64,000 nucleotides of DNA from Maribacter orientalis (GTDB lineage Bacteria > Bacteroidota > Bacteroidia > Flavobacteriales > Flavobacteriaceae): contig NZ_FNZN01000005.1 of NCBI RefSeq assembly GCF_900109345.1, positions 186,001-250,000 on the forward strand, in the 5' to 3' direction. Each line of letters opens with the position of its first letter. Position 1 is the first letter of the stretch. Shown here piece after piece: positions 1-64,000 of this stretch. The translations under genes and the position numbers were made by a program. The notes beneath the pieces are model-generated. The model was given only the letters and a program-made list of their open reading frames with translations, searched no databases and had not been told where the DNA came from.

Positions 1-1746
1 GGCAGTCATAATTAAATCGGCAAACTCATCAATTACCAGTACAATGTATGGTAAGAATTTATGCCCATCATTGGGATTCAATTTACGGGCCTTGAATTTT
101 GTATTGTATTCCTTTAAATTACGAACCATCGCTAATTTCAAAAGTTCATAACGGTCATCCATTTCAATACAAAGTGAATTTAGGGTATGAATCACCTTTG
201 TATTATCAGTTATAATTGCTTCTGCGGAATCAGGAAGTTTAGCCAAGAAATGGCGTTCAATCTTATTATACAGCGTTAATTCAACTTTCTTTGGATCTAC
301 TAATATGAACTTAACTTCTGCGGGATGCTTTTTATATAATAAGGAAGTTAATACGGCATTTAAGCCTACGGATTTTCCTTGACCTGTTGCACCAGCCATT
401 AACAGGTGGGGCATTTTGGCTAGATCGACAACAAAGGTTTCATTACTAATAGTTTTACCAAAAGCTATTGGTAATTCCATTTCTGCTTTCTGAAATTTAC
501 TCGATGCAATTACTGAACGCATTGAAACTATAGTAGCATTCTTGTTTGGTACTTCTATACCTATGGTACCTTTACCAGGAATTGGTGCGATAATACGAAT
601 ACCTAACGCTGCTAAAGACAAAGCAATATCATCTTCTAGGTTTTTAATTTTAGATATTCTCACTCCCGCATCAGGTACTATTTCATATAAGGTAACGGTA
701 GGGCCAATAGTAGCTTTAATTTGGGCAATCCCAATTTTGTAATTTTTGAGGGTCTCAACAATTTTATTCTTGTTTTCTTCTAATTCTTCTTGATTTATGG
801 TGATACCACCGGTAACACCGTGTTGGTCTAAAAGCTCTATAGTAGGGAATTTATAATTGCCCAATTCTAAGGTAGGGTCGAACTCACCGAAATCATCTAC
901 CAATTTATTAGCGAGAATGTCAATTTCTTCAGGTTCCTCAATTACTTGCTCAACTTCCATAGCAAGAGTTTCCTCTGGTTCTGGAGTGTTTATTTCAAAA
1001 TCTTTAAGGTCGTCTTCCTTTTCTAAATGCGGAATTTCTGTTTTGTGAGTATAGGTATCTAAAATTATCGGTACGTCATCGTCAAAAGAAGTGGTAAGTG
1101 TATCATTATCCTTTGCTGCTTTACGTTCTTTGCTAGCTTTAAATTCAGTTGAAATTGCCTCTTTTCTTGAATTAAAAAATGACGATATTCCCTCAGGTGT
1201 AATTTCAAACAATCGTACTAAAATGAATATGAGTCCGAAAACTAATAACAAGAGTACCCCAATTTTACCAGCATAGTCTTGTAGAAAATCATTCATTTCA
1301 AAACCTATTAATCCGCCTAATAGCGGACTACTAGTTGCGAAAAATCCTAAGGCAATAGAAATCCATATAATGAAAAGTAAGCCCCAAATCCACTTTTTAA
1401 ATAACGCTTTTAAGGGTAGTCCTAAAAACAAATAAATTCCTGTGATACAAATTAAAAATGGAAGAATAAGTGAAGCTAATCCAAAGCCTTTGTACATGAA
1501 AATGTGACTAATGCTTGCGCCGAATTTGTTCAATAAGTTTTTGGCTAGCTCATTACGATCCTTGAATTCAGAGAGAAGACTTTGATCATCTTGCCAATTA
1601 AAATAAAAAGATATAAATGAAAAGAACAGTGCGATACTAAATAGCATCAGCAAACTACCCAAAATGATTTTATTCTGTTTGGATAATTTAAACGTTGATC
1701 CTTTTTTAGTAGGTTTTGGCTTTGATTTAGTTGCCTTCTTTGCCAT
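1..1746 (-). CDS. ftsK: DNA translocase FtsK, 3' end cut by window edge
   Basis: This is the N-terminal 582 codons of an FtsK/SpoIIIE translocase, the hexameric ATPase at the septum that pumps chromosome ends apart and activates dimer resolution. The start ATG is at 1746 and begins MAKKATKSKPK, a basic cytosolic stretch. Four hydrophobic segments follow within about residues 20-155, then an acidic linker. The motor part shows Walker A GATGQGKSVGLN and Walker B IVLVIDEFADLI; the window ends just after Walker B, so the rest of the beta domain and the gamma DNA-reading domain lie outside. It is downstream of tpx and dgkA on the same strand, 62 bp from dgkA. Identification is secure. Confidence 0.95.
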   Translation of the reverse strand, partial: MAKKATKSKPKPTKKGSTFKLSKQNKIILGSLLMLFSIALFFSFISFYFNWQDDQSLLSEFKDRNELAKNLLNKFGASISHIFMYKGFGLASLILPFLICITGIYLFLGLPLKALFKKWIWGLLFIIWISIALGFFATSSPLLGGLIGFEMNDFLQDYAGKIGVLLLLVFGLIFILVRLFEITPEGISSFFNSRKEAISTEFKASKERKAAKDNDTLTTSFDDDVPIILDTYTHKTEIPHLEKEDDLKDFEINTPEPEETLAMEVEQVIEEPEEIDILANKLVDDFGEFDPTLELGNYKFPTIELLDQHGVTGGITINQEELEENKNKIVETLKNYKIGIAQIKATIGPTVTLYEIVPDAGVRISKIKNLEDDIALSLAALGIRIIAPIPGKGTIGIEVPNKNATIVSMRSVIASSKFQKAEMELPIAFGKTISNETFVVDLAKMPHLLMAGATGQGKSVGLNAVLTSLLYKKHPAEVKFILVDPKKVELTLYNKIERHFLAKLPDSAEAIITDNTKVIHTLNSLCIEMDDRYELLKLAMVRNLKEYNTKFKARKLNPNDGHKFLPYIVLVIDEFADLIMTA

Positions 1747-1808
1747 TAAAATTAATTCTTGTGCTAAATTACAAATTTACGATGAGCTATAGGAAACAAT
1801 GAAGCGAC

Positions 1809-2174
1809 CTAAATAATTTTAGGCAAGTAAATGATTAAACCAATAATGGATGCAGCTATAGAAACCAACATAACGGCACCTGCAGAAATATCCTTAATGA
1901 ACCCGATTTTTGCATCGAATTCAGGTTGTACAAAATCAGATATTTTTTCAACAGCCGTATTCATACCTTCAATACCGAGTACCAATGCGATAGCTAATAT
2001 TTGAAATATCCATTCTGTATTGGATATTTCGAAATAAAAACCTACAGCAGTCATAACGATAGCTATAAAAATTTGAATTTTTATGCTTGCTTCGGTACGT
2101 ATCAGCAAGAAGGCACCTTTTAAGGCGAAACCAATACTTTTAATACGATTGACCAAAAAAGATTCTTTGGGCAT
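1809..2174 (-). CDS. dgkA: Diacylglycerol kinase family membrane protein
   Basis: This is a small integral membrane kinase of the DgkA family (121 residues, the usual length) that phosphorylates diacylglycerol or undecaprenol with ATP at the inner membrane. The conserved signature is visible as EGMNTAVEKISD, matching the E-x-x-NTAIE catalytic segment, between hydrophobic helices at about residues 33-50, 55-70 and 97-118. It starts 15 bp after the tpx stop and precedes ftsK, so the three are probably co-transcribed. Whether the lipid substrate is diacylglycerol or undecaprenol cannot be decided from sequence alone. Confidence 0.9.
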   Translation of the reverse strand: MPKESFLVNRIKSIGFALKGAFLLIRTEASIKIQIFIAIVMTAVGFYFEISNTEWIFQILAIALVLGIEGMNTAVEKISDFVQPEFDAKIGFIKDISAGAVMLVSIAASIIGLIIYLPKII

Positions 2175-2189
2175 GAGTGTCGTTTATAA

Positions 2190-2693
2190 TTAGTTCATTA
2201 ACGCCTCAAGAGCAGCCTTATAATTTGGCTCTTCAGTAATTTCGGCTACTTGTTCGGTGTATAATACATTTCCTTTTTCATCAACAACCACTACGGCTCT
2301 TGAATGTAATGGAGCTAAAGGTCCATCAGAGAAATCAACATGGTACGATTTTCCAAAATTGCCATCTCTGAAATCAGAAAGCATTTCAACGTTTTCAATA
2401 CCTTCTGCGCCACAAAATCTTGATTGTGCAAAAGGAAGGTCTTTAGATACACATAGTACGATGGTGTTATCTAATTCTGCAGCTTCTTTATTAAACTGTC
2501 TAACAGATTGTGCACATGTACCTGTATCTATACTTGGGAATATATTTAAAACCACTCTTGAACCTTCATAATCTGAAAGTTTTACAGTAGATAAGTCATT
2601 TTTTGTCAGTAGGAATTCAGGTGCCTTTCCGCCAGTTGCTGGTAAAGAACCTAAAGTGTGTATTGCATTTCCTTTTAATGTAACCGAAGCCAT
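2190..2693 (-). CDS. tpx: Thiol peroxidase (atypical 2-Cys peroxiredoxin)
   Basis: Tpx reduces hydrogen and alkyl hydroperoxides with electrons from thioredoxin. The 167-residue length is typical. The peroxidatic Cys60 sits in SIDTGTCAQSVRQF and the resolving Cys94 in SRFCGAEG, the spacing expected of the Tpx subfamily. The ATG at 2693 gives the usual N-terminus MASVTLKGNAIHTLG. It leads the tpx-dgkA-ftsK group and is separated from the damaged thioredoxin/AhpC cluster upstream by a hairpin terminator. It is intact, in contrast to the three redox genes next to it. Confidence 0.95.
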   Translation of the reverse strand: MASVTLKGNAIHTLGSLPATGGKAPEFLLTKNDLSTVKLSDYEGSRVVLNIFPSIDTGTCAQSVRQFNKEAAELDNTIVLCVSKDLPFAQSRFCGAEGIENVEMLSDFRDGNFGKSYHVDFSDGPLAPLHSRAVVVVDEKGNVLYTEQVAEITEEPNYKAALEALMN

Positions 2694-2764
2694 ATTCTTA
2701 ATGTTTTTAAGATTGAGAGCGTGAAATTATAAAATATTAAGATCAAACGTGAGCTTAAATGAAT

Positions 2765-2798
2765 AAAAAAAGTCCTTTCGATATGAAAGGACTTTTTT
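2765..2798. terminator. Bidirectional rho-independent terminator
   Basis: A perfect 12-13 bp stem, AAAAAAGTCCTTTC against its complement with a GATAT loop, is flanked by A and T runs on both sides. It sits between the DUF6952 pseudogene and tpx, both on the minus strand, so it should end the upstream ahpC/thioredoxin transcript. Confidence 0.85.
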
Positions 2799-2814
2799 CT
2801 TTACACTGTATTTG

Positions 2815-3070
2815 TTACTTATCTATAGAGCCCATTACGCGCTGCATGAGCTGGTTTAAAGCTTCTTTTTTAGGTGTACCTTGTTGTGCTATTTGCTACT
2901 TCTAATGCTCCGTACATATTTGAAATAAGTTCTCCGATTACGTCAAGTTCTTCATCTTTTAAAGAAGGTAACTCAGTTAATGCTTCTAAAGTCTCAATGG
3001 TCTCTAAAATGTAATCGCTGTCTTTTTCTTCTATGAACTCGGTTAGTGACTTAATTATGGGTAACCTCAC
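2815..3070 (-). pseudogene. DUF6952 family small protein, frameshifted
   Basis: Reading from a GTG at 3070, residues 1-58 (RLPIIKSLTEFIEEKDSDYI onward, to MYGALEV) look like the small acidic flavobacterial DUF6952 protein that usually follows a thioredoxin gene. The frame is then lost near 2896 and ends 8 codons later. The expected tail (QIAQQGTPKKEALNQ, then LMQRVMGSIDK and a stop at 2815) continues in another frame. One base separates the V codon from the CAA codon where three are expected, so a 2-nt deletion explains the break. The start overlaps the end of the thioredoxin pseudogene. The function of the family is unknown to me. Confidence 0.75.
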
Positions 3071-3365
3071 TGATCAATTCTTTTAGTAAGTCATATTTAT
3101 TGGTCTGTACCTGATTCTTGAATTTACCTCGCTCAAACGAAGCAAAAGTTGGCAGGTTATTTACCTAAGCAAGTTTTCTTGACTCAGGAAACTTTTCTGC
3201 ATCAGCTATTACAAACGTTACATTTTCATTTTCTGAAGCTTCTTTTTTGAATTTAGGCTTCATAATACGACAATTGCCACACCAAGTAGCCGAGTATTAA
3301 ACTACGACGTTGGCATTATTATCAATGATTTCCTGTAAATTATCTTGTTCTAATTCCAATAACAT
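3051..3365 (-). pseudogene. Thioredoxin-family protein with two in-frame stops
   Basis: From ATG 3365 the frame encodes a 104-residue thioredoxin fold protein with the active site YSATWCGNCRIMKPKF (residues 24-39) and the cis-proline segment NNLPTFASFERG. Two nonsense codons interrupt it: TAA at codon 23 (3297-3299), directly before the YSATW motif, and TAG at codon 67 (3165-3167), after SRKLA. The rest of the frame is undamaged, so each is a single substitution. No alternative start gives a full domain. In relatives this gene normally lies between ahpC and a DUF6952 gene, as here. Either the gene is dead or the assembly has errors. Confidence 0.85.
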
Positions 3366-3392
3366 ACTGTGATTGTTTAAATAGTTATTAAG

Positions 3393-3423
3393 AAGAACAT
3401 GAAGTAGAGTACTTCATGTTCTT
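3393..3423. promoter_or_regulatory. Perfect 14-bp hairpin between ahpC and thioredoxin
   Basis: AAGAACATGAAGTA (3393-3406) pairs perfectly with TACTTCATGTTCTT (3410-3423) around a 3-nt loop. On the minus strand it lies 18 bp after the ahpC stop. No T-run follows, so it is a poor intrinsic terminator. It may be a processing or mRNA-stabilising stem that lets ahpC be expressed above the downstream genes. Confidence 0.5.
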
Positions 3424-3441
3424 GATCTTTAAAGTCTTGAA

Positions 3442-4041
3442 TTAATTGGCGTGTGCTGAAAGATAGCTTGCTACACCATCTCTATTTGTAGATATGGCAT
3501 CTTTCCCTTCTTCCCAGTTTGCAGGGCATACTTCACCTTTTTCTTGAACGTGAGTAAACGCATCAATTAAACGAAGGTATTCGTTTACGTTTCTTCCTAA
3601 AGGCATGTGGTTTATGCCTTCAAGAAAAACAATACCCTCTTCATCAATTAAATATGTTGCACGGTATGTTACGTTATCGCCTTCAACTGTAACAACATCA
3701 TTTTTTTCAACATACTTTTCATTGGTAATATCTAAAATACCTAAAGTTGATGCTAAGTTTCTATTGCTATCGGCTAAAATTGGGTACGTTACGCCTTCAA
3801 TTCCACCGTTATCTTTATTAGTACTCAACCAAGTAAAATGTACTTCAGGAGTATCACATGAAGCGCCAATTACTAAAGTGTTTCTTTTTTCAAATTCACC
3901 AATAGCGGCTTGAAATGCATGAAGTTCAGTAGGACAAACAAAAGTAAAATCTTTTGGATACCAGAATAGAACCACTTTTTTGTTATTTTTTTGAGCTTCT
4001 TCTAAAACATTAAGTTTAAAAGTATCGCCCATATCATTCAT
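3442..4041 (-). CDS. AhpC-type 2-Cys peroxiredoxin, N-terminus frameshifted
   Basis: This is a typical 2-Cys peroxiredoxin that reduces peroxides in the cytosol. Peroxidatic Cys36 is in DFTFVCPTELHAF and resolving Cys172 in GEVCPANW. The open frame can only start at an internal ATG (4041, MNDMGDTF). The normal N-terminus, ATG at 4085 giving MAFVEKK then FPNLSVNV, is one base out of frame; adding one A to the A7 run (4066-4072, minus strand) joins the two perfectly. No ATG, GTG or TTG lies upstream in the open frame. The first strand of the fold is therefore missing unless slippage on the A-run restores it. It may be a pseudogene. Confidence 0.75.
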   Translation of the reverse strand: MNDMGDTFKLNVLEEAQKNNKKVVLFWYPKDFTFVCPTELHAFQAAIGEFEKRNTLVIGASCDTPEVHFTWLSTNKDNGGIEGVTYPILADSNRNLASTLGILDITNEKYVEKNDVVTVEGDNVTYRATYLIDEEGIVFLEGINHMPLGRNVNEYLRLIDAFTHVQEKGEVCPANWEEGKDAISTNRDGVASYLSAHAN

Positions 4042-4117
4042 TACATTAACACTAAGATTCGGGAATTTTTTTCTACAAACGCCATAATATGTCTTCGTTT
4101 TATAATTTATTATAATG

Positions 4118-4125
4118 CAAAATTA
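4118..4125 (-). promoter_or_regulatory. Probable -7 box for the ahpC transcript
   Basis: On the minus strand the sequence is TAATTTTG, matching the Bacteroidota -7 consensus TAnnTTTG, 32 bp before the original ahpC ATG at 4085. No good TTG -33 box is visible at the expected distance, so support is partial. Confidence 0.4.
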
Positions 4126-4302
4126 AGACATGAAAGAGGTTTATAAGACTTTCTAAATTAGAATCTTCAGTAGAAGAATAACTATTCTGAATAGCCAAAA
4201 GAATACACCTATTTTAATGCGAATGGCTTAAAATATAATAAGGATTATTGTGAACTTGTCAAGCTCACTTGATAAGTACGCTAGTATCGATAAAAAAATA
4301 AA

Positions 4303-5787
4303 CTAAGCTACTTTTTTAACGAGCTGTCTTATTTTAATATTGAAGGCTGCAAATATTAACGTCATAATGGGGCTCAACCAATTGAATACAGCATACATGA
4401 AATACTCTCCTACGCCTACACCTAAAACTCCACTATGATAGGCGCCACAGGTATTCCATGGTATTAATACTGAGGTTACGGTTCCTGAATCTTCTAGGGT
4501 TCTACTCAAGTTTTCTGGAGCTAAACCTCTGTCTTTATATGCTTTTGAAAACATTTTCCCTGGTACCACAATAGCAAGGTATTGATCAGATGCCGTTACA
4601 TTTAAAGCCAAACAGCTTGCTACTGTACTTGCAAAAAGCCCAAATGTACTTTTTGCCATACTTAAAAGTACAGCACTTATACGGGACAAGGCACCTATCC
4701 CGTCCATAATACCACCAAAGACCATAGCGCAGACAATAAGCCAAATTGTGCCTAGCATACCTGCCATTCCTTTGGCAGAAAATAAATCGCTCAAGGCTTT
4801 ATTATCTGAAGGTACGGTGGTTTCTACGGTAATAGCTTTCATGATACCTTTATATCCAGATTCAAAAGTTAATTCATTTGCATTGGTGATACCTGCCACA
4901 ATACCTGGCTGAAAAATTATAGCGAAAATTGCTCCCAATAAAGTTCCAATAAGTAAGGCAGCCAAAGGAGGCGTTTTTTTGACGATCAACAATATAACTA
5001 CTGCAGGCACAATAAAAAGCCATCCACTTATATAAAAACTAGATTCTATGGATGCTAGAATATTATCAGTATCCGCAGAGCCAGATGTTTCTAAATTTAA
5101 GCCTACAATTATAAAAAAAACAAGTGTGACTATTATTGTAGGTATTGTAGTAATAGTCATATATTTAATATGGCTGAAGAGTTCTCCACCGGCCATTGCG
5201 GGCGCTAAATTGGTAGTATCGCTTAAAGGAGAAAGTTTATCTCCAAAATAGGCGCCAGAAAGTACTGCTCCTGCAGTCATACCTAATGATATTCCTAGCG
5301 CTTCGCCAATGCCAATTAAGGCAATACCGACTGTAGCAGATGTAGTCCAGCTGCTTCCAGTGGCTATAGAAATGATGGCGCATATGATAACGCATGCTGC
5401 AAGAAATATTGTAGGGTTTAAAATCTGAAGTCCGTAATAAATCATTGCAGGTATAATTCCACTTATGAGCCAAGTACCTGCTAAAGCACCAACCATTAGC
5501 AAAATGAGCAAAGCACCTGTTGTAGATTTTACGTTTTCTGCAACTTCGTCTAGCATTTGGGTGTAAGAAACTTTATTTAAAAATCCTACAATGGCTGCCA
5601 CTGCACCACCTAATAATAAAATGAACTGATTTGATCCGCTTAAAGCATCATCTCCAAAAACAAAAACATTATAGGCTAGCATTCCCACAAGAACAAAAAC
5701 CGGAATTAGTGCCTCCCATATATTTAGTTCGCTGTTTTCGACAATGTTTTCGTTTTCCCTATGCTCATTCGTATTCTGGTTTGACAT
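4303..5787 (-). CDS. nhaC: NhaC-family Na+/H+ antiporter
   Basis: This is a 494-residue inner-membrane antiporter of the NhaC family, which exchanges sodium for protons. It has about 11-12 hydrophobic segments, starting after a polar N-terminal tail of about 25 residues. Family-typical stretches are visible: GSSWTTSATVG, AYFGDKLSPLSDTTNLAPAM and the C-terminal LIPWNTCGAYHSGVLGVG. It lies 74 bp downstream of the PLP enzyme gene on the same strand, so the two may share a transcript. Some NhaC relatives couple sodium to organic acids such as malate/lactate (MleN type), so the exact substrate is open. Confidence 0.88.
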   Translation of the reverse strand: MSNQNTNEHRENENIVENSELNIWEALIPVFVLVGMLAYNVFVFGDDALSGSNQFILLLGGAVAAIVGFLNKVSYTQMLDEVAENVKSTTGALLILLMVGALAGTWLISGIIPAMIYYGLQILNPTIFLAACVIICAIISIATGSSWTTSATVGIALIGIGEALGISLGMTAGAVLSGAYFGDKLSPLSDTTNLAPAMAGGELFSHIKYMTITTIPTIIVTLVFFIIVGLNLETSGSADTDNILASIESSFYISGWLFIVPAVVILLIVKKTPPLAALLIGTLLGAIFAIIFQPGIVAGITNANELTFESGYKGIMKAITVETTVPSDNKALSDLFSAKGMAGMLGTIWLIVCAMVFGGIMDGIGALSRISAVLLSMAKSTFGLFASTVASCLALNVTASDQYLAIVVPGKMFSKAYKDRGLAPENLSRTLEDSGTVTSVLIPWNTCGAYHSGVLGVGVGEYFMYAVFNWLSPIMTLIFAAFNIKIRQLVKKVA

Positions 5788-5861
5788 TTACAATGCGTTT
5801 GGTTAGTACGTAATATTACGATTTATGCTACGGATGTGCAAACCGTATCTAAATTTGAATA

Positions 5862-7082
5862 TTATGAGTTTACGCCAATGATTTCCAGTATTTTAAGGTC
5901 TATTAGGCATTGTTTCATTAAAGAGTACGTTCTTTTAATATCATCATCTAATCCAATTGAGAAACGAATTAAGCCGTTTCCTAGGCCCATTTCTTTTTGC
6001 TCATCTAAAGGAATTTCAGAGGAAGTTGAGCTTCCTGGTGCACTGAAAAGAGTTTTATAGAAACCTAGGCTAACTGCTAAGTATCCTAACTTTCTCTCTT
6101 GCATTAATTCCATTAGCGCATTGGCATTTTCTAATGTGCCAACATCCATAGTAACCAATCCTCCATATCCATATTCAGGATTCATTTGATCTTCCATTAT
6201 CAAATGACCAGGATGGGAGGGAAGTCCTGGGTATACTACTCGTAGTCCATCTTTTTCAAAATTCTCAGCTAAGAACATGGCATTCTCGCTATGCTTTTTC
6301 ATACGTATGTGTAGCGTACGCATGTTCTTCAAAATGGAAGCTGCGCGCAAACTATCTAAAGTACTTCCTAGTAACATACCGGCACCATTATTCACATCTT
6401 TAAGACTTAGACAAAATTCTGATGTACCGCAAACGACACCAGCAACACAATCACTGGTTCCGTTTATAAATTTGGTAAGACTGTGAATAATAATATCAGC
6501 GCCTAATTTAGCTGGGGTTACAGAAAGAGGTGAAAATGTATTATCAACCACCAAAGGAAGTTCGTTGTTCTTTGCTATACGCGAGAGTGCAGAGATATCT
6601 GCTACCTCTAATAACGGGTTGCTAACGCTTTCACAGTAAATCATCTTGGTTTTAGAGGTGATGGCTTTCTCTACTGCATCAAGATCTGTGATATCCAAGA
6701 AAGTTGTCTTGATTCCGAATTTTATCAAGAAATTTTTCATAAAGGCATAGGTGCCTCCATATATGGTTCTGCTACTAATAATGTGGTCACCTGCTGTACA
6801 AAGTTGAAGTATAACGGCAGTAATAGCTCCCATGCCACTAGCGGTGACATTTGCGCTTTCAGTACCTTCTAATGCAGCTAGAGCTTCGCCTAGGTATAAA
6901 TTGGATGGTGAAGAATGTCTACTGTATAAATAACAACCTTCTGTATTCCCCTCAAAAGTATCGAACATGGTTTTTGCCGATATAAAGGTATAGGTAGAGG
7001 AATCTGATATGGATGGATTAACTCCACCATATTCTCCGAAATATTGTAAGTCTTGTAAATCGTTACTAGTTTTTTGGCTCAT
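5862..7082 (-). CDS. Cys/Met-metabolism PLP enzyme (methionine gamma-lyase or cystathionine gamma-synthase type)
   Basis: This 406-residue protein belongs to the PLP-dependent trans-sulfuration family. It shows the phosphate/cofactor loop SGMGAITAV, the Tyr-Gly YGGTY segment, Asp180 in VVDNTFSPL and the Schiff-base Lys204 in HSLTKFINGTSD. YSRHSSPSNLYLGEALAALEG is the region that contacts the neighbouring subunit. It runs divergently from an Lrp/AsnC regulator about 150 bp away, an arrangement common for methionine gamma-lyase genes, which favours a catabolic lyase over a biosynthetic synthase. The family includes enzymes with several specificities, so the precise reaction is not assigned. Confidence 0.85.
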   Translation of the reverse strand: MSQKTSNDLQDLQYFGEYGGVNPSISDSSTYTFISAKTMFDTFEGNTEGCYLYSRHSSPSNLYLGEALAALEGTESANVTASGMGAITAVILQLCTAGDHIISSRTIYGGTYAFMKNFLIKFGIKTTFLDITDLDAVEKAITSKTKMIYCESVSNPLLEVADISALSRIAKNNELPLVVDNTFSPLSVTPAKLGADIIIHSLTKFINGTSDCVAGVVCGTSEFCLSLKDVNNGAGMLLGSTLDSLRAASILKNMRTLHIRMKKHSENAMFLAENFEKDGLRVVYPGLPSHPGHLIMEDQMNPEYGYGGLVTMDVGTLENANALMELMQERKLGYLAVSLGFYKTLFSAPGSSTSSEIPLDEQKEMGLGNGLIRFSIGLDDDIKRTYSLMKQCLIDLKILEIIGVNS

Positions 7083-7098
7083 GGGTTGTAATTTTAAG

Positions 7099-7129
7099 TA
7101 AATCTAGCTTTTGATAGAGATATTGTCAA
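7099..7129 (-). promoter_or_regulatory. Possible promoter of the PLP enzyme gene
   Basis: Minus strand: TTG (7129-7127), a 20-bp spacer, then TAGATTTA (7106-7099), one base off the Bacteroidota -7 consensus TAnnTTTG. It is 16 bp from the start codon. It lies in the divergent intergenic space where the Lrp-type regulator would also be expected to bind. Confidence 0.35.
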
Positions 7130-7232
7130 TGAAAATTTTAATAATCAGTTTTTTATACTAATATTTAAAATTAAATAGATTTATTTTCTATGAATGATTA
7201 AATTTGATAAACTATTTAGAATCATAATCACT

Positions 7233-7691
7233 ATGAAACTTGACGAAACAGATATCAATTTACTGGAGCTTTTACAGGCAGATAGTAAAAAAACCACAAA
7301 AGAATATGCTTTAAAGCTTAGCTTGTCTACTACAGCTATTTATGAGCGTATAAAAAGATTGGAAAGAACGGGTGCAATAAGAAATTACGTTGCCTTAGTA
7401 GATAAGGCAGTGGTTGATAGGAATTTCACGGTTTTTTGTCATGTGAAATTGGTGCAACATGTAAAAGATAATATCGCCCAATTTGAAGCACAGGTTTTAC
7501 GTTTACAGGAGGTAGTTGAATGTCATCATTTAAGCGGTGATTATGATTATCTATTGAAAATTCATGTTCAAGACATGGAGGCCTACCGAAATTTTATGGT
7601 CAACAAGCTAACTGCTATGAATCATATTGGTAGCACACAAAGTTCTTTTACGATAAAAGAGGTCAAGCATTCTACCGCTATACCGCTTTAA
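7233..7691 (+). CDS. Lrp/AsnC-family transcriptional regulator
   Basis: This is a 152-residue DNA-binding regulator. An N-terminal helix-turn-helix (LDETDINLLELLQADSKKTT, then SLSTTAIYERIKRLERTGAI) is followed by the RAM/ACT-like effector domain containing HHLSGDYDYLLKIHVQDM. I chose the ATG at 7233 because it gives the standard family N-terminus MKLDETDINLL; an upstream ATG at 7194 would add an unusual hydrophobic 13-residue leader. It is divergent from the PLP sulfur-amino-acid enzyme, so it probably senses methionine or a related amino acid and controls that gene. This is inferred from gene order. Confidence 0.88.
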   Translation: MKLDETDINLLELLQADSKKTTKEYALKLSLSTTAIYERIKRLERTGAIRNYVALVDKAVVDRNFTVFCHVKLVQHVKDNIAQFEAQVLRLQEVVECHHLSGDYDYLLKIHVQDMEAYRNFMVNKLTAMNHIGSTQSSFTIKEVKHSTAIPL

Positions 7692-7706
7692 AACTAAAAA
7701 TAGTAT

Positions 7707-7714
7707 TAATTTTG
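7707..7714 (+). promoter_or_regulatory. -7 box upstream of lpdA
   Basis: TAATTTTG matches the Bacteroidota -7 consensus TAnnTTTG and ends 25 bp before the lpdA ATG. The -33 element is not clear, so this is a single-box call. Confidence 0.45.
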
Positions 7715-7739
7715 TATCACATTAGAAAACAAATATTTT

Positions 7740-9146
7740 ATGGATCAATATGATGTAGCCATTATAGGCTCAGGACCTGGAGGATACGTAGCAGCAATAC
7801 GTTGTGCACAACTAGGAATGAAAACAGCAATAATTGAAAAATATTCTACCCTAGGTGGAACCTGTTTAAATGTTGGGTGTATACCATCTAAGGCAATGTT
7901 AGATTCTTCTCATCATTACGAAGATGCCATTAATCATTTTGAAGAACACGGAATTGAAATTCCTGGTGAGATAAAGGTGAATTTGGAAAAGATGATTGGT
8001 CGCAAACAAGGCGTGGTAGACCAAACTACCAAGGGAATTCAGTTTTTAATGGATAAAAATAAGATTACTGTTTTTGAAGGACTTGGAAGCTTTAAAGACG
8101 CTACGCATGTTAATATTAAAAAGAACGATGGTAAAACAGAAGAAATAGAGGCGAAAAATATAATTATTGCTACCGGATCTAAACCATCTACCTTACCATT
8201 TATAAAAATAGATAAAGAACGTATAATAACATCTACTGAAGCTTTAGAGCTTAAAGAAGTGCCAAAACATATGATTGTTATTGGTGGAGGTGTTATTGGT
8301 TTAGAATTAGGTCAAGTATACAAAAGACTTGGCGCTGATGTAACCGTTGTTGAATTCATGGATCGTATTATTCCTGGTATGGATGCTGCGCTTTCAAAAG
8401 AATTGACCAAAGTGATGAAAAAGCAAAAAGTAAAATTTGCATTATCTCACAAAGTAAAATCAGTAGAAAGAAAAGGTGATACTATCATCGTAAAGGCTGA
8501 TGATAAAAAAGGTCAGGAAGTTGTTTTTGAGGGTGACTATTGTTTGGTTGCTGTAGGTAGAAGACCTTATACCGATGGATTGAATGTTGATGCTGCTGGT
8601 GTAAAACTAGATGATAGAGGTAAAGTTATCGTTAATGAACACTTAAAGACAAATGTTGATAATATTTACGCTATTGGCGATGTTATAAAAGGGGCTATGT
8701 TAGCTCATAAGGCTGAGGAAGAAGGTACGTTGGTTGCTGAGCAGTTAGCAGGTCAAAAACCTCATATCGATTATAATTTGATACCAGGTGTAGTTTATAC
8801 TTGGCCAGAAGTTGCTGCTGTTGGTAAAACAGAAGAGGAGCTTAAAGAGGCTGGTGTTGATTACAAAGTAGGGCAATTTCCTATGCGTGCTTTAGGTCGT
8901 GCTAGGGCAAGTATGGATACCGATGGTTTCGTGAAAATATTGGCAGACAAGAAGACTGATGAAGTATTAGGGGTGCATATGATTGGTGCCCGTTGTGCAG
9001 ATTTAATTACTGAAGCTGTAACTGCAATGGAGTTCAGAGCATCAGCTGAGGATATTTCTCGAATGAGCCATGCTCACCCAACATATGCTGAAGCAGTTAA
9101 AGAAGCGGCATTAGCAGCAACTGGTGATCGTGCTTTGCATATTTAA
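7740..9146 (+). CDS. lpdA: Dihydrolipoyl dehydrogenase (E3)
   Basis: This 468-residue FAD enzyme reoxidises dihydrolipoamide in the pyruvate and 2-oxoglutarate dehydrogenase complexes and passes electrons to NAD. The FAD-binding GxGxxG is at residues 10-15 (GSGPGG). The redox-active pair Cys42/Cys47 lies in GGTCLNVGCIPSK. A second nucleotide-binding motif is GGGVIGLELG, FAD contact is in YAIGDV, and the C-terminal His-Glu dyad is in SHAHPTYAEAVKEA. Length and motifs match a full enzyme. It is monocistronic: a -7 box precedes it and a terminator follows it. Confidence 0.96.
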   Translation: MDQYDVAIIGSGPGGYVAAIRCAQLGMKTAIIEKYSTLGGTCLNVGCIPSKAMLDSSHHYEDAINHFEEHGIEIPGEIKVNLEKMIGRKQGVVDQTTKGIQFLMDKNKITVFEGLGSFKDATHVNIKKNDGKTEEIEAKNIIIATGSKPSTLPFIKIDKERIITSTEALELKEVPKHMIVIGGGVIGLELGQVYKRLGADVTVVEFMDRIIPGMDAALSKELTKVMKKQKVKFALSHKVKSVERKGDTIIVKADDKKGQEVVFEGDYCLVAVGRRPYTDGLNVDAAGVKLDDRGKVIVNEHLKTNVDNIYAIGDVIKGAMLAHKAEEEGTLVAEQLAGQKPHIDYNLIPGVVYTWPEVAAVGKTEEELKEAGVDYKVGQFPMRALGRARASMDTDGFVKILADKKTDEVLGVHMIGARCADLITEAVTAMEFRASAEDISRMSHAHPTYAEAVKEAALAATGDRALHI

Positions 9147-9164
9147 AAGTGTATAGACATATAT

Positions 9165-9195
9165 AAAAAAAAGCAGCCTTATGGCTGCTTTTTTT
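9165..9195 (+). terminator. Rho-independent terminator after lpdA
   Basis: AAGCAGCC pairs with GGCTGCTT around TTAT, preceded by an A-run and followed by seven T. It is 18 bp past the lpdA stop and, with A and T runs on both sides, may also serve the convergent acyltransferase gene. Confidence 0.88.
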
Positions 9196-9237
9196 GTTTT
9201 AATTATTCTCCAAGAGATGAACTAGAAAGAAGATTCG

Positions 9238-10422
9238 TTAATTTTTTATTAATCCTAAAACGCGAAGTATTTTTTCGGTTAGCGTTCTTACGATTTCAAA
9301 AGCGATGAGTGCAGCTTGTTCTAAATACATTCTTGTAGCAGATAAAAATGAAATCACACCAGATTTAATTTCTACTTTATGGCTTTCATATTTTAAGGCC
9401 AAGAAGGTACTTGCAATCATAAATAGTATTGCGCCAAATATTGCTACCCAAGGATTTAATGAATGATGGAAAAATCCATATAGCCCAATACCCGTAAAAC
9501 TTCCATAAAGAATAATAAAATGAATGATGTAAATCGATAAAGTACTTTGTCCAATTTTCAACCAAGTACTATTCATTAAAAACTTTCTTAGAATGATGAA
9601 TATTGAAAAAACAATGAGAACATCACCCAAACGAATAAATAGATAGTTATTATTGAAAATTGATTGGAATAGTTGTATGCCTGTTACTTCATAAATGGAA
9701 TAGAAAAAATCTGAAGATAAAAGGATTAAAACTGATCCGATTAGTATATAAATAGGAACGATGTAATTATATAAATTTTTATTATTCTGATATTTAGAGA
9801 ATAGTACCGACATGAAACTACCGATTGTCGCATAACCCAACCAAGGTATTATTGTAAATACTGATCCATTAGATTTTGATAAGTAATTCGCTATAAACTG
9901 TGGCAAATATTCAAAACTAGATGCCTTATAAGTAGGTTCGAATAAGAATAATAAGAAGGTTGTGGATAACAATATAGTAGGGAAAATCCATTTTTGTTTA
10001 GCAAAAGTCAGTAAGTAAAACCCGGTAATAAACAATAAAGAAAGTCCAATACAATGTAATACATCCACTAGGTAAAATGAGTCGTAAATCTCCCCTTTAA
10101 AAATACCGAACAAATTCATTCTTAAAAGGTATCCTATGGCTAAAAGTTCTAATCCCCTTTTAAGTCCTTTTTTTACACGAGGGTTATCCCAACCAGTCTG
10201 TGGAGATTTAATCAATAGAAAGGTAAAGATGAAGCCAGATACCGTAAAGAATACAGGAGCAGTAATTCCTCTAAAATATTTCCATGTATTGAATAGAAAA
10301 TTAGAATTATCTCGAAAGGCATTATCTAATAATCCATCAACGAAATGACCTTGTAACATCATTAAGATTGCCCAAGCTCTTATGGCATCTAAAAAAAACA
10401 ATCTTGACTTAGAGTTGCTCAT
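9238..10422 (-). CDS. HGSNAT/DUF1624-type multi-pass membrane protein
   Basis: This is a 394-residue protein with about ten hydrophobic segments. Its N-terminus RLFFLDAIRAWAILMMLQGH is typical of the heparan-alpha-glucosaminide N-acetyltransferase catalytic family (DUF1624), which moves acetyl or acyl groups across the membrane onto sugars. The C-terminal 50 residues form an amphipathic tail. It is convergent with lpdA and divergent from an FMN reductase gene, with no obvious sugar gene nearby to reveal the acceptor. Acyltransferase activity is inferred from the family. Confidence 0.75.
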   Translation of the reverse strand: MSNSKSRLFFLDAIRAWAILMMLQGHFVDGLLDNAFRDNSNFLFNTWKYFRGITAPVFFTVSGFIFTFLLIKSPQTGWDNPRVKKGLKRGLELLAIGYLLRMNLFGIFKGEIYDSFYLVDVLHCIGLSLLFITGFYLLTFAKQKWIFPTILLSTTFLLFLFEPTYKASSFEYLPQFIANYLSKSNGSVFTIIPWLGYATIGSFMSVLFSKYQNNKNLYNYIVPIYILIGSVLILLSSDFFYSIYEVTGIQLFQSIFNNNYLFIRLGDVLIVFSIFIILRKFLMNSTWLKIGQSTLSIYIIHFIILYGSFTGIGLYGFFHHSLNPWVAIFGAILFMIASTFLALKYESHKVEIKSGVISFLSATRMYLEQAALIAFEIVRTLTEKILRVLGLIKN

Positions 10423-10541
10423 TATAGTAATTATATCCTATATACTTATAAAACAGTATGTTTGGATGTTTTCGGCTTCAAAATTAGATAAAAAAAGTTC
10501 AGGTTTATTCTATTTGGATTAAATTCGCTAACATTCAAAAA

Positions 10542-11087
10542 ATGATGTTTATGGGTTATGTTTTAGCATTTGCAGGTAGTAATTCTTCCACTTCTATTAA
10601 TTATAAATTGGTAAAGTTTACCTCTTCATTAATAAATGGACATGAAGTATGGTTAAGAGATATGGCTAATTCTCCATTTCCTATGTATAGCGAAGATGTT
10701 GAAAAGGATAGTGGATTCTCAAATTCACTTGTTGAATTTAAGAATGAAATAAGAAATGCCAAAGGTTTGATAATTTCTGTAAATGAACATAATAGCTATC
10801 CGTCTGCTTATTTTAAAAATGTAATAGATTGGCTTTCTAGGTTAGATGCTCAATTTTTAGTCAATAAGAAGATTTTGTTAATGTCTACATCAAATGGAGG
10901 CCGTGGTGCTATAGGGGCATTAGAGGTAGCGGAAAAAATGCTGACACGTTTTAAGGGTGAGGTTGTCGAAACCTTCTCACTTCCAAAATTTGGCGAAAAT
11001 TTCGATGAAGAAAAAGGAATTACCAATGCGGATTTAGCCAAAATTCATGCTGAGAAAGTGGCTTCTTTTGTTAATTCAATTTCTTAA
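10542..11087 (+). CDS. NAD(P)H-dependent FMN reductase family protein
   Basis: This 178-181 residue flavodoxin-fold oxidoreductase binds FMN through AFAGSNSSTSINYKL near the N-terminus; the SANEHNSYPSAYFKN-like segment (SVNEHNSYPSAYFKNVIDWL) and MSTSNGGRGAIGALEVAE are also characteristic. ATGs at 10542, 10545 and 10551 are all possible; the third gives the compact family N-terminus MGYVLAFAGS. It is 74 bp upstream of tilS on the same strand. The physiological electron acceptor (quinone, chromate, azo compound or flavin) cannot be told. Confidence 0.85.
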   Translation: MMFMGYVLAFAGSNSSTSINYKLVKFTSSLINGHEVWLRDMANSPFPMYSEDVEKDSGFSNSLVEFKNEIRNAKGLIISVNEHNSYPSAYFKNVIDWLSRLDAQFLVNKKILLMSTSNGGRGAIGALEVAEKMLTRFKGEVVETFSLPKFGENFDEEKGITNADLAKIHAEKVASFVNSIS

Positions 11088-11161
11088 ATATTAGGAAAGA
11101 ATTTAAGGGATCAAACTCGAGGATATTGTAATGACCATAGATACTTAGTTACCTTTATACC

Positions 11162-12472
11162 GTGTTAAAAGCGTTTAAAAAACATATTGTAGATTCTTTT
11201 CCCGAGCTGCTAGATAGTCACTTCATTATTGCATGTAGTGGTGGATTGGATAGTATGGTACTTACGGATTTGTGCCATCAGGCTCAACTTCAATTTTCTC
11301 TAGCGCATTGCAATTTTAAATTAAGAGGTGAAGATAGTGACGGAGATGAAAATTTTGTTCGCGAATATGGTGATAAGTTAGGCGTAGTGGTTTATGTGAC
11401 TCATTTTGATACAATTGGTTTTGTAAATCAACACAAAGTTTCTATTCAAATGGCAGCACGTGAACTTCGATATGCTTGGTTTGAACAGTTATTAGTACAG
11501 CATACTATTCCATATGTTTTAACTGCCCACCATGCCAATGATAATTTAGAGACTTTTTTAATTAATCTTTCTAGAGGTACAGGTATAGATGGATTAACCG
11601 GAATACCGGCTAAAACAGCTATTTTAAGAAGACCTCTATTGCCATTTACCAGGCAGGAGTTAGAATCATTTGCTCAAGTGCAAAAATTAAAATGGCGAGA
11701 AGATGCAAGTAATACCGATACGAAGTATTTAAGGAATAAAATACGGTTAGAGATTATTCCGAAATTGAATGAATTGCATCCTACTTTTTCAGATAATTTC
11801 AACAATACAATTCATTATTTAAGTCAGACCGAAACCATTGCCTCTGCATATCTTCAAAAATTGAAAGAAGAGCTTTTTGTTGAAATAAATGGGAGGTTTG
11901 AAATTTCAATTTCGAGACTTAAAATATTAAATCCGCTTTCAACATATCTATTTGGACTTTTCAATGCATACGGATTTAAAGAATTAGAAAATCTCGAAGC
12001 CTTGTTAGACGGGTTGAGCGGAAAACAGTTGGTGTCTTCTACTCATGTATTGGTGAAAAATCGTGACGTATTGTTATTGTCGCTTATCGATAAGAAAGAA
12101 AAGGATGAACAGGAGTTTTTAATAAATGAAAATTTAGTAGAAATAAATCATCCTTTAACGCTGAAATTTTCGGTAGTACCTGAACGTTATAATAATTCAG
12201 CTAAGGAGATATTCGTTCAAAAAAATAAGTTAAAGTATCCATTGGTGATAAGAAAATGGGAAAAAGGCGACTACTTTTATCCATTGGGTTTAAACCATAA
12301 AAAGAAACTTTCAAAGTTTTTTAAAGATGAGAAGGTTGATGTTCTTACAAAAGAAGAAATATGGTTATTATGCTCTAATGAGCAAATTGTATGGGTTATA
12401 GGTATGCGGGCAGACCATCGATTTAGAGTTGAGAATAGTACCGAAGAGATTTTAAAAATAGAAATGATATGA
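11162..12472 (+). CDS. tilS: tRNA(Ile)-lysidine synthetase
   Basis: TilS attaches lysine to C34 of the CAU-anticodon isoleucine tRNA so that it reads AUA; it is normally essential. The 436-residue product has the N-type ATP pyrophosphatase motif SGGLDS (26-31), the conserved HHANDNLETFLINL stretch and DASNTDTKYLRNKIR, followed by the C-terminal substrate-recognition domain (KWEKGDYFYPLG). The start is GTG, giving MLKAFKKHIVDSF. The stop overlaps the dsbD start by 4 bp, indicating translational coupling. Confidence 0.95.
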   Translation: MLKAFKKHIVDSFPELLDSHFIIACSGGLDSMVLTDLCHQAQLQFSLAHCNFKLRGEDSDGDENFVREYGDKLGVVVYVTHFDTIGFVNQHKVSIQMAARELRYAWFEQLLVQHTIPYVLTAHHANDNLETFLINLSRGTGIDGLTGIPAKTAILRRPLLPFTRQELESFAQVQKLKWREDASNTDTKYLRNKIRLEIIPKLNELHPTFSDNFNNTIHYLSQTETIASAYLQKLKEELFVEINGRFEISISRLKILNPLSTYLFGLFNAYGFKELENLEALLDGLSGKQLVSSTHVLVKNRDVLLLSLIDKKEKDEQEFLINENLVEINHPLTLKFSVVPERYNNSAKEIFVQKNKLKYPLVIRKWEKGDYFYPLGLNHKKKLSKFFKDEKVDVLTKEEIWLLCSNEQIVWVIGMRADHRFRVENSTEEILKIEMI

Positions 12473-14433
12473 TGAGAATTATTGCCTTACTACTTTTAAT
12501 GGTTGTATTGCCTTTTGCTGCATATGCCCAATCGGATGATAACCCGGTAGTTTGGGACCAGGAGATAAATAAAATTTCTGAAACCGAGTATGAATTGATA
12601 ATGCAGGCCGAAATTTATGAAGGTTGGCATTTGTATTCACAATTTACTTCTGAATTTGGAGCTTTGCCTATTATTTTTAAATATAAAGGAGCCAATGAAA
12701 AATATGAATTGATTGAGGGTACAACTGAGAGTGAAACATTTACTGAATACAGCGATATATTTGAAGTTGATGAGACTTTTTTTAAAGAAAACGCCACATT
12801 AACTCAGCGTATAAAAATTCTAGATCCGACGATTAATCAAATCGAAGTGTATTTGGAATATCAGGTGTGCAAAGATGTTTGTATTCCTATGGATAAGGAA
12901 TTCATTTTCACTTTAGATGGTTCAGAAGCAAAGAAAACGGTTTTAGCGGTAGATGATAGGAGCTTAGCATTAGGGGAAAAATTAAGATTAAACCTAAAGA
13001 ACAAAGAACTCCTTTCCCAAGGTCAAGATAATATTGCCAAAAGCACAAATATTTGGGTCATTTTCGGCTTGGGTTTCCTTGGAGGGCTCATTGCGTTATT
13101 GACACCGTGTGTATTCCCAATGATACCTTTAACGGTGTCATTCTTTACAAAACACTCACAGAAAAAATCGAAAGGAATTATAAATGCGCTCTTATATGGT
13201 TTCTTTATTGTGTTAATCTACTTTCTATTAAGTCTGCCATTTCATTTATTTGATTCGGTCGATTCGCAAATACTCAATTCTATTGCAACCAATGTGTGGT
13301 TGAATCTTTTGTTCTTTTTCATATTTCTATTTTTTGCTTTTTCCTTTTTTGGATACTATGAACTAACCTTGCCAAGTTCATGGGCAAATAAAATGGATGC
13401 GGCGTCCTCGAAGGTAGGCGGAGTTATCGGTATTTTTTTCATGGCGGTAACGTTGGCTATTGTATCATTTTCATGTACAGGACCCATATTGGGTGGTTTG
13501 TTAGGAGGAACAACATTGGCCGAAGGTGAAGTGGCAACCAACCTTACGGCGGGTATGACCGGTTTTGGTGCCGCGTTGGCATTACCATTTGCTCTTTTTG
13601 CGTTATTTCCAGCATGGTTGAATTCACTTCCAAAATCTGGTGGGTGGATGACTACCGTAAAAGTGGTACTCGGATTTTTAGAAATAGGCTTGGCTTTAAA
13701 ATTCTTATCAAACGCTGATATGGTTGGTCATTGGGGTATATTAAAGCGAGAAATATTTTTAGGAATATGGATTGTTTTAGGAATAGCAATGACATTTTAC
13801 CTATTCGGACTATATAAATTTCCGCACGATGGGCCTGTCAAGAAATTATCTATCGGTCGCAAATTAACAGCCTTTGTAAGTTTAGCATTTACAGTTTACT
13901 TGATTCTAGGTGTTGCCAAAATAACTAACTTAAAATTATTAAGTGGTTTTCCACCACCAGAGTTTTACAGCGTATTTGAACAAGAGAGCGACTGCCCTTT
14001 AGGGATTGATTGTTTTAAAGATTTTGATGAAGGTTTGGCTTTCGCTAAAGAAGTGAAAAAACCAATTCTTTTAGATTTTACAGGTTGGGCATGTGTAAAC
14101 TGTAGGAAGATGGAGGAGAATGTATGGAGTGATCCTGACGTGTTTCCTATCATTAAGAACAATTACGTACTCATATCATTATATACAGATGATAGAGAAG
14201 AACTTCCTGAATCTAAGCAGTTTAATTTTCAATTTGATAGTGGTCGTGTAAAAGAGATTACTAACATTGCTCAAAAATGGGGGACTTTTCAAGATATTAA
14301 TTTTAATTCTATCTCTCAGCCCTTTTATGTGTTGTTGTCTCCAGATTTAAAAGTGCTCAATACAACGATTCAAAATTCTGATATTCCTACCTACAAAAAC
14401 TGGTTGTTAGAGGGGCTTAGAAATAATAATTAA
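12469..14433 (+). CDS. dsbD: Thiol:disulfide interchange protein DsbD
   Basis: DsbD carries electrons from cytosolic thioredoxin across the inner membrane to periplasmic thiol proteins. The 654-residue product has a signal peptide (about 1-20, ending AAYAQ) and an alpha domain with Cys134 and Cys138 in QVCKDVC. The transmembrane beta domain has Cys214 in LTPCVFPMIPL and Cys336 in SFSCTGPILGG. The C-terminal thioredoxin domain carries the CVNC site (542-545). All six catalytic cysteines are present. It overlaps tilS by 4 bp. Its cytosolic partner need not be the damaged thioredoxin at 3.1-3.4 kb. Confidence 0.93.
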   Translation: MMRIIALLLLMVVLPFAAYAQSDDNPVVWDQEINKISETEYELIMQAEIYEGWHLYSQFTSEFGALPIIFKYKGANEKYELIEGTTESETFTEYSDIFEVDETFFKENATLTQRIKILDPTINQIEVYLEYQVCKDVCIPMDKEFIFTLDGSEAKKTVLAVDDRSLALGEKLRLNLKNKELLSQGQDNIAKSTNIWVIFGLGFLGGLIALLTPCVFPMIPLTVSFFTKHSQKKSKGIINALLYGFFIVLIYFLLSLPFHLFDSVDSQILNSIATNVWLNLLFFFIFLFFAFSFFGYYELTLPSSWANKMDAASSKVGGVIGIFFMAVTLAIVSFSCTGPILGGLLGGTTLAEGEVATNLTAGMTGFGAALALPFALFALFPAWLNSLPKSGGWMTTVKVVLGFLEIGLALKFLSNADMVGHWGILKREIFLGIWIVLGIAMTFYLFGLYKFPHDGPVKKLSIGRKLTAFVSLAFTVYLILGVAKITNLKLLSGFPPPEFYSVFEQESDCPLGIDCFKDFDEGLAFAKEVKKPILLDFTGWACVNCRKMEENVWSDPDVFPIIKNNYVLISLYTDDREELPESKQFNFQFDSGRVKEITNIAQKWGTFQDINFNSISQPFYVLLSPDLKVLNTTIQNSDIPTYKNWLLEGLRNNN

Positions 14434-14539
14434 TGTTCATGAACTTTGAGATGTTGACTACTTGTCAATAAAAAGCAGTGTTGCGAGGTGTTTGGTGTTA
14501 AAAATAAACCTAACTTAGAATATAATTCCCCCGTAAAAT

Positions 14540-16939
14540 ATGAGAACATTAAAAAGAATCGGAAAATTTCTGTTGGTAATTCTTGTCCTATTGACAATAG
14601 GAATTGTAATTTTCATTTACAAGTTAAAACCAGACTATTCTGGTGAACAAGAACTTGTTCAACTTGATAAAGAGGTTAGTGTGTACTATGATAATTATGG
14701 TATACCGCATATATATGGAGAGAACGAAAAAGATGCTTTCAGAGCATTAGGTTATGTTCATGCACAAGACCGTTTATGGCAAATGGAGCTACTTCGAAGA
14801 ATTGCAAGTGGTGGCCTATCTGAAGTTTTTGGAAAAGATTTAGTGGGTACTGATAAGTTCTTTCTCTCATTAGGTATTGCAGATGCTTCTAAAATTACCG
14901 TTGCCAATCTTGATGAGGATAATGAAGGTGTTGTTTTGGCCAGAGCCTATTTAGATGGTATCAACCAATTTATAGCTGAAGGACCTACACCGATTGAATT
15001 TTACCTAACTGGTATCGATAAGGAAGAATTTGTTTTAGAAGATATGTATAACACCATAGGTTATATGGCATTCAGTTTTGCCATGGCACATAAAACCGAC
15101 CCGCTGTTAACGACCATAAATTCTAAATTAGGTCCCGATTATTTAAAAGATTTACATATTGGTTCTGATGTTACTACAGAATGGATTAAAAATTTTAAGC
15201 CTTCCCAAAATGATTCTATCCAAAACAATCTAACTGCCACGGTTAACAAAGCATTAGGTGTATTGAATGTTCCATTGTTTGAGGGTAGTAATAGTTGGGT
15301 TATTGGACCAGAAAAGACAAAGAATGGAAAAGTCATTTTAGCCAATGATCCACATATTGGTTTTGCACAGCCTTCTGTTTGGTTCGAAGCTCATATAGAA
15401 ACCCCTAACTATTCTAAATATGGTTATCATATTGCAGGCATACCTTTTCCACTTTTAGCCCATAATAGGAAATCGGCCTATGGTATTACTATGTTCGAGA
15501 ATGATGATGTCGATTTTTATTACGAACAAGAAAATCCAGATAATGATAAGCAATATCTTACTCCTAATGGCTACGTAGCGTATGAGATTGTAAATAAAAC
15601 CATTAAAGTTAAAGATTCAGCGGATATAGAATTCACTTATAAGAAATCTATACACGGACCTATTTTAAATGGCATTGCAGACCAAATACAAGGAGATAGG
15701 CCTATAGCCATGTCATGGATTTACACCCAAATGGATAATAAGGTAATAGATGCCTTATTCGGATTAAGCCATTCTAATAATCTCAAGGAATTTAAGACAG
15801 CATTACCAAAAATTCATGCACCAGGATTAAATATAATGTATGGTGATGTAAAGGGCAATGTAGCTTGGTTCGCAACTGCGCAACTATACAATATCCCCGA
15901 TTCTGTAAATACTAAATTAATCTATGAGGTAGGAGAAGGACTTCCTCTTCAAAAAGACCTGTTTAGCTTTAACGAAAATCCTCAGGCGATAAATCCGCCA
16001 AGTCACTACGTTTATTCAGCAAATAATCAACCTGATTCTATTGCGGGCATGCTTTACCCAGGGTATTACTTACCAGAAAATAGGGCGAAGAGAATTGTTG
16101 AATTGTTAGAGCCTAAAAATGATTGGGATAAAGATTCTGCAAGTGAAATGATTACCGATGTTACGTCATCAGTAGATCCAATAATTATTGCAGATTTAGC
16201 CAAATTAATTGATATTAATTTGTTGAGTGAGACCGGATTGAAAGTTATAGACAGTTTAAAAATGTGGAATGGTAACTACAATCTTCAATCTGTAGAGGCG
16301 ACTGTTTTTAATCGATGGATTTATTATTATTTAAAAAATACGTTTAAGGATGAATTGGGTGAAGAATTGTTTACCCAATTTTTAGGCACCCATTTTATGA
16401 AACGTCTTATTGCACCATTATCGAGAAATGAAAGCTCGGTCTGGTGGGATGATGTGTCTACTACTGATGTTACTGAAAATATGCAGTATATCGTAAATAA
16501 ATCGTTTTCTGAGGCAATAACATCTTTAAAAAAGGATTTTGGAAAGAATAGTGAAAAGTGGAAGTGGAAGAATGTTCATACAATAGAGCATGCTCACCCC
16601 ATTGGGCAAATTGCTGCCTTGCGTTCATTTTTTAATGTAGGTCCTTATCCTATAGAGGGCGGTAGGGAGGTTATTAATAATATGTCGTTTTCCTATGATG
16701 AGACAGGTTTTTATAAAACCAGTTCAGGACCATCAACGAGAAGAATCGTTGATTTCTCAGATATTGAGAACAGCATAAGTATTTTACCTACGGGCCAATC
16801 AGGTAATCCTTTTAGTAAGCATTATAAAGATCAGGCAGAAATGTATGTAAAAGGTAAATTTCGTAAAATGATGATGAATGAAGATGAAATTAAAAAGAAT
16901 GCAGAATCTACTTTGATGCTAATTCCTTTGGTCAAATAA
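14540..16939 (+). CDS. Penicillin acylase family (S45) hydrolase
   Basis: This 799-residue N-terminal-nucleophile hydrolase is anchored or exported by a hydrophobic segment at about residues 11-28. The alpha chain region (YDNYGIPHIYGENEKDAFRA, then GYVHAQDRLWQMELLRR) is standard. The autocatalytic cleavage site lies in EGSNSWVIG, making Ser250 the new N-terminus of the beta chain; LANDPHIGF and SANNQP are conserved beta-chain motifs. Substrates in this family include beta-lactams and acyl-homoserine lactones; none is indicated by the neighbours. It stands alone between dsbD and the TonB locus. Confidence 0.9.
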   Translation: MRTLKRIGKFLLVILVLLTIGIVIFIYKLKPDYSGEQELVQLDKEVSVYYDNYGIPHIYGENEKDAFRALGYVHAQDRLWQMELLRRIASGGLSEVFGKDLVGTDKFFLSLGIADASKITVANLDEDNEGVVLARAYLDGINQFIAEGPTPIEFYLTGIDKEEFVLEDMYNTIGYMAFSFAMAHKTDPLLTTINSKLGPDYLKDLHIGSDVTTEWIKNFKPSQNDSIQNNLTATVNKALGVLNVPLFEGSNSWVIGPEKTKNGKVILANDPHIGFAQPSVWFEAHIETPNYSKYGYHIAGIPFPLLAHNRKSAYGITMFENDDVDFYYEQENPDNDKQYLTPNGYVAYEIVNKTIKVKDSADIEFTYKKSIHGPILNGIADQIQGDRPIAMSWIYTQMDNKVIDALFGLSHSNNLKEFKTALPKIHAPGLNIMYGDVKGNVAWFATAQLYNIPDSVNTKLIYEVGEGLPLQKDLFSFNENPQAINPPSHYVYSANNQPDSIAGMLYPGYYLPENRAKRIVELLEPKNDWDKDSASEMITDVTSSVDPIIIADLAKLIDINLLSETGLKVIDSLKMWNGNYNLQSVEATVFNRWIYYYLKNTFKDELGEELFTQFLGTHFMKRLIAPLSRNESSVWWDDVSTTDVTENMQYIVNKSFSEAITSLKKDFGKNSEKWKWKNVHTIEHAHPIGQIAALRSFFNVGPYPIEGGREVINNMSFSYDETGFYKTSSGPSTRRIVDFSDIENSISILPTGQSGNPFSKHYKDQAEMYVKGKFRKMMMNEDEIKKNAESTLMLIPLVK

Positions 16940-17081
16940 GTGTTTAATGAGTCTGTTAAATTATTGAAGATATATTGGTAATAAGTCAACTTAATATATT
17001 ATTCTTAAAACTTGATTATAAAATGTGACATTGAGTTTGGATTTATAATTTATTGTTATTTTTAAAACAATAACTGAACCT

Positions 17082-17822
17082 ATGAAAACCAACCAACTAG
17101 TACTTGCACTAGTTTTGGCTGTAATCACCACTAATTATGTGATTAGTCAAAATGTGCAAAAGGAACCTCAATTTTATAATTGGTTCGATAATCAGGTAAA
17201 TAGAAACAATACTTCACTATTTAATGGCCTAGAGTATATTGAACTTTATAGGACTATTAATGAAAGACATAAGTTCTTTGAGAGTAGCGATTTTCAAGCT
17301 GGCTCAATTGTTTACGACGGTCAATTTTATGACAGGGTGCCTTTAAAGTACGACCTAAACGTAGACGAATTGCTGTTTAACGTGGGTTATAATTATCCCT
17401 ACCCTACATTAATTCTCTTTAAATCTAAAATAAAAAGTTTCACCCTTGGTAAGAGTGATTTTATTCAAATTAACAATATCGAAAGTGAAACAGCAATGGC
17501 GGGCTTTTATGAGGTCTTGTTGAATAAACAACCCGTAACCCTATTAAAGAAAAATAAAAAGAAGCGATTTAAAAGAATAAAAGGTAATACCGTGTATTAT
17601 GAGTTTGATAACGATAATGCTTTTTATATATCATTTAAAAACAATTTTTATGAAATAGACTCTAAGAATGATATTATTAGAGTGTGGCCAGATAAGAAAG
17701 AGTATATAAATGAATATTATAATTCAGCTTTACGGAAAACCAATGAAGATAACTTTTGGACTAGTTTCTTTGAAAAGTTAGCTGATACATTAACTACCGA
17801 AAAAGAGGGAGAAAAGCTATGA
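17082..17822 (+). CDS. Exported protein of unknown function upstream of TonB receptor
   Basis: A Sec signal peptide (about residues 1-22, ending VISQ) precedes a 224-residue mature part without recognisable domain. It is rich in Asn, Tyr and Lys, with a basic cluster (LLKKNKKKRFKRIKG) near the middle and a beta-rich appearance. I do not recognise the family. The stop overlaps the ATG of the TonB receptor by 4 bp, so the two are translationally coupled and probably work together, perhaps as a periplasmic or surface partner of the receptor. Confidence 0.75.
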   Translation: MKTNQLVLALVLAVITTNYVISQNVQKEPQFYNWFDNQVNRNNTSLFNGLEYIELYRTINERHKFFESSDFQAGSIVYDGQFYDRVPLKYDLNVDELLFNVGYNYPYPTLILFKSKIKSFTLGKSDFIQINNIESETAMAGFYEVLLNKQPVTLLKKNKKKRFKRIKGNTVYYEFDNDNAFYISFKNNFYEIDSKNDIIRVWPDKKEYINEYYNSALRKTNEDNFWTSFFEKLADTLTTEKEGEKL

Positions 17823-20590
17823 GAAAATATTTACAATTGCTCATGCTTCTTTTGAGTATTGGCGTCTTTGCGCAAGAAAATGAAAGCAGATTTAATTTTC
17901 AAATTGAAAATAAGAATGTTTTAGAAGTTCTAAATGAAATTGAACAAGAGGCTGGGGTTACTTTTTATTTAGATGAGAAATGGGTCTCGGATAAAAATTA
18001 TTCGGGGAATTTTACGAATGAAACTCTAGAGAATATTTTAGAAACAATTTTTAAAGAGACTAATCTGAATTTTTTCAGGCTAAATGATTCTAAAATTATT
18101 ATTACTCAAAATAATATCATTTATAAAGATTTACCTGAAGGTTTTTTTGGAAAGGAAGAGATAGATTCGGTTAAAGAAAACACTAATTATACGAGAATTT
18201 CAAGTAATCCGGTATTTTCTAATATAGAAGCATCCAATAAGAATACGATAACACGAACGGTTCGTATAGGTAAAGAGAACTTAACCAATACTCGAAGTGG
18301 ATACACAATTAGGGGTTATGCTAAAACTGCTGAGCAAGGTCAACCGATATCTAATTTATCTATCATATTAAATGGAAAAAATTCAGGGGCCGTAACAAAA
18401 GATGATGGTTTTTATGAATTAGAGGTGCCTATGGGTACGAGTATTTTAAAAACAAGCTCTTTAGGAATTGAGCCAAGCACTACCAGAATTATAGTTTTTA
18501 ACGATGGTGAGTTAAACTTTAACCTAAATGAAAGTGTAGAGTTTTTAGATGAGGTAATTGTAGAAGCTAATGCCGCCAAGAATGTAGAAGAGGCTTTATC
18601 GGGTAGTACCGAGTTGGTAGTAGAAGAAACCAAAAATATACCATTGGTGCTGGGTGAACGGGATGTTTTGAAAGTAGCAACTACGCTACCAGGTATTTCC
18701 ACCGCAGGTGAAGGTGCAGCTGGTTTTAATGTACGTGGCGGTAGTACAGACCAAAACCTTATTTTATTAGATAATGCGGTAATTTATAACCCTTCTCACT
18801 TTTTCGGAATTTTTCAGGCATTGAATCCGTTTACCACCAAAGATCTTAAGATTTTAAAAGGAGGTATACCGTCGGAATATGGTGGTCGTTTATCCTCTGT
18901 TTTTGATATCACTTCTAAAGATGCTGATAACGAAAAATTTTCAGGTGAGGCAGCCGTTGGGCCAGTAACCTCTAATGTGGCATTAGAAATACCCGTGGTA
19001 AAAGGTAAATCTGGACTTTTAGTTGGTGGTAGGGGGACATATTCCGGATGGATTTTAAGATCTCTTAAAGATGAATCTCTTAATAATAGTAAAGCTTCTT
19101 TTTATGATGCCATAGCTAAATATACGCATGTTGTAAATGATAAGAATACGTTAAGAGCAATGGGCTATTACAGTAGTGATGCTTTTAGTATAACTTCAGA
19201 TTCGGTTTATGGGTATAACAATAGATTACTTTCTTTTCAATGGGATCACCAGTTTAATGAAAAGAATACTGCTAGTTTAATTGTAGCGAATAGTAATTAT
19301 GAATTCAATATTGGTTACGAAGGTAATTCAGATAGTAATTTTGATTTAGGTTTTGTAGTTGATGAAACAGAAGCCAAATTTAAATTTACTTACTTACATA
19401 GTAAAGCACATAAGTTTGACTACGGTCTTTCTGCAAAATTATATAATGTTCAACCTGGTAATTTAGAGCCAAATGGTGGTAATTCTATTGTAGATACTAA
19501 AATTATACCCAATGAAAAAGCGGTGGAGGCAGCTCTTTATGTGTCAGATAATTTTAAGGTTAGTGATAAACTTCTCATCGATGTAGGTCTTCGGTATTCC
19601 ATGTTTGCCACGCTGGGCACGGCAGATGCTCGTGTTTATGAAGAAAACATGCCAAAGAATGAAGAAACCTTGGTTGAAACGGTTTCTTATGATACTAATG
19701 AAGTGGTAGAAACGTATGGTGGGCCAGAGATAAGACTTTCCGCACGATATTTTTTGGGACCCGATTTATCTGTAAAAGCTAGTTATAACAGTACGTATCA
19801 ATATATTCATAGATTGTCTAATACAACTACCATTAGCCCAATTGATACTTGGAAACTATCAGATAATAATATTAAACCTCAAAAAGGAAGACAAGTAGGA
19901 CTCGGATTATATAAAAACCTAGAAGGCAATCAATACGAAATTAGCTTAGAAGGGTATTATAAGGAAGCCGATAATTTGTTGGATTTCAAAGTTGGTTCAG
20001 AACTATTACTTAACGAAACCATAGAGACAGAAACCTTACAAGGTGATGGTCAAGCGTATGGTGTGGAATTTTTAATTCGTAAAAACTCAGGAAAGCTTAA
20101 CGGATGGTTAGGTTATACCTATTCGCGTTCCTTTTTAAAGTTAGATAGTGAATTTGCTGAAGAGCGGGTAAATAATGGAGCGTATTTCCCTACTAATTAT
20201 GATAAACCCCATGACTTTAGTGCCGTAATGAATTATAAACTTACGAAAAGGTATAGTCTTTCGGCAAACTTGTCTTACCAAACCGGAAGACCTGTAACGT
20301 ATCCTGTTGCACGATATAATTTTAATAATTCTGAGTATGTAGTGTATAGTAACAGAAATGAATTTAGAATACCAGATTATTACAGATTAGATCTTGGTAT
20401 TAATATAGAAGGGAATCATAAGATTAAAAAATTGGCACATAGTTTCTGGAACATATCAGTATATAATGTGCTGGGTAGAAACAATCCATATTCTGTGTTC
20501 TTTGTAACAGAGAATGGAGAGTTAAAGGCGTATCAGAGTTCTATATTTTCGATTCCTGTACCTACGATTACTTATAACTTTAAGTTCTAA
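17819..20590 (+). CDS. TonB-dependent outer-membrane receptor with STN and carboxypeptidase-like domains
   Basis: This is a 923-residue energised outer-membrane transporter. After a signal peptide (1-18) comes an STN domain at about 24-98 (FQIENKNVLEVLNEIEQEAG), a CarboxypepD_reg-like domain at about 160-245 (GYTIRGYAKTAEQGQPISNL) and a TonB plug from about 255 with GFNVRGGSTDQNLILLDNAV and LKGGIPSEYGGRLSSVFDI. A 22-strand barrel occupies the rest, ending in aromatic TITYNFKF. STN domains often signal to FecR/FecI, but no sigma or anti-sigma gene is within view. The following DUF4249 genes stand where SusD genes often do. The ligand is unknown. Confidence 0.92.
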   Translation: MRKYLQLLMLLLSIGVFAQENESRFNFQIENKNVLEVLNEIEQEAGVTFYLDEKWVSDKNYSGNFTNETLENILETIFKETNLNFFRLNDSKIIITQNNIIYKDLPEGFFGKEEIDSVKENTNYTRISSNPVFSNIEASNKNTITRTVRIGKENLTNTRSGYTIRGYAKTAEQGQPISNLSIILNGKNSGAVTKDDGFYELEVPMGTSILKTSSLGIEPSTTRIIVFNDGELNFNLNESVEFLDEVIVEANAAKNVEEALSGSTELVVEETKNIPLVLGERDVLKVATTLPGISTAGEGAAGFNVRGGSTDQNLILLDNAVIYNPSHFFGIFQALNPFTTKDLKILKGGIPSEYGGRLSSVFDITSKDADNEKFSGEAAVGPVTSNVALEIPVVKGKSGLLVGGRGTYSGWILRSLKDESLNNSKASFYDAIAKYTHVVNDKNTLRAMGYYSSDAFSITSDSVYGYNNRLLSFQWDHQFNEKNTASLIVANSNYEFNIGYEGNSDSNFDLGFVVDETEAKFKFTYLHSKAHKFDYGLSAKLYNVQPGNLEPNGGNSIVDTKIIPNEKAVEAALYVSDNFKVSDKLLIDVGLRYSMFATLGTADARVYEENMPKNEETLVETVSYDTNEVVETYGGPEIRLSARYFLGPDLSVKASYNSTYQYIHRLSNTTTISPIDTWKLSDNNIKPQKGRQVGLGLYKNLEGNQYEISLEGYYKEADNLLDFKVGSELLLNETIETETLQGDGQAYGVEFLIRKNSGKLNGWLGYTYSRSFLKLDSEFAEERVNNGAYFPTNYDKPHDFSAVMNYKLTKRYSLSANLSYQTGRPVTYPVARYNFNNSEYVVYSNRNEFRIPDYYRLDLGINIEGNHKIKKLAHSFWNISVYNVLGRNNPYSVFFVTENGELKAYQSSIFSIPVPTITYNFKF

Positions 20591-20609
20591 TATAAAGATA
20601 TTAATACTG

Positions 20610-21821
20610 ATGAAAATTATAAAATATTCATTTTTAATAAGTTGCATTTTATTGTTGGTTAATTGTATCGACCCTTTTGAAATTGAAGCAACTGAATTTA
20701 AAAGCGCTTTAGTCATTGAAGGGACCATTACAGATCAAGAAGAAATTCAGCGTATTATGGTGTCACGTACATTTCCTTTAGATACTGTTTTAATGACAGG
20801 TTTAAGTGCTGTGAATGTTAATGTATTGGATAGTAACGGAGGTGTTTATGCCTTTAGCGAAACTTCACCTGGCGATTACCGTTCCAATACTCCATTTGCA
20901 GCTACAGCAGGCCTGACTTATACTTTAAAAGTAGCGACCTCTGACGGAAATAGCTATACATCGGAAGAAACAGCGGTGCCTGCAAAGACAAACATCGATA
21001 ACTTGTATGCGGATAGAGATTTTAAGGATGATGGTGCAGAAGAAGGTATGTTTATTTACGTTGATAGTTATGATGCTACAGGGCAATCTAAGTATTATCG
21101 GTATGAATATGAGGAGACTTATAAAATAATAGCACCAAACTGGAGTGCTTCTGATGCTTATATCGTTTCTCCATTACCCAATCCTGAAGTTGCAATAAGA
21201 GCGAAAACTAAAGAGGAGCGAGTGGCCTATAATACCGTTGCTTCAAATACTATTATTCAAGAGAATACAACGGAATTAGGAGAAGACCGTGTAAATAAAT
21301 TTCCTGTTCGATTTATCAATAGAGAAAATTTTATTTTATCACATAGGTACAGTATTCTAGTAAGACAGTTTGTTCAGAGTAGGGCTGCATTTTCTTATTA
21401 TGAAACTTTAGAATTACTCTCAGGTACAGAAAGCCTTTTCTCTCAGCGTCAATCTGGTTTTTTAGAAGGTAATATAAAGTCTGATACGAATGCAGAAGAC
21501 GATGTAGTTGGTTTTTTTCAAGTAAGTACTGTTTCTGAAAAACGTTTGTTTTTTAATTACACTGATTTTTTTGAAGGCGAAAGTTTACCGAAATATCCAG
21601 TCGATTGTACTTTGGTTTCCCCTCCAATTATAAATGAAGCTGGTGCTTCTCCATTACTTGTGGCTATAGAGTTAGAAACGCTTAAATACGTAGAGGAATA
21701 TAATCAAGAAACTAATCCAAACAATCTTAGTGAATTCGGACCTTTTTTAATGGTGGCTACACCTTGTGGTAATAGTACGTTTTATGGTACCAATGTAGTT
21801 CCAGATTTTTGGGTGGAATAA
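20610..21821 (+). CDS. DUF4249 lipoprotein, copy 1
   Basis: This 403-residue protein has a lipoprotein signal peptide ending LLLVNC, with Cys19 lipidated. The mature N-terminus IDPFEIEATEFKSALVIEG is the hallmark of DUF4249, an Ig-like-containing Bacteroidota family found after TonB receptor genes. It starts 19 bp after the receptor stop. It is closely similar to the next gene along its whole length, with long identical stretches such as NKFPVRFINRENFILSHRYS, so a tandem duplication produced the pair. A surface ligand-binding role similar to SusD is an inference. Confidence 0.85.
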   Translation: MKIIKYSFLISCILLLVNCIDPFEIEATEFKSALVIEGTITDQEEIQRIMVSRTFPLDTVLMTGLSAVNVNVLDSNGGVYAFSETSPGDYRSNTPFAATAGLTYTLKVATSDGNSYTSEETAVPAKTNIDNLYADRDFKDDGAEEGMFIYVDSYDATGQSKYYRYEYEETYKIIAPNWSASDAYIVSPLPNPEVAIRAKTKEERVAYNTVASNTIIQENTTELGEDRVNKFPVRFINRENFILSHRYSILVRQFVQSRAAFSYYETLELLSGTESLFSQRQSGFLEGNIKSDTNAEDDVVGFFQVSTVSEKRLFFNYTDFFEGESLPKYPVDCTLVSPPIINEAGASPLLVAIELETLKYVEEYNQETNPNNLSEFGPFLMVATPCGNSTFYGTNVVPDFWVE

Positions 21822-21876
21822 GTGATTAACTAATTAAATAGTACGTAATAATTAAGAAATATTTAAATTTTTAAAA

Positions 21877-23097
21877 GTGCAGTATTTAAAATCATCGATT
21901 CATATACTCTTTGCAATAAGCATAGGCATTTTGCTGCATAGTTGTATTGACCCGTTTGAAATTGAAACAATTGATTTTAATAGTACTTTGGTCGTAGAGG
22001 GAACAATTACGGACAAAAACGAGACTCAACGTATTATGGTTTCAAAAACTTTTCCGTTAGATACCGTTCTAATGTCTGGATTAAGCGATGCTAAGGTTGA
22101 GGTGAAAGATAGTAATGGTAGTATTTATGAATTTACAGAGACATCTACCGGTATATATACGTCTAAGGTGCCTTTTGCTGCTGCTGCCGGTCTTAGCTAT
22201 TCATTGACAATACAGTCGAATGATGGAAAAACATATATTTCTGAAGATACATCGATGCCAGCAACTAGCACCATTGATAATTTATACGCGGCAAGAGATT
22301 TTAAGGATGATGGGGCTGAGGAAGGTATGTTTATTTATATCGATAGTTATAATTCTACAGGTCAATCAAAATATTATCGATATGAATATGATGAAACATT
22401 TAAGATTATAGCACCATTTTGGAGCTCTGCCGATGCCTATGTAGTTACACCGCTACCTGAACCAGAAGTAGATATAAGGGCAAGAACTGAAGAGGAGCGT
22501 GTTTGTTATAAAACAGTTTCTTCAAATACAATCATTCAGGAGAATACAACGGAATTCAGTGAGGATCGCGTTAATAAATTTCCAGTACGTTTTATCAATA
22601 GAGAAAATTTCATTCTATCACATCGATATAGTATTTTGGTAAGACAATTTGTGCAGAATAGGGCTGCATACGCCTATTATGAAACCCTAGAAACGCTATC
22701 TGGCTCAGAAAGTCTTTTTTCTCAAATTCAAGCCGGTTTCCTAGAAGGAAATATTAAGTCACAAACAGATGAGGAAAACGTTATTGGTTTTTTTCAAGTA
22801 AGTACAGTTTCAGAGAAGCGTATATTTTTTAACTATACTGATTTTTTTCCTGGTGAAAATTTGCCAGATTATGTAAGTGATTGTCCATTGCTGGCCCCGC
22901 CGATTATAACCGAAGGTGGTACCTCTCCATTAATAGATGGTATCGAACAGAATCTTCTTAAATATTATAGTGAGTATTCTCCGATGGGTGATTTATTAAC
23001 GACAGGGTCACCTGGGCCTTATTATATGGTATACTCAGTTTGTGGTGATTGTACGGTTTTGGGAGATAATACGGTGCCTGATTTTTGGATTGAATAA
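21877..23097 (+). CDS. DUF4249 lipoprotein, copy 2
   Basis: This is the paralogue of the preceding gene (406 residues). It starts at GTG 21877, giving a signal peptide ending LLHSC with the lipidated Cys23 followed by IDPFEIETIDFNSTL. The central region is nearly identical to copy 1, while the C-terminal 60 residues differ most. This copy has an extra segment with several cysteines (VYSVCGDCTVLG), which suggests diversification at the ligand-facing end. It belongs to the TonB receptor transcription unit, 55 bp after copy 1 and 21 bp before the next gene. Confidence 0.85.
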   Translation: MQYLKSSIHILFAISIGILLHSCIDPFEIETIDFNSTLVVEGTITDKNETQRIMVSKTFPLDTVLMSGLSDAKVEVKDSNGSIYEFTETSTGIYTSKVPFAAAAGLSYSLTIQSNDGKTYISEDTSMPATSTIDNLYAARDFKDDGAEEGMFIYIDSYNSTGQSKYYRYEYDETFKIIAPFWSSADAYVVTPLPEPEVDIRARTEEERVCYKTVSSNTIIQENTTEFSEDRVNKFPVRFINRENFILSHRYSILVRQFVQNRAAYAYYETLETLSGSESLFSQIQAGFLEGNIKSQTDEENVIGFFQVSTVSEKRIFFNYTDFFPGENLPDYVSDCPLLAPPIITEGGTSPLIDGIEQNLLKYYSEYSPMGDLLTTGSPGPYYMVYSVCGDCTVLGDNTVPDFWIE

Positions 23098-23118
23098 GAA
23101 GAATAAAAAGCTTTAGAT

Positions 23119-24873
23119 ATGAAGAATAAAATTAATATAATAGTACTTGTGGTAATTCATTTTACGTTACTGCAAATGAGCGCACAAGGTACAGCGGTTA
23201 GTCCAATGAATAATGAAGGCTTGGTTCCGCATCAAGAACAGGTATATGTTCATGCTAATACAAAGCTTGTTTTTGTTGGGGAATATCTTTATTATACCAT
23301 TTATTGTTTGAAAGATAATACAGGCCAATTAAGCGATGTAAGCAAAATAGCTTATTTGAAATTGGTCAATGAAAATAAGGAAGTGGTCTTAAATCAAAAA
23401 ATAAAGTTAACCGACGGGATCGGAGATAGCAATTTCTTCATTCCTTCAAGCATTCCTTCAGGAAATTATAAATTGATTGCCTACACACAATGGATGCTTA
23501 ATAATGGTAGAGATTATTTTTATAGTACTGATGTTACTGTTTTAAATCCATATACAAGTAACCAAGCAGTTTTTAGGACAAAAAGCGCATATGATTTAAT
23601 TAAATCAGTTTCTAAATCACCTAGTAGTCAAGGTGCTGGTATTTTTAATGTGCCGGTTCGGTTAGAATTAAATGAATCTATTTATGGAACTCGTCAACCA
23701 GTATCTCTACTTATATCGTCTACCACATTAGAAGGTTTAGGTAACTATTCGGTATCCGTTAGAAAAGTTGATGAAATGGAGGCCCAGTTTAATACTTCAA
23801 GTTTGAATTACAAAAGTGTTTATCCACAGAAAAATAAAATAGAAAAACTCATACTTCCAGAATTAAGAGGGGAGCTTTTAATAGGGAATGTTACAACAGA
23901 AAATGAAAACGTAAATAAGAAAAATAATGCCTTAGGAGTTTCTTTTCCAGGAAAGGAATATCTATTTAAATTAGTGACGACAAATGAGAAAGGACAATTT
24001 TTTATAAATGTAGAAGAAGATTACAATACAGAAGAGGTATATGTTCAGGTATTAGAAGAAGATGCTGAAGAATATAGTATTGAATTAAAGCCAGAAGAAA
24101 ATTTGAAGTTGTCAGATTTGAAGTTTGACATGTTTAAATTGGATAGAGAAATGGAATCTCAAATTGAAGAGCGAAGTATATATAATCAAATTGAGAATGC
24201 ATATTATAGTAGTAAACCAGATACTATTTTAATAGGGAAACCTAATAGTAGATTTTATGGAGAAGGTACTACGAATTATGTACTTGATGAATACACAAGA
24301 TTCCCATCAATAAAAGAAACATTTGTAGAGGTCGTTGAACATGTTTGGATACAGGATAACAAAGAAGGAAAACCAGAATTTCATGTTCGACCAATAGCAC
24401 CTTATGTAGAATCGGGTAAGCTACCATTAGTTTTTGTAGACGGAATTTTGTTATTAGATCACGAGCGACTTATTAATTTATCATCAGCTCAAGTAGAATC
24501 TATTAATATATCACGAAATCAACATTTTTATGGTACCAGAACATTTCAAGGAGTAGTAGATGTAACTACATTTAAATCTAATTTTTATGAGAACTATTAC
24601 ACTGATAATATGCTGGCTCAAAAACTTTTTAAACCTAATGAGAGTAAGAACTACTATCAACAATCTTATGAAGGAGGCTTAAAAGACGATTATAAAAGAT
24701 TACCAGATTTCAGGTATCAATTAATTTGGCTGCCAAATTTTAACACGAAGGTCAATGAAGAAAAAATAGAGTTTTATACCTCTGACATTACAGGTGAGTT
24801 TGAAGTGTCACTTGAGGGATTTACAAACTCAGGTAAACCAGTGTCATTAAAAAAGAAGTTTTCGGTTAAATAA
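23119..24873 (+). CDS. Exported protein with MG2-like and TonB-plug-like segments
   Basis: This 584-residue protein has a signal peptide (1-22, ending QMSAQ). Residues about 35-150 (VHANTKLVFVGEYLYYTIYC, IPSSIPSGNYKLIAYTQWML) resemble the MG2-type macroglobulin domain of Bacteroidota surface proteins. Residues about 435-490 (LPLVFVDGILLLDHERLINL followed by ISRNQHFYGTRTFQGVVDV) resemble a TonB plug, but no barrel follows. It closes the receptor/DUF4249 unit. It may be an accessory lid, plug or assembly factor; no activity is established. Domain calls are by eye. Confidence 0.7.
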   Translation: MKNKINIIVLVVIHFTLLQMSAQGTAVSPMNNEGLVPHQEQVYVHANTKLVFVGEYLYYTIYCLKDNTGQLSDVSKIAYLKLVNENKEVVLNQKIKLTDGIGDSNFFIPSSIPSGNYKLIAYTQWMLNNGRDYFYSTDVTVLNPYTSNQAVFRTKSAYDLIKSVSKSPSSQGAGIFNVPVRLELNESIYGTRQPVSLLISSTTLEGLGNYSVSVRKVDEMEAQFNTSSLNYKSVYPQKNKIEKLILPELRGELLIGNVTTENENVNKKNNALGVSFPGKEYLFKLVTTNEKGQFFINVEEDYNTEEVYVQVLEEDAEEYSIELKPEENLKLSDLKFDMFKLDREMESQIEERSIYNQIENAYYSSKPDTILIGKPNSRFYGEGTTNYVLDEYTRFPSIKETFVEVVEHVWIQDNKEGKPEFHVRPIAPYVESGKLPLVFVDGILLLDHERLINLSSAQVESINISRNQHFYGTRTFQGVVDVTTFKSNFYENYYTDNMLAQKLFKPNESKNYYQQSYEGGLKDDYKRLPDFRYQLIWLPNFNTKVNEEKIEFYTSDITGEFEVSLEGFTNSGKPVSLKKKFSVK

Positions 24874-24930
24874 TAGAATTAAGTCATTTATAATAAAAGG
24901 TTTAAATTTAAAATCCAATATATAGATGAT

Positions 24931-26466
24931 ATGCTTACAAAAGTTTATGGAAGTGCAGTTTTTGGCGTAGAGGCTACGACAATAGTTGTTGAGGTTAATA
25001 TCGACAAGGGTATTGGATATCATTTAGTAGGCCTGCCCGATAATGCAATTAAAGAAAGTAATTACCGAATTGCTGCCGCACTACAAAACAACGGTTATAA
25101 AATTCCCGGTAAAAAAATTACTATTAATTTGGCTCCTGCAGATCTTCGTAAAGAAGGATCGGCCTATGACCTTACCTTGGCTGTAGGTATTCTTGCAGCT
25201 TCTAATCAGATTAAGTCTGAGAATATTGAGAAGTACATTATAATGGGAGAACTTTCCTTAGATGGTGGGCTACAGCCAATTAAAGGCGCATTGCCTATTG
25301 CAATTAAAGCTCAAGAGGAAGGTTTTACAGGTTTTATGCTACCTACGGCAAATGCAAAAGAGGCCGCTATTGTTGGTGATTTGAAAGTGTACGGAATTGA
25401 TAATATTAAGCAAGTCTTAGATTTCTTTGATAAGGGTACACCTTTAGAACAAACTATTATAGATACACGTGAAGAGTTTTATAAAAATCTTGATTTTCCT
25501 GAGTTTGATTTTTCAGATGTAAAGGGGCAAGAAAGTATTAAACGATGTATGGAGATTGCCGCTGCAGGTGGACATAATGTTATATTGATTGGTCCGCCTG
25601 GTGCTGGTAAAACCATGTTAGCAAAAAGATTACCCTCTATTTTGCCACCCATGACATTACATGAAGCATTGGAAACTACCAAAATTCATAGTGTGGTCGG
25701 TAAAATTAAGAACATGGGTTTAATGAGTCAACGGCCCTTTCGAAGTCCACATCATACAATTTCAGACGTAGCTTTAGTGGGTGGTGGTTCGTACCCACAA
25801 CCGGGGGAAATTTCTCTTTCACATAATGGCGTTTTATTTTTAGATGAATTGCCTGAATTTAAACGTGGCGTTTTAGAAGTGCTTAGACAACCTTTAGAAG
25901 ATAGGGAAGTAACGATATCGCGAGCACGATTTACGGTGACCTACCCCAGTAGTTTTATGCTAGTGGCTAGTATGAATCCGAGTCCGGGTGGGTATTTTAA
26001 TGATCCTGATGCCCCAGTAACATCCTCGCCGGCAGAAATGCAGCGTTATCTAAGTAAAATATCGGGTCCGTTATTGGATCGTATCGATATTCATATCGAG
26101 GTTACACCAGTACCTTTCGAGAAACTATCTGAAGAGCGAAAAGGAGAAGGGAGTGTTGAAATCAGAAAAAGAGTTACTTCGGCAAGAGAATTACAAACTT
26201 TACGTTTTGCCGAATTAGAGAATGTGCATTATAATGCCCAGATGAATACCAAGCAAATTCGTTTGTATTGCAAATTAGATGAAAAATCGAAGTCCCTTTT
26301 AAAAAATGCGATGGAACGATTAAATCTTTCTGCACGGGCCTATGATAGAATTCTCAAAGTTGCTAGAACCATTGCAGACCTTAGTGGTGATTCAGACTTG
26401 AACGGTGATCATATATCAGAAGCCATCCAGTACAGAAGCCTAGATAGAGAGGGGTGGTTGGGGTAG
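24931..26466 (+). CDS. comM: YifB/ComM family Mg-chelatase-like AAA+ ATPase
   Basis: This 511-residue protein has an N-terminal Lon-protease-like domain (YGSAVFGVEATTIVVEVNID), the AAA+ core with Walker A GPPGAGKTMLAKR and Walker B LFLDELPEF, and a C-terminal Mg-chelatase domain. In transformable bacteria ComM is a helicase that extends branch migration during integration of incoming DNA. The last 15 codons (EAIQYRSLDREGWLG) recur, diverged, three times in the next 6 kb, so the 3' end of this gene appears to have acted as an insertion target. The gene itself is intact. Confidence 0.93.
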   Translation: MLTKVYGSAVFGVEATTIVVEVNIDKGIGYHLVGLPDNAIKESNYRIAAALQNNGYKIPGKKITINLAPADLRKEGSAYDLTLAVGILAASNQIKSENIEKYIIMGELSLDGGLQPIKGALPIAIKAQEEGFTGFMLPTANAKEAAIVGDLKVYGIDNIKQVLDFFDKGTPLEQTIIDTREEFYKNLDFPEFDFSDVKGQESIKRCMEIAAAGGHNVILIGPPGAGKTMLAKRLPSILPPMTLHEALETTKIHSVVGKIKNMGLMSQRPFRSPHHTISDVALVGGGSYPQPGEISLSHNGVLFLDELPEFKRGVLEVLRQPLEDREVTISRARFTVTYPSSFMLVASMNPSPGGYFNDPDAPVTSSPAEMQRYLSKISGPLLDRIDIHIEVTPVPFEKLSEERKGEGSVEIRKRVTSARELQTLRFAELENVHYNAQMNTKQIRLYCKLDEKSKSLLKNAMERLNLSARAYDRILKVARTIADLSGDSDLNGDHISEAIQYRSLDREGWLG

Positions 26467-26552
26467 GTTTTTGGTTATCAATTTGACCTCTAGTTTAAAG
26501 CTGTTGTCAGCCAAGTGTATTTGCTGAATTTATTTTCAGATACTAGTTTTAA

Positions 26553-26770
26553 CGAATTTTTCTAAAGAATATGATCATATGAAATAGTGGTTGGTGGTTT
26601 CCTTTTTAAGGTACAGAACTATTTAACTCATGATTTTTAATATATAAATTAATGAATTTGTTTTCATAGTTAGGATTCCCATGATGTTACCCTAGTCAAG
26701 AAAATCGTAGATTTCAGACTTTCACATTCGGGAGTATAACGAAGCAATCCAATTAATTAAGGAGTTTGCT
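26553..26770 (+). repeat. comM-tail repeat unit 1 (most degenerate)
   Basis: It begins with TTTTTCTAAAGAATATGATC and TAGTGGTTGGTGGTTTCC, shared with unit 2 at 30291. It ends with TTCACATTCGGGAGTATAAC and then GAAGCAATCCAAT followed by AAGGAGTTTGC, a decayed version of the comM 3' coding end. The coding frame is broken. The other two units lie at 30291-30480 and 32049-32234. Confidence 0.6.
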
Positions 26771-26812
26771 TACAGCTGTGGTTAGGGTACATGTATTTAT
26801 TGCTTTTTGGTT

Positions 26813-26844
26813 CCCCCGCTAGCGCTCGTTTGCAACGAGTGCCC
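26813..26844. repeat. REP-like palindrome, copy 1
   Basis: CTCGTT and AACGAG form a stem around TGC within CCCGCTAGCGCTCG onward, with a nested TAGCGCTC. The same 24-base core recurs at about 27650-27674. Short GC-rich palindromes of this type in AT-rich intergenic DNA resemble REP elements mobilised by REP-associated tyrosine transposases; no such transposase is in the window. Confidence 0.6.
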
Positions 26845-27078
26845 ACAGGAGTAAGCTATATCTAACTAAGGTAAAACCTATGTGGAGTACTTCACCGCCC
26901 CCACACTCGCGCAGGCAAAATTCCATAAAAATAAAGCTAGTGCGAGCAGCTTGTGCTGAACTTGTTTCAGTATGACGCTCGTACCGTCAAGTATGAGGGT
27001 TTAGTTTGGTAGGCGGTTGCCAGCTACAAGCTATAGGGACTGGAGCTGTGCATGTTTGTACAGTTGGTAATTACATAT

Positions 27079-27507
27079 TTAAACCCTGTAAACATCTACC
27101 CTCCAATTTTTTATGAGCATTTTAATTTCTTTGTTGGTTAAGTTTTCTTTTAAAGCTTTTTCTACTAAGGGTAAAAACTCCTCATCACTCGCAAAACGTA
27201 GCGCTATAATTTGGGCTACTTTTAGTTCTTTAGGGAATAATTTGCCTGTCATTACATAATACCTCAAATTTTCTTCAGCTTTTATAGCCCTGTCTTGTGC
27301 TTTTAAAGGAAAGCTGCGTACAAACCATGCCATAATTAAAAATATAATAGCGATTAGCACTACTAAAGAAGCTAAATACAGGTTATCACTACTGGTACGA
27401 ATAAGATTACTTATAGCACCGATTAATAAAGCTAGTATCGCAATAAACAAGAGTCCATGAAACCCTTTTACAAGTTTACCATGATTTTTAAAATTCTGTT
27501 CTTCCAT
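27079..27507 (-). CDS. DUF6526 family membrane protein
   Basis: This 142-residue protein has a short polar N-terminus (MEEQNFKNHGKLVKGFHGLL), two transmembrane helices at about 18-38 and 44-63, and a cytosolic C-terminal domain with an E-x3-Y-x4-G-KLFP pattern. The layout matches the flavobacterial DUF6526 family, whose function is not known. It sits alone in the accessory stretch after comM, separated from the upstream PIG-L gene by a hairpin terminator at 27563-27590 and REP-like repeats. Confidence 0.75.
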   Translation of the reverse strand: MEEQNFKNHGKLVKGFHGLLFIAILALLIGAISNLIRTSSDNLYLASLVVLIAIIFLIMAWFVRSFPLKAQDRAIKAEENLRYYVMTGKLFPKELKVAQIIALRFASDEEFLPLVEKALKENLTNKEIKMLIKNWRVDVYRV

Positions 27508-27562
27508 TTTTTTAGTTTGATTTAAAGATAATCTTATTAATTAGTACTTTTCGAATATAAAG

Positions 27563-27590
27563 AAAGCCACTCAATCTATCGAGTGGCTTT
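27563..27590. terminator. Hairpin terminator between PIG-L and DUF6526 genes
   Basis: AAAGCCACTC pairs perfectly with GAGTGGCTTT around an 8-nt loop. On the minus strand it is followed by CTTTATATT, a weak U-tract. It would end transcription from the PIG-L gene before the DUF6526 gene. Confidence 0.6.
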
Positions 27591-27644
27591 GTTATTATAA
27601 TTCTTTATCCGTTTTATTAAAATTTTACTAATCAGTCGTTTTTT

Positions 27645-27760
27645 CCCCGGCTAGCGCTCGTTTGCAACGAGTACCCCCGCTATCGCGAGCGTCATGCTCG
27701 TGCCTTCAAGTATGAGTATAGTTCCTTCTACTCGCGCTCGTTTACAGCAAGAATTCGAGT
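27645..27760. repeat. REP-like palindrome, copy 2 and degenerate copy 3
   Basis: The core GGCTAGCGCTCGTTTGCAAC and GAGTACCCCC repeats the copy at 26813. It is followed by CGCGAGCGTCATGCTCGTG and CTTCAAGTATGAG; the last part also occurs near 26975-26999. A third, decayed piece (CTCGCGCTCGTTTACAGCAA) lies at 27731-27750. These make up most of the 380-base gap between 27508 and 27887, which otherwise holds only the terminator and no gene. Confidence 0.6.
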
Positions 27761-27887
27761 TAAAACCACTCTGAACAAATTGCAACCATACCGAATAAAA
27801 AGACGGCTTTTAAATACTTTTTCAAGTAGAACACTTATCGGAAAAATGGGTAGCTTGGTTCCTACTTGCAAACAGATTGTAGCTGGT

Positions 27888-28748
27888 TTAATCACGCGGT
27901 GCATGACCCATGGAATCTGGTGCTCCTTGGTGGTATCTAAATCTTTCCACTGATTTTCCATCGATTACTTTAATGCGCTTCCTGATGTTATTAAATAATT
28001 TTTCCTTTTCTGTAGCAGGATATTTATCAATATCATGTCCTAGATAATTATTCCATCCTGATGTCCATTGACTCACATATTTGGAGCCTGCGTTGACACG
28101 TTGTTCTACAAAATCGGTAATGTCTACTATGGTGTTTTTGTCGGACACATTGCCTCCATAAAAAAGGAATTCAGGAATAACATGGGCCTCTAATTTGTCT
28201 TGTATGATATGTCCTTCATACATCAAAGGCCATTCTGCTGCCCTCACCGCATCAGCAGCTAAATAGGCTGCCGCCCGATGATCACTTTTGTGCCAAACCT
28301 GATAATTATATCCAGGATCAAAAGCCATCAATACATCGGGTTTTAGCTTTCTTATATAATAGACCAATTTACCAATAGCTTCTTCTTTATTCGCAAATTC
28401 AAGTCTACCATCATCATAGCCCAGATTAATATACCGGTCTTCAGATAAACCAATCTGCTTCATGGCATCAAGTTGTTCAATACGTCTGATCTTGGCAAGA
28501 TCATCTTTTCCCAGTTTCGGATCCTTTGTTCCCACATTTCCGGTGCTCATGGTTAGGATATATATCTCATTGCCATTTTTGTTGAGCATAGCCAATGTGC
28601 CATGTGATTGATGGTCATCGTCAGGATGAGCCCCGATTAAAAGCACTCTCTTCCCTTTCCAGTTTTCAACTGTTTCCTTGGGTTGTGCAAACCCAATTAG
28701 TGAGGTAAAAATCAAATAGCCAAAAATTAAGAATCTAGTAGTTTTCAT
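27888..28748 (-). CDS. Exported PIG-L/LmbE family deacetylase
   Basis: This 286-residue protein has a signal peptide (1-21, ending GFAQ). The zinc-binding motif AHPDDDHQSHG (40-50) is diagnostic of the PIG-L family of N-acetylglucosamine-type deacetylases; the downstream histidine ligand is probably in WHKSDHRAA. Its partners suggest nothing specific, as it lies isolated in the accessory stretch. The C-terminus overlaps REP-flanked sequence but remains open. The substrate, presumably a GlcNAc-containing glycan or small molecule in the periplasm, is unknown. Confidence 0.88.
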   Translation of the reverse strand: MKTTRFLIFGYLIFTSLIGFAQPKETVENWKGKRVLLIGAHPDDDHQSHGTLAMLNKNGNEIYILTMSTGNVGTKDPKLGKDDLAKIRRIEQLDAMKQIGLSEDRYINLGYDDGRLEFANKEEAIGKLVYYIRKLKPDVLMAFDPGYNYQVWHKSDHRAAAYLAADAVRAAEWPLMYEGHIIQDKLEAHVIPEFLFYGGNVSDKNTIVDITDFVEQRVNAGSKYVSQWTSGWNNYLGHDIDKYPATEKEKLFNNIRKRIKVIDGKSVERFRYHQGAPDSMGHAPRD

Positions 28749-29097
28749 CAGTATACAATTTATGCTTTATATAAATATAAGTATTTTACGCATTTCAATT
28801 CTTCCGGATAAAAGTGATCATCAATTCATTTTCGTTTTTGGTGGAAATTGATTCGCTATCCGATATAGGTTTTTTCTTCTTGGGTCATTTTTAAATAATT
28901 ACGCCATCAATACCAGATGCTTCCATAAGTAGCTCAAAAACTATAATTTAGGAGAACACCAAAATAGATAAAGCTACCGAAGTAGTAGTGGTTAGATTTG
29001 TTAACCGATTGTGGAGTAGGAGATTGGCAGCTATAATACGTGATAAGTCCCTATATAGTTCACATGTACATTATAAATATGTTAATGAGTTCTAGCC
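28749..29097. other. Intergenic stretch with no recognised gene
   Basis: All frames are broken by stops. A short piece at about 28983-29000 (GTAGTAGTGGTTAGATTTG) resembles the start of the comM-tail repeat units, and GGAGATTGGCAGCTATAA at about 29020 weakly resembles sequence near 27010. I see nothing else. Confidence 0.4.
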
Positions 29098-29856
29098 TTA
29101 CTCTATATTTTGCCTTATCTGTTTAATTAATAGGTTAGTTTGCTCTTCTAACGGTAAATAGAAATTTGTATTTAGGTTTGTTGACATTACAATGAATAAG
29201 TATAGATTGGTTTCAAATTCTGGATTTTCAAGAAAAATAAAATCATTGTTTGGAAATTTACTTGGATCAACATCAATAAGAACGTCCTCAATAATATCCA
29301 AATGTCTTCTAAAATTTCCATTGTTTAAAAAAAATTGATGGGTGTAATTCTGTATTTTGATAACACTGTTTTCTTGATTTTTTACAAGTTCCAATTGTGA
29401 TTGTATTTCAGAAATTGCCTTTCTCAAGGATGGATCAGAAATGATGGATAATTTTCCAGAATTATTTATTTCATCATAGGTTCCTTTGTTGGGCACATAC
29501 CTAGATACCTACTTGAAAGCATCCACCATATTTTGGGACATTTCTTTCTCGCTTATAATTGGTAATGAAGGACCAGTGAATTTTCCAATTTCTAAAGAAC
29601 CTTCAATAATTGCAGTATTGGTTTCAATAGTCTTAGTGAGTATCGTGAGATTGGTTTCAAACTCTTGTAAAAGCGAAATCAACAATTGCTGTTCGATAGC
29701 CTTATTTTTTTGTTCTTCATTCCAATTATTTATCTGCAATGCAATCAAAATACCAATAACTACCAGTACTATTTCCCCAAAGGCATACAGTAGATATTTG
29801 TAGAATTTGTTTTCGGTAAGCAGACGTTGTCTTATACGACGGAAAAATTTAATCAT
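29098..29856 (-). pseudogene. DUF6090 family membrane protein with one amber codon
   Basis: From ATG 29856 the frame begins with FFRRIRQRLLTENKFYKYLL, one transmembrane helix (EIVLVVIGILIALQINNWNE) and a coiled, acidic periplasmic part, the layout of DUF6090. A single TAG at 29509-29511 after MVDAFK interrupts it. The same frame continues VSRYVPNKGTYDEINNSGKL to a normal stop at 29098, giving the expected length of about 250 residues. One substitution would restore it. A second, far more decayed DUF6090 relic lies at 30619-30699. Function of the family is unknown. Confidence 0.8.
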
Positions 29857-30055
29857 GGGAAGTGGTTAGTTATTCTTCCTAAGAAACTGAATAAAAATAA
29901 ATGACTTAAAATCAGTCAAATAATATTTAAAATGAAGAATACCACATTATATAGAGTTACAGATGAAGTAAAGGTTGATTATAGTGATTGTTAGAGGTCA
30001 CGGATCTTTAACTGAAAATTGTCATACATTACCGAGAAATTAATAAATAGTCGTT

Positions 30056-30271
30056 ATGGGATTTATCGCTGGCTTGATTGCATTGTTTTTGGGTTCAATA
30101 GTTGGTATAACTATAACGGTTATTTATTCATTAAAAAAAAATAGTAAAGGGAAAGAATTGTCTACTACCAAAATGGTTCTTTCTTCGCTTGGAGTATTTT
30201 TTATTTCAACTCTGATTGCCATTCCATCCATATTTTATCTTCTGTTTCTTATGTATAGTCGGGCAGCATAA
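30056..30271 (+). CDS. Small two-helix membrane protein, hypothetical
   Basis: A 71-residue frame from ATG 30056 has two hydrophobic helices (about 4-25 and 42-65) separated by a basic polar loop (LKKNSKGKELSTTK). The loop positive charge and helix spacing look like a real small membrane protein rather than random sequence. I recognise no family. It lies alone between the DUF6090 pseudogene and the second comM-tail repeat, so it is cargo of the accessory stretch if genuine. Confidence 0.5.
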   Translation: MGFIAGLIALFLGSIVGITITVIYSLKKNSKGKELSTTKMVLSSLGVFFISTLIAIPSIFYLLFLMYSRAA

Positions 30272-30290
30272 TTTAGTCAGTAGGTTGTAA

Positions 30291-30480
30291 CGTATTTTCT
30301 AAAGAACTTTATCATAAAAGTAATAGGTTGGTGGTTTCCCTATCAAGGTACGGAAATATTCAGTTCCTAATTTTTTGTATAATGCATTTGTCAGCTGCGA
30401 GATATTTTAAAGGTTACACCTTCGGGTGTATAGCCGAAGCGATGCAATATAGGAGTTTAGATATAGAAGGGTGGTTGGGG
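30291..30480 (+). repeat. comM-tail repeat unit 2
   Basis: TTTTCTAAAGAACTTTATCA and GGTTGGTGGTTTCCC match unit 1. The unit ends with TTACACCTTCGGGTGTATAG and then 15 codons at 30436-30480 reading EAMQYRSLDIEGWLG, against EAIQYRSLDREGWLG in comM. Most nucleotide differences from comM are in third codon positions. There is no complete gene: the frame runs into unrelated sequence on both sides. Confidence 0.75.
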
Positions 30481-30618
30481 AAGATTTATGAGGAGGCCAA
30501 CAAAATTCTATCCATGACATTTACTGAATTTACTTTCGGTCAAAAGTCTTTGTCCTATATTTTGTAAGAATTTAACCTTTTGAAGAATTTTTTTCAAACT
30601 TTTTTTTGACTACCATCT

Positions 30619-30699
30619 TCATTTCAATTATTGATTGGTAATGCAAATACGATTTCTCCAAAAGCATATTTTTATTACTTGCCTGTCCTATTTTTTAGA
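30619..30699 (-). pseudogene. Relic of a second DUF6090 gene
   Basis: Minus-strand translation gives LKNRTGK, two stops, KYAFGEIVFALPINN, a stop, then NE. This matches the DUF6090 signature ENRTGKYxKYAFGEIVLVV followed by ALQINNWNE, with Tyr and Trp codons turned into stops and about eight codons of the transmembrane helix deleted. The remainder of the gene is not recognisable. It lies just downstream of comM-tail unit 2. Confidence 0.65.
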
Positions 30700-31173
30700 T
30701 AGCATTTGCTGATGTATTGTCTGGATAAATTTAATCGTTTAAAGTAATGATCCAAAGTCGTCTAAACAAGTTAGTAAATCATTAATAACATTATAAGTAA
30801 TTGGTATACAGTGTTTTAATTAATTTATATTAAGATAGAGGCTATGTTAATAAAGTAGAGTTTAACCCCTGTTTTTAGCGCTTATAATAGTGAATATCAA
30901 GGACAATTTGATTTTTTATTACATGCCCTCAATGTTACTGGTTTTCAATCGCTCAGTAGAAAAACCATAGAGGTAAGAAATAGACGTTTCACGCAAGTTA
31001 AACCCATTTAGTATTAAATTTATAGTGATTTGTGGTAGGGTTTTTTCTGTACTAATTGTTTTAGAATATATAAGAATTAATCTTAAATCATATTTATAGT
31101 TAAAACCCCTATGAAACAAAAATTTAATTACCCCCAAATGAAAAATGAATTTAACCTATTAAACAATTTAAAA
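30700..31173. other. Gene-poor stretch upstream of the acidic lipoprotein
   Basis: A minus-strand frame of 72 codons (30919-31137) is open, but it runs into the upstream region of the lipoprotein gene and I recognise no family in it, so it is not called as a gene. The rest is AT-rich with stops in all frames and should contain the lipoprotein promoter, although no clear TAnnTTTG box is seen. Confidence 0.35.
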
Positions 31174-31926
31174 ATGAAAACCATTCAAAAAATGGCACTA
31201 GTTGCTTTAAGTGTTTTTACTGTTGTGTCTTGCAGCAAAAATAATGAGGATACTCTAAATGATTTACCCGTGGGTATCGCCTTAAAGGCAGATGCAAAAG
31301 TTAGAGTTGGTGATTTGCCTGTGGAAATTTTAGATTTTGTGGCAAGTGAATATCCTGATTTAACCATAGATGAGGCAGAAGAAGAAGATAATGGTAATTT
31401 TGAGGTAAAATTAAGTGATGGTACAGAACTTATTTTTGATGCCAATGGCATCTTTTTAGGCATTGATGATGACAGCCAAGAAAATGGTGATTTCGATGAC
31501 TCTGAAGTTGCTAAAGAAGACTTATTGCAAGTTATTTTGGACTATATCGAGCTAAATTATCCTGGAGTGGGGATAGATGAAGCAGAACTAGAACATAATG
31601 ATCAATACGAAGTGGAATTGAATGACGATACTATTTTGATTTTTAATATCACTGGTGATTTCCAGGGTGTTGGTGTCGATGAAAACGACCAAGATGATGA
31701 TGGAGATTATGACTGGGAAGAAGAAGATGGGAACGATGATGGAGACACTATAGACCCCGCCCAATTACCAGAGATGGCACTGTCGTATTTGAATGAGACC
31801 TACCCAAATCTTACCATTGTACATGCGGAAATTGAAGATGAAGGCGATTTTGAAGTAACCATGAGCAATGGGTTGGAAGTTTATTTTGATGCCGAAGGAA
31901 ATTTCCTTTCTGTGGATGAAGATTAA
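31174..31926 (+). CDS. Acidic lipoprotein with three PepSY-like repeats
   Basis: I start at ATG 31174, which gives a proper lipoprotein signal (MKTIQKMALVALSVFTVVSC, lipidated Cys20); an upstream ATG at 31111 would bury it. The mature part holds three repeats of about 60 residues, each of the form LPxxxLxYxxxxYPxLTIxxAExExxGxFEV-L-DGTELIFDAxGxFLxxDxD. They start near residues 49, 122 and 199 and resemble the PepSY-like/BLIP-like (DUF2874) fold. Linkers are very acidic (NDQDDDGDYDWEEEDG), suggesting calcium or other cation binding. A strong terminator follows. Confidence 0.8.
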   Translation: MKTIQKMALVALSVFTVVSCSKNNEDTLNDLPVGIALKADAKVRVGDLPVEILDFVASEYPDLTIDEAEEEDNGNFEVKLSDGTELIFDANGIFLGIDDDSQENGDFDDSEVAKEDLLQVILDYIELNYPGVGIDEAELEHNDQYEVELNDDTILIFNITGDFQGVGVDENDQDDDGDYDWEEEDGNDDGDTIDPAQLPEMALSYLNETYPNLTIVHAEIEDEGDFEVTMSNGLEVYFDAEGNFLSVDED

Positions 31927-31977
31927 GATAATTTATATTGTTAAAGAAGGGCTATAGTCCCAAACCACAATAAAATC

Positions 31978-32022
31978 ACCCTGTTGCCTAACTGTTTTTT
32001 AGAGTTAGGGAACAGGGTTTTT
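31978..32022 (+). terminator. Strong terminator after the acidic lipoprotein gene
   Basis: ACCCTGTTGCCTAACT pairs with AGTTAGGGAACAGGGT around a T-rich loop and is followed by TTTTT. It lies about 50 bp after the lipoprotein stop. Confidence 0.85.
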
Positions 32023-32048
32023 AATTTGTATTTTGAAGAGTTATAGAA

Positions 32049-32234
32049 GAAGTAGTGGTTGGTTTAACAATTTACTGAATTATTTAGTCTATAATAATCA
32101 TGCAATAACATACCTAGTTTGATTTTATACAAGGTATTTGCAGTAGCTCTGATTTTGTATTCCAAAGTTACACATTCGGGTGTTTACCTGAAGCTATACA
32201 ATACAGAAGTTTCGATAGAGAAGGTTGGTTGGGG
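32049..32234 (+). repeat. comM-tail repeat unit 3
   Basis: It starts AAGTAGTGGTTGGTTTAAC like units 1 and 2. It ends TTACACATTCGGGTGTTTAC and then 32190-32234 encoding EAIQYRSFDREGWLG, followed by Leu and a stop (TTATAA). This is the best-preserved tail outside comM itself; it differs from comM mostly at third codon positions. The unit abuts the end of the convergent aminotransferase gene at 32242 and forms most of the 315-base gap after the lipoprotein gene. Confidence 0.75.
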
Positions 32235-32241
32235 TTATAAA

Positions 32242-33357
32242 CTATCCCATCACTTTTCTGAGAGCTTTATCAAAAAGCTTTATTTCTTCTGTTGTACCAG
32301 TACTAATTCTTGCCCAATCATTAAATGGTGGAAAAGGTCTTCCTATTAGAACATTTTCTTTTTCCATGGCAGACATCATTTCATTTATCGGTATTCCGGT
32401 TTTGAAAAAAACAAAGTTTGTATGTGATTTTTGGTATTCTAAGTTCAAATCATTTAAGGTCTTGTAGATATCATTTTTTGCTTCCACATTTTTAGCAACG
32501 CTAAATTTGTAAAACGCATCATCTCTTAATGCTTCTTTAGCAGCTTCAATCGCTAAAACATTTGACATAGCCATAATGTTTTTTTTCAGTCTGGTCGCAA
32601 TGTCTGGTCGAGCGACTAAGTATCCTATTCGAAGCCCTGCAAGGCCATAAACTTTTGAAAATGTTTTTGAGACTATTACATTCATATTTTCCTTCACCAA
32701 TTCAATCATTGAAGGGTAATCGGGTTCGGTAATAAAATCGTAATAAGCTTCGTCACTAAAAACCATGGTTCTATTGCTAACGGAGGAGCAGAAATCTCTC
32801 AGTTTATTTCTGTCAAGTAATGTGCCTGTAGGATTGTTTGGGTTGCATATGAAAATCAAACCTGTTTTAGAGGTTATTCGTTTCTCCATTTCATCTAAAT
32901 TATGCCCCATGTTATTATCTACGGGAACTCGATGTACGGTAGCGCCAAAATTCTCGGCATAGGTCATGAGGGACTGAAAAGTAGGGTCAGCAGCAATAAT
33001 TTCACCGCCGTTAATTCCGTAGGTCAGACCAGCAGCCTTTAAACCTTCTGTAGAACCGCCAGTAATAACAATGTGATCTTTGGTTACACCTTCTTTCTGT
33101 GCTATTTGTTCTACTAATGGATGTAGCACCATTGAGGGGTATCTACAAGCAATATCCAATGAATTTTTAATTACCTCTCGTACTGCTTTTGATGGCCCAT
33201 ACGGATTTTCATTAGAATTTAATTTGGCAATTCTTGATTTTTCTAAATAATCAGATTTTTCGGTTGGTATGGCGAAAGCTCCAAATCCACCTAAAAAAGT
33301 AAAACCACTAGAAAGTCCAGCAGTTTTAAGCCATTGTCGTCTGTCAATAGTGTTCAT
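32242..33357 (-). CDS. Tat-signal aminotransferase, HisC-like
   Basis: This 371-residue class I/II PLP aminotransferase resembles histidinol-phosphate aminotransferase: CNPNNPTG (171-178), SDEAYYDF (201-208), the likely PLP Lys235 in SKTFSKVYGLAGLRIGY, and an Arg in ARISTG near the end. It begins with a twin-arginine signal (DRRQWLKTAGLSSGFTFLGG), so it should be folded with cofactor and exported to the periplasm, unlike cytosolic HisC. There are no other his genes nearby. The substrate is unknown; a role in periplasmic amino-acid or cell-wall metabolism is possible but unproven. Confidence 0.85.
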   Translation of the reverse strand: MNTIDRRQWLKTAGLSSGFTFLGGFGAFAIPTEKSDYLEKSRIAKLNSNENPYGPSKAVREVIKNSLDIACRYPSMVLHPLVEQIAQKEGVTKDHIVITGGSTEGLKAAGLTYGINGGEIIAADPTFQSLMTYAENFGATVHRVPVDNNMGHNLDEMEKRITSKTGLIFICNPNNPTGTLLDRNKLRDFCSSVSNRTMVFSDEAYYDFITEPDYPSMIELVKENMNVIVSKTFSKVYGLAGLRIGYLVARPDIATRLKKNIMAMSNVLAIEAAKEALRDDAFYKFSVAKNVEAKNDIYKTLNDLNLEYQKSHTNFVFFKTGIPINEMMSAMEKENVLIGRPFPPFNDWARISTGTTEEIKLFDKALRKVMG

Positions 33358-33433
33358 ATTTGTACCCTTTGGGTAAAAGATACGAAAATTGCCTATAAAA
33401 ATTTTAATTTGAGGAGCAGATGATGATTACTAA

Positions 33434-33997
33434 TTAAAAATATAACTCCTCATTATTTACATCATCTTCTTGTTTCTTAGGCGCTGTAAAAATATCCTTT
33501 AAAATAAAACTTGTTACTATAGTAAGACCTGTGGTTAAAATAGGAATCGAATAATCCCAATTTAATAGGTGCATAATGCCACCAGAAATAATGGTGATTA
33601 CACCAATGACCATTACAAAGTTCCAAATTATTTCAGTAAGGCTATTTCTTGAATTACCTTCTTTGTCCATAAAGTAAGTAGTGCCCTCCATGGCAAACCA
33701 TGCAATAAATGTAAGGGCTGTACCGACTTGGAAAATTACGGTGTACGGAAAAGATAGAATGGTTAAAATGCCATTAGTTGACCAAAATAGAACTAAAGCC
33801 ATTTTTATAATGTCTATAGTAAGTTTTTCTGTCTTCCTAAAAAAACGAAGGGAGTAGAAAACCAGTATTGCGGTAAACGAAATAAAAACTATACCTGCTG
33901 AATATGGCCATTGAAGAACCTGCATTAGCATACCTATTAAAAGGGTAGCTAAGGCTGCCCGAATCGGATTTTTAAATGCTTTTTTAGATTTTTCCAT
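33434..33997 (-). CDS. Multi-pass membrane protein, hypothetical
   Basis: This 187-residue protein has about six hydrophobic segments and a short polar, acidic C-terminus (KKQEDDVNNEELYF). I recognise no domain. Two repeated halves, each with an LxMQVLQWPYS / IMHLLNWDYS type motif, suggest an internal duplication of three helices. It is 11 bp downstream of the zinc-ribbon/nuclease-like gene on the same strand, so the two are likely co-transcribed. Confidence 0.7.
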   Translation of the reverse strand: MEKSKKAFKNPIRAALATLLIGMLMQVLQWPYSAGIVFISFTAILVFYSLRFFRKTEKLTIDIIKMALVLFWSTNGILTILSFPYTVIFQVGTALTFIAWFAMEGTTYFMDKEGNSRNSLTEIIWNFVMVIGVITIISGGIMHLLNWDYSIPILTTGLTIVTSFILKDIFTAPKKQEDDVNNEELYF

Positions 33998-34008
33998 GTC
34001 TACTTATT

Positions 34009-34455
34009 TTAATTAATAACTTTTATATTGGCTTTTAGGCCTTCCATAATTCCAATAATATTATTTACGGTTTCGTTTAAATAGTACCGTACAACAATAT
34101 GGGGAATTCGAATGGTTGTAAATCCATTTTTGAAGGAGTGCATAGCCTCTTCTAAATTGTTAATAGCCTCATGCTCGGTCAGTTTATCATATTTAGAGTC
34201 AATTTCAATATTGAGTTTTACACGTGATATGGCGATATCTATAGATTTTTTGCCATCCCACCATTCTAGCATAGAGTTTACACCAGCCTCTTTAAGGGCA
34301 TAGTATAATTGAATAGCCTCTAAAGAAGTATCGTGTTTGTTGATTAGTTTCTCAATACGTTCATAATGTTTGTTGCAGAGTTCTACACCTGCACTTTCCA
34401 TAGCATTTTTGTGGTCTATATAATCGAGTTCTTTCTTACATTCTAAACAAATCAT
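34009..34455 (-). CDS. Zinc-ribbon protein with PD-(D/E)XK-like core, hypothetical
   Basis: This 148-residue protein starts with CLEC (Cys3, Cys6) and CNKH (Cys27, His30), a likely treble-clef zinc site. The C-terminal part has GVNSMLEWWDGKKSIDIAI and KLNIEIDSKYDKL, then NGFTTIRIPH. Asp73 with Asp86-x-Lys88 fits the D...(D/E)xK arrangement of restriction-endonuclease-like folds, including the strand context hydrophobic-D-hydrophobic and EIDxK. It is paired with a downstream six-helix membrane protein gene. DNA cleavage is only a hypothesis from the motif. Confidence 0.65.
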   Translation of the reverse strand: MICLECKKELDYIDHKNAMESAGVELCNKHYERIEKLINKHDTSLEAIQLYYALKEAGVNSMLEWWDGKKSIDIAISRVKLNIEIDSKYDKLTEHEAINNLEEAMHSFKNGFTTIRIPHIVVRYYLNETVNNIIGIMEGLKANIKVIN

Positions 34456-34669
34456 TAATAGGTTAAGTTTAAGGTTTGGGGAAATTAATAACCTCGATAT
34501 TTTAAGATTAGTATGTAACCTCGATGAATGACATCCAACTTTTAGACGAACTGCATTTTTTTAGATTAACGGCATTTTGAAATGTTAAAATTGTGGTGAA
34601 ATTGATTTTGATGATGGTGAGCTAATTCATATTTAGAGATTATATTTACAAGAATGATAATTTTAATCC

Positions 34670-35863
34670 ATGTTTAAGAAATTAGGACCCGGTGTTCTTG
34701 TAGCAGCCGCGTTTATTGGTCCCGGTACAGTTACTGCTTGTACGCTTGCAGGAGTTAACTTTGGCTATAGTTTGCTGTGGGCCATGTTGTTATCGATAAT
34801 TGCGACCTATGTTCTTCAGGAAATGTCGGCAAGATTAGGTATCATAACTCAAAAAGGATTGGCCGATGTTATAAAACAAGAGTTAAGTAACCCATTGATA
34901 AGAAATAGTGTAATCACTCTTATATTTTCTGCTATTATTATAGGTAATGCTTCATATGAAGCAGGTAACATTGGTGGTGCTACCTTAGGAATGGAGGCTC
35001 TTTTTGGACTTAGCTATAATAATTTGTATCCAGTTATATTAGGATTGGCAGCATTTTCACTTCTCTTTTTCGGGAATTACAAATCCTTAGAAAAGGTATT
35101 TATATTTCTTGTATTAATTATGAGCCTGTCTTTTGTAATGACAGCCGTATTGACACAACCCAATCTTTGGGAATTAGTAAAGGGATTATTTGTGCCATCA
35201 ATCCCTGAAGATGGTATTTTGACCATTATAGCTTTGGTGGGTACGACGGTAGTGCCCTACAATCTTTTTTTACATGCAGCCTTGGTGAGTGAGAAGTGGA
35301 AATCAGAAAAAGATTTAAAACTTGCGAAGAGAGATACATTGGTGTCTATTATTTTAGGCGGGCTCGTATCTATAAGTATAATAATATCTGCGGCAGCTAT
35401 AAAAAGTACTGAAGTAAATAATGTGTTAGATATGGCAAAAGCATTAGAGCCACTGTATGGTTCTGCAGCTCTCTATTTTATGGGTATAGGTTTATTGTCA
35501 GCAGGTATCACTTCTGCTATAACAGCTCCTTTAGCCGCTGCGTACGTTGCGAATAGTTGTTTTGGATGGAAGGCTGAATTTAAGGACGCCAAGTTTCGAT
35601 TTATTTGGATATTGATTTTAGTCTTAGGGGTAGTTTTTCTATCCTTTGGTATTAAACCTATAGAAATAATAAAATTTGCTCAAATCACGAACGGATTACT
35701 TTTACCTATCATCGCTATTTTTTTACTATGGGTAGTTAATAGGGTAGGTGTTATGGGAAAATATAAAAATACCTTAGTGCAAAATTGCATAGGTTTGGCT
35801 ATTATTCTCCTTTCGATATTATTGGGAGCAAAAAGTATTTTAACCGTGTTAGGATTATTTTAA
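34670..35863 (+). CDS. Nramp-like transporter of the 5-oxoprolinase operon
   Basis: This 397-residue transporter of the LeuT fold has about eleven helices. In canonical Nramp metal carriers helix 1 contains DPGN and helix 6 MPH; here they read GPGT (17-20) and VPYN (195-198), so the metal-ligating Asp, Asn and Met are all absent. The ATG of pxpA follows the stop directly, and pxpBC come next. Bacillus subtilis has the same linkage (ycsG with ycsF and kipIA). Transport of 5-oxoproline or a related organic substrate is therefore more likely than metal uptake; this is an inference. Confidence 0.82.
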   Translation: MFKKLGPGVLVAAAFIGPGTVTACTLAGVNFGYSLLWAMLLSIIATYVLQEMSARLGIITQKGLADVIKQELSNPLIRNSVITLIFSAIIIGNASYEAGNIGGATLGMEALFGLSYNNLYPVILGLAAFSLLFFGNYKSLEKVFIFLVLIMSLSFVMTAVLTQPNLWELVKGLFVPSIPEDGILTIIALVGTTVVPYNLFLHAALVSEKWKSEKDLKLAKRDTLVSIILGGLVSISIIISAAAIKSTEVNNVLDMAKALEPLYGSAALYFMGIGLLSAGITSAITAPLAAAYVANSCFGWKAEFKDAKFRFIWILILVLGVVFLSFGIKPIEIIKFAQITNGLLLPIIAIFLLWVVNRVGVMGKYKNTLVQNCIGLAIILLSILLGAKSILTVLGLF

Positions 35864-36604
35864 ATGGGAAATAGGTTAATTGATATCAATTGTGATGTTG
35901 GTGAAGGTATTGGGAATGAGGCCGATTTGTTTCCAATGATAAGTTCTTGCAATATTTCTTGTGGTGGTCATGCAGGCAATAAAGAATCGATAAGACAATC
36001 TATAGAATTAGCGCTTAAATTTAATGTTAGTGTTGGGGCACATCCTTCATATCCTGATAGAGAAAATTTTGGTCGGAATACTATAAGTATATCCGATGCT
36101 GATTTAATTAAAAGTATTAGAAATCAAATAAAACTATTCATGACCGAGTGTAATGAACTAGGGGCAACATTTCATCATATTAAACCTCATGGTGCACTTT
36201 ATAATGATATTGCCAAAAACGAACATTTAGCGAATATATTCCTAACCGCTATTTCACCTTTTAAGAATGTTATTTTGTATGTGCCTAATGGAAGTGTAAT
36301 TGAAGCTATAGCAAAAGCTAATAATTTCAAAATTATGAAAGAAGCTTTCGCTGATAGAAACTACAATAACGATTTAAGTTTAGTTTCTAGAAAACAGGAC
36401 AATGCAGTAATAGCAAATGGAAAAGATGTTTTAGAACATATGGTGCTCATGTGTAATGAAAATAAGGTACGAACGGTGAACGGAGAAAAGATTCCCATTC
36501 AGGCAGATACTTTTTGTGTTCATGGCGATACCCCAACCGCTTTTCAAATTTTGACGTATATTACAGAGCATTTACTAGAACATAATCTACAAACTAAACC
36601 GTGA
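35864..36604 (+). CDS. pxpA: 5-oxoprolinase subunit PxpA (LamB/YcsF family)
   Basis: PxpA, with PxpB and PxpC, hydrolyses 5-oxoproline (pyroglutamate) to glutamate with ATP. The 246-residue product begins with the diagnostic IDINCDVGEGIGNEADLFP and shows SCNISCGGHAGN, VGAHPSYPDRENFGR and HHIKPHGALYND, all family signatures. The gene starts immediately after the transporter stop and overlaps pxpB by 4 bp (GTGA), so all four genes are tightly coupled. Confidence 0.95.
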   Translation: MGNRLIDINCDVGEGIGNEADLFPMISSCNISCGGHAGNKESIRQSIELALKFNVSVGAHPSYPDRENFGRNTISISDADLIKSIRNQIKLFMTECNELGATFHHIKPHGALYNDIAKNEHLANIFLTAISPFKNVILYVPNGSVIEAIAKANNFKIMKEAFADRNYNNDLSLVSRKQDNAVIANGKDVLEHMVLMCNENKVRTVNGEKIPIQADTFCVHGDTPTAFQILTYITEHLLEHNLQTKP

Positions 36605-37338
36605 ATTCCCCTGCAATAAATATAAAGCCCTTCGGTGTACATTCTGTTCTTATTGAATGGCCCCATGAAGTAAGCGAACATATTTTAGAAACTATAATAG
36701 GTTTTCAAACCTATATAAGATTAAATATGTTTACCGAAAAGGATTGGGAAATGGTACCTTCATACAATTCTCTTTTACTTGTAAATAGAAAAATGACTAT
36801 TGATTTTGAGAAAATTTCAAAAGATATAAATGTCGGATATTCTAAGTTAAAAGAATCTGAAAAACCAGAACGGTATTTATGGAGATTACCTGTTTCATAT
36901 GATTTAGAGTTTGGCTTAGACCTTGATGAGGTTGCTAAAAAACTTAATAAGTCGATTCCTGAGATTATTGCAATGCACACTGGTACGACATATACGGTAT
37001 ACGGAATAGGTTTTTTGCCTGGTTTCATGTATTTAGGCGGTTTATTGAAAGACTTAGAAGTACCACGAAAAGCAACACCAAGACTAAAGGTGGTTAAGGG
37101 TGCGGTTGGTATTGCAGGAAAACAAGCAGGTATTTACCCACAAGAATCACCTGGAGGATGGAATATTATCGGAAATTGTTCTGTTCCTATTTTTGATGCT
37201 TCAAAAGAAAATCCTTGTTTTGTTAATGTTGGTGATAAAATTGAGTTTTATCAAATATCTAGGGCAGAGTATGATCTGCATAAGATAGAGGCCGAAGTTG
37301 GTATTTATAAACCTGAAAAAATTAAGTTAAATGCTTAA
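36601..37338 (+). CDS. pxpB: 5-oxoprolinase subunit PxpB (KipI family)
   Basis: This 245-residue product corresponds to the allophanate-hydrolase subunit 1/KipI family. The C-terminal stretch GIGFLPGFMYLGGL then PRKATPRLKVVKGAVGIAGK, QAGIYPQESPGGWNIIG is diagnostic. Translation starts at GTG 36601, overlapping the pxpA stop by 4 bp, and the end overlaps pxpC by 8 bp. It acts with PxpC and PxpA in ATP-dependent opening of 5-oxoproline. In Bacillus its homologue also inhibits a sporulation kinase, which has no counterpart here. Confidence 0.95.
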   Translation: MNSPAINIKPFGVHSVLIEWPHEVSEHILETIIGFQTYIRLNMFTEKDWEMVPSYNSLLLVNRKMTIDFEKISKDINVGYSKLKESEKPERYLWRLPVSYDLEFGLDLDEVAKKLNKSIPEIIAMHTGTTYTVYGIGFLPGFMYLGGLLKDLEVPRKATPRLKVVKGAVGIAGKQAGIYPQESPGGWNIIGNCSVPIFDASKENPCFVNVGDKIEFYQISRAEYDLHKIEAEVGIYKPEKIKLNA

Positions 37339-38170
37339 AGTACTAAAAGCGGGATTCTATACTACGGTTCAAGATTCAGGTAGGTTTCATTTCAGAAATA
37401 AGGGTGTTCCAGTTTCTGGTGTAATGGATGAAATGACTGTTTTTAAAGTAAATTCATTATTAGAAAATGAAGTTTCTGCGGCAGTTTTAGAGATTACGAT
37501 GACCGGGCCAACGCTTATGTTTGAAGAGGAAACGTATATGGCTCTAGGTGGGGCAGAGATGTCAGCAACCTTAAATAATTTACCAATACAGAATTATAAA
37601 GTATACCAGATTGAAGTGGGAGATATTCTATCATTCGGCCGATTAGATAAAGGGTTTAGGTCGTATTTAGGAGTTAGAGGAGGATTTACCTCTAAAGAGA
37701 TACTTGGAAGTAGATCGTTTTACAAACCTATAACCAAAGTGAATAGACTTTGTGACAATGATGTTGTTCCGTTTATTTATAATAAATTGTTTCAACCTAA
37801 AATTTCAGAAATTAAAGTTGATTCTTTTTTAGATGACTACAAATTAGAAGTGAGTAAAGGTCCTGAGTTCTATTTGTTGACCGATAGGCATTTAGAAGAG
37901 ATTTTTTCCAAGTCATTTACGGTTGCTCATGAGAATAATAGAATGGCTTATCAAATTAAAGAGACTATTTCTTCGCATGAAATGTCAATGTTAACATCGG
38001 CAACATTACCAGGTACCGTGCAGCTTACACCTGCTGGTAAATTAATAGTATTAATGAAAGATGGACAAACTACAGGTGGTTACCCGAGAATACTTCAGTT
38101 ATCTGATAAAGCTATTTGTATTTTGGCACAAAAAAGGGGCGGTGATAGGGTGAGTTTTAAGTTGGTGTAA
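37331..38170 (+). CDS. pxpC: 5-oxoprolinase subunit PxpC (KipA family)
   Basis: This 279-residue product belongs to the biotin-dependent carboxyltransferase/KipA family. Signatures are GFYTTVQDSGRFHFRNKGVP near the N-terminus, SYLGVRGG in the middle and GTVQLTPAGKLIVLMKDGQT then GGYPRI near the end. It completes the pxpABC set and overlaps pxpB by 8 bp. A hairpin terminator at 38369-38407 ends the transcript. Confidence 0.95.
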   Translation: MLKVLKAGFYTTVQDSGRFHFRNKGVPVSGVMDEMTVFKVNSLLENEVSAAVLEITMTGPTLMFEEETYMALGGAEMSATLNNLPIQNYKVYQIEVGDILSFGRLDKGFRSYLGVRGGFTSKEILGSRSFYKPITKVNRLCDNDVVPFIYNKLFQPKISEIKVDSFLDDYKLEVSKGPEFYLLTDRHLEEIFSKSFTVAHENNRMAYQIKETISSHEMSMLTSATLPGTVQLTPAGKLIVLMKDGQTTGGYPRILQLSDKAICILAQKRGGDRVSFKLV

Positions 38171-38368
38171 TATTTTCAATTCTGGTAAATTATTTTATTT
38201 ATGTTAGTTGTACATAACTAATAATCTTTTAGTTTAAGATGTCATGTTAATAACACTTTTTTTGTAATTGTATTTTATGTACTATTGTAGTGTGAAATTA
38301 GCTTTATTAAATAGCAATGTGGTCATAGTCATTCCTAGTTAGGGATGATATAGCTTTTCATTGTTTAG

Positions 38369-38407
38369 AAAAACCTGTATCAAATATATTTGATACAGGT
38401 TTTTTTA
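38369..38407 (+). terminator. Terminator of the pxp operon
   Basis: AAACCTGTATCAAATA pairs with TATTTGATACAGGTTT in a nearly uninterrupted stem with A-run before and T-run after. It is about 200 bp past pxpC. Confidence 0.85.
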
Positions 38408-38538
38408 TTTTAAAAATAATAATCATAATAGTTTTGAAGTATTGAATATGGTATATAATAGCAGTATAAGAAACTGAAAATCAGATATTTAATTGATTTT
38501 TAGATGAAATGAATTTGTACTGTCAATTATTGTTAAAA

Positions 38539-38567
38539 TTTGAAATTTTTATAAACTTTTATCTTTG
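38539..38567 (+). promoter_or_regulatory. Promoter of the ilv operon
   Basis: TTTG (38539-38542), a 17-bp spacer and TATCTTTG (38560-38567) match the Bacteroidota -33 TTTG and -7 TAnnTTTG boxes. Transcription would start near 38574, leaving a leader of about 40 nt before the ilvD ATG at 38614. No attenuator is visible in so short a leader. Confidence 0.65.
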
Positions 38568-38613
38568 GTTTAATAGGATTGAGTAAATAAGATAAGCATA
38601 CTAGAATTATATT

Positions 38614-40290
38614 ATGGAATTGAATAAACATAGTAAAAATGTAACCCAGGATCCAACGCAACCGGCAGCTCAGGCAATGTTATATGCGATAGGTTTAACC
38701 GAAGATGATTTAAAAAAACCATTAATTGGTATTGGTAGTACAGGTTTTGAAGGTAACCCTTGTAACATGCACTTAAATGATTTGGCACAAGAGGTTAAGG
38801 TTGGTGTAAATGAGAGTGGTTTAGTTGGCCTTGTTTTCAATACTATAGGTGTTAGTGACGGTATTTCTATGGGTACTTATGGCATGCGTTATTCTTTACC
38901 TTCTAGAGATATCATTGCCGATTCTATGGAAACTGTTGTTCAAGCAATGAACTATGACGGTTTAGTTACCGTAGTTGGTTGTGATAAAAATATGCCAGGT
39001 GCTCTAATGGCTATGATACGATTGAATAGACCTTCTGTATTAGTTTATGGCGGTACTATTGCTTCTGGATGTTATAAGGATAAAAAGTTAGATGTTGTTT
39101 CTGCTTTTGAGGCATGGGGTGAGAAGGTAGCGGGTACCATGAATGAAGAGGATTACAAAGGTGTAATCCAAAATGCATGCCCGGGTGCTGGTGCTTGTGG
39201 TGGTATGTATACTGCTAATACTATGGCCTCGGCTATTGAAGCATTGGGTATGGCCATGCCTTACAATTCTTCAAATCCTGCAATAGGAAAAGATAAGCAA
39301 AATGATGCTATAGAATCTGGTAGGGCCTTAAAAAACTTATTGGAAAAAGATATAAAGCCTAGTGATATTATAACTCGTAAATCATTTGAAAATGCGGTTC
39401 GTTTGTTAACCTTATTAGGTGGTTCCACAAATGCAGTTCTGCACTTTTTGGCAATAGCGAAAGCGGCGGATATTGAGTTTACATTAGATGATTTTCAAAA
39501 AATAAGTGATACAACACCTTTTTTGGCTGATTTAAAGCCTAGTGGTAAATTTCTTATGGAAGATGTTCACCGTGTAGGTGGCGTACCTGCCGTAATGAAA
39601 TTTATGCTTGAAAACGGAATGTTACATGGTGATTGTTTAACTGTAACTGGTAAAACAATAGCTGAGAATTTAGCTGATGTTCCTGGTTTACTAGAGCATC
39701 AACAAGTAATAAGACCTTTAAGTAATCCAATTAAGGCTACTGGCCATTTAAGAATTCTGTACGGAAACTTGGCGACTGAAGGTTCAGTTGCGAAAATTAC
39801 AGGTAAGGAAGGCTTGTATTTTTCTGGACCGGCAAAAGTATATAATGACGAATTTTTTGCCAATGCAGGTATTGGTAAAGGAGAAGTTAAAAAAGGTGAT
39901 GTAGTTGTTATTCGCTATGAAGGGCCAAAAGGCGGACCTGGTATGCCAGAAATGTTGAAGCCAACTGCAGCTATTATGGGTGCCGGACTAGGTAAGGATG
40001 TGGCTTTAATAACAGATGGTCGTTTCTCAGGTGGTACACACGGCTTTGTTGTAGGGCATGTATCTCCAGAAGCTCAAGATGGTGGAACTATCGGATTGTT
40101 AAAAGATGGTGATATTATTACTATCGATGCAGAGAAAAATGAGATTTCAGTAAATCTAACAGATGATGAAATAACGGCAAGACGAAAAGCTTGGGTTCAA
40201 CCGGAGTTAAAAGTGAAAAGAGGTAGTTTATATAAATACGCTAGAACGGTATCATCGGCTTCACAAGGCTGTGTTACAGATGAATTTTAG
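38614..40290 (+). CDS. ilvD: Dihydroxy-acid dehydratase
   Basis: IlvD dehydrates 2,3-dihydroxy acids to the 2-keto acid precursors of valine and isoleucine using an iron-sulfur cluster. The 558-residue length is standard. Cluster cysteines are visible in [21 protein letters not shown] and [15 protein letters not shown]; the C-terminal [20 protein letters not shown] is also conserved. It is the first gene of the branched-chain operon, 93 bp before ilvB, preceded by a well-formed promoter. The start ATG gives [14 protein letters not shown]. Confidence 0.96.
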
Positions 40291-40383
40291 ATAGTAAGTA
40301 ACATACTTTTAATTGAGTACTAGATGCAATATAATGTTGGTAGTTGTAGGTTTTAATGCATTATTTGAATTTGAACATTAATT

Positions 40384-42117
40384 ATGGAAACAGTAAAAGA
40401 GAAAAAAACAAATATAGATGCTAAGAAAGCTTTACAGATTTCTGGAGCGGAGGCATTAATTCATTGTTTGTTGGCAGAAGGTGTCGAAACAATGTACGGG
40501 TACCCAGGTGGTGCTATTATGCCTGTGTATGATGAATTATATAAATTTCAAGATAAATTAACGCATATACTAACAAGACATGAACAGGGTGCAACACACG
40601 CAGCTCAAGGGTACGCGCGTGTTTCAGGTAAAGTAGGTGTTGCAATTGCAACTTCTGGTCCTGGAGCAACCAATTTAGTGACAGGTCTTGCCGATGCGCA
40701 AATTGATTCTACCCCAATGGTTTGTATTACGGGGCAAGTTACAAGAGAGTTATTGGGCACTGATGCTTTTCAGGAAACTGATATTATTGGCATTTCAACT
40801 CCGGTGACAAAATGGAATTATCAAATTACCGAAGCTTCTGAAATTCCTGAGATAATGGCGAAGGCATTTTATATTGCCAAGTCAGGAAGACCAGGTCCGG
40901 TTTTAATAGATATTACCAAGAATGCCCAAATTGAAAAATTTGAGTTTTCGTATAAGAAATGTACGGGTGTACGAAGTTATAAGCCGGTGCCAAAACCAGA
41001 TATGAGTGCCATTGAGGCTGCAGCAGATTTAATCAATAATGCTAAAAAACCATTTATCGTTTGGGGTCAAGGTGTAATACTTGGTCAAGCTGAAAATGAG
41101 CTTAAACAATTGGTTGAAAAAGCTGGTATACCTGCTGCATGGACTATTATGGGTGTTTCTGCTTTAGATTCAGATCATCCTTTAAATGTTGGTATGGTAG
41201 GAATGCATGGTAATTATGCGCCTAATTTAATGACCAACGAATGCGATGTTTTGTTGGCTATAGGTATGCGTTTTGATGATCGTGTAACAGGCAGGTTGAC
41301 AGATTATGCTACACAAGCAAAAGTGATTCATTTTGAGATAGACCCAGCTGAAATCAATAAAAACGTACATGCTGATGTAGCGGTGTTGGGTAATTCTAAA
41401 GAAACTTTGGGTTTACTTCTTCCACTTATTAAAGAAAATAAGCACGAGGCTTGGCATAATATTTTCAAAGAAAAATATCAGATAGAATTTGATACGATAA
41501 TCAACGATGATATTCACCCAACCAAACCTGGTTTGACCATGGGAGAGGTAATTGAGGAAATTAATTTAGCTTCAAATAATAATGCAGTTATTGTTTCTGA
41601 TGTAGGTCAGCATCAAATGATTGCTTGTAGATATGCTAAATTTTCCCAGACAAAAAGTAATATAACGTCTGGCGGGTTAGGAACAATGGGTTTTGCGCTT
41701 CCAGCAGCTATAGGTGCTAAAATGGGTGCCATGGATAGGGAAGTGGTTGCTATTATTGGTGATGGAGGTTATCAAATGACCATTCAAGAGTTAGGGGTTA
41801 TTTTTCAGCATAAAGTTCCTGTTAAAATTGTTGTTTTGAACAATGATCACTTAGGAATGGTACGTCAATGGCAAGAGCTTTTTTTTGAGAAAAGATATGC
41901 ATCAACAGTAATGGTGAATCCAGATTTCGTAAAAATTGCCGAAGGATATAGTATTGAGGCAAAACGAATTTCTGAACGTAAAGATTTAAAATCGACTATT
42001 CAAGAAATGATTGCTTCGAAAGAACCTTATTTTTTAGAAGTCAAAGTTGAACAAGAAGATAACGTTTTCCCAATGATTCCTTCTGGTGCTTCGGTTTCTG
42101 AAATTAGACTGAAATAA
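40384..42117 (+). CDS. ilvB: Acetolactate synthase large subunit
   Basis: This 577-residue thiamine-diphosphate enzyme makes acetolactate or acetohydroxybutyrate, the first common step to valine, leucine and isoleucine. It shows the substrate-site YGYPGGAIMPVYDEL, the catalytic-Glu region RHEQGATHAAQGYAR, and the TPP/Mg motif GDGGYQMTIQEL ... LNNDHLGMVRQWQ. All three domains are present. The stop is only 8 bp from a methyltransferase gene which separates it from the regulatory subunit gene ilvN, an unusual insertion. Confidence 0.96.
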   Translation: METVKEKKTNIDAKKALQISGAEALIHCLLAEGVETMYGYPGGAIMPVYDELYKFQDKLTHILTRHEQGATHAAQGYARVSGKVGVAIATSGPGATNLVTGLADAQIDSTPMVCITGQVTRELLGTDAFQETDIIGISTPVTKWNYQITEASEIPEIMAKAFYIAKSGRPGPVLIDITKNAQIEKFEFSYKKCTGVRSYKPVPKPDMSAIEAAADLINNAKKPFIVWGQGVILGQAENELKQLVEKAGIPAAWTIMGVSALDSDHPLNVGMVGMHGNYAPNLMTNECDVLLAIGMRFDDRVTGRLTDYATQAKVIHFEIDPAEINKNVHADVAVLGNSKETLGLLLPLIKENKHEAWHNIFKEKYQIEFDTIINDDIHPTKPGLTMGEVIEEINLASNNNAVIVSDVGQHQMIACRYAKFSQTKSNITSGGLGTMGFALPAAIGAKMGAMDREVVAIIGDGGYQMTIQELGVIFQHKVPVKIVVLNNDHLGMVRQWQELFFEKRYASTVMVNPDFVKIAEGYSIEAKRISERKDLKSTIQEMIASKEPYFLEVKVEQEDNVFPMIPSGASVSEIRLK

Positions 42118-42125
42118 CCAAAATT

Positions 42126-42704
42126 ATGAACGACGCCAGCATACAAGATATTCCAAAATTACACTCGGAGATAGTTCGTAAATCTGAAGAAATTGGATTT
42201 AAGATGCCATCTGATTTATATGTTGGTAGTTTTCTTAAAACACTTATCACTTCGAAACCTAACGGAAGGTTCTTGGAAATAGGGACTGGCATAGGTTTAA
42301 GTCTTTCGTGGATGATTGAAGGCATGGATAACAATTCTTATTTAATTTCAGTAGATAATGACAAAGAGTTGACAGACATTGCTGAAACTTATTTTGGAAA
42401 TGATGGTAGGATCGAATTGATTTGTAAGGATGGTACTCAATGGATAGAGGAATATGCTGGTGAAAAATTTGATTTAATTTTTGCAGATGCATGGCCAGGA
42501 AAATATAGTGAAATTGATGAAGTATTAGATTTAGTAAGGGTTGGTGGGTTTTACATCATAGATGATATGACAATGCAACCTAACTGGCCCGAGGGACATG
42601 AAGATAATGTTATTGAATTAACAGCGTATTTAGAGAAACGTAATGATTTTCAGTTAACCAAAATGAATTGGTCAACTGGTTTGATCTTGGCAGTAAAGAA
42701 ATAA
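42126..42704 (+). CDS. Class I SAM-dependent O-methyltransferase-like protein inside the ilv operon
   Basis: This 192-residue Rossmann-fold methyltransferase has the SAM motif FLEIGTGIGLSLSWMIEGM, an acidic residue at the end of strand 2 (LISVDNDKEL), FDLIFADAWPGKY (motif IV) and GGFYIIDDM (motif VI). It resembles COG4122-type O-methyltransferases. It is inserted between ilvB and ilvN with an 8-bp gap on the left, so it is transcribed with the operon. No step of branched-chain amino-acid synthesis needs a methyl transfer, so its target is unknown. Confidence 0.82.
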   Translation: MNDASIQDIPKLHSEIVRKSEEIGFKMPSDLYVGSFLKTLITSKPNGRFLEIGTGIGLSLSWMIEGMDNNSYLISVDNDKELTDIAETYFGNDGRIELICKDGTQWIEEYAGEKFDLIFADAWPGKYSEIDEVLDLVRVGGFYIIDDMTMQPNWPEGHEDNVIELTAYLEKRNDFQLTKMNWSTGLILAVKK

Positions 42705-42765
42705 TAAAAAATTAATAAAACGATCCCATAAAATTCTTTTGCATAAAAGAAAAGGAAAATGGCTT

Positions 42766-43284
42766 ATGGAAAATAAATGGTTTACAATATCGGTATATTC
42801 AGAAAACAATGTTGGATTACTGAATAGGATTTCAGGAATATTTTTAAAGAGACATATTAATATAGAGAGTTTAAATGTCTCTAAGTCAGAAATAGACGAT
42901 GTATCTAAATTTACTATTGTAGTAAATACTACAGAAAAATGGGTACATAACATAGTAGGTCAAATTGAAAAGCAAATTGAAGTGATTAAAGCATTTTATC
43001 ATACTGATGATGAAACGATTTATCAAGAATCTGCTTTGTTCAAGATAGCATCTGGTCTGCTTTTCGATGAACGTCAGATTCAGAATATTATAAAAGATAA
43101 TAATGCTCAAATTGTGACTGTTTCAAGAGATTTCTTTGTCATCGCTAAAAGCGGAAGAAGAAATGAAGTTGATGAAATGCATGATCAATTGAAACCTTAT
43201 GGTATTATGCAATTTGTACGTTCTGGGCGAATTTCTGTAACTAAAGATGTAATGGAAATTTCTGCAATACTTAAAGAATTTTAA
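42766..43284 (+). CDS. ilvN: Acetolactate synthase small (regulatory) subunit
   Basis: This 172-residue regulatory subunit binds valine and controls IlvB. The N-terminal ACT domain reads WFTISVYSENNVGLLNRISG then FLKRHINIESLNVSKSE; the C-terminal domain holds VSRDFFVIAKSGRRNEVDEM. I start at ATG 42766, which gives the usual MENKWFTISVYSE; an in-frame TTG at 42739 would add nine residues not seen in the family. It lies 39 bp before ilvC. Confidence 0.92.
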   Translation: MENKWFTISVYSENNVGLLNRISGIFLKRHINIESLNVSKSEIDDVSKFTIVVNTTEKWVHNIVGQIEKQIEVIKAFYHTDDETIYQESALFKIASGLLFDERQIQNIIKDNNAQIVTVSRDFFVIAKSGRRNEVDEMHDQLKPYGIMQFVRSGRISVTKDVMEISAILKEF

Positions 43285-43323
43285 AAAACGAATCAATTAA
43301 ATAATTAATAAAGTAAATATAAA

Positions 43324-44799
43324 ATGGCCAATTATTTTAATACACTATCATTAAGAGATAAATTAACGCAACTGGGGAAATGCCGATTTATGGATTCGTC
43401 TGAGTTTGCAGATGGTGTAAACGCTTTAAAAGGCAAAAAAATTGTTATCGTAGGTTGTGGTGCACAAGGACTTAACCAAGGGTTGAATATGAGAGATTCT
43501 GGTTTAGATATCGCTTATACACTTCGTGATGCTGCGATAAAAGAAAAAAGACAATCTTTTATTAATGCTACAGAAAACGGTTTTATGGTAGGTACATACC
43601 AAGAATTGATTCCTAGTGCAGATGTGGTAATCAATTTAACACCAGATAAACAACATACAGCTGTTGTTGGTGCTGTTATGCCGTTAATGAAAAAAGGTGC
43701 TACACTATCTTATTCACATGGTTTTAATATCGTTGAGGAAGGTACTCAAGTTCGTAAAGATCTGACAGTAATTATGGTAGCTCCAAAAAGTCCAGGTTCA
43801 GAAGTACGTGAAGAATATAAAAGAGGTTTTGGTGTACCAACATTAATCGCGGTGCATCCAGAGAATGATCCGGAAGGAAAAGGATTAGAGCAAGCTAAAG
43901 CATATGCAGCTGGTACAGGCGGTCATAAAGCGGGTGTATTAGAATCTTCATTCGTTGCAGAAGTAAAGTCAGATTTAATGGGTGAGCAAACGATACTTTG
44001 TGGTTTGTTACAAACAGGTTCTATTCTTTGTTTTGATAAGATGATTGAAAAAGGGATAGATGCTGGCTACGCGTCGAAATTGATTCAATACGGATGGGAA
44101 ACAATCACTGAGGGAATGAAGTATGGTGGTATCACGCATATGATGGATCGTCTTTCAAATCCTGCTAAAATAAAAGCATTTGAATTATCAGAAGAATTAA
44201 AAGAAATTATGCGTCCGTTGTTTCAAAAACATATGGATGATATTATGACAGGTCATTTTTCTAAAACAATGATGGAAGATTGGGCTAATGATGATAAAAA
44301 TCTTTTAACATGGAGAGCTGCAACAGGAGAAACTGCTTTTGAAAAAACACCTGCAGGTAATCAAGAAATTACTGAGCAAGAATTTTATGACAATGGGGTA
44401 TTAATGATTGCAATGGTAAGAGCTGGTGTAGAATTAGCTTTTGAAGCAATGACAGAATCGGGTATTATAGCTGAATCTGCATATTACGAATCGTTGCACG
44501 AAACTCCATTAATAGCAAATACAATCGCTCGTAAGAAATTGTTCGAAATGAACCGTGTTATTTCTGATACAGCTGAATATGGTTGTTATCTTTTTGATCA
44601 CGCATGTAAACCTCTTTTGACAGGTTTTATGAAAAATATAGACACAGATGTCATCGGTACAAACTTCTCTGAAGCAATGGACAATGGCGTTGATAATGCT
44701 AAATTAATTGCTGTTAATAAAGCATTACGTGAGCATCCGGTAGAAATCGTTGGTGCACGTTTACGTGAATCAATGACTGCTATGAAACCTATAGTTTAG
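43324..44799 (+). CDS. ilvC: Ketol-acid reductoisomerase, long (class II) form
   Basis: IlvC isomerises and reduces acetolactate-type compounds with NADPH and magnesium. At 491 residues it is the long class II form seen in E. coli and many Bacteroidota, with a duplicated knotted domain. The nucleotide motif is [11 protein letters not shown], and the cofactor loop [13 protein letters not shown] has Arg and Ser residues that favour NADPH. Conserved [18 protein letters not shown] and [15 protein letters not shown] hold the metal ligands. It is part of the ilv operon. Confidence 0.96.
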
Positions 44800-44826
44800 A
44801 TTTTTTTAATCTTACGAAGTCATTCT

Positions 44827-44909
44827 AATTGTCCGGTTGGGTACTTTCGAAAAGTTACAAATCATTCTTGAATTGTAGTATTGATCGAATAGTTCTTAAG
44901 CGGACAATT
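44827..44909. repeat. Inverted repeat between ilvC and ilvA
   Basis: AATTGTCCG at 44827-44835 is exactly complementary to CGGACAATT at 44901-44909, with two more matching bases beyond one mismatch. The 65-nt loop contains no gene. It could form a long stem in the ilv mRNA or be a pair of operator half-sites; there is no further support. Confidence 0.35.
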
Positions 44910-44969
44910 TAAGTTTTTGAGGTAGTCGTCGATTTATTTACAATAGCGTTTAGTAGAAAGAGCAAATAT

Positions 44970-46235
44970 ATGAAAGGGAAGAAGCCAACTTATTTTCCAA
45001 AATTAGATGATGTAAGAAATGCAGCAAAGATTATTTCTGAAATTTCAGAGATTACCCCTTTAACAGAAAGTATTAGGCTTTCAAAACAATATGAATGCCA
45101 GGTTCGTTTAAAGCGAGAAGATTTACAAAGGGTTCGTTCTTATAAAATTAGAGGAGCATTTAATAAAATAAGCTCACTTTCTAAAGAAGAAAGGGCTAAG
45201 GGTGTTATTTGTGCAAGTGCTGGGAATCATGCCCAGGGCGTAGCTTTCGCATGTTTTCACTTAAAGATAAAAGGTACTATCTATATGCCTTCGGTTACAC
45301 CAAAGCAAAAAGTTGAACAAACGAAATTATTCGGTGATGAGTGGGTAGAAATAGTTTTGGAAGGCGATTCATTCGATGATGCATCACAAGCTGCTCGCAA
45401 ATACGGTCATGAGACTGGAAAAATATTTGTACATCCATTCGATGACCCTAAAATAATAGAAGGTCAAGCTACTGTTGGACTTGAGTTAATACAACAAACC
45501 AAGGCGCCCATCGATTATCTTTTTGTGTGTATTGGTGGTGGTGGTTTAGCATCAGGACTTATAAGTGTTTTTAGTGAATTGTCACCAAAGACCAAAATTA
45601 TTGGTGTAGAGCCTAAAGGTGCTCCTTCTATGAAAACATCTATGGAATTAGGTAAAGTTGTAACTCTCGAGCATATCGATAAGTTTATTGATGGGGCCGC
45701 TGTTAAAAAAGTGGGTGAATTGACATTTCCTATTTGTAGTTATTATTTAGACAATATGATAACTGTCGATGAGGGTAAGGTCTGCCAAACGATTCTTGAT
45801 CTTTATAATAGAGATGCTATCGTTGTTGAGCCTGCAGGGGCTTTAACTATTGCAGCTTTGGATGACTATAAAGATGAAATAAAGGGAAAAAATGTGGTGT
45901 GTATTATTGGTGGTAGTAATAATGATATTACTAGAACTGCAGAAATAAAAGAGAGAGCTTTATTGTATGGTAAGCTTAAACACTATTTCATTATAAGATT
46001 TCCCCAACGACCCGGTGCACTAAAAGAATTTGTTGTTGATATTTTGGGACCAACCGATGATATTACACATTTTGAATATTCGAAAAAATCGAGCAGGGAA
46101 AATGCTCCGGCAGTGGTAGGGATTGAACTTAAATCTCCTGAAGATTTACAACCATTAATAGAACGTATGAAAACTAACAATTTCTATGGGGATTATATAA
46201 ATGACAAACCTGATTTGTTTGAATATTTGGTTTAA
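44970..46235 (+). CDS. ilvA: Threonine ammonia-lyase, biosynthetic
   Basis: IlvA deaminates threonine to 2-oxobutanoate, the entry into isoleucine synthesis. The 421-residue PLP enzyme has the Schiff-base Lys59 in RSYKIRGAFNKI, the phosphate loop SAGNHAQGVAFA and the glycine-rich CIGGGGLASGLIS. The C-terminal part from about residue 335 (YFIIRFPQRPGALKEFVVDI) is a single ACT-like domain for isoleucine feedback, so it is the shorter one-ACT form. It is 170 bp from ilvC, across an inverted repeat, and may have partly separate control. Confidence 0.93.
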   Translation: MKGKKPTYFPKLDDVRNAAKIISEISEITPLTESIRLSKQYECQVRLKREDLQRVRSYKIRGAFNKISSLSKEERAKGVICASAGNHAQGVAFACFHLKIKGTIYMPSVTPKQKVEQTKLFGDEWVEIVLEGDSFDDASQAARKYGHETGKIFVHPFDDPKIIEGQATVGLELIQQTKAPIDYLFVCIGGGGLASGLISVFSELSPKTKIIGVEPKGAPSMKTSMELGKVVTLEHIDKFIDGAAVKKVGELTFPICSYYLDNMITVDEGKVCQTILDLYNRDAIVVEPAGALTIAALDDYKDEIKGKNVVCIIGGSNNDITRTAEIKERALLYGKLKHYFIIRFPQRPGALKEFVVDILGPTDDITHFEYSKKSSRENAPAVVGIELKSPEDLQPLIERMKTNNFYGDYINDKPDLFEYLV

Positions 46236-46323
46236 GTTATATTTAAGTAATACGGTTAAATTTCTATGAAGATTTAGAAATCAATCAATAAGTCATCAAT
46301 TCGATATTAAATAGAAGAAAATA

Positions 46324-47910
46324 ATGAGCGATATTAAAATACCAGAAGAATATAAAATTACATCAACTATAGATCAAAGACATTATTTAGTTGATGGTGA
46401 ATTAAGGGAGTGGAAAGGGGAAACAACAGATGTTTATTCAACTATTTCTTCAACCAGTGAGTATAAGCCAACATTATTGGGTAGTATTCCAGATCTGCAA
46501 GAGGCAGAAGCATTAGACGCTTTAAACGGGGCTTTAAAGGCTTATAAACGTGGCCAAGGTGTTTGGCCAACGATGCATGTTAAAGACCGTATTGAATGCA
46601 TGGAAGTTTTCGTTTTAAAAATGAAAACTAAACGAGAAGAAGTTGTAAAATTATTAATGTGGGAGATTGGAAAATCATTACCCGATTCTCAAAAAGAATT
46701 TGATCGTACAGTTGAATATATCGAAGATACTATTGAAGACTATAAGCAACTAGATCGTGATGCAGCAAAGTTTAAGAAGCACGACGGAGTATATGCGCAT
46801 ATTAAACGAGGGCCATTAGGTGTTGTTTTATGTTTAGGGCCATATAATTATCCTTTGAATGAAACATTTGCACTTTTGATTCCTGCTATTATTATGGGTA
46901 ATACTACCATATTTAAGCCAGCGAAACATGGTGTGCTATTAATTACACCTTTACTAGAAGCTTTTCAAACTAGTTTTCCAAAAGGTGTGGTCAATGTTAT
47001 TTTTGGAAGAGGAAGAACAGTTGCTGCTCCTATTATGCAAACAGGAAAAGTGGATGTTCTGGCATTAATTGGTAATAGTAAATCTGCTAATGCCTTACAA
47101 GAGCAACATCCAAAGAGTAATCGTTTGCGTTTGGTTTTAGGTTTAGAAGCTAAAAATCCGGCGATTATTTTACCTGATGCAGACTTAGATTTGACAATTA
47201 ATGAATGTTTAGCGGGTACCTTATCCTTTAACGGTCAACGTTGTACAGCTTTAAAAGTGGTATACGTTCATGAAGATATAAGGTCGAAGTTTAATGAAAG
47301 CTTCGCAAAAAAAGTCGATGAGTTGAAATTTGGTAACCCGTGGGATGATGGTGTTAAGTTAACACCGTTACCTGAACCAGGAAAACCAGAATATATTCAA
47401 GAGCTTATTGATGATGCACTTGCAAAAGGCGCGAAAATTTTAAACAAAAAAGGTGGTAAACGATTCGATAACTTCATATGGCCAGCAGTTTTGTATCCGG
47501 TGACTAAAGATATGCGGGTGTACCAAGAAGAACAATTCGGACCAATAATACCTATAGTGCCTTTTACTGATATTGAAGAACCTTTAGATGATATGGCCGA
47601 AAGTAATTATGGTCAGCAAGTAAGTTTATTTGGTAAGGATGTATATGCACTTTCGCCATTAATTGACACCTTGGTTAACTTGGTTTGTCGTGTGAATTTA
47701 AATAGCTCATGTCAAAGAGGTCCTGATGTCTATCCGTTTACTGGAAGAAAAGATTCAGCACAAGCTACCTTAAGTGTTCATGATGCCTTACGTTCTTTCT
47801 CTATCAGAACTTTTGTAGCTTTTAAGGATAATGAATTGAATACTGAAATTATTCAACATTTATTAGAAGCAAAACTCTCTAATTTTGTTAGTACAGATTA
47901 TATTTTATAA
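46324..47910 (+). CDS. gapN: NADP-dependent glyceraldehyde-3-phosphate dehydrogenase
   Basis: This 528-residue aldehyde-dehydrogenase superfamily enzyme is of the GAPN type. It oxidises glyceraldehyde-3-phosphate directly to 3-phosphoglycerate, making NADPH without ATP. The catalytic Cys307 is in [12 protein letters not shown], the Asn of [13 protein letters not shown] and Glu of GLEAKNPAI complete the site, and [15 protein letters not shown] near the end is GAPN-specific. It is 88 bp after ilvA and before a terminator, so it may be expressed with the ilv genes, whose reductoisomerase consumes NADPH. Confidence 0.9.
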
Positions 47911-47928
47911 CGAAATTTGAACTTTCTT

Positions 47929-47961
47929 AAAAAGCATCGAAATTATATTTCGATGCTTTTT
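47929..47961 (+). terminator. Terminator after gapN
   Basis: AAAAAGCATCGAAAT pairs with ATTTCGATGCTTTTT around a short loop, giving a strong stem followed by T. It closes the ilv-gapN group. Confidence 0.88.
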
Positions 47962-48044
47962 ATATTAACAATATTCTTTTTTAACCTAATTTTTATTTTT
48001 TTTTAGTAAAAAGGGTAAAATTGAATACAATGTAGTTAATAACG

Positions 48045-48078
48045 TTGAAATTTATACAGAGACTTCAAATTAACTTTG
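48045..48078 (+). promoter_or_regulatory. Promoter of the MFS transporter gene
   Basis: TTG (48045-48047), a 23-bp spacer and TAACTTTG (48071-48078), an exact match to the Bacteroidota -7 consensus. The transcript would start near 48085, about 50 nt before the start codon. Confidence 0.55.
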
Positions 48079-48136
48079 TACTTTGAATATACTTCGTAGT
48101 TTAAAATGAAACTAGGAAGACTTAAATAATTTGGTT

Positions 48137-49336
48137 ATGAAAATAAATCCATCAAACAAAAAAGCATTGTTTGCTTTAGCTGTCGGAGGTTTTGGAATCG
48201 GTCTTACCGAGTTTGTAATTATGGGAATATTGACAGAAGTGTCTGGCTCTTTGGGAATTACCATTCCTCAAGCTGGACATTTTATTGCGGCGTATGCATT
48301 AGGTGTAGTAGTTGGGGCTCCATTATTAACTGGGTTGGGCTCTAAACTTACTCCCAAGAAAATGCTGTTTTTGCTAATGATTTGGTTTACTGTTTTTAAT
48401 ACGTTATCTGGTTTAGCGTCTGGTTATAAAAGTCTCCTTTTTCTACGGTTTTTATCAGGAATACCACATGGTGCATTTTTTGGTATTGGCGCTGTAGTTG
48501 CTACAAAATTAGCAAGGAAGGGAAAATCTGCTCAAGGTATTGCAATTATGTTTTCAGGATTAACGATAGCCAATGTTATTGGAGTACCGATAGGAACTTA
48601 TTTAGGTCAACAATTTAGTTGGAGTGTATCTTTTTACCTAGTTGGCTTTATAGGATTATTGGCTTTAGGTAGTATTTATATGTGGATGCCGAAAATTGAA
48701 ATTGAAGCATCAGAAAAAAAAGTTAGTGTCACAAAAGGCTTGAAGAATACCGAACTTTGGGCGTTGATTGCCTTAACGACAATAGGTACTGGTGGTTTCT
48801 TTGCTTGGTATAGCTATGTTGCACCGTTAATAACAGATGTGGCAGGTTTGCCTAATCATTATGTTGGTTACGCTATGATGTTGGCTGGCTTAGGTATGGT
48901 AGTTGGAAACTTTTTAGGTGCGAAAATGGCAGACTTGTTTTCTCCTTTAAAAGCGGTAATAATTAGTCTATCGTTCATGTCGGCGATTTTAATATTGAAT
49001 ATGTTTATCGCTACTAATCCTTATTTATTAATGGGAATGACTTTTATAATTGGTGTCATATCTTTTACTGTTTCTACTCCTATTCAAATGGCAATAATTA
49101 ACACATCTAAAGGTTCTGAAATGTTAGGTTCATCAATGAATCAAAGTGCTTTTAATATGGGTAATGCCTCAGGAGCTTATTTAGCCGGATTACCCATAGC
49201 ATTTGGATATGGAATAATTTATTCTAGTTTGGTAGGAGCTTGCTTGGCATTTATTGGAGTAATTATAGCGGTCGGAATTTTAATTTACAGAAGGCGAAGA
49301 GAAATAAAGTATAGAAAAATGGCTATTAACTGTTAG
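48137..49336 (+). CDS. MFS transporter, DHA1 (AraJ-like) drug/sugar efflux family
   Basis: This 399-residue, twelve-helix major facilitator protein belongs to the DHA1 family. The first helix LAVGGFGIGLTEFVIMGIL and RFLSGIPHGAFFGIGAVVA with MFSGLTIANVIGVPIGTYLG (antiporter motif C) identify AraJ/PbuE-like exporters. I start at ATG 48137 rather than the in-frame TTG six bases earlier. It has its own promoter and terminator. The substrate is unknown; sugars, purines and drugs are exported by relatives. Confidence 0.88.
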   Translation: MKINPSNKKALFALAVGGFGIGLTEFVIMGILTEVSGSLGITIPQAGHFIAAYALGVVVGAPLLTGLGSKLTPKKMLFLLMIWFTVFNTLSGLASGYKSLLFLRFLSGIPHGAFFGIGAVVATKLARKGKSAQGIAIMFSGLTIANVIGVPIGTYLGQQFSWSVSFYLVGFIGLLALGSIYMWMPKIEIEASEKKVSVTKGLKNTELWALIALTTIGTGGFFAWYSYVAPLITDVAGLPNHYVGYAMMLAGLGMVVGNFLGAKMADLFSPLKAVIISLSFMSAILILNMFIATNPYLLMGMTFIIGVISFTVSTPIQMAIINTSKGSEMLGSSMNQSAFNMGNASGAYLAGLPIAFGYGIIYSSLVGACLAFIGVIIAVGILIYRRRREIKYRKMAINC

Positions 49337-49360
49337 ACAACAATTTTCTTTTAAAAATAG

Positions 49361-49393
49361 AAAAGGAACTTGGTAAACAAGTTCCTTTTTTTT
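49361..49393 (+). terminator. Terminator after the MFS gene
   Basis: AAAAGGAACTTG pairs with CAAGTTCCTTTT around GTAAA, followed by eight T. Confidence 0.9.
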
Positions 49394-49540
49394 GCTCACA
49401 ATTTAAAGTAAAGGCTTATTTCTGATTCTTTTTACTTTCTAAAAAGTAATCGATTTTCGTATTAAATTTTGTAATTTGGGTATTTCATCGCACTTAAATG
49501 TATTTTAACGCGTTATTAAAGAACCTAAACCTACTTAATC

Positions 49541-50809
49541 GTGCAACGTACTAAATTATTCCTAGGAACTATAGTATTAGTTCTTTTACTATTTGTCCTC
49601 ACAGCTTCGTCATTTAAACCTGAACATTCAAAGGCAATTATTTCAAATTCAAATCCTGTTAAAACTTTAGCAGAAAAAAGAGAAATAAAAATATATACCA
49701 TACGTCAACAAGCGTTGAAAGCGGCATTAACAATATATTTTGATAAAGCGATTAAATCAGGTGATATAGTAGGTGCAGGGGTAAGTATAGTTAGCGGTGA
49801 TTCCGTTATACTTTCTAATGGATTTGGAAAAAGAAGTGTAAAGGGAGTTGAAAAGGTTGATGGAGAAACGCTTTTTAGGTTAGGTTCAATATCGAAAGGG
49901 TTTACAGGTGTACTAGCGGCCAATCTTGAAAGTGAAGGTATAATTCATTGGAATGATAAAGTCGTTGAATTCATTCCAAATTTTAAGTTTGGAAATAAAA
50001 TTAATACAGATAGAGTTGAGATAGCCCATCTTTTATCTCATACTTCTGGTACTCCATATCACAGTTTCACCAACCTGGTGGAAGCTGGATTATCGATGTC
50101 CAAAATTGCCGGTCGTTTTGATGAAGTTCAACCAATTGCAGAACCTGGGCTTCAATATAGTTACCAGAATGCCATGTTTTCATTAAGTCAAGAAATTATG
50201 CTGAAAGCTACTGGTAAGGATATTCAAACTTTGTTGGCTGATAAGTTTTTTAAGCCATTGAATATGAAATCGGTATCTATGGACCATCAAACATTGATTA
50301 ATTCTGATAATGTTGCTTTGCCACATACCAAAAGTAGGGGTCATTGGAGTGCTCTATCTTTAACGGATAAATACTATAATGCTATTGCAGCAGGTGGTAT
50401 AAATGCCAGTTCGCTAGATATGGCAAAATGGATGCGTTTTTTACTAGGACACAATCCAGAAGTAATGGCTAAGGAAGCTGTCGAACAGGTTTTTAAACCA
50501 TATATTGCTTTAAACGGACACAGTAAGTATTATCAGAGATGGCTAGGTCACGTTACTTCTTCCTATGGATTTGGATGGCGTATTCACACATTAAAGGAGA
50601 ATGAAAAGTCGGCAGAAGAAACTATTTGGCATCATGGTGGTAGTGTAAATAATTTTAGAAACGAAATTGCATTATATCCAGACTCAGATTTAGGTATTTG
50701 TGTATTGTTGAACGGCAATTCGAAATTAGCAAGGACTGTTATACCAGATATTCATGCAATCGTTAAAAGTATTTACGAACAAGATATATCAACACAAGGA
50801 AGCTTATAA
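49541..50809 (+). CDS. Exported serine hydrolase, class C beta-lactamase/PBP-like
   Basis: This 422-residue protein has a signal peptide or anchor (about 1-24, basic start then LGTIVLVLLLFVLTASS). The serine active site SxxK is Ser116-Ile-Ser-Lys119 in RLGSISKGFTG, the Tyr-x-Asn is Tyr208-Gln-Asn210, and HHGG at 364-367 takes the place of KTG. This pattern belongs to the large class C beta-lactamase/D-Ala-D-Ala carboxypeptidase/esterase family. The start is GTG. Resistance is not implied: most family members are peptidases or esterases. Confidence 0.88.
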   Translation: MQRTKLFLGTIVLVLLLFVLTASSFKPEHSKAIISNSNPVKTLAEKREIKIYTIRQQALKAALTIYFDKAIKSGDIVGAGVSIVSGDSVILSNGFGKRSVKGVEKVDGETLFRLGSISKGFTGVLAANLESEGIIHWNDKVVEFIPNFKFGNKINTDRVEIAHLLSHTSGTPYHSFTNLVEAGLSMSKIAGRFDEVQPIAEPGLQYSYQNAMFSLSQEIMLKATGKDIQTLLADKFFKPLNMKSVSMDHQTLINSDNVALPHTKSRGHWSALSLTDKYYNAIAAGGINASSLDMAKWMRFLLGHNPEVMAKEAVEQVFKPYIALNGHSKYYQRWLGHVTSSYGFGWRIHTLKENEKSAEETIWHHGGSVNNFRNEIALYPDSDLGICVLLNGNSKLARTVIPDIHAIVKSIYEQDISTQGSL

Positions 50810-50847
50810 TAATTTGAAAGAAATTCAATAACAAGAATTTAACTCAT

Positions 50848-50887
50848 AAAAAAAGTCCCTTTAATCATATGATTAAAGGGACTTTTT
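50848..50887. terminator. Bidirectional terminator between convergent genes
   Basis: AAAAAGTCCCTTTAATC pairs with GATTAAAGGGACTTTTT, a near-perfect palindrome flanked by A and T runs. It can stop both the serine hydrolase transcript and the convergent leu operon. Confidence 0.92.
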
Positions 50888-50903
50888 ATTTCAAATGTAT
50901 TTA

Positions 50904-51959
50904 TTAGATGTTGCTGGCCAACCAATCGCCAACTTCACTAGTTTTATAACTTTTACCACCATCAGCAAGATCTTCGGTAACATACCCTTCTGCTAATGAT
51001 TTATTCACAACTCTCCTTATTTCCTCAGCCTCTTGTGTCATGTTCATATCTTCAAATAGCATGGCCGCTGAAAGAACGGTAGCTAAAGGATTTGCAATAT
51101 CCTTACCAGCTGCTTGTGGGTAAGAACCATGAATTGGCTCATATAATGAAACTTTACTACCTACTGAAGAAGAAGGCATTAAGCCCATAGAACCTGCAAT
51201 TACAGAAGCTTCATCTGTTAAGATATCTCCAAATAGATTTGCCGTAATAATTACGTCATACCCTTTTGGCCATTGAATTAATCGCATGGCTACTGCATCG
51301 ATAAACTCATAAGTAACTTCAACTTCTGGATAATCTTTTTCCATCGCCTGAACTGTTTCTCTCCATAATCTAGAAGATTCTAGAACGTTGGCCTTATCTA
51401 CACAACATAACTTTTTAGAACGTTTCATTGCCATGTCGAAACCTTTTTTGGCTAAACGTTCAATTTCAAAACGTTGGTAAGTCATGGTGTCAAATGCCGT
51501 ATTTCCCCCATCTTTTCTACCACGTTCACCAAAATAGATTCCGCCCGTTAATTCTCTCAAGATGATTAAATCGGTACCTTCAATTCTATCTCTTTTTAAA
51601 GGGGATTTATCGATGAGAGAAGGAAAAGTGAAGGTTGGACGTACATTAGCGAACAAACCTAATTTTTGTCTCATCTTTAATAATCCTTGCTCAGGACGTA
51701 CTTTCGCCGAAGGGTCATTGTCAAAGCGTGGGTGTCCAATGGCACCGAAAAGAACAGCATCTGCATTGGCACAAATTTCATGTGTTTCATCAGGATAAGG
51801 CTCACCAACGGCATCAATGGCTGCTGCACCCGTAAGGGCAGGTTTCCAATTGATGTCATGGTTGTGTTTTTTCGCAATGGCATCACATACCTTTACTGCT
51901 TGATCAATAACTTCTGGACCGATACCATCACCGGCCAATAAGGCAATATTTAATTTCAT
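50904..51959 (-). CDS. leuB: 3-isopropylmalate dehydrogenase
   Basis: LeuB oxidatively decarboxylates 3-isopropylmalate with NAD in leucine synthesis. The 351-residue product has the N-terminal LLAGDGIGPEVIDQAVKV, the substrate loop ELTGGIYFGERG with the Arg residues, DKANVLESSRLWRE and EPIHGSYPQAAGKDIANP. It is the last gene of the minus-strand leuC-leuD-leuA-like-leuB operon and ends at a shared terminator. Confidence 0.95.
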   Translation of the reverse strand: MKLNIALLAGDGIGPEVIDQAVKVCDAIAKKHNHDINWKPALTGAAAIDAVGEPYPDETHEICANADAVLFGAIGHPRFDNDPSAKVRPEQGLLKMRQKLGLFANVRPTFTFPSLIDKSPLKRDRIEGTDLIILRELTGGIYFGERGRKDGGNTAFDTMTYQRFEIERLAKKGFDMAMKRSKKLCCVDKANVLESSRLWRETVQAMEKDYPEVEVTYEFIDAVAMRLIQWPKGYDVIITANLFGDILTDEASVIAGSMGLMPSSSVGSKVSLYEPIHGSYPQAAGKDIANPLATVLSAAMLFEDMNMTQEAEEIRRVVNKSLAEGYVTEDLADGGKSYKTSEVGDWLASNI

Positions 51960-52016
51960 TCTGTGTATTTGTATGTTGCTTTTTATCTTGTCATTGCAAG
52001 GTAGGAAGCAATCTGT

Positions 52017-53531
52017 TTAAATTATATTCAACATTTTCTCTGTTGCCTTAATGGCACTAACCGTTTGGTCGGAATCTAACCCTCTTGAGGTAAATTCTTT
52101 TCCATCCATTTCCCAAGTAATTACTGTTTCACAAAGCGCATCAGAAGTACTTCCTGGCGGTATCCTCACTGCATAATCTGTTAACTTCGGTAACGTTTTA
52201 TTCTTAGCAATATATACTTTTTTTAATGCATTCATAAAAGCATCATACTGTCCGTCGCCTTGAGCATGTGCTTCATAAATTTTACCATCTACTTCAACAG
52301 ATAGGGTAGTAGAGGGCATTAAACCTTTTGCATGGGTCAATACATACGATTTCACAAAAACTCTTTGTTTGTAATCGGCAGTATCCAAAACATCGGATAT
52401 TATAAAAGGAAGATCATCTTTAGTAACGCGCTCTTTTTTGTCTCCTAATTCTATAATTCTTGCTGTTACCTTTTTTAATTCATCATCGTTCAGTGTCAGT
52501 CCAAGTTCTTGTAAGTTTTTCTGAATGTTGGCTTTACCAGACATTTTGCCCAATGCATATTTACGTTTTCTACCAAAACGTTCGGGCATAAGGTCACTAA
52601 AGTACAAGTTCTTTTTACTGTCACCATCGGCGTGTATACCAGCAGTTTGCGTAAATACATTATCACCAACAATGGGTTTGTTTGCAGGAATTGTAAACCC
52701 TGTAAATGCTGAAACTAGTTTACTTACTTTAAATAAAGAGGTTTCGTTTACACTAATTTCTACTTCTGGTAAAAAATCATTGATAACCGCAACAGCACTT
52801 GCCATTGGGGCGTTACCAGCACGTTCACCCATCCCGTTTACAGTTAAATGTAAACCATGGCAACCCGCTTTTACAGCTTCCATAATATTAGCAACACCTA
52901 AGTCATAATCATTATGACCATGAAAATCAAAATGTAAATCAGGAAATTTTTGAACTATTTCTGAAATATAAGCATACGTCTCAGTATATGTTAGAATGCC
53001 TAACGTATCTGGTAATAATATTCTTTTTACAGGTTGTGTTGAAAGAAATTCTAAAAATTCAAAAACATATTCTTTTGAATTGCGCATTCCGTTGCTCCAA
53101 TCTTCCAAATAGATATTATTAATAATACCTCTTTTCGTGGCTTGTTTAAAAATATCCGCAATCTCCGAAAAGTGTTGTTCTGGAGTTTTCTTTAACTGGT
53201 ATTTTAAATGGTTTAAGGAACCTTTTGTCAATAGATTTTGAGAAATCGCACCCGATTGTTGCATCCAATGCAATGAAACACCACCATCTACAAAAGTAAG
53301 AACCTCTACACGGTCTAAATATCCTTTTGTAGCTGCCCATTCGGTGATTTTCTGAACAGCTTCAAGCTCACCATCAGAAACACGAGCAGAAGCAACCTCT
53401 ATACGGTCTACCTTAAGCTCATCTAAAAGAAGTTTTGCCAAGGTTAATTTTTCCGATGCAGAAAAGGATACACCCGAGGTTTGTTCACCATCCCTTAAGG
53501 TGGTATCCATTATTTCCAATTTTCTTTTCAT
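52017..53531 (-). CDS. 2-isopropylmalate synthase-like protein
   Basis: This 504-residue protein joins an HMGL-like TIM-barrel (IMDTTLRDGEQTSGVSFSAS, FHGHNDYDLGVANIMEAVKA, NGMGERAGNAPMASAVAV) to a C-terminal LeuA allosteric dimerisation domain (from about 385, ending RGLDSDQTVSAIKATEKMLN). It makes 2-isopropylmalate or, if citramalate-specific, (R)-citramalate for isoleucine. Its position between leuD and leuB favours LeuA. However, an IlvA for isoleucine is present, and flavobacteria often carry a second leuA elsewhere, so the choice between LeuA and CimA is not settled by sequence alone. Confidence 0.88.
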   Translation of the reverse strand: MKRKLEIMDTTLRDGEQTSGVSFSASEKLTLAKLLLDELKVDRIEVASARVSDGELEAVQKITEWAATKGYLDRVEVLTFVDGGVSLHWMQQSGAISQNLLTKGSLNHLKYQLKKTPEQHFSEIADIFKQATKRGIINNIYLEDWSNGMRNSKEYVFEFLEFLSTQPVKRILLPDTLGILTYTETYAYISEIVQKFPDLHFDFHGHNDYDLGVANIMEAVKAGCHGLHLTVNGMGERAGNAPMASAVAVINDFLPEVEISVNETSLFKVSKLVSAFTGFTIPANKPIVGDNVFTQTAGIHADGDSKKNLYFSDLMPERFGRKRKYALGKMSGKANIQKNLQELGLTLNDDELKKVTARIIELGDKKERVTKDDLPFIISDVLDTADYKQRVFVKSYVLTHAKGLMPSTTLSVEVDGKIYEAHAQGDGQYDAFMNALKKVYIAKNKTLPKLTDYAVRIPPGSTSDALCETVITWEMDGKEFTSRGLDSDQTVSAIKATEKMLNII

Positions 53532-53560
53532 TAGTGTTCTTCCGTTAAATGAAAATTGAA

Positions 53561-54157
53561 TTACAGAGGTGTGCTTTCAGCGAAAGTCTCAATATCTTTC
53601 TTAATATTTAATAAGTAATCGATATCATCAAAACCATTTAACATATTGTTTTTCTTGTAATCATTAATGTCAAAAGATTCACTTTCTCCTGTGGGAAGTA
53701 AAGTGATTTTTTGCTCTGGTAGATTAATTTCCAATTCTGTAGATGGATCCGACTCAACAGCATCGAATATTTTCTGTAAAAACTCTGCACTTACCTGTAC
53801 TGGTAATACACCGATATTTAAACAGTTACCTCTAAAGATATCTGCAAAGAAACTAGAAACTACACATCTAAATCCGTAATCGTATACTGCCCAAGCAGCA
53901 TGTTCACGAGAAGACCCAGAGCCAAAGTTTTTACCACCTACTAAAATTTTACCACTGAATTTATCTTGATTCAGAACAAAATCTTCTTTCAAAGTATTGT
54001 CTTGGTTGTAACGCCAATCTCTAAAAAGGTTGTCACCAAAACCTACTCGTTCAGTTGCCTTTAAAAATCGTGCAGGAATTATTTGGTCTGTATCTACATT
54101 CTCTATGGGTAAAGGGACTGCAGTTGATGTTAATATGTCGAATTTATCGTATGCCAT
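53561..54157 (-). CDS. leuD: 3-isopropylmalate dehydratase small subunit
   Basis: LeuD forms the swivel domain of isopropylmalate isomerase with LeuC. The 198-residue product begins with PLPIENVDTDQIIPARFLKA and contains NFGSGSSREHAAWAVYDYG, both diagnostic. It lies 29 bp before the leuA-like gene and 101 bp after leuC, separated from leuC by a short repeat-rich spacer. Confidence 0.95.
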   Translation of the reverse strand: MAYDKFDILTSTAVPLPIENVDTDQIIPARFLKATERVGFGDNLFRDWRYNQDNTLKEDFVLNQDKFSGKILVGGKNFGSGSSREHAAWAVYDYGFRCVVSSFFADIFRGNCLNIGVLPVQVSAEFLQKIFDAVESDPSTELEINLPEQKITLLPTGESESFDINDYKKNNMLNGFDDIDYLLNIKKDIETFAESTPL

Positions 54158-54258
54158 TTCTTATAGCTTTTAGCTTCTGGGTTTTAGCCATTAGCTTTTA
54201 TTATTATAATTGTTTGTTTTTGCTAAAAGCCATAGGCCATTAGCTGAAGGCGAATTCG
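54158..54258. repeat. AGCTAAWGGC micro-repeats in the leuC-leuD spacer
   Basis: On the minus strand the spacer contains AGCTAATGGC twice, with GCTTTTAGC, GCTAAAACC and AGCTAAAAGC variants between them, in both orientations. This fits the short direct and inverted repeats often seen between flavobacterial genes. They can fold the leuC-leuD mRNA into several alternative stems. Confidence 0.5.
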
Positions 54259-55671
54259 TTATACGAGTTCTACCATTAATTCTCTTGGGTCTGTCACTTT
54301 ACCGGTTACGGCTGCTGCTGCTGCAACTAGTGGACTAGCCAATAAAGTTCTTGAACCAGGACCTTGTCTTCCTTCAAAGTTTCTGTTTGAAGTACTTACG
54401 GCTAATTTACCAGCAGGTACCTTATCATCGTTCATAGCTAAACAAGCAGAACAACCAGGCTCGCGAAGTTCAAATCCAGACTCGGTTAAAATATCAAGAA
54501 TACCTTCTTCTTTAATTGCCGCTTCAACTTTATGAGAACCAGGAACTAACCATGCGGTTACATTATCGGCTTTTTTTCTTCCTTTTACAATAGATGCGAA
54601 AGCTCTAAAATCTTCAATTCGTCCGTTAGTACAACTTCCTAAGAAAACAAAATCAATTGATTTTCCCATCATGCTATCACCTTCATTGAAATCCATATAC
54701 TTCAAAGATTTCTGATAGGTAGTAGCACCACCTTGTACGTCACTAGCCATAGGAATGTCATTGGAAATTCCCATACCCATACCTGGGTTGGTGCCATATG
54801 TAATCATTGGTTCAATTAATGAACCATCAAAAGTTAATTCCTTATCGAAAATAGCATCTTCATCTGTATAAAGTGTTTCCCAATACTGCATTGCTTTATC
54901 CCAATCTGCACCTTTTGGAGTAAACTCGCGACCTTTTACATATTCAAATGTTTTTTCATCGGGAGCGATCATTCCACCACGGGCACCCATTTCTATGCTT
55001 AGGTTACAAACGGTCATACGACCCTCCATGCTCATATCGGTAAAGATTTCACCAGCATATTCTACAAAGTAGCCTGTAGCTCCAGAAGTGGTCAATTGAG
55101 AAATAATGAATAAGGCAACATCTTTCGGTGTAACCCCTCTACTCATTTTCCCATTAATGTTGATACGCATTCTCTTTGGCTTTGGCTGCATAATACATTG
55201 TGTAGCCAATACCATTTCAACTTCTGATGTGCCAATACCGAAAGCTATAGCACCAAAAGCACCGTGTGTAGAAGTATGGGAATCTCCACATACTATAGTA
55301 GCACCTGGTTGGGTAATACCATATTCAGGACCTACAACGTGTACGATTCCGTTTTTAGCATGTCCCAATCCCCAGTAAGAAATACCATATTCATTGGCAT
55401 TTTCTTCAAGCATTTTTAACTGGTTGGCAGATAAAGGATCTGCAACCGGTAAATGTTGATTTATGGTAGGAGTATTATGGTCAGCCGTTGCAAATGTTTT
55501 CTCAGGATGCATAACAGGTATATTTCTGTTTTTTAATCCTAAAAAAGCAACTGGACTGGTTACTTCATGAACCATGTGTCTGTCTATGAACAGTACATCT
55601 GGGCCATCTTGTATTTTATGCACTACGTGGGAATCCCACACTTTGTCAAATAATGTTTTAGTTGCGCTCAT
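54259..55671 (-). CDS. leuC: 3-isopropylmalate dehydratase large subunit
   Basis: LeuC carries the [4Fe-4S] cluster of isopropylmalate isomerase. The 470-residue product starts [13 protein letters not shown] and has [20 protein letters not shown], the cluster cysteines in [14 protein letters not shown] and [13 protein letters not shown], and [15 protein letters not shown] near the end. It is the first gene of the leuCDAB operon and is preceded by a -7 box at 55693-55700. Confidence 0.96.
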
Positions 55672-55692
55672 ATTCTTTCTAATCTAAGTTCA

Positions 55693-55700
55693 CAAATCTA
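55693..55700 (-). promoter_or_regulatory. -7 box of the leu operon
   Basis: Minus strand TAGATTTG exactly matches TAnnTTTG and lies 21 bp before the leuC start codon. No clear TTG is found at the -33 spacing. Confidence 0.5.
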
Positions 55701-55873
55701 TTAAAAACAAGGGTTTCTTGGAAATTAACGGACTTATAAATTACGATGTTCAACGATAAAGTTGTGATATTTTATCGGATTGATAGTGTCCAATGACAAG
55801 GATAAAATGTCTTTTTATCTAAAGTTTGTTTTTGATGTGTTTCATATTTCTTTTTTTAGGTTAAATTTCTGAC

Positions 55874-57067
55874 ATGAAAAAATTGACCTTACTAATATTT
55901 GCTTTTTTACTTATTTCTTGTGATAAGGACAGTGCAGACGATTTTGAAAATAATTCTTCTAATTCTGATTCAGGTTATACAGTTATTGGTAATTATTATG
56001 ATTTGAGTATCAATGGAGGCACTCAAAGCACAGAGTTGTATGAACATGTAAATAATGGTGCGGAATATGATTCACGTAATTATGTCAATTTATTTACAGA
56101 GGCTAGTGTAGTATTACCTAATTATGAAGATTATTATGCAGATGAATATGGGATTACTATTATGGAAAATGCAATTGGTCGTAATTATTATACTTTTTAT
56201 TACAAAAGTTTTATTACAAATGAAATTTTAAAATATGATGTGCCTTATTTTAATCCACATGATTGGTCTTATTGGCATTACCGGGAAAAAATTTATTTTC
56301 AATATAGCGACTTTGACTCTTTTAATTCTAACGATGGTACTACAGATTTTAAGATAAAAATATTTGATGTAAATACTAATAATGAAACAGAATTAAACAT
56401 TGGTAAATTTAAATGGTCTGCAAATTCCAAATTTGAAACTCTATATAACGGCAGGTATACTTACTTTCTTTGGTATGAGGATTGGTCTAATCCTTTAGCG
56501 GAAAAGTTATTGACTGTTATTGATTTAGATAATGTAGAAGTAGTTGATATTAAAACAGTTTTAAAAGATGATAGTTATAATTTAGTAGGTGAACGAAATG
56601 GTAATTGCTATTTATTAGGTCGATATGGGGGTAACTATCAATATGATGTAGAATCTACTAATTTATTGGAAATAAATATACCGGGAGAGGCTGGTCAATT
56701 TCAGGCTAGTTTTAAAAGTAAAAGGAACCCTCAAATTGTAATTGATGATGTATTTTTTGGTTCTCGTACGGGTGCATTTCCTGGTACAGGAGCTTTATAT
56801 CCTGTTATATTTAATTTAAAAACAGGTGAAAGTATTTTTATTGATGTATTTGAAGATATAACTAAATTTGAGAGTGATGAAGTAGAATGGCAGCCACTAG
56901 TTGAATGTTTTACTATTGACTATGAAAATAAAGTAGTTTTACTTGGAGTTTCTAGTTACAGCCTAGGAGGGCAGTTTAAATCACAAGGGGTATTCACAGT
57001 TGATTTTGAAGGTAACGTTTTAAATAAACAAAAGATTCCTATTTTGCCCATTCAAATTATCAACTAA
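55874..57067 (+). CDS. Lipoprotein of unknown function
   Basis: This 397-residue protein has a lipoprotein signal (MKKLTLLIFAFLLISC, lipidated Cys16) followed by an acidic, serine/asparagine-rich linker. The mature part is rich in Tyr, Asp and Asn and appears to be repeated beta-structure, possibly a beta-propeller, but no named domain is recognised. It stands alone, divergent from leuC. Its last 8 bp overlap the convergent recG end. Confidence 0.72.
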   Translation: MKKLTLLIFAFLLISCDKDSADDFENNSSNSDSGYTVIGNYYDLSINGGTQSTELYEHVNNGAEYDSRNYVNLFTEASVVLPNYEDYYADEYGITIMENAIGRNYYTFYYKSFITNEILKYDVPYFNPHDWSYWHYREKIYFQYSDFDSFNSNDGTTDFKIKIFDVNTNNETELNIGKFKWSANSKFETLYNGRYTYFLWYEDWSNPLAEKLLTVIDLDNVEVVDIKTVLKDDSYNLVGERNGNCYLLGRYGGNYQYDVESTNLLEINIPGEAGQFQASFKSKRNPQIVIDDVFFGSRTGAFPGTGALYPVIFNLKTGESIFIDVFEDITKFESDEVEWQPLVECFTIDYENKVVLLGVSSYSLGGQFKSQGVFTVDFEGNVLNKQKIPILPIQIIN

Positions 57068-59165
57068 TATACGTCCAGATATTCTTGTGCTTTACCAGTT
57101 GGGCATACATATGTCTAATGATTAAATTCTCTGGTTTACCTAATGAAGGGTCTTCTTTAAGTAATTGAAGGGCATAATACCGAGCTGTTTTAAGGATGTC
57201 ATTATCCTTAACGATATCGGCTATTTTTAAATTTAGCAATCCGCTTTGTTGGGTGCCCATTAAATCACCGGGTCCTCGAAGTTTAAGGTCAACCTCGGCA
57301 ATTTCAAATCCGTCATTAGTAGCCACCATGGTTTCTAATCTAGTTTTCGCTTCAGAAGATAATTTATGGCTGGTCATAAGAATACAAAAACTTTGGTCTG
57401 CACCACGGCCTACACGACCACGTAATTGGTGTAATTGTGATAAACCAAAACGCTCTGCGCTTTCAATAATCATTACTGAAGCATTGGGTACATTAACACC
57501 TACTTCAATAACGGTTGTGGCGACCATTATTTGCGTTTCACCTTTTACAAACCGATTCATTTCAAACTCTTTGTCGGCAGGTTTCATTTGACCGTGAACA
57601 ATAGAAATCTGATATTTTGGCTGTGGAAAATCACGAACAATGCTCTCATAACCATCCATTAAGTCTTTATAATCCATAGCTTCAGATTCCTGAATTAAAG
57701 GGTAGACAACATAAATCTGTCGCCCTTTCTCTATTTCATCCCGTATAAATCGAAATACCTTTAGGCGATTGGCATCATACCGATGAACAGTCTTAATAGG
57801 CTTACGACCTGGTGGTAATTCATCAATTACCGAAATATCCAAATCGCCGTACAAACTCATTGCTAGAGTTCGAGGTATCGGAGTTGCTGTCATTACCAAT
57901 ATGTGTGGTGGATATTCATTTTTATGCCACAGTTTAGACCGTTGCGCTACGCCAAAACGATGTTGTTCGTCTATAATCGCAATACCTAAATTTTGGTACT
58001 TAACCTTATCCTCTAAAAGCGCATGGGTGCCAATTAGTATGTTTAATTCTCCACTTTCCAGCTGTTCATGAATAGGTTTACGAGCCGATTTTTTAACAGA
58101 TCCAGTTAGTAAAGCACATGTGATATTTGTTCCTTCCAACAGTTCTGAAATACCTTGGAAATGTTGATTTGCAAGAATTTCTGTCGGCGCCATTAAACAC
58201 GCTTGAAATCCATTATCGATAGCTAAAAGCATGGTCATAACTGCCACAATCGTTTTTCCAGAACCTACATCGCCCTGTAACAAACGGTTCATTTGAGCAT
58301 TACTGCCAAGGTCAGCTCGAATTTCCTTAATTACTCGTTTTTGAGCTCCAGTAAGTTCAAAGGGTAACTTGTTAGAATAGAAATCGTTAAAATAGTCACC
58401 TACTTCTGTAAAAGGAAATCCTTTTATTTTCTTTTTTCTTGATAGTTTTTTACCAATCAGTTGAAGTTGAATATAAAATAGTTCTTCAAATTTTAATCTA
58501 TATTGTGCTTTTGCCAATAACTCCTGATTCTTTGGAAAATGAATGTTGAACAGCGCTTCACTTTTAGAAATGAGCTTTAGTTCATAAAGCAGTTTATCGG
58601 AAAGGCTTTCCGTGAATTTTCCGTTGACTTCTATAAAAAGTTGTTGCATCAGTTTATTGATGACTTTGTTGGTAATGCCTTTATTACTTAATTTTTCTGT
58701 TGAAGGATATACCGGCTGCATGTACACTTTTGTACCTTGTTCATGTTCTTTAAGTGGTTCCATTTCTGGGTGAGGCATTGAAAATGTGCCATTGAACCAG
58801 TTGCATTTTCCGAAAATAACATAGGGAGTATTCAATTTTAAATTTTCGCGAATCCATTTTTGACCTCTAAACCAAACCAGTTCTATTTCTCCTGTATCAT
58901 CAATGAATCTGGCAACTAACCGAGTTCCTTTTTTTTGCTCGACCGTTTTAATATTGACCAATTTGCCTATAATTTGAACATCGGCACTACTTCGTTGTAA
59001 TTGACTAATTTTATAGTATTGAGTTTTATCTATATATCGATTGGGAAAAAGATTGAGCAGATCTTGGTAAGTGTCAACCCCCAATTCTGACTTTAAAGTT
59101 TCAGCTCGGTTAGGGCCAACACCTTTTAAGTAAACAATGGGAGTCTGCAAGAAATTAGCATTCAT
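57060..59165 (-). CDS. recG: ATP-dependent DNA helicase RecG
   Basis: RecG remodels stalled forks and branch-migrates Holliday junctions. The 701-residue product has the N-terminal wedge/OB domain, helicase motif I in LLQGDVGSGKTIVAVM, the DExH box IIDEQHRFGVAQR, TATPIPRTLAMSLYGDL, and in the C-terminal half TTVIEVGVNVPNASVMII and QLRGRVGRG. The C-terminal TRG-like region is present. It overlaps the convergent lipoprotein gene by 8 bp. Confidence 0.96.
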   Translation of the reverse strand: MNANFLQTPIVYLKGVGPNRAETLKSELGVDTYQDLLNLFPNRYIDKTQYYKISQLQRSSADVQIIGKLVNIKTVEQKKGTRLVARFIDDTGEIELVWFRGQKWIRENLKLNTPYVIFGKCNWFNGTFSMPHPEMEPLKEHEQGTKVYMQPVYPSTEKLSNKGITNKVINKLMQQLFIEVNGKFTESLSDKLLYELKLISKSEALFNIHFPKNQELLAKAQYRLKFEELFYIQLQLIGKKLSRKKKIKGFPFTEVGDYFNDFYSNKLPFELTGAQKRVIKEIRADLGSNAQMNRLLQGDVGSGKTIVAVMTMLLAIDNGFQACLMAPTEILANQHFQGISELLEGTNITCALLTGSVKKSARKPIHEQLESGELNILIGTHALLEDKVKYQNLGIAIIDEQHRFGVAQRSKLWHKNEYPPHILVMTATPIPRTLAMSLYGDLDISVIDELPPGRKPIKTVHRYDANRLKVFRFIRDEIEKGRQIYVVYPLIQESEAMDYKDLMDGYESIVRDFPQPKYQISIVHGQMKPADKEFEMNRFVKGETQIMVATTVIEVGVNVPNASVMIIESAERFGLSQLHQLRGRVGRGADQSFCILMTSHKLSSEAKTRLETMVATNDGFEIAEVDLKLRGPGDLMGTQQSGLLNLKIADIVKDNDILKTARYYALQLLKEDPSLGKPENLIIRHMYAQLVKHKNIWTYIS

Positions 59166-59192
59166 ACCACTAAAGTAGGGTTTAGGTAGAAT

Positions 59193-59219
59193 TGCGACAA
59201 ACTAAATTATTAAATTTGA
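59193..59219 (+). promoter_or_regulatory. Probable promoter of the M1 peptidase-patatin operon
   Basis: TTG (59193-59195), a 16-bp spacer and TAAATTTG (59212-59219), matching TAnnTTTG, end 23 bp before the start codon. The spacer is slightly shorter than usual. Confidence 0.5.
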
Positions 59220-59242
59220 TTTTCCATAGTTTTTAAATTTAC

Positions 59243-61318
59243 ATGAAGAATTTTTTTCTCCAACTTATTTTTTGCATTACATGTTTCACCTACGGTCAAC
59301 ATCAAGATAAGGTAGATTTTACTGCGGCCATCGTATATATTAAGCTAGAACCTCTAAAACAGCAATTAAAAGGTAGTGTTGATTATCGTTTTGACGTAAA
59401 AAAAAATATAGATTCTATTTTTCTTGATGCCAAGAACATCGATTTTCTAAAAGTGGAGCTCGATGGAAAAAAAGCAAATTTCACTACTACGGAAAAGACA
59501 ATTTCCATTAAGCAAAAATTCAAAAAGGGGCAATCGCATAAGCTTATTATTGATTATGTAGCCAACCCAGAGCAGACCGTTTATTTTATAGGATATGATG
59601 ATAATCTAGAGGGAAATGAACAAATTTGGACGCAAGGTCAAGGTAAATATACAAGTCATTGGTTACCGAGTTTTGACGATATGGAAGAAAAGATTGAATT
59701 CGACTTAACCATTGAAACGAATACGAATTATCAGGTTATTGCGAATGGTAATTTGTTAAAGAAGTCAAATGAATCAGAAGAGTTTTCTGTTTGGTTTTTT
59801 GATATGAAAAAACCTATGAGTAGTTACTTGCTTGCTTTTGCCATAGGTAATTATCACAAGCAAGTATTGAAATCTGATAGTGGTGTTACCATTGAAAACT
59901 ATTATTATCCTTCTGATAGTCTTAAAGTGGAACCTACCTATAGATACACAAAAGAGATATTCGAATTTTTAGAAAAAGAAATAGGAGTAGCGTATCCTTG
60001 GCAAAATTACAAGCAGGTTCCTGTACACGATTTTTTATATGCCGGTATGGAAAATACAAGCGCTACTTTTTTCTCTGATGCCTATGTAATTGATTCCACT
60101 TCTTTTGTGGATAGAAATTATGTGAATATAAATGCACATGAATTGGCGCACCAATGGTTCGGTAATTTGGTTACCGAAAAAAATAGTGAGCATCATTGGT
60201 TGCATGAAGGCTTTGCTACGTATTATGCTTATTTGGCTGAAAAAGAAGTATTTGGAGATGATTATTTTTATTGGAAGTTGTTTGATACGGCTAAAACATT
60301 AAATGAGATATCTGATAAAGGAGAAGGGGAGAGATTACTGAATCCGAAATCTAGTAGTCTTACGTTTTATGAAAAAGGTGCTTGGGCTTTAGCGTTTCTT
60401 AGAGAAGAGGTAGGTGATATAAATTTTATAAACGGTATAAAGGATTACTTGAATACCTATCAGTTCCAAAACGTTACTGTTACTGATTTTATTAATGTAA
60501 TGGAAGAGGAGAGTGGTATGGATTTAAATAAATTTAAAGAGGTTTGGTTAGAGGGAAATGTATTTCCTATGGAGGAAGCCAAAGACTATTTAATGACGAA
60601 CAGTTCTTCATTTAGCATGTATTATGGGTTAAAACATGATAACCAAAATAAATTTATAACCCGTGATTTTTTGGATGACACCGAGTTGTCAACTCAATTA
60701 AAAATAGAACTACTTAAACAAAAAGGTGAATTTCCTGGATTAGAACTTTGGTCCATAGCTTTAAATGAAGACTTGAAGATTAGACAGTTTGCAGCTGAAA
60801 AAATGGATATTATTCCCGAGGAATTAAAAGAGGTTGCAGAACCCTTGTTGTTAGATGATAGTTATATCACTAATGAATTAATGCTATATAAACTTTGGAG
60901 CAGTTTTGATTACGATAGTAGTGTTTTCTTGGATAAAACCAAAGATATTGTGGGGCTTCCAAATAAGAATGTTCGCTTGCTTTGGCTTACGCTTGCTTTG
61001 GTAACTCCCGATTACAACCCTGAAGAAAGTAGTAGTTATTACGAGGAACTTGTTGGATATACGAGTCCAATTTTTAATCCAGAGGTACGACAAACCGCTT
61101 TTCAATACCTATTTGAAATTCAGGCGCTAAAAGGTAACGGATTGGTAAATTTGATTAAGGCAACTAATCATCATTCTTGGCAATTTAGAAATTACTCAAG
61201 ACAGTTATTAGATGCTTTATTGAAAGATGAAGAGCAAATAAGTGAGATTGAAAAGGTCGCAAATCAACTAAAGTCATCAGATTTGCGTTATCTTAAAACG
61301 AAATTAAATTTTAAATGA
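59243..61318 (+). CDS. M1 family aminopeptidase, exported
   Basis: This 691-residue zinc aminopeptidase has a signal peptide (1-18, ending CFTYGQ). The GAMEN-type exopeptidase motif appears as AGMENTSA; the zinc site is HELAH (299-303) with Glu322 in HEGFA, exactly the HExxH-x18-E spacing. After the catalytic domain come helical C-terminal repeats to residue 691. The stop overlaps the ATG of the patatin gene by 4 bp. Substrates are presumably peptides in the periplasm or outside the cell. Confidence 0.93.
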   Translation: MKNFFLQLIFCITCFTYGQHQDKVDFTAAIVYIKLEPLKQQLKGSVDYRFDVKKNIDSIFLDAKNIDFLKVELDGKKANFTTTEKTISIKQKFKKGQSHKLIIDYVANPEQTVYFIGYDDNLEGNEQIWTQGQGKYTSHWLPSFDDMEEKIEFDLTIETNTNYQVIANGNLLKKSNESEEFSVWFFDMKKPMSSYLLAFAIGNYHKQVLKSDSGVTIENYYYPSDSLKVEPTYRYTKEIFEFLEKEIGVAYPWQNYKQVPVHDFLYAGMENTSATFFSDAYVIDSTSFVDRNYVNINAHELAHQWFGNLVTEKNSEHHWLHEGFATYYAYLAEKEVFGDDYFYWKLFDTAKTLNEISDKGEGERLLNPKSSSLTFYEKGAWALAFLREEVGDINFINGIKDYLNTYQFQNVTVTDFINVMEEESGMDLNKFKEVWLEGNVFPMEEAKDYLMTNSSSFSMYYGLKHDNQNKFITRDFLDDTELSTQLKIELLKQKGEFPGLELWSIALNEDLKIRQFAAEKMDIIPEELKEVAEPLLLDDSYITNELMLYKLWSSFDYDSSVFLDKTKDIVGLPNKNVRLLWLTLALVTPDYNPEESSSYYEELVGYTSPIFNPEVRQTAFQYLFEIQALKGNGLVNLIKATNHHSWQFRNYSRQLLDALLKDEEQISEIEKVANQLKSSDLRYLKTKLNFK

Positions 61319-62229
61319 AAGCATTAGTTATTTCCGGTGGTGGTAGTAAAGGCGCCTTTGCTGGTGGTGTTGCTCAATACCTAATTCAAGCAGAAGGTAG
61401 AAAGTATGATATTTTTGTGGGCACTTCTACCGGAAGTCTTTTAATTTCACATTTGGCATTGGGTAAATTAGATAAAATCAAAGAAATCTATTCTAATGTC
61501 AATCAAAAGAGCATATTTAATAATTGCCCTTTTTTGGTGAAGAATATTCGTGGTAATGAGGAGATTTCCATTAATCATTGGAATGTTCTTAGAAATTTTC
61601 TGGTAGGGAAAAAGACCTTTGGAGAAAGTGAAAACCTTAGGAAACTTATTGAAAATAGTTTAACTATCGAAGAATTTGAAACCTTAAAGAACGGAGATTC
61701 TGATGTAATTATTACGGTTTCTAATTTATCATTAAATCAGGTTGAGTATAAATCTATTAAAGATTGTACTTACGAAGATTATTGTGATTGGATTTGGATA
61801 TCAGCCAACTATACGCCGTTTATGAGTTTAGTTCGTAAAAATGGTTGTGAGTATGCAGATGGTGGTTTAGGTAGCATTGTACCCATAGAAGAGGCAATTA
61901 AAAGAGGAGCAACCGAAGTAGATGTTGTTGTATTACATACTGAGGTAAATTATTTGAATAGGGTAGCATCTAGAAATCCGTTCGAACTTATTACCACAAT
62001 GATGAGCTTTATTTTAGATCGTATTGAAAATCAAAATATTAGAATAGGAAAATTGGTTGCCAACCAAAATAATGCTATTATAAATCTGTTCTATACACCA
62101 ACGATATTGACGACGAATTCATTAATATTTGATAAAGCAAAAATGACATTATGGTGGAAAAGAGGTTATTTGTACGCCAAAAATAAAAATGAAGAAACAA
62201 ACCCTATTGAGCCAAATGAGAAGGAATAA
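61315..62229 (+). CDS. Patatin-like phospholipase family protein
   Basis: This 304-residue Ser/Asp dyad lipid hydrolase has the oxyanion loop GGGSKGAF (8-15), nucleophile Ser38 in FVGTSTGSLLI and the catalytic Asp182 in YADGGLG. No signal peptide is seen, so it is probably cytosolic or delivered by another route. Translation is coupled to the M1 peptidase through a 4-bp ATGA overlap. A strong terminator follows. Confidence 0.92.
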   Translation: MKALVISGGGSKGAFAGGVAQYLIQAEGRKYDIFVGTSTGSLLISHLALGKLDKIKEIYSNVNQKSIFNNCPFLVKNIRGNEEISINHWNVLRNFLVGKKTFGESENLRKLIENSLTIEEFETLKNGDSDVIITVSNLSLNQVEYKSIKDCTYEDYCDWIWISANYTPFMSLVRKNGCEYADGGLGSIVPIEEAIKRGATEVDVVVLHTEVNYLNRVASRNPFELITTMMSFILDRIENQNIRIGKLVANQNNAIINLFYTPTILTTNSLIFDKAKMTLWWKRGYLYAKNKNEETNPIEPNEKE

Positions 62230-62263
62230 TTCTCTTTAGCCGCATAAAAGAACTTATAATTTT

Positions 62264-62303
62264 AAAAAACAAATCCTTTCTATTTAGAAAGGATTTGTTT
62301 TTT
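62264..62303. terminator. Bidirectional terminator after the patatin gene
   Basis: AAAAAACAAATCCTTTCTA pairs with TAGAAAGGATTTGTTTTTT; A and T runs on both sides suit the convergent genes on either side. Confidence 0.92.
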
Positions 62304-62333
62304 ATTCAAGTAAGTGTATTCCTTTGAGAACTA

Positions 62334-62852
62334 CTACCACAAATCGCCAATTTCCCTTTTTACAAAAGACAGAGCAGTGGCGGAAGGAGAAGATTTTTCC
62401 ATCGTTTCGTTAAGAATGTCTTCTCTTAATTTATCGGCAGATTCTGTTTGACTCATAGCCGCTTTTCTAATCATTTGAATTGTTGCGCTTTTTGCAGCTT
62501 TAATAATGTTCCAACATTCGTCGGTCATATAAATTTGTTGTGATAGATTATGATCAAATTCGGTCTCTATACTTTTTATCAATAAACTTTCATAAGCCCC
62601 CTTGTCATTAGATTGCGGGCCAACACGTACCACTAAACTTGGAATAGCAATTCGTTCTAAAAATAAGGCCATACGTTCATATGCTTGCAAACGAATGGGT
62701 AAGGTATCTTTTTGAGAATCTTTATGTAAAAGAAAACGTCTACGACCTTCTTCATTGTTCGTGTGCATTCTAAAGAAATAGAAAGCAATAGCACCCGTAA
62801 CTACTGAGGGTAATAAATATGCAAAAAGTTGAAATATTTGGTCAGAACTCAT
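62334..62852 (-). CDS. Membrane-anchored hypothetical protein
   Basis: This 172-residue protein has one N-terminal transmembrane helix (about 6-25) followed by a basic segment and a long helical cytosolic part (LPIRLQAYERMALFLERIAI, SLLIKSIETEFDHNLSQQIY). It appears to be a conserved Bacteroidota protein, but I cannot name the family. It is 82 bp downstream of the OmpA-like gene on the same strand. Confidence 0.75.
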   Translation of the reverse strand: MSSDQIFQLFAYLLPSVVTGAIAFYFFRMHTNNEEGRRRFLLHKDSQKDTLPIRLQAYERMALFLERIAIPSLVVRVGPQSNDKGAYESLLIKSIETEFDHNLSQQIYMTDECWNIIKAAKSATIQMIRKAAMSQTESADKLREDILNETMEKSSPSATALSFVKREIGDLW

Positions 62853-62934
62853 TTTTAATTAATTATAATTTACGAAATAAGAACGTCCAAATTCTTCAAT
62901 TAGTATAGTGCTTCATCGATGAAATGCAACAAAT

Positions 62935-63705
62935 TTAATTTTTAACATCTCCCTTTGCCATATCATAGAAGCCTTTATAATCTGGTTGAAGTTTTATTTG
63001 AAGTGATTCGCGTAAGCCGCCATCTTGCGCAACTGCAATAATTCGCTCGCCATTTACACCAAATTCTTTAATTAGAATGCTCGCAATAGCTGTGGCTTGT
63101 TGTAGTGCAATATCCATTTCACCGGTAATATTTAAGCTCGCTACGGTAATTATGCTTTTAGGATTAGCATTCGCCACCTTTGCAACATTTTCTATCCATC
63201 CTCTAGATTCACTTGAAGGATTTACACCCACACCATCCGCAAAGAAAAAATCTAATTTTTCAGAAATAATTACTGATCCATCAGAGACACCAACTTTTGC
63301 ATTCTCACCTAAAACTTGTTTGGTATTGGTTAAAATAACTACAGCGGTAGAATCATTACTGGCTACGGCATCCGTTATACCTTTCAATTGTTTTTCTTTC
63401 CTTTCTAAGGTCGCTAAGGTCTTATTAATGTTTTCTGAATCCTGACTTGATAATGCGGCGAAGCTATTCAGATTTTTCATCAAAGTGGCGTTAGCATCTT
63501 GTAACTCGGTAACCTGTACTTGAAGTTCATCGGCACGCTGTAAGCCTAATTTTTCATTGTGCTGTGCGGTACTAACAATTCTCGATACAGAATCTAGTTT
63601 ATATTTTAGTTCCTGATTCTGATCTATTAATTCGCTTTTTTTCTGTGCTTGTACATTGCTTAATCCTACAAATAAAAGAGCTGAACATAAAAAAAATCTT
63701 ATCAT
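62935..63705 (-). CDS. Exported coiled-coil protein with OmpA-like C-terminal domain
   Basis: This 256-residue protein has a signal peptide (1-20, ending NVQAQ), a heptad-rich coiled coil at about 22-110 (KSELIDQNQELKYKLDSVSR onward) and a C-terminal domain. The pattern DGSVIISEKLDFFFADGVGV and ATAIASILIKEFGVNGERII resembles the OmpA/MotB peptidoglycan-binding fold. It probably links an envelope structure to peptidoglycan. It is downstream of the glutamate-synthase-like gene. Confidence 0.82.
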   Translation of the reverse strand: MIRFFLCSALLFVGLSNVQAQKKSELIDQNQELKYKLDSVSRIVSTAQHNEKLGLQRADELQVQVTELQDANATLMKNLNSFAALSSQDSENINKTLATLERKEKQLKGITDAVASNDSTAVVILTNTKQVLGENAKVGVSDGSVIISEKLDFFFADGVGVNPSSESRGWIENVAKVANANPKSIITVASLNITGEMDIALQQATAIASILIKEFGVNGERIIAVAQDGGLRESLQIKLQPDYKGFYDMAKGDVKN

Positions 63706-63731
63706 ATTAAATATGCATTAAATAGGTTAAT

Positions 63732-64000
63732 CTAAATTTTGCCACCAAGATACGAACAGTCTTTTAATTCTTGAACACCATTGAATGGTACTTTAGTTTT
63801 ATTATATCCATAAGTAGAGGCTAAACTTCTATTAAAGTCGTGGTCGTCCACGTTTACTTGAACATCGTCCATGGTAAATTGACTAGGATGTTCATAGCCT
63901 GCAGCGTGTGTAATTTCTAAAAATTCTTTTCGAAACGTATTAAAGTATTGCGCCAACCGATCCGATTTTAAAGGAATATTAATACCTTTTTGTAACCATT
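63732..64000 (-). CDS. FMN-binding glutamate synthase family protein, C-terminal end only
   Basis: The last 89 codons are in the window (frame open to the edge). The sequence WLQKGINIPLKSDRLAQYFN, then FRKEFLEITHAAGYEHPSQF and SLASTYGYNKTKVPF, matches the end of stand-alone glutamate-synthase-like FMN proteins, whose C-terminal helices follow the FMN barrel. The catalytic part lies outside. The window start is not the gene start. Confidence 0.78.
   Translation of the reverse strand, partial: WLQKGINIPLKSDRLAQYFNTFRKEFLEITHAAGYEHPSQFTMDDVQVNVDDHDFNRSLASTYGYNKTKVPFNGVQELKDCSYLGGKI

What the first reader, a model, noticed from the sequence alone, without database searches (positions are those of the whole stretch)
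26419..32234. Tandem comM-tail repeats suggest a decayed insertion array at the 3' end of comM
Three diverged copies of a unit of about 190-220 bp lie downstream of comM (26553-26770, 30291-30480, 32049-32234). Each ends in a version of the comM 3' coding end. In unit 2 (30436-30480) and unit 3 (32190-32234) the 15 codons read EAMQYRSLDIEGWLG and EAIQYRSFDREGWLG, against EAIQYRSLDREGWLG in comM. Differences fall mainly in third codon positions, which means the tails came from functional comM genes of diverged relatives and did not drift after a local duplication. Units share an upstream TTACACATTCGGGTGTATA-like block absent from comM. Between them lie variable cargo genes: DUF6526, PIG-L and DUF6090 before unit 2; a DUF6090 relic and an acidic lipoprotein before unit 3. 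The order cargo then conserved tail recalls site-specific integration at a gene 3' end, or a cassette-like array. No integrase is in the window.
Basis: partly seen in the sequence, partly recalled or inferred. Interest (0 to 1): 0.72.

Follow-up and report, generated by a model that had tools for sequence, protein, structure and literature searches.

The report
Stacked integration scars behind comM
Behind an intact DNA-uptake gene (comM) this bacterium carries left-over copies of that gene's own end, scars of mobile DNA that repeatedly landed in the gene, so the stretch is a small fossil record of islands hitting comM.

Summary
Two comM-tail units (30404-30485, 32158-32238) are far beyond chance; the third (26711-26789) is real but decayed. 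Upstream of each tail lie the 5' end of a minus-strand DUF6090 gene and a 19-bp arm. Relatives show displacement: G018's comM end plus flank aligns unbroken with unit 2 plus its flank; G026's comM end plus aminotransferase aligns unbroken with unit 3 plus aminotransferase. Both tails are former comM ends pushed away by insertions. comM is a hotspot in the family: 32 of 322 genomes with a core match carry two or more comM cores within 15 kb. Junctions cluster at fixed points. At codon 281, large serine recombinase (LSR) islands sit in comM today in at least 11 genomes; six others keep that attR scar behind a full-length comM, and G410 keeps attL too. The window holds an LSR-type right end (29934-29966), 77 nt from DUF6090 as in relatives. 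Best reading: a stack of attR scars of comM-targeting islands, comM being kept or regained. The enzyme for the window's codon-495 junction was not found. comM as an island target is known; the stacked scars behind intact comM and the DUF6090 right end look new.

The parts
24931..26466 (+). comM (YifB/Mg-chelatase-like), intact, 511 aa; the integration target
   Evidence: ORF; Pfam Mg_chelatase, ChlI, Mg_chelatase_C
26413..26463 (+). current comM 3' core (last 17 codons)
26517..26565 (-). relic of the first codons of a DUF6090 gene, close behind comM
   Evidence: 26517-26623 matches DUF6090 start regions of G032, G029, G005; limits by eye
26553..26789 (+). unit 1: DUF6090 leader, arm, strongly decayed comM core
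   Evidence: 31.5 bits, E 9e-9; alignment
27079..27507 (-). cargo: DUF6526
   Evidence: Pfam PF20136; 88-90% DNA identity to the comM interval of G002, G009, G016, whose comM is 76-77% identical
27888..28748 (-). cargo: PIG-L family protein
   Evidence: Pfam PF02585; 88.6% to the same interval of G022, comM 77.7%
29098..29862 (-). DUF6090 gene, interrupted (one in-frame TAG)
29934..29966 (+). LSR-type attR half-site (P' arm), 77 nt from the DUF6090 start; no comM fragment follows
   Evidence: 23.2 bits, next best in window 13.4, highest of 100 single-strand mononucleotide shuffles 17.8; similar spacing in G032, G337, G005
30056..30271 (+). 71-aa ORF between the half-site and unit 2, no Pfam match
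30291..30482 (+). unit 2: DUF6090 start relic, leader, arm (30414-30432), comM core (30430-30480)
30436..30751 (+). old comM 3' end plus its old downstream flank; unbroken match to comM end and flank in G018
   Evidence: 68.9% over 354 columns
31111..31926 (+). cargo: acidic lipoprotein, PepSY_like repeats
   Evidence: Pfam PF11396; lies downstream of comM in G018 too, 87-88% DNA
32039..32236 (+). unit 3: DUF6090 leader, arm (32168-32186), comM core (32184-32234); the oldest comM end
   Evidence: core plus aminotransferase matches comM end plus aminotransferase of G026, 80.7% over 109 nt
32242..33357 (-). aminotransferase class I/II, neighbour of comM in G026
   Evidence: Pfam PF00155; last codons of the two genes 10 nt apart in G026

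Best explanation
The units are right-end (attR) scars of integrative islands that inserted in comM. Each scar is: a right-terminal DUF6090 gene on the minus strand (here mostly relics), its leader, a half-site arm, then the comM 3' fragment that the insertion displaced. SHOWN: the u2 and u3 cores sit where relatives have their comM 3' ends, in the order u3 oldest, then u2, then the present comM; comM is a recurrent target with fixed junctions; at codon 281 the agents are LSR islands, and scars of that class remain behind full-length comM genes. INFERRED: the window's junction (codon 495, arm TTACACATTCGGGTGTATA) was made by a related site-specific recombinase; island bodies and recombinases were later lost; a whole comM was kept either because the element brought its own 3' end or because a split gene was regained by recombination with incoming comM DNA. 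G410 shows the outcome of the second route for the LSR class.
For: Displacement: G018 for unit 2, G026 for unit 3; in G022 the window's comM end plus flank (26302-26626) matches a displaced comM tail plus flank, 72%, with PIG-L next in both, so the window is the earlier state for G022's insertion. Same arm-core junction in 10 tails of several genera (collected by similarity; named: Maribacter, Muriicola, Eudoraea). In 397 family genomes the full arm plus core occurs in 6, at the comM locus in 5; in G072 contigs break. Hotspot: 32 of 322 genomes with a core match have two or more cores on one strand within 15 kb. Paired control: second tandem comM C-terminus in 11 of 132 genomes, ilvD C-terminus in 0 of 110, Fisher p 0.001. 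LSR class: comM cut at codon ~281 with an LSR behind it in G031 and G033 and in 9 of 15 genomes holding a related LSR, G337 among them. Same half-site with full-length comM upstream in G032, G163, G223, G410, G411 and, as a variant by eye, G272; G410 keeps attL too. Window LSR half-site 77 nt from DUF6090, as in G032 (77), G337 (74, 80, 82), G005 (81). G005, closest by comM, has a codon-281 scar (half-site 18.4 bits) with about 20 comM codons in this interval. Shared cargo is more alike than comM in 16 of 18 species pairs.
Against: No recombinase, attL or intact island was found for the codon-495 class, and its arm is not the LSR half-site. Only 6 of 397 genomes carry it, so one old insertion, inherited and reshuffled, could explain part. 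G005 shares the cargo but has no codon-495 tail in the two contig pieces read. DUF6090 is common away from comM (10 copies here); in 32 rows of gene starts checked (27 distinct genes, one of them at comM of G032) 0 carry the codon-495 arm, and LSR half-sites were not found at the DUF6090 loci away from comM. Left out of the model, G031's half-site scores -3.7 and G033's 17.5 bits. The two exceptions are DUF6090 of G005 (85% against comM 90%) and a SnoaL-like gene of G017. Which copy is the imported one is undecided.
Confidence: 0.72

Rival explanations
1. Gene-restoring cassettes (overlaps with one route of the best explanation): a recombinase acting in trans inserts small elements carrying their own comM 3' end, so comM is never broken; tandem accretion gives comM-cargo-core-cargo-core, as in composite SCC islands.
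For: The comM 3' end is whole in the codon-495 carriers where it could be read (window, G029, G265, G067, G137, G337), though G337's comM is split at codon 281; homology of the tails ends near the stop codon (by eye); tandem order; no site-specific recombinase seen in codon-495 cargo (by eye; few of these genes were put to Pfam).
Against: No trans-acting recombinase identified; the LSR class in the same family visibly cuts comM and leaves the same kind of scar.
Confidence: 0.3
2. One-sided (homology-facilitated illegitimate) recombination of incoming comM DNA with cargo, without any site-specific enzyme, leaves comM tails at random joints.
For: Some tails have scattered 5' ends (G048, G156, G178, G429); the 38-kb insert of G229 shows no recombinase by eye; the joint between the comM flank and old comM nt 786 in G410 looks illegitimate.
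Against: Junctions pile up at codon 281, at exactly 36 codons from the end (four tails by BLAST; two more by eye) and at codon 495 with a shared arm.
Confidence: 0.15
3. Local tandem duplication of the comM end followed by drift.
For: Tandem position at one locus.
Against: Units no closer to each other than to other genera; third-position excess; flanks of u2 and u3 match comM flanks of relatives.
Confidence: 0.03
4. One ancient codon-495 insertion inherited in the clade, later multiplied by recombination among DUF6090 copies and cores.
For: Arm restricted to a few related genera; DUF6090 is repetitive; tail and comM share exact runs up to 28 nt in G265 and 24 in G067.
Against: Two nested displacements with separate earlier states in the window's genus; in the window the exact runs are only 12 and 9 nt, short for RecA.
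Confidence: 0.2

Closest known systems
Large serine recombinase islands in Mg-chelatase/comM homologues (PMC10083194, passages read)
   Same: Same target gene family; [quoted passage not shown]
   Different: Here mostly scars behind a full-length comM; the window's own junction is at codon 495 with a different arm and no LSR seen
AbaR and other elements in comM of Acinetobacter (PMC7253598, PMC11472951; passages read)
   Same: Mobile elements hit comM; the second paper raises regain of comM by recombination
   Different: AbaR is Tn7-like (PMC11472951) and disrupts comM; stacked displaced 3' ends are not described in the passages read
Composite SCC islands at orfX (PMC3026799, passages read)
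   Same: Tandem elements behind one gene, delimited by direct repeats, the first at orfX
   Different: Repeats here are about 50 bp of coding sequence with an arm; no ccr genes; different phylum. That SCC repeats are the gene end is recalled
Integron gene cassette arrays (recalled)
   Same: Assorted cargo genes each followed by a repeated site
   Different: No integrase seen; attC features not tested; the site is a gene end

Membership tests
LSR island integrated in comM | LSR gene next to the attachment site | tested here: not met
   Not among the 8 window ORFs scanned; met in G031 and G033
LSR island integrated in comM | attR half-site at the right end | tested here: met
   29934-29966, 23.2 bits, 77 nt from DUF6090; the comM fragment behind it is missing
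LSR island integrated in comM | junction at comM codon ~281 | tested here: not met
   u2 and u3 join comM sequence at codon ~495
Island insertion at a gene 3' end | earlier state in relatives, displaced gene end in place | tested here: met
   G018 and G026
SCC elements | ccr recombinase genes | tested here: not met
   No recombinase Pfam in the 8 window ORFs scanned
SCC elements | tandem elements separated by gene-end repeats | tested here: met
Integron cassette array | integron integrase and attC sites | tested here: inconclusive
   No integrase in the window ORFs scanned; attC features not tested
Site-specific recombination by a codon-495 enzyme | crossover shown by excision or circular form | not testable with these tools
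   Needs live strains

The most novel reading that the evidence does not exclude
comM in this family is the site of a long-running contest: islands of several site specificities (codon 281, 293, about 476, about 495) keep inactivating the transformation helicase gene, and hosts keep regaining it, each round leaving an attR scar whose right-end gene is DUF6090. The scar stack would be a countable record of disruption and repair cycles, and DUF6090 an island-end function of unknown role.
Probability: 0.35. Interest if true: 0.8.

Novelty: new variant of a known kind. Interest (0 to 1): 0.62.

Why it matters
Why mobile elements target competence genes, and whether hosts recover them, is debated. 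[quoted passage not shown] Stacked scars behind full-length comM genes, with attL and attR still readable in one genome, would make that question countable across genomes, and they point to new attachment specificities and a candidate island-end gene family (DUF6090).

Tried and rejected
Genome-wide mobile repeat: unit 3 DNA found no other strong copy in the own genome (a weak test, since unit 2 was not listed either). Phage attachment site: the comM core pattern found 0 viral contigs (exact matches only). tRNA target: no tRNA in the window. Structured, attC-like unit: weak, 1 of 15 predicted pairs with a two-sided change. Shared arm for the junction 36 codons from the end: not clear over six tails (94 of 2000 shuffles reach the observed value); only G340 and G383 are clearly alike. 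Conversion tract at the window's comM end against G005: inconclusive. Which copy is native in G032: both equally close to relatives. Intact codon-495 element in G072: its comM contig ends at codon 434. Defence cargo: R-M proteins in G031 and G033, nothing for the three window proteins or four G017 proteins tried. DUF6090 literature: 0 papers held. Searches returned mostly noise because comM matches ordinary words.

Cargo check: besides the window, 20 proteins of relatives were put to Pfam: 3 recombinases of G031 and G033, and 17 cargo genes, of which 9 match a family (one, in G137, below the curated cut-off), two of them IS200-like Y1 transposases (G335, G337). Other cargo was judged by eye only; in G272 a resolvase-like fragment follows comM (by eye).
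Full report
OBSERVATION. comM (24931-26466) is intact. The repeats reported at its end exist. The last 51 nt of comM match 30430 and 32184 at 40 of 51 positions; the next best site in the window has 28 and the best of 100 dinucleotide shuffles 30. A sequence model of ten tails gives 80.9 and 80.3 bits for units 2 and 3, 45.5 for the comM end and 31.5 for unit 1. Units 2 and 3 were in the model; unit 1 and the comM end were not. Unit 1 is real but decayed.

WHAT THE UPSTREAM PART IS. Before each tail come the 5' end or leader of a DUF6090 gene on the minus strand and the arm TTACACATTCGGGTGTATA. Just behind comM, about 26517-26565, is a DUF6090 start relic. In a comparison of 13 leader-arm-core units, u2 is 62-63% identical to u1 and u3 but 75% to G337's unit, and u1 and u3 are likewise no closer to each other (56%) than to other genera; the tree is poorly resolved, with one inner branch well supported. 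So they are not recent local copies.

DISPLACED GENE ENDS. In G018 the last 15 codons of comM and about 290 bp behind them align in one piece with window 30436-30751 (68.9%), and the lipoprotein gene follows in both. G018 thus shows the state before everything between comM and unit 2. In G026 the last codons of comM and the aminotransferase lie 10 nt apart, and that junction aligns in one piece with unit 3's core plus the aminotransferase, 32190-32298 (80.7%). In G022 the comparison runs the other way: the window's comM end and flank, 26302-26626, match a displaced comM tail and its flank (72%), followed by PIG-L in both, so G022 has gained one more insertion. Unit 3 is the oldest comM end in the window, unit 2 younger, the present comM end newest. 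Eight tails differ from their own comM [8,7,40] by codon position: 40 of 55 at third positions, more than the roughly 47% I estimate for a neutral copy beside a conserved gene (p 1e-4; the tails are not fully independent).

A HOTSPOT IN THE FAMILY. Of 397 genomes of the family, 322 have a core match; 34 have two or more, and in 32 of these two lie on one strand within 15 kb (left out: G196, on two contigs, and G261, far apart on two strands). The model holds tails of five of these 397 genomes (G000, G265, G072, G137, G067). With equal-length protein queries in 149 genomes, a second comM C-terminus lies in tandem within 15 kb in 11 of 132 genomes with a match, and a second ilvD C-terminus in 0 of 110; four genomes have distant ilvD second matches (Fisher p 0.001). 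Cargo is assorted. In the genus the comM-aminotransferase interval varies widely; several genomes have no cargo behind comM, and some of these also lack the aminotransferase there. Shared cargo is more alike than comM in 16 of 18 pairs.

FIXED JUNCTIONS AND THEIR ENZYME. Tail starts cluster: codon ~281; exactly 36 codons from the end in four tails by BLAST and two by eye; codon ~495 with the arm; others are scattered. At codon 281 G031 and G033 have comM split around 12 and 16 kb with a large serine recombinase directly behind the 5' half (Resolvase, Recombinase and zinc-ribbon domains). Among 397 genomes 15 hold a related LSR by a search that scored three candidates per genome; 9 of the 15 have comM up to codon ~281 directly before it. 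G337 is one; its island carries DUF6090-like genes near its right end and is followed by the comM 3' half, ten DUF6090-like genes, a codon-495 tail and a tail starting 36 codons from the end. G053 is split at codon 293 before a protein that looks like an LSR (by eye). The half-site before GATGT recurs in scars behind a full-length comM in G032, G163, G223, G410 and G411, with a variant in G272. G410 has both attL and attR behind its full-length comM, so the split copy was left behind when a whole comM stood upstream again.

THE WINDOW'S OWN LSR TRACE. A model of that half-site, from eight copies, finds 29934-29966 as the best place in the window: 23.2 bits, next 13.4, highest of 100 single-strand mononucleotide shuffles 17.8. 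Left out in turn, six of the eight copies score 27 to 43 bits, G033 17.5 and G031 -3.7. The window site lies 77 nt from the DUF6090 start, as in G032 (77), G337 (74, 80, 82) and G005 (81). No comM fragment follows it in the window. In G005, closest by comM, the same interval holds a codon-281 scar (18.4 bits) with about 20 comM codons and more cargo, but no codon-495 tail in the pieces read.

MECHANISM. Shown: insertion at comM, displacement, order, LSR agency at codon 281, scars behind full-length comM. Inferred: units 1-3 come from islands of the same general build but another specificity. Two routes keep comM whole: an element that brings its own comM end, or regain of comM by recombination with incoming DNA. 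G410 documents an outcome of the second for the LSR class; for codon 495 I cannot choose.

KNOWN AND NEW. comM/Mg-chelatase genes are a leading LSR target (PMC10083194) and are hit by mobile elements in several bacteria (PMC4774983, PMC7253598, PMC11472951); passages were read in each. SCC composite islands (PMC3026799, passages) resemble it in layout. I saw no description of stacked comM ends behind an intact comM in those passages or in the listings, which is not proof of absence.

Noticed in passing
L203, L206, L196, L204 and other DUF6090 loci: Many DUF6090 genes away from comM are preceded by a repeat-like sequence (AATGAAGCACAACGG...GTTGGCAATT) that to the eye resembles an attC or REP-type element.
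   Followed up: no
L192-L193 and L164 (G229, C2:397000-441500): A 38-kb cluster of sulfatase and glycan-utilisation-like genes (by eye) lies between comM and a displaced comM fragment starting at codon 274, with no recombinase seen by eye.
   Followed up: partly
L161, L188, L120 (G335, G337, G282): An IS200-like Y1 transposase gene sits directly behind comM or a comM fragment (Pfam-tested in G335 and G337, by eye in G282).
   Followed up: partly
window 26404-26578 against G032 (L052): The flank directly behind comM, DUF6090 relic included, is shared with G032 (76% over 177 nt), so unit 1's left end is older than this species.
   Followed up: no
window 26811-26844 and 27643-27676: A 34-bp direct repeat, 94% identical, flanks the DUF6526 gene; a stretch beside it (27674-27710) matches the G017 interval four times.
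   Followed up: no
G015, G065, G176, G133: Four genomes at least 95% complete gave no comM match at E 1e-10, suggesting loss of comM.
   Followed up: no
window 20610-23097: Two neighbouring ORFs of 403 and 406 aa are alike by eye and look like a tandem duplication.
   Followed up: no
L131 and L188: Arrays of five and ten DUF6090-like genes with LSR half-sites beside several of them; some half-sites are followed only by short comM-like letters.
   Followed up: partly
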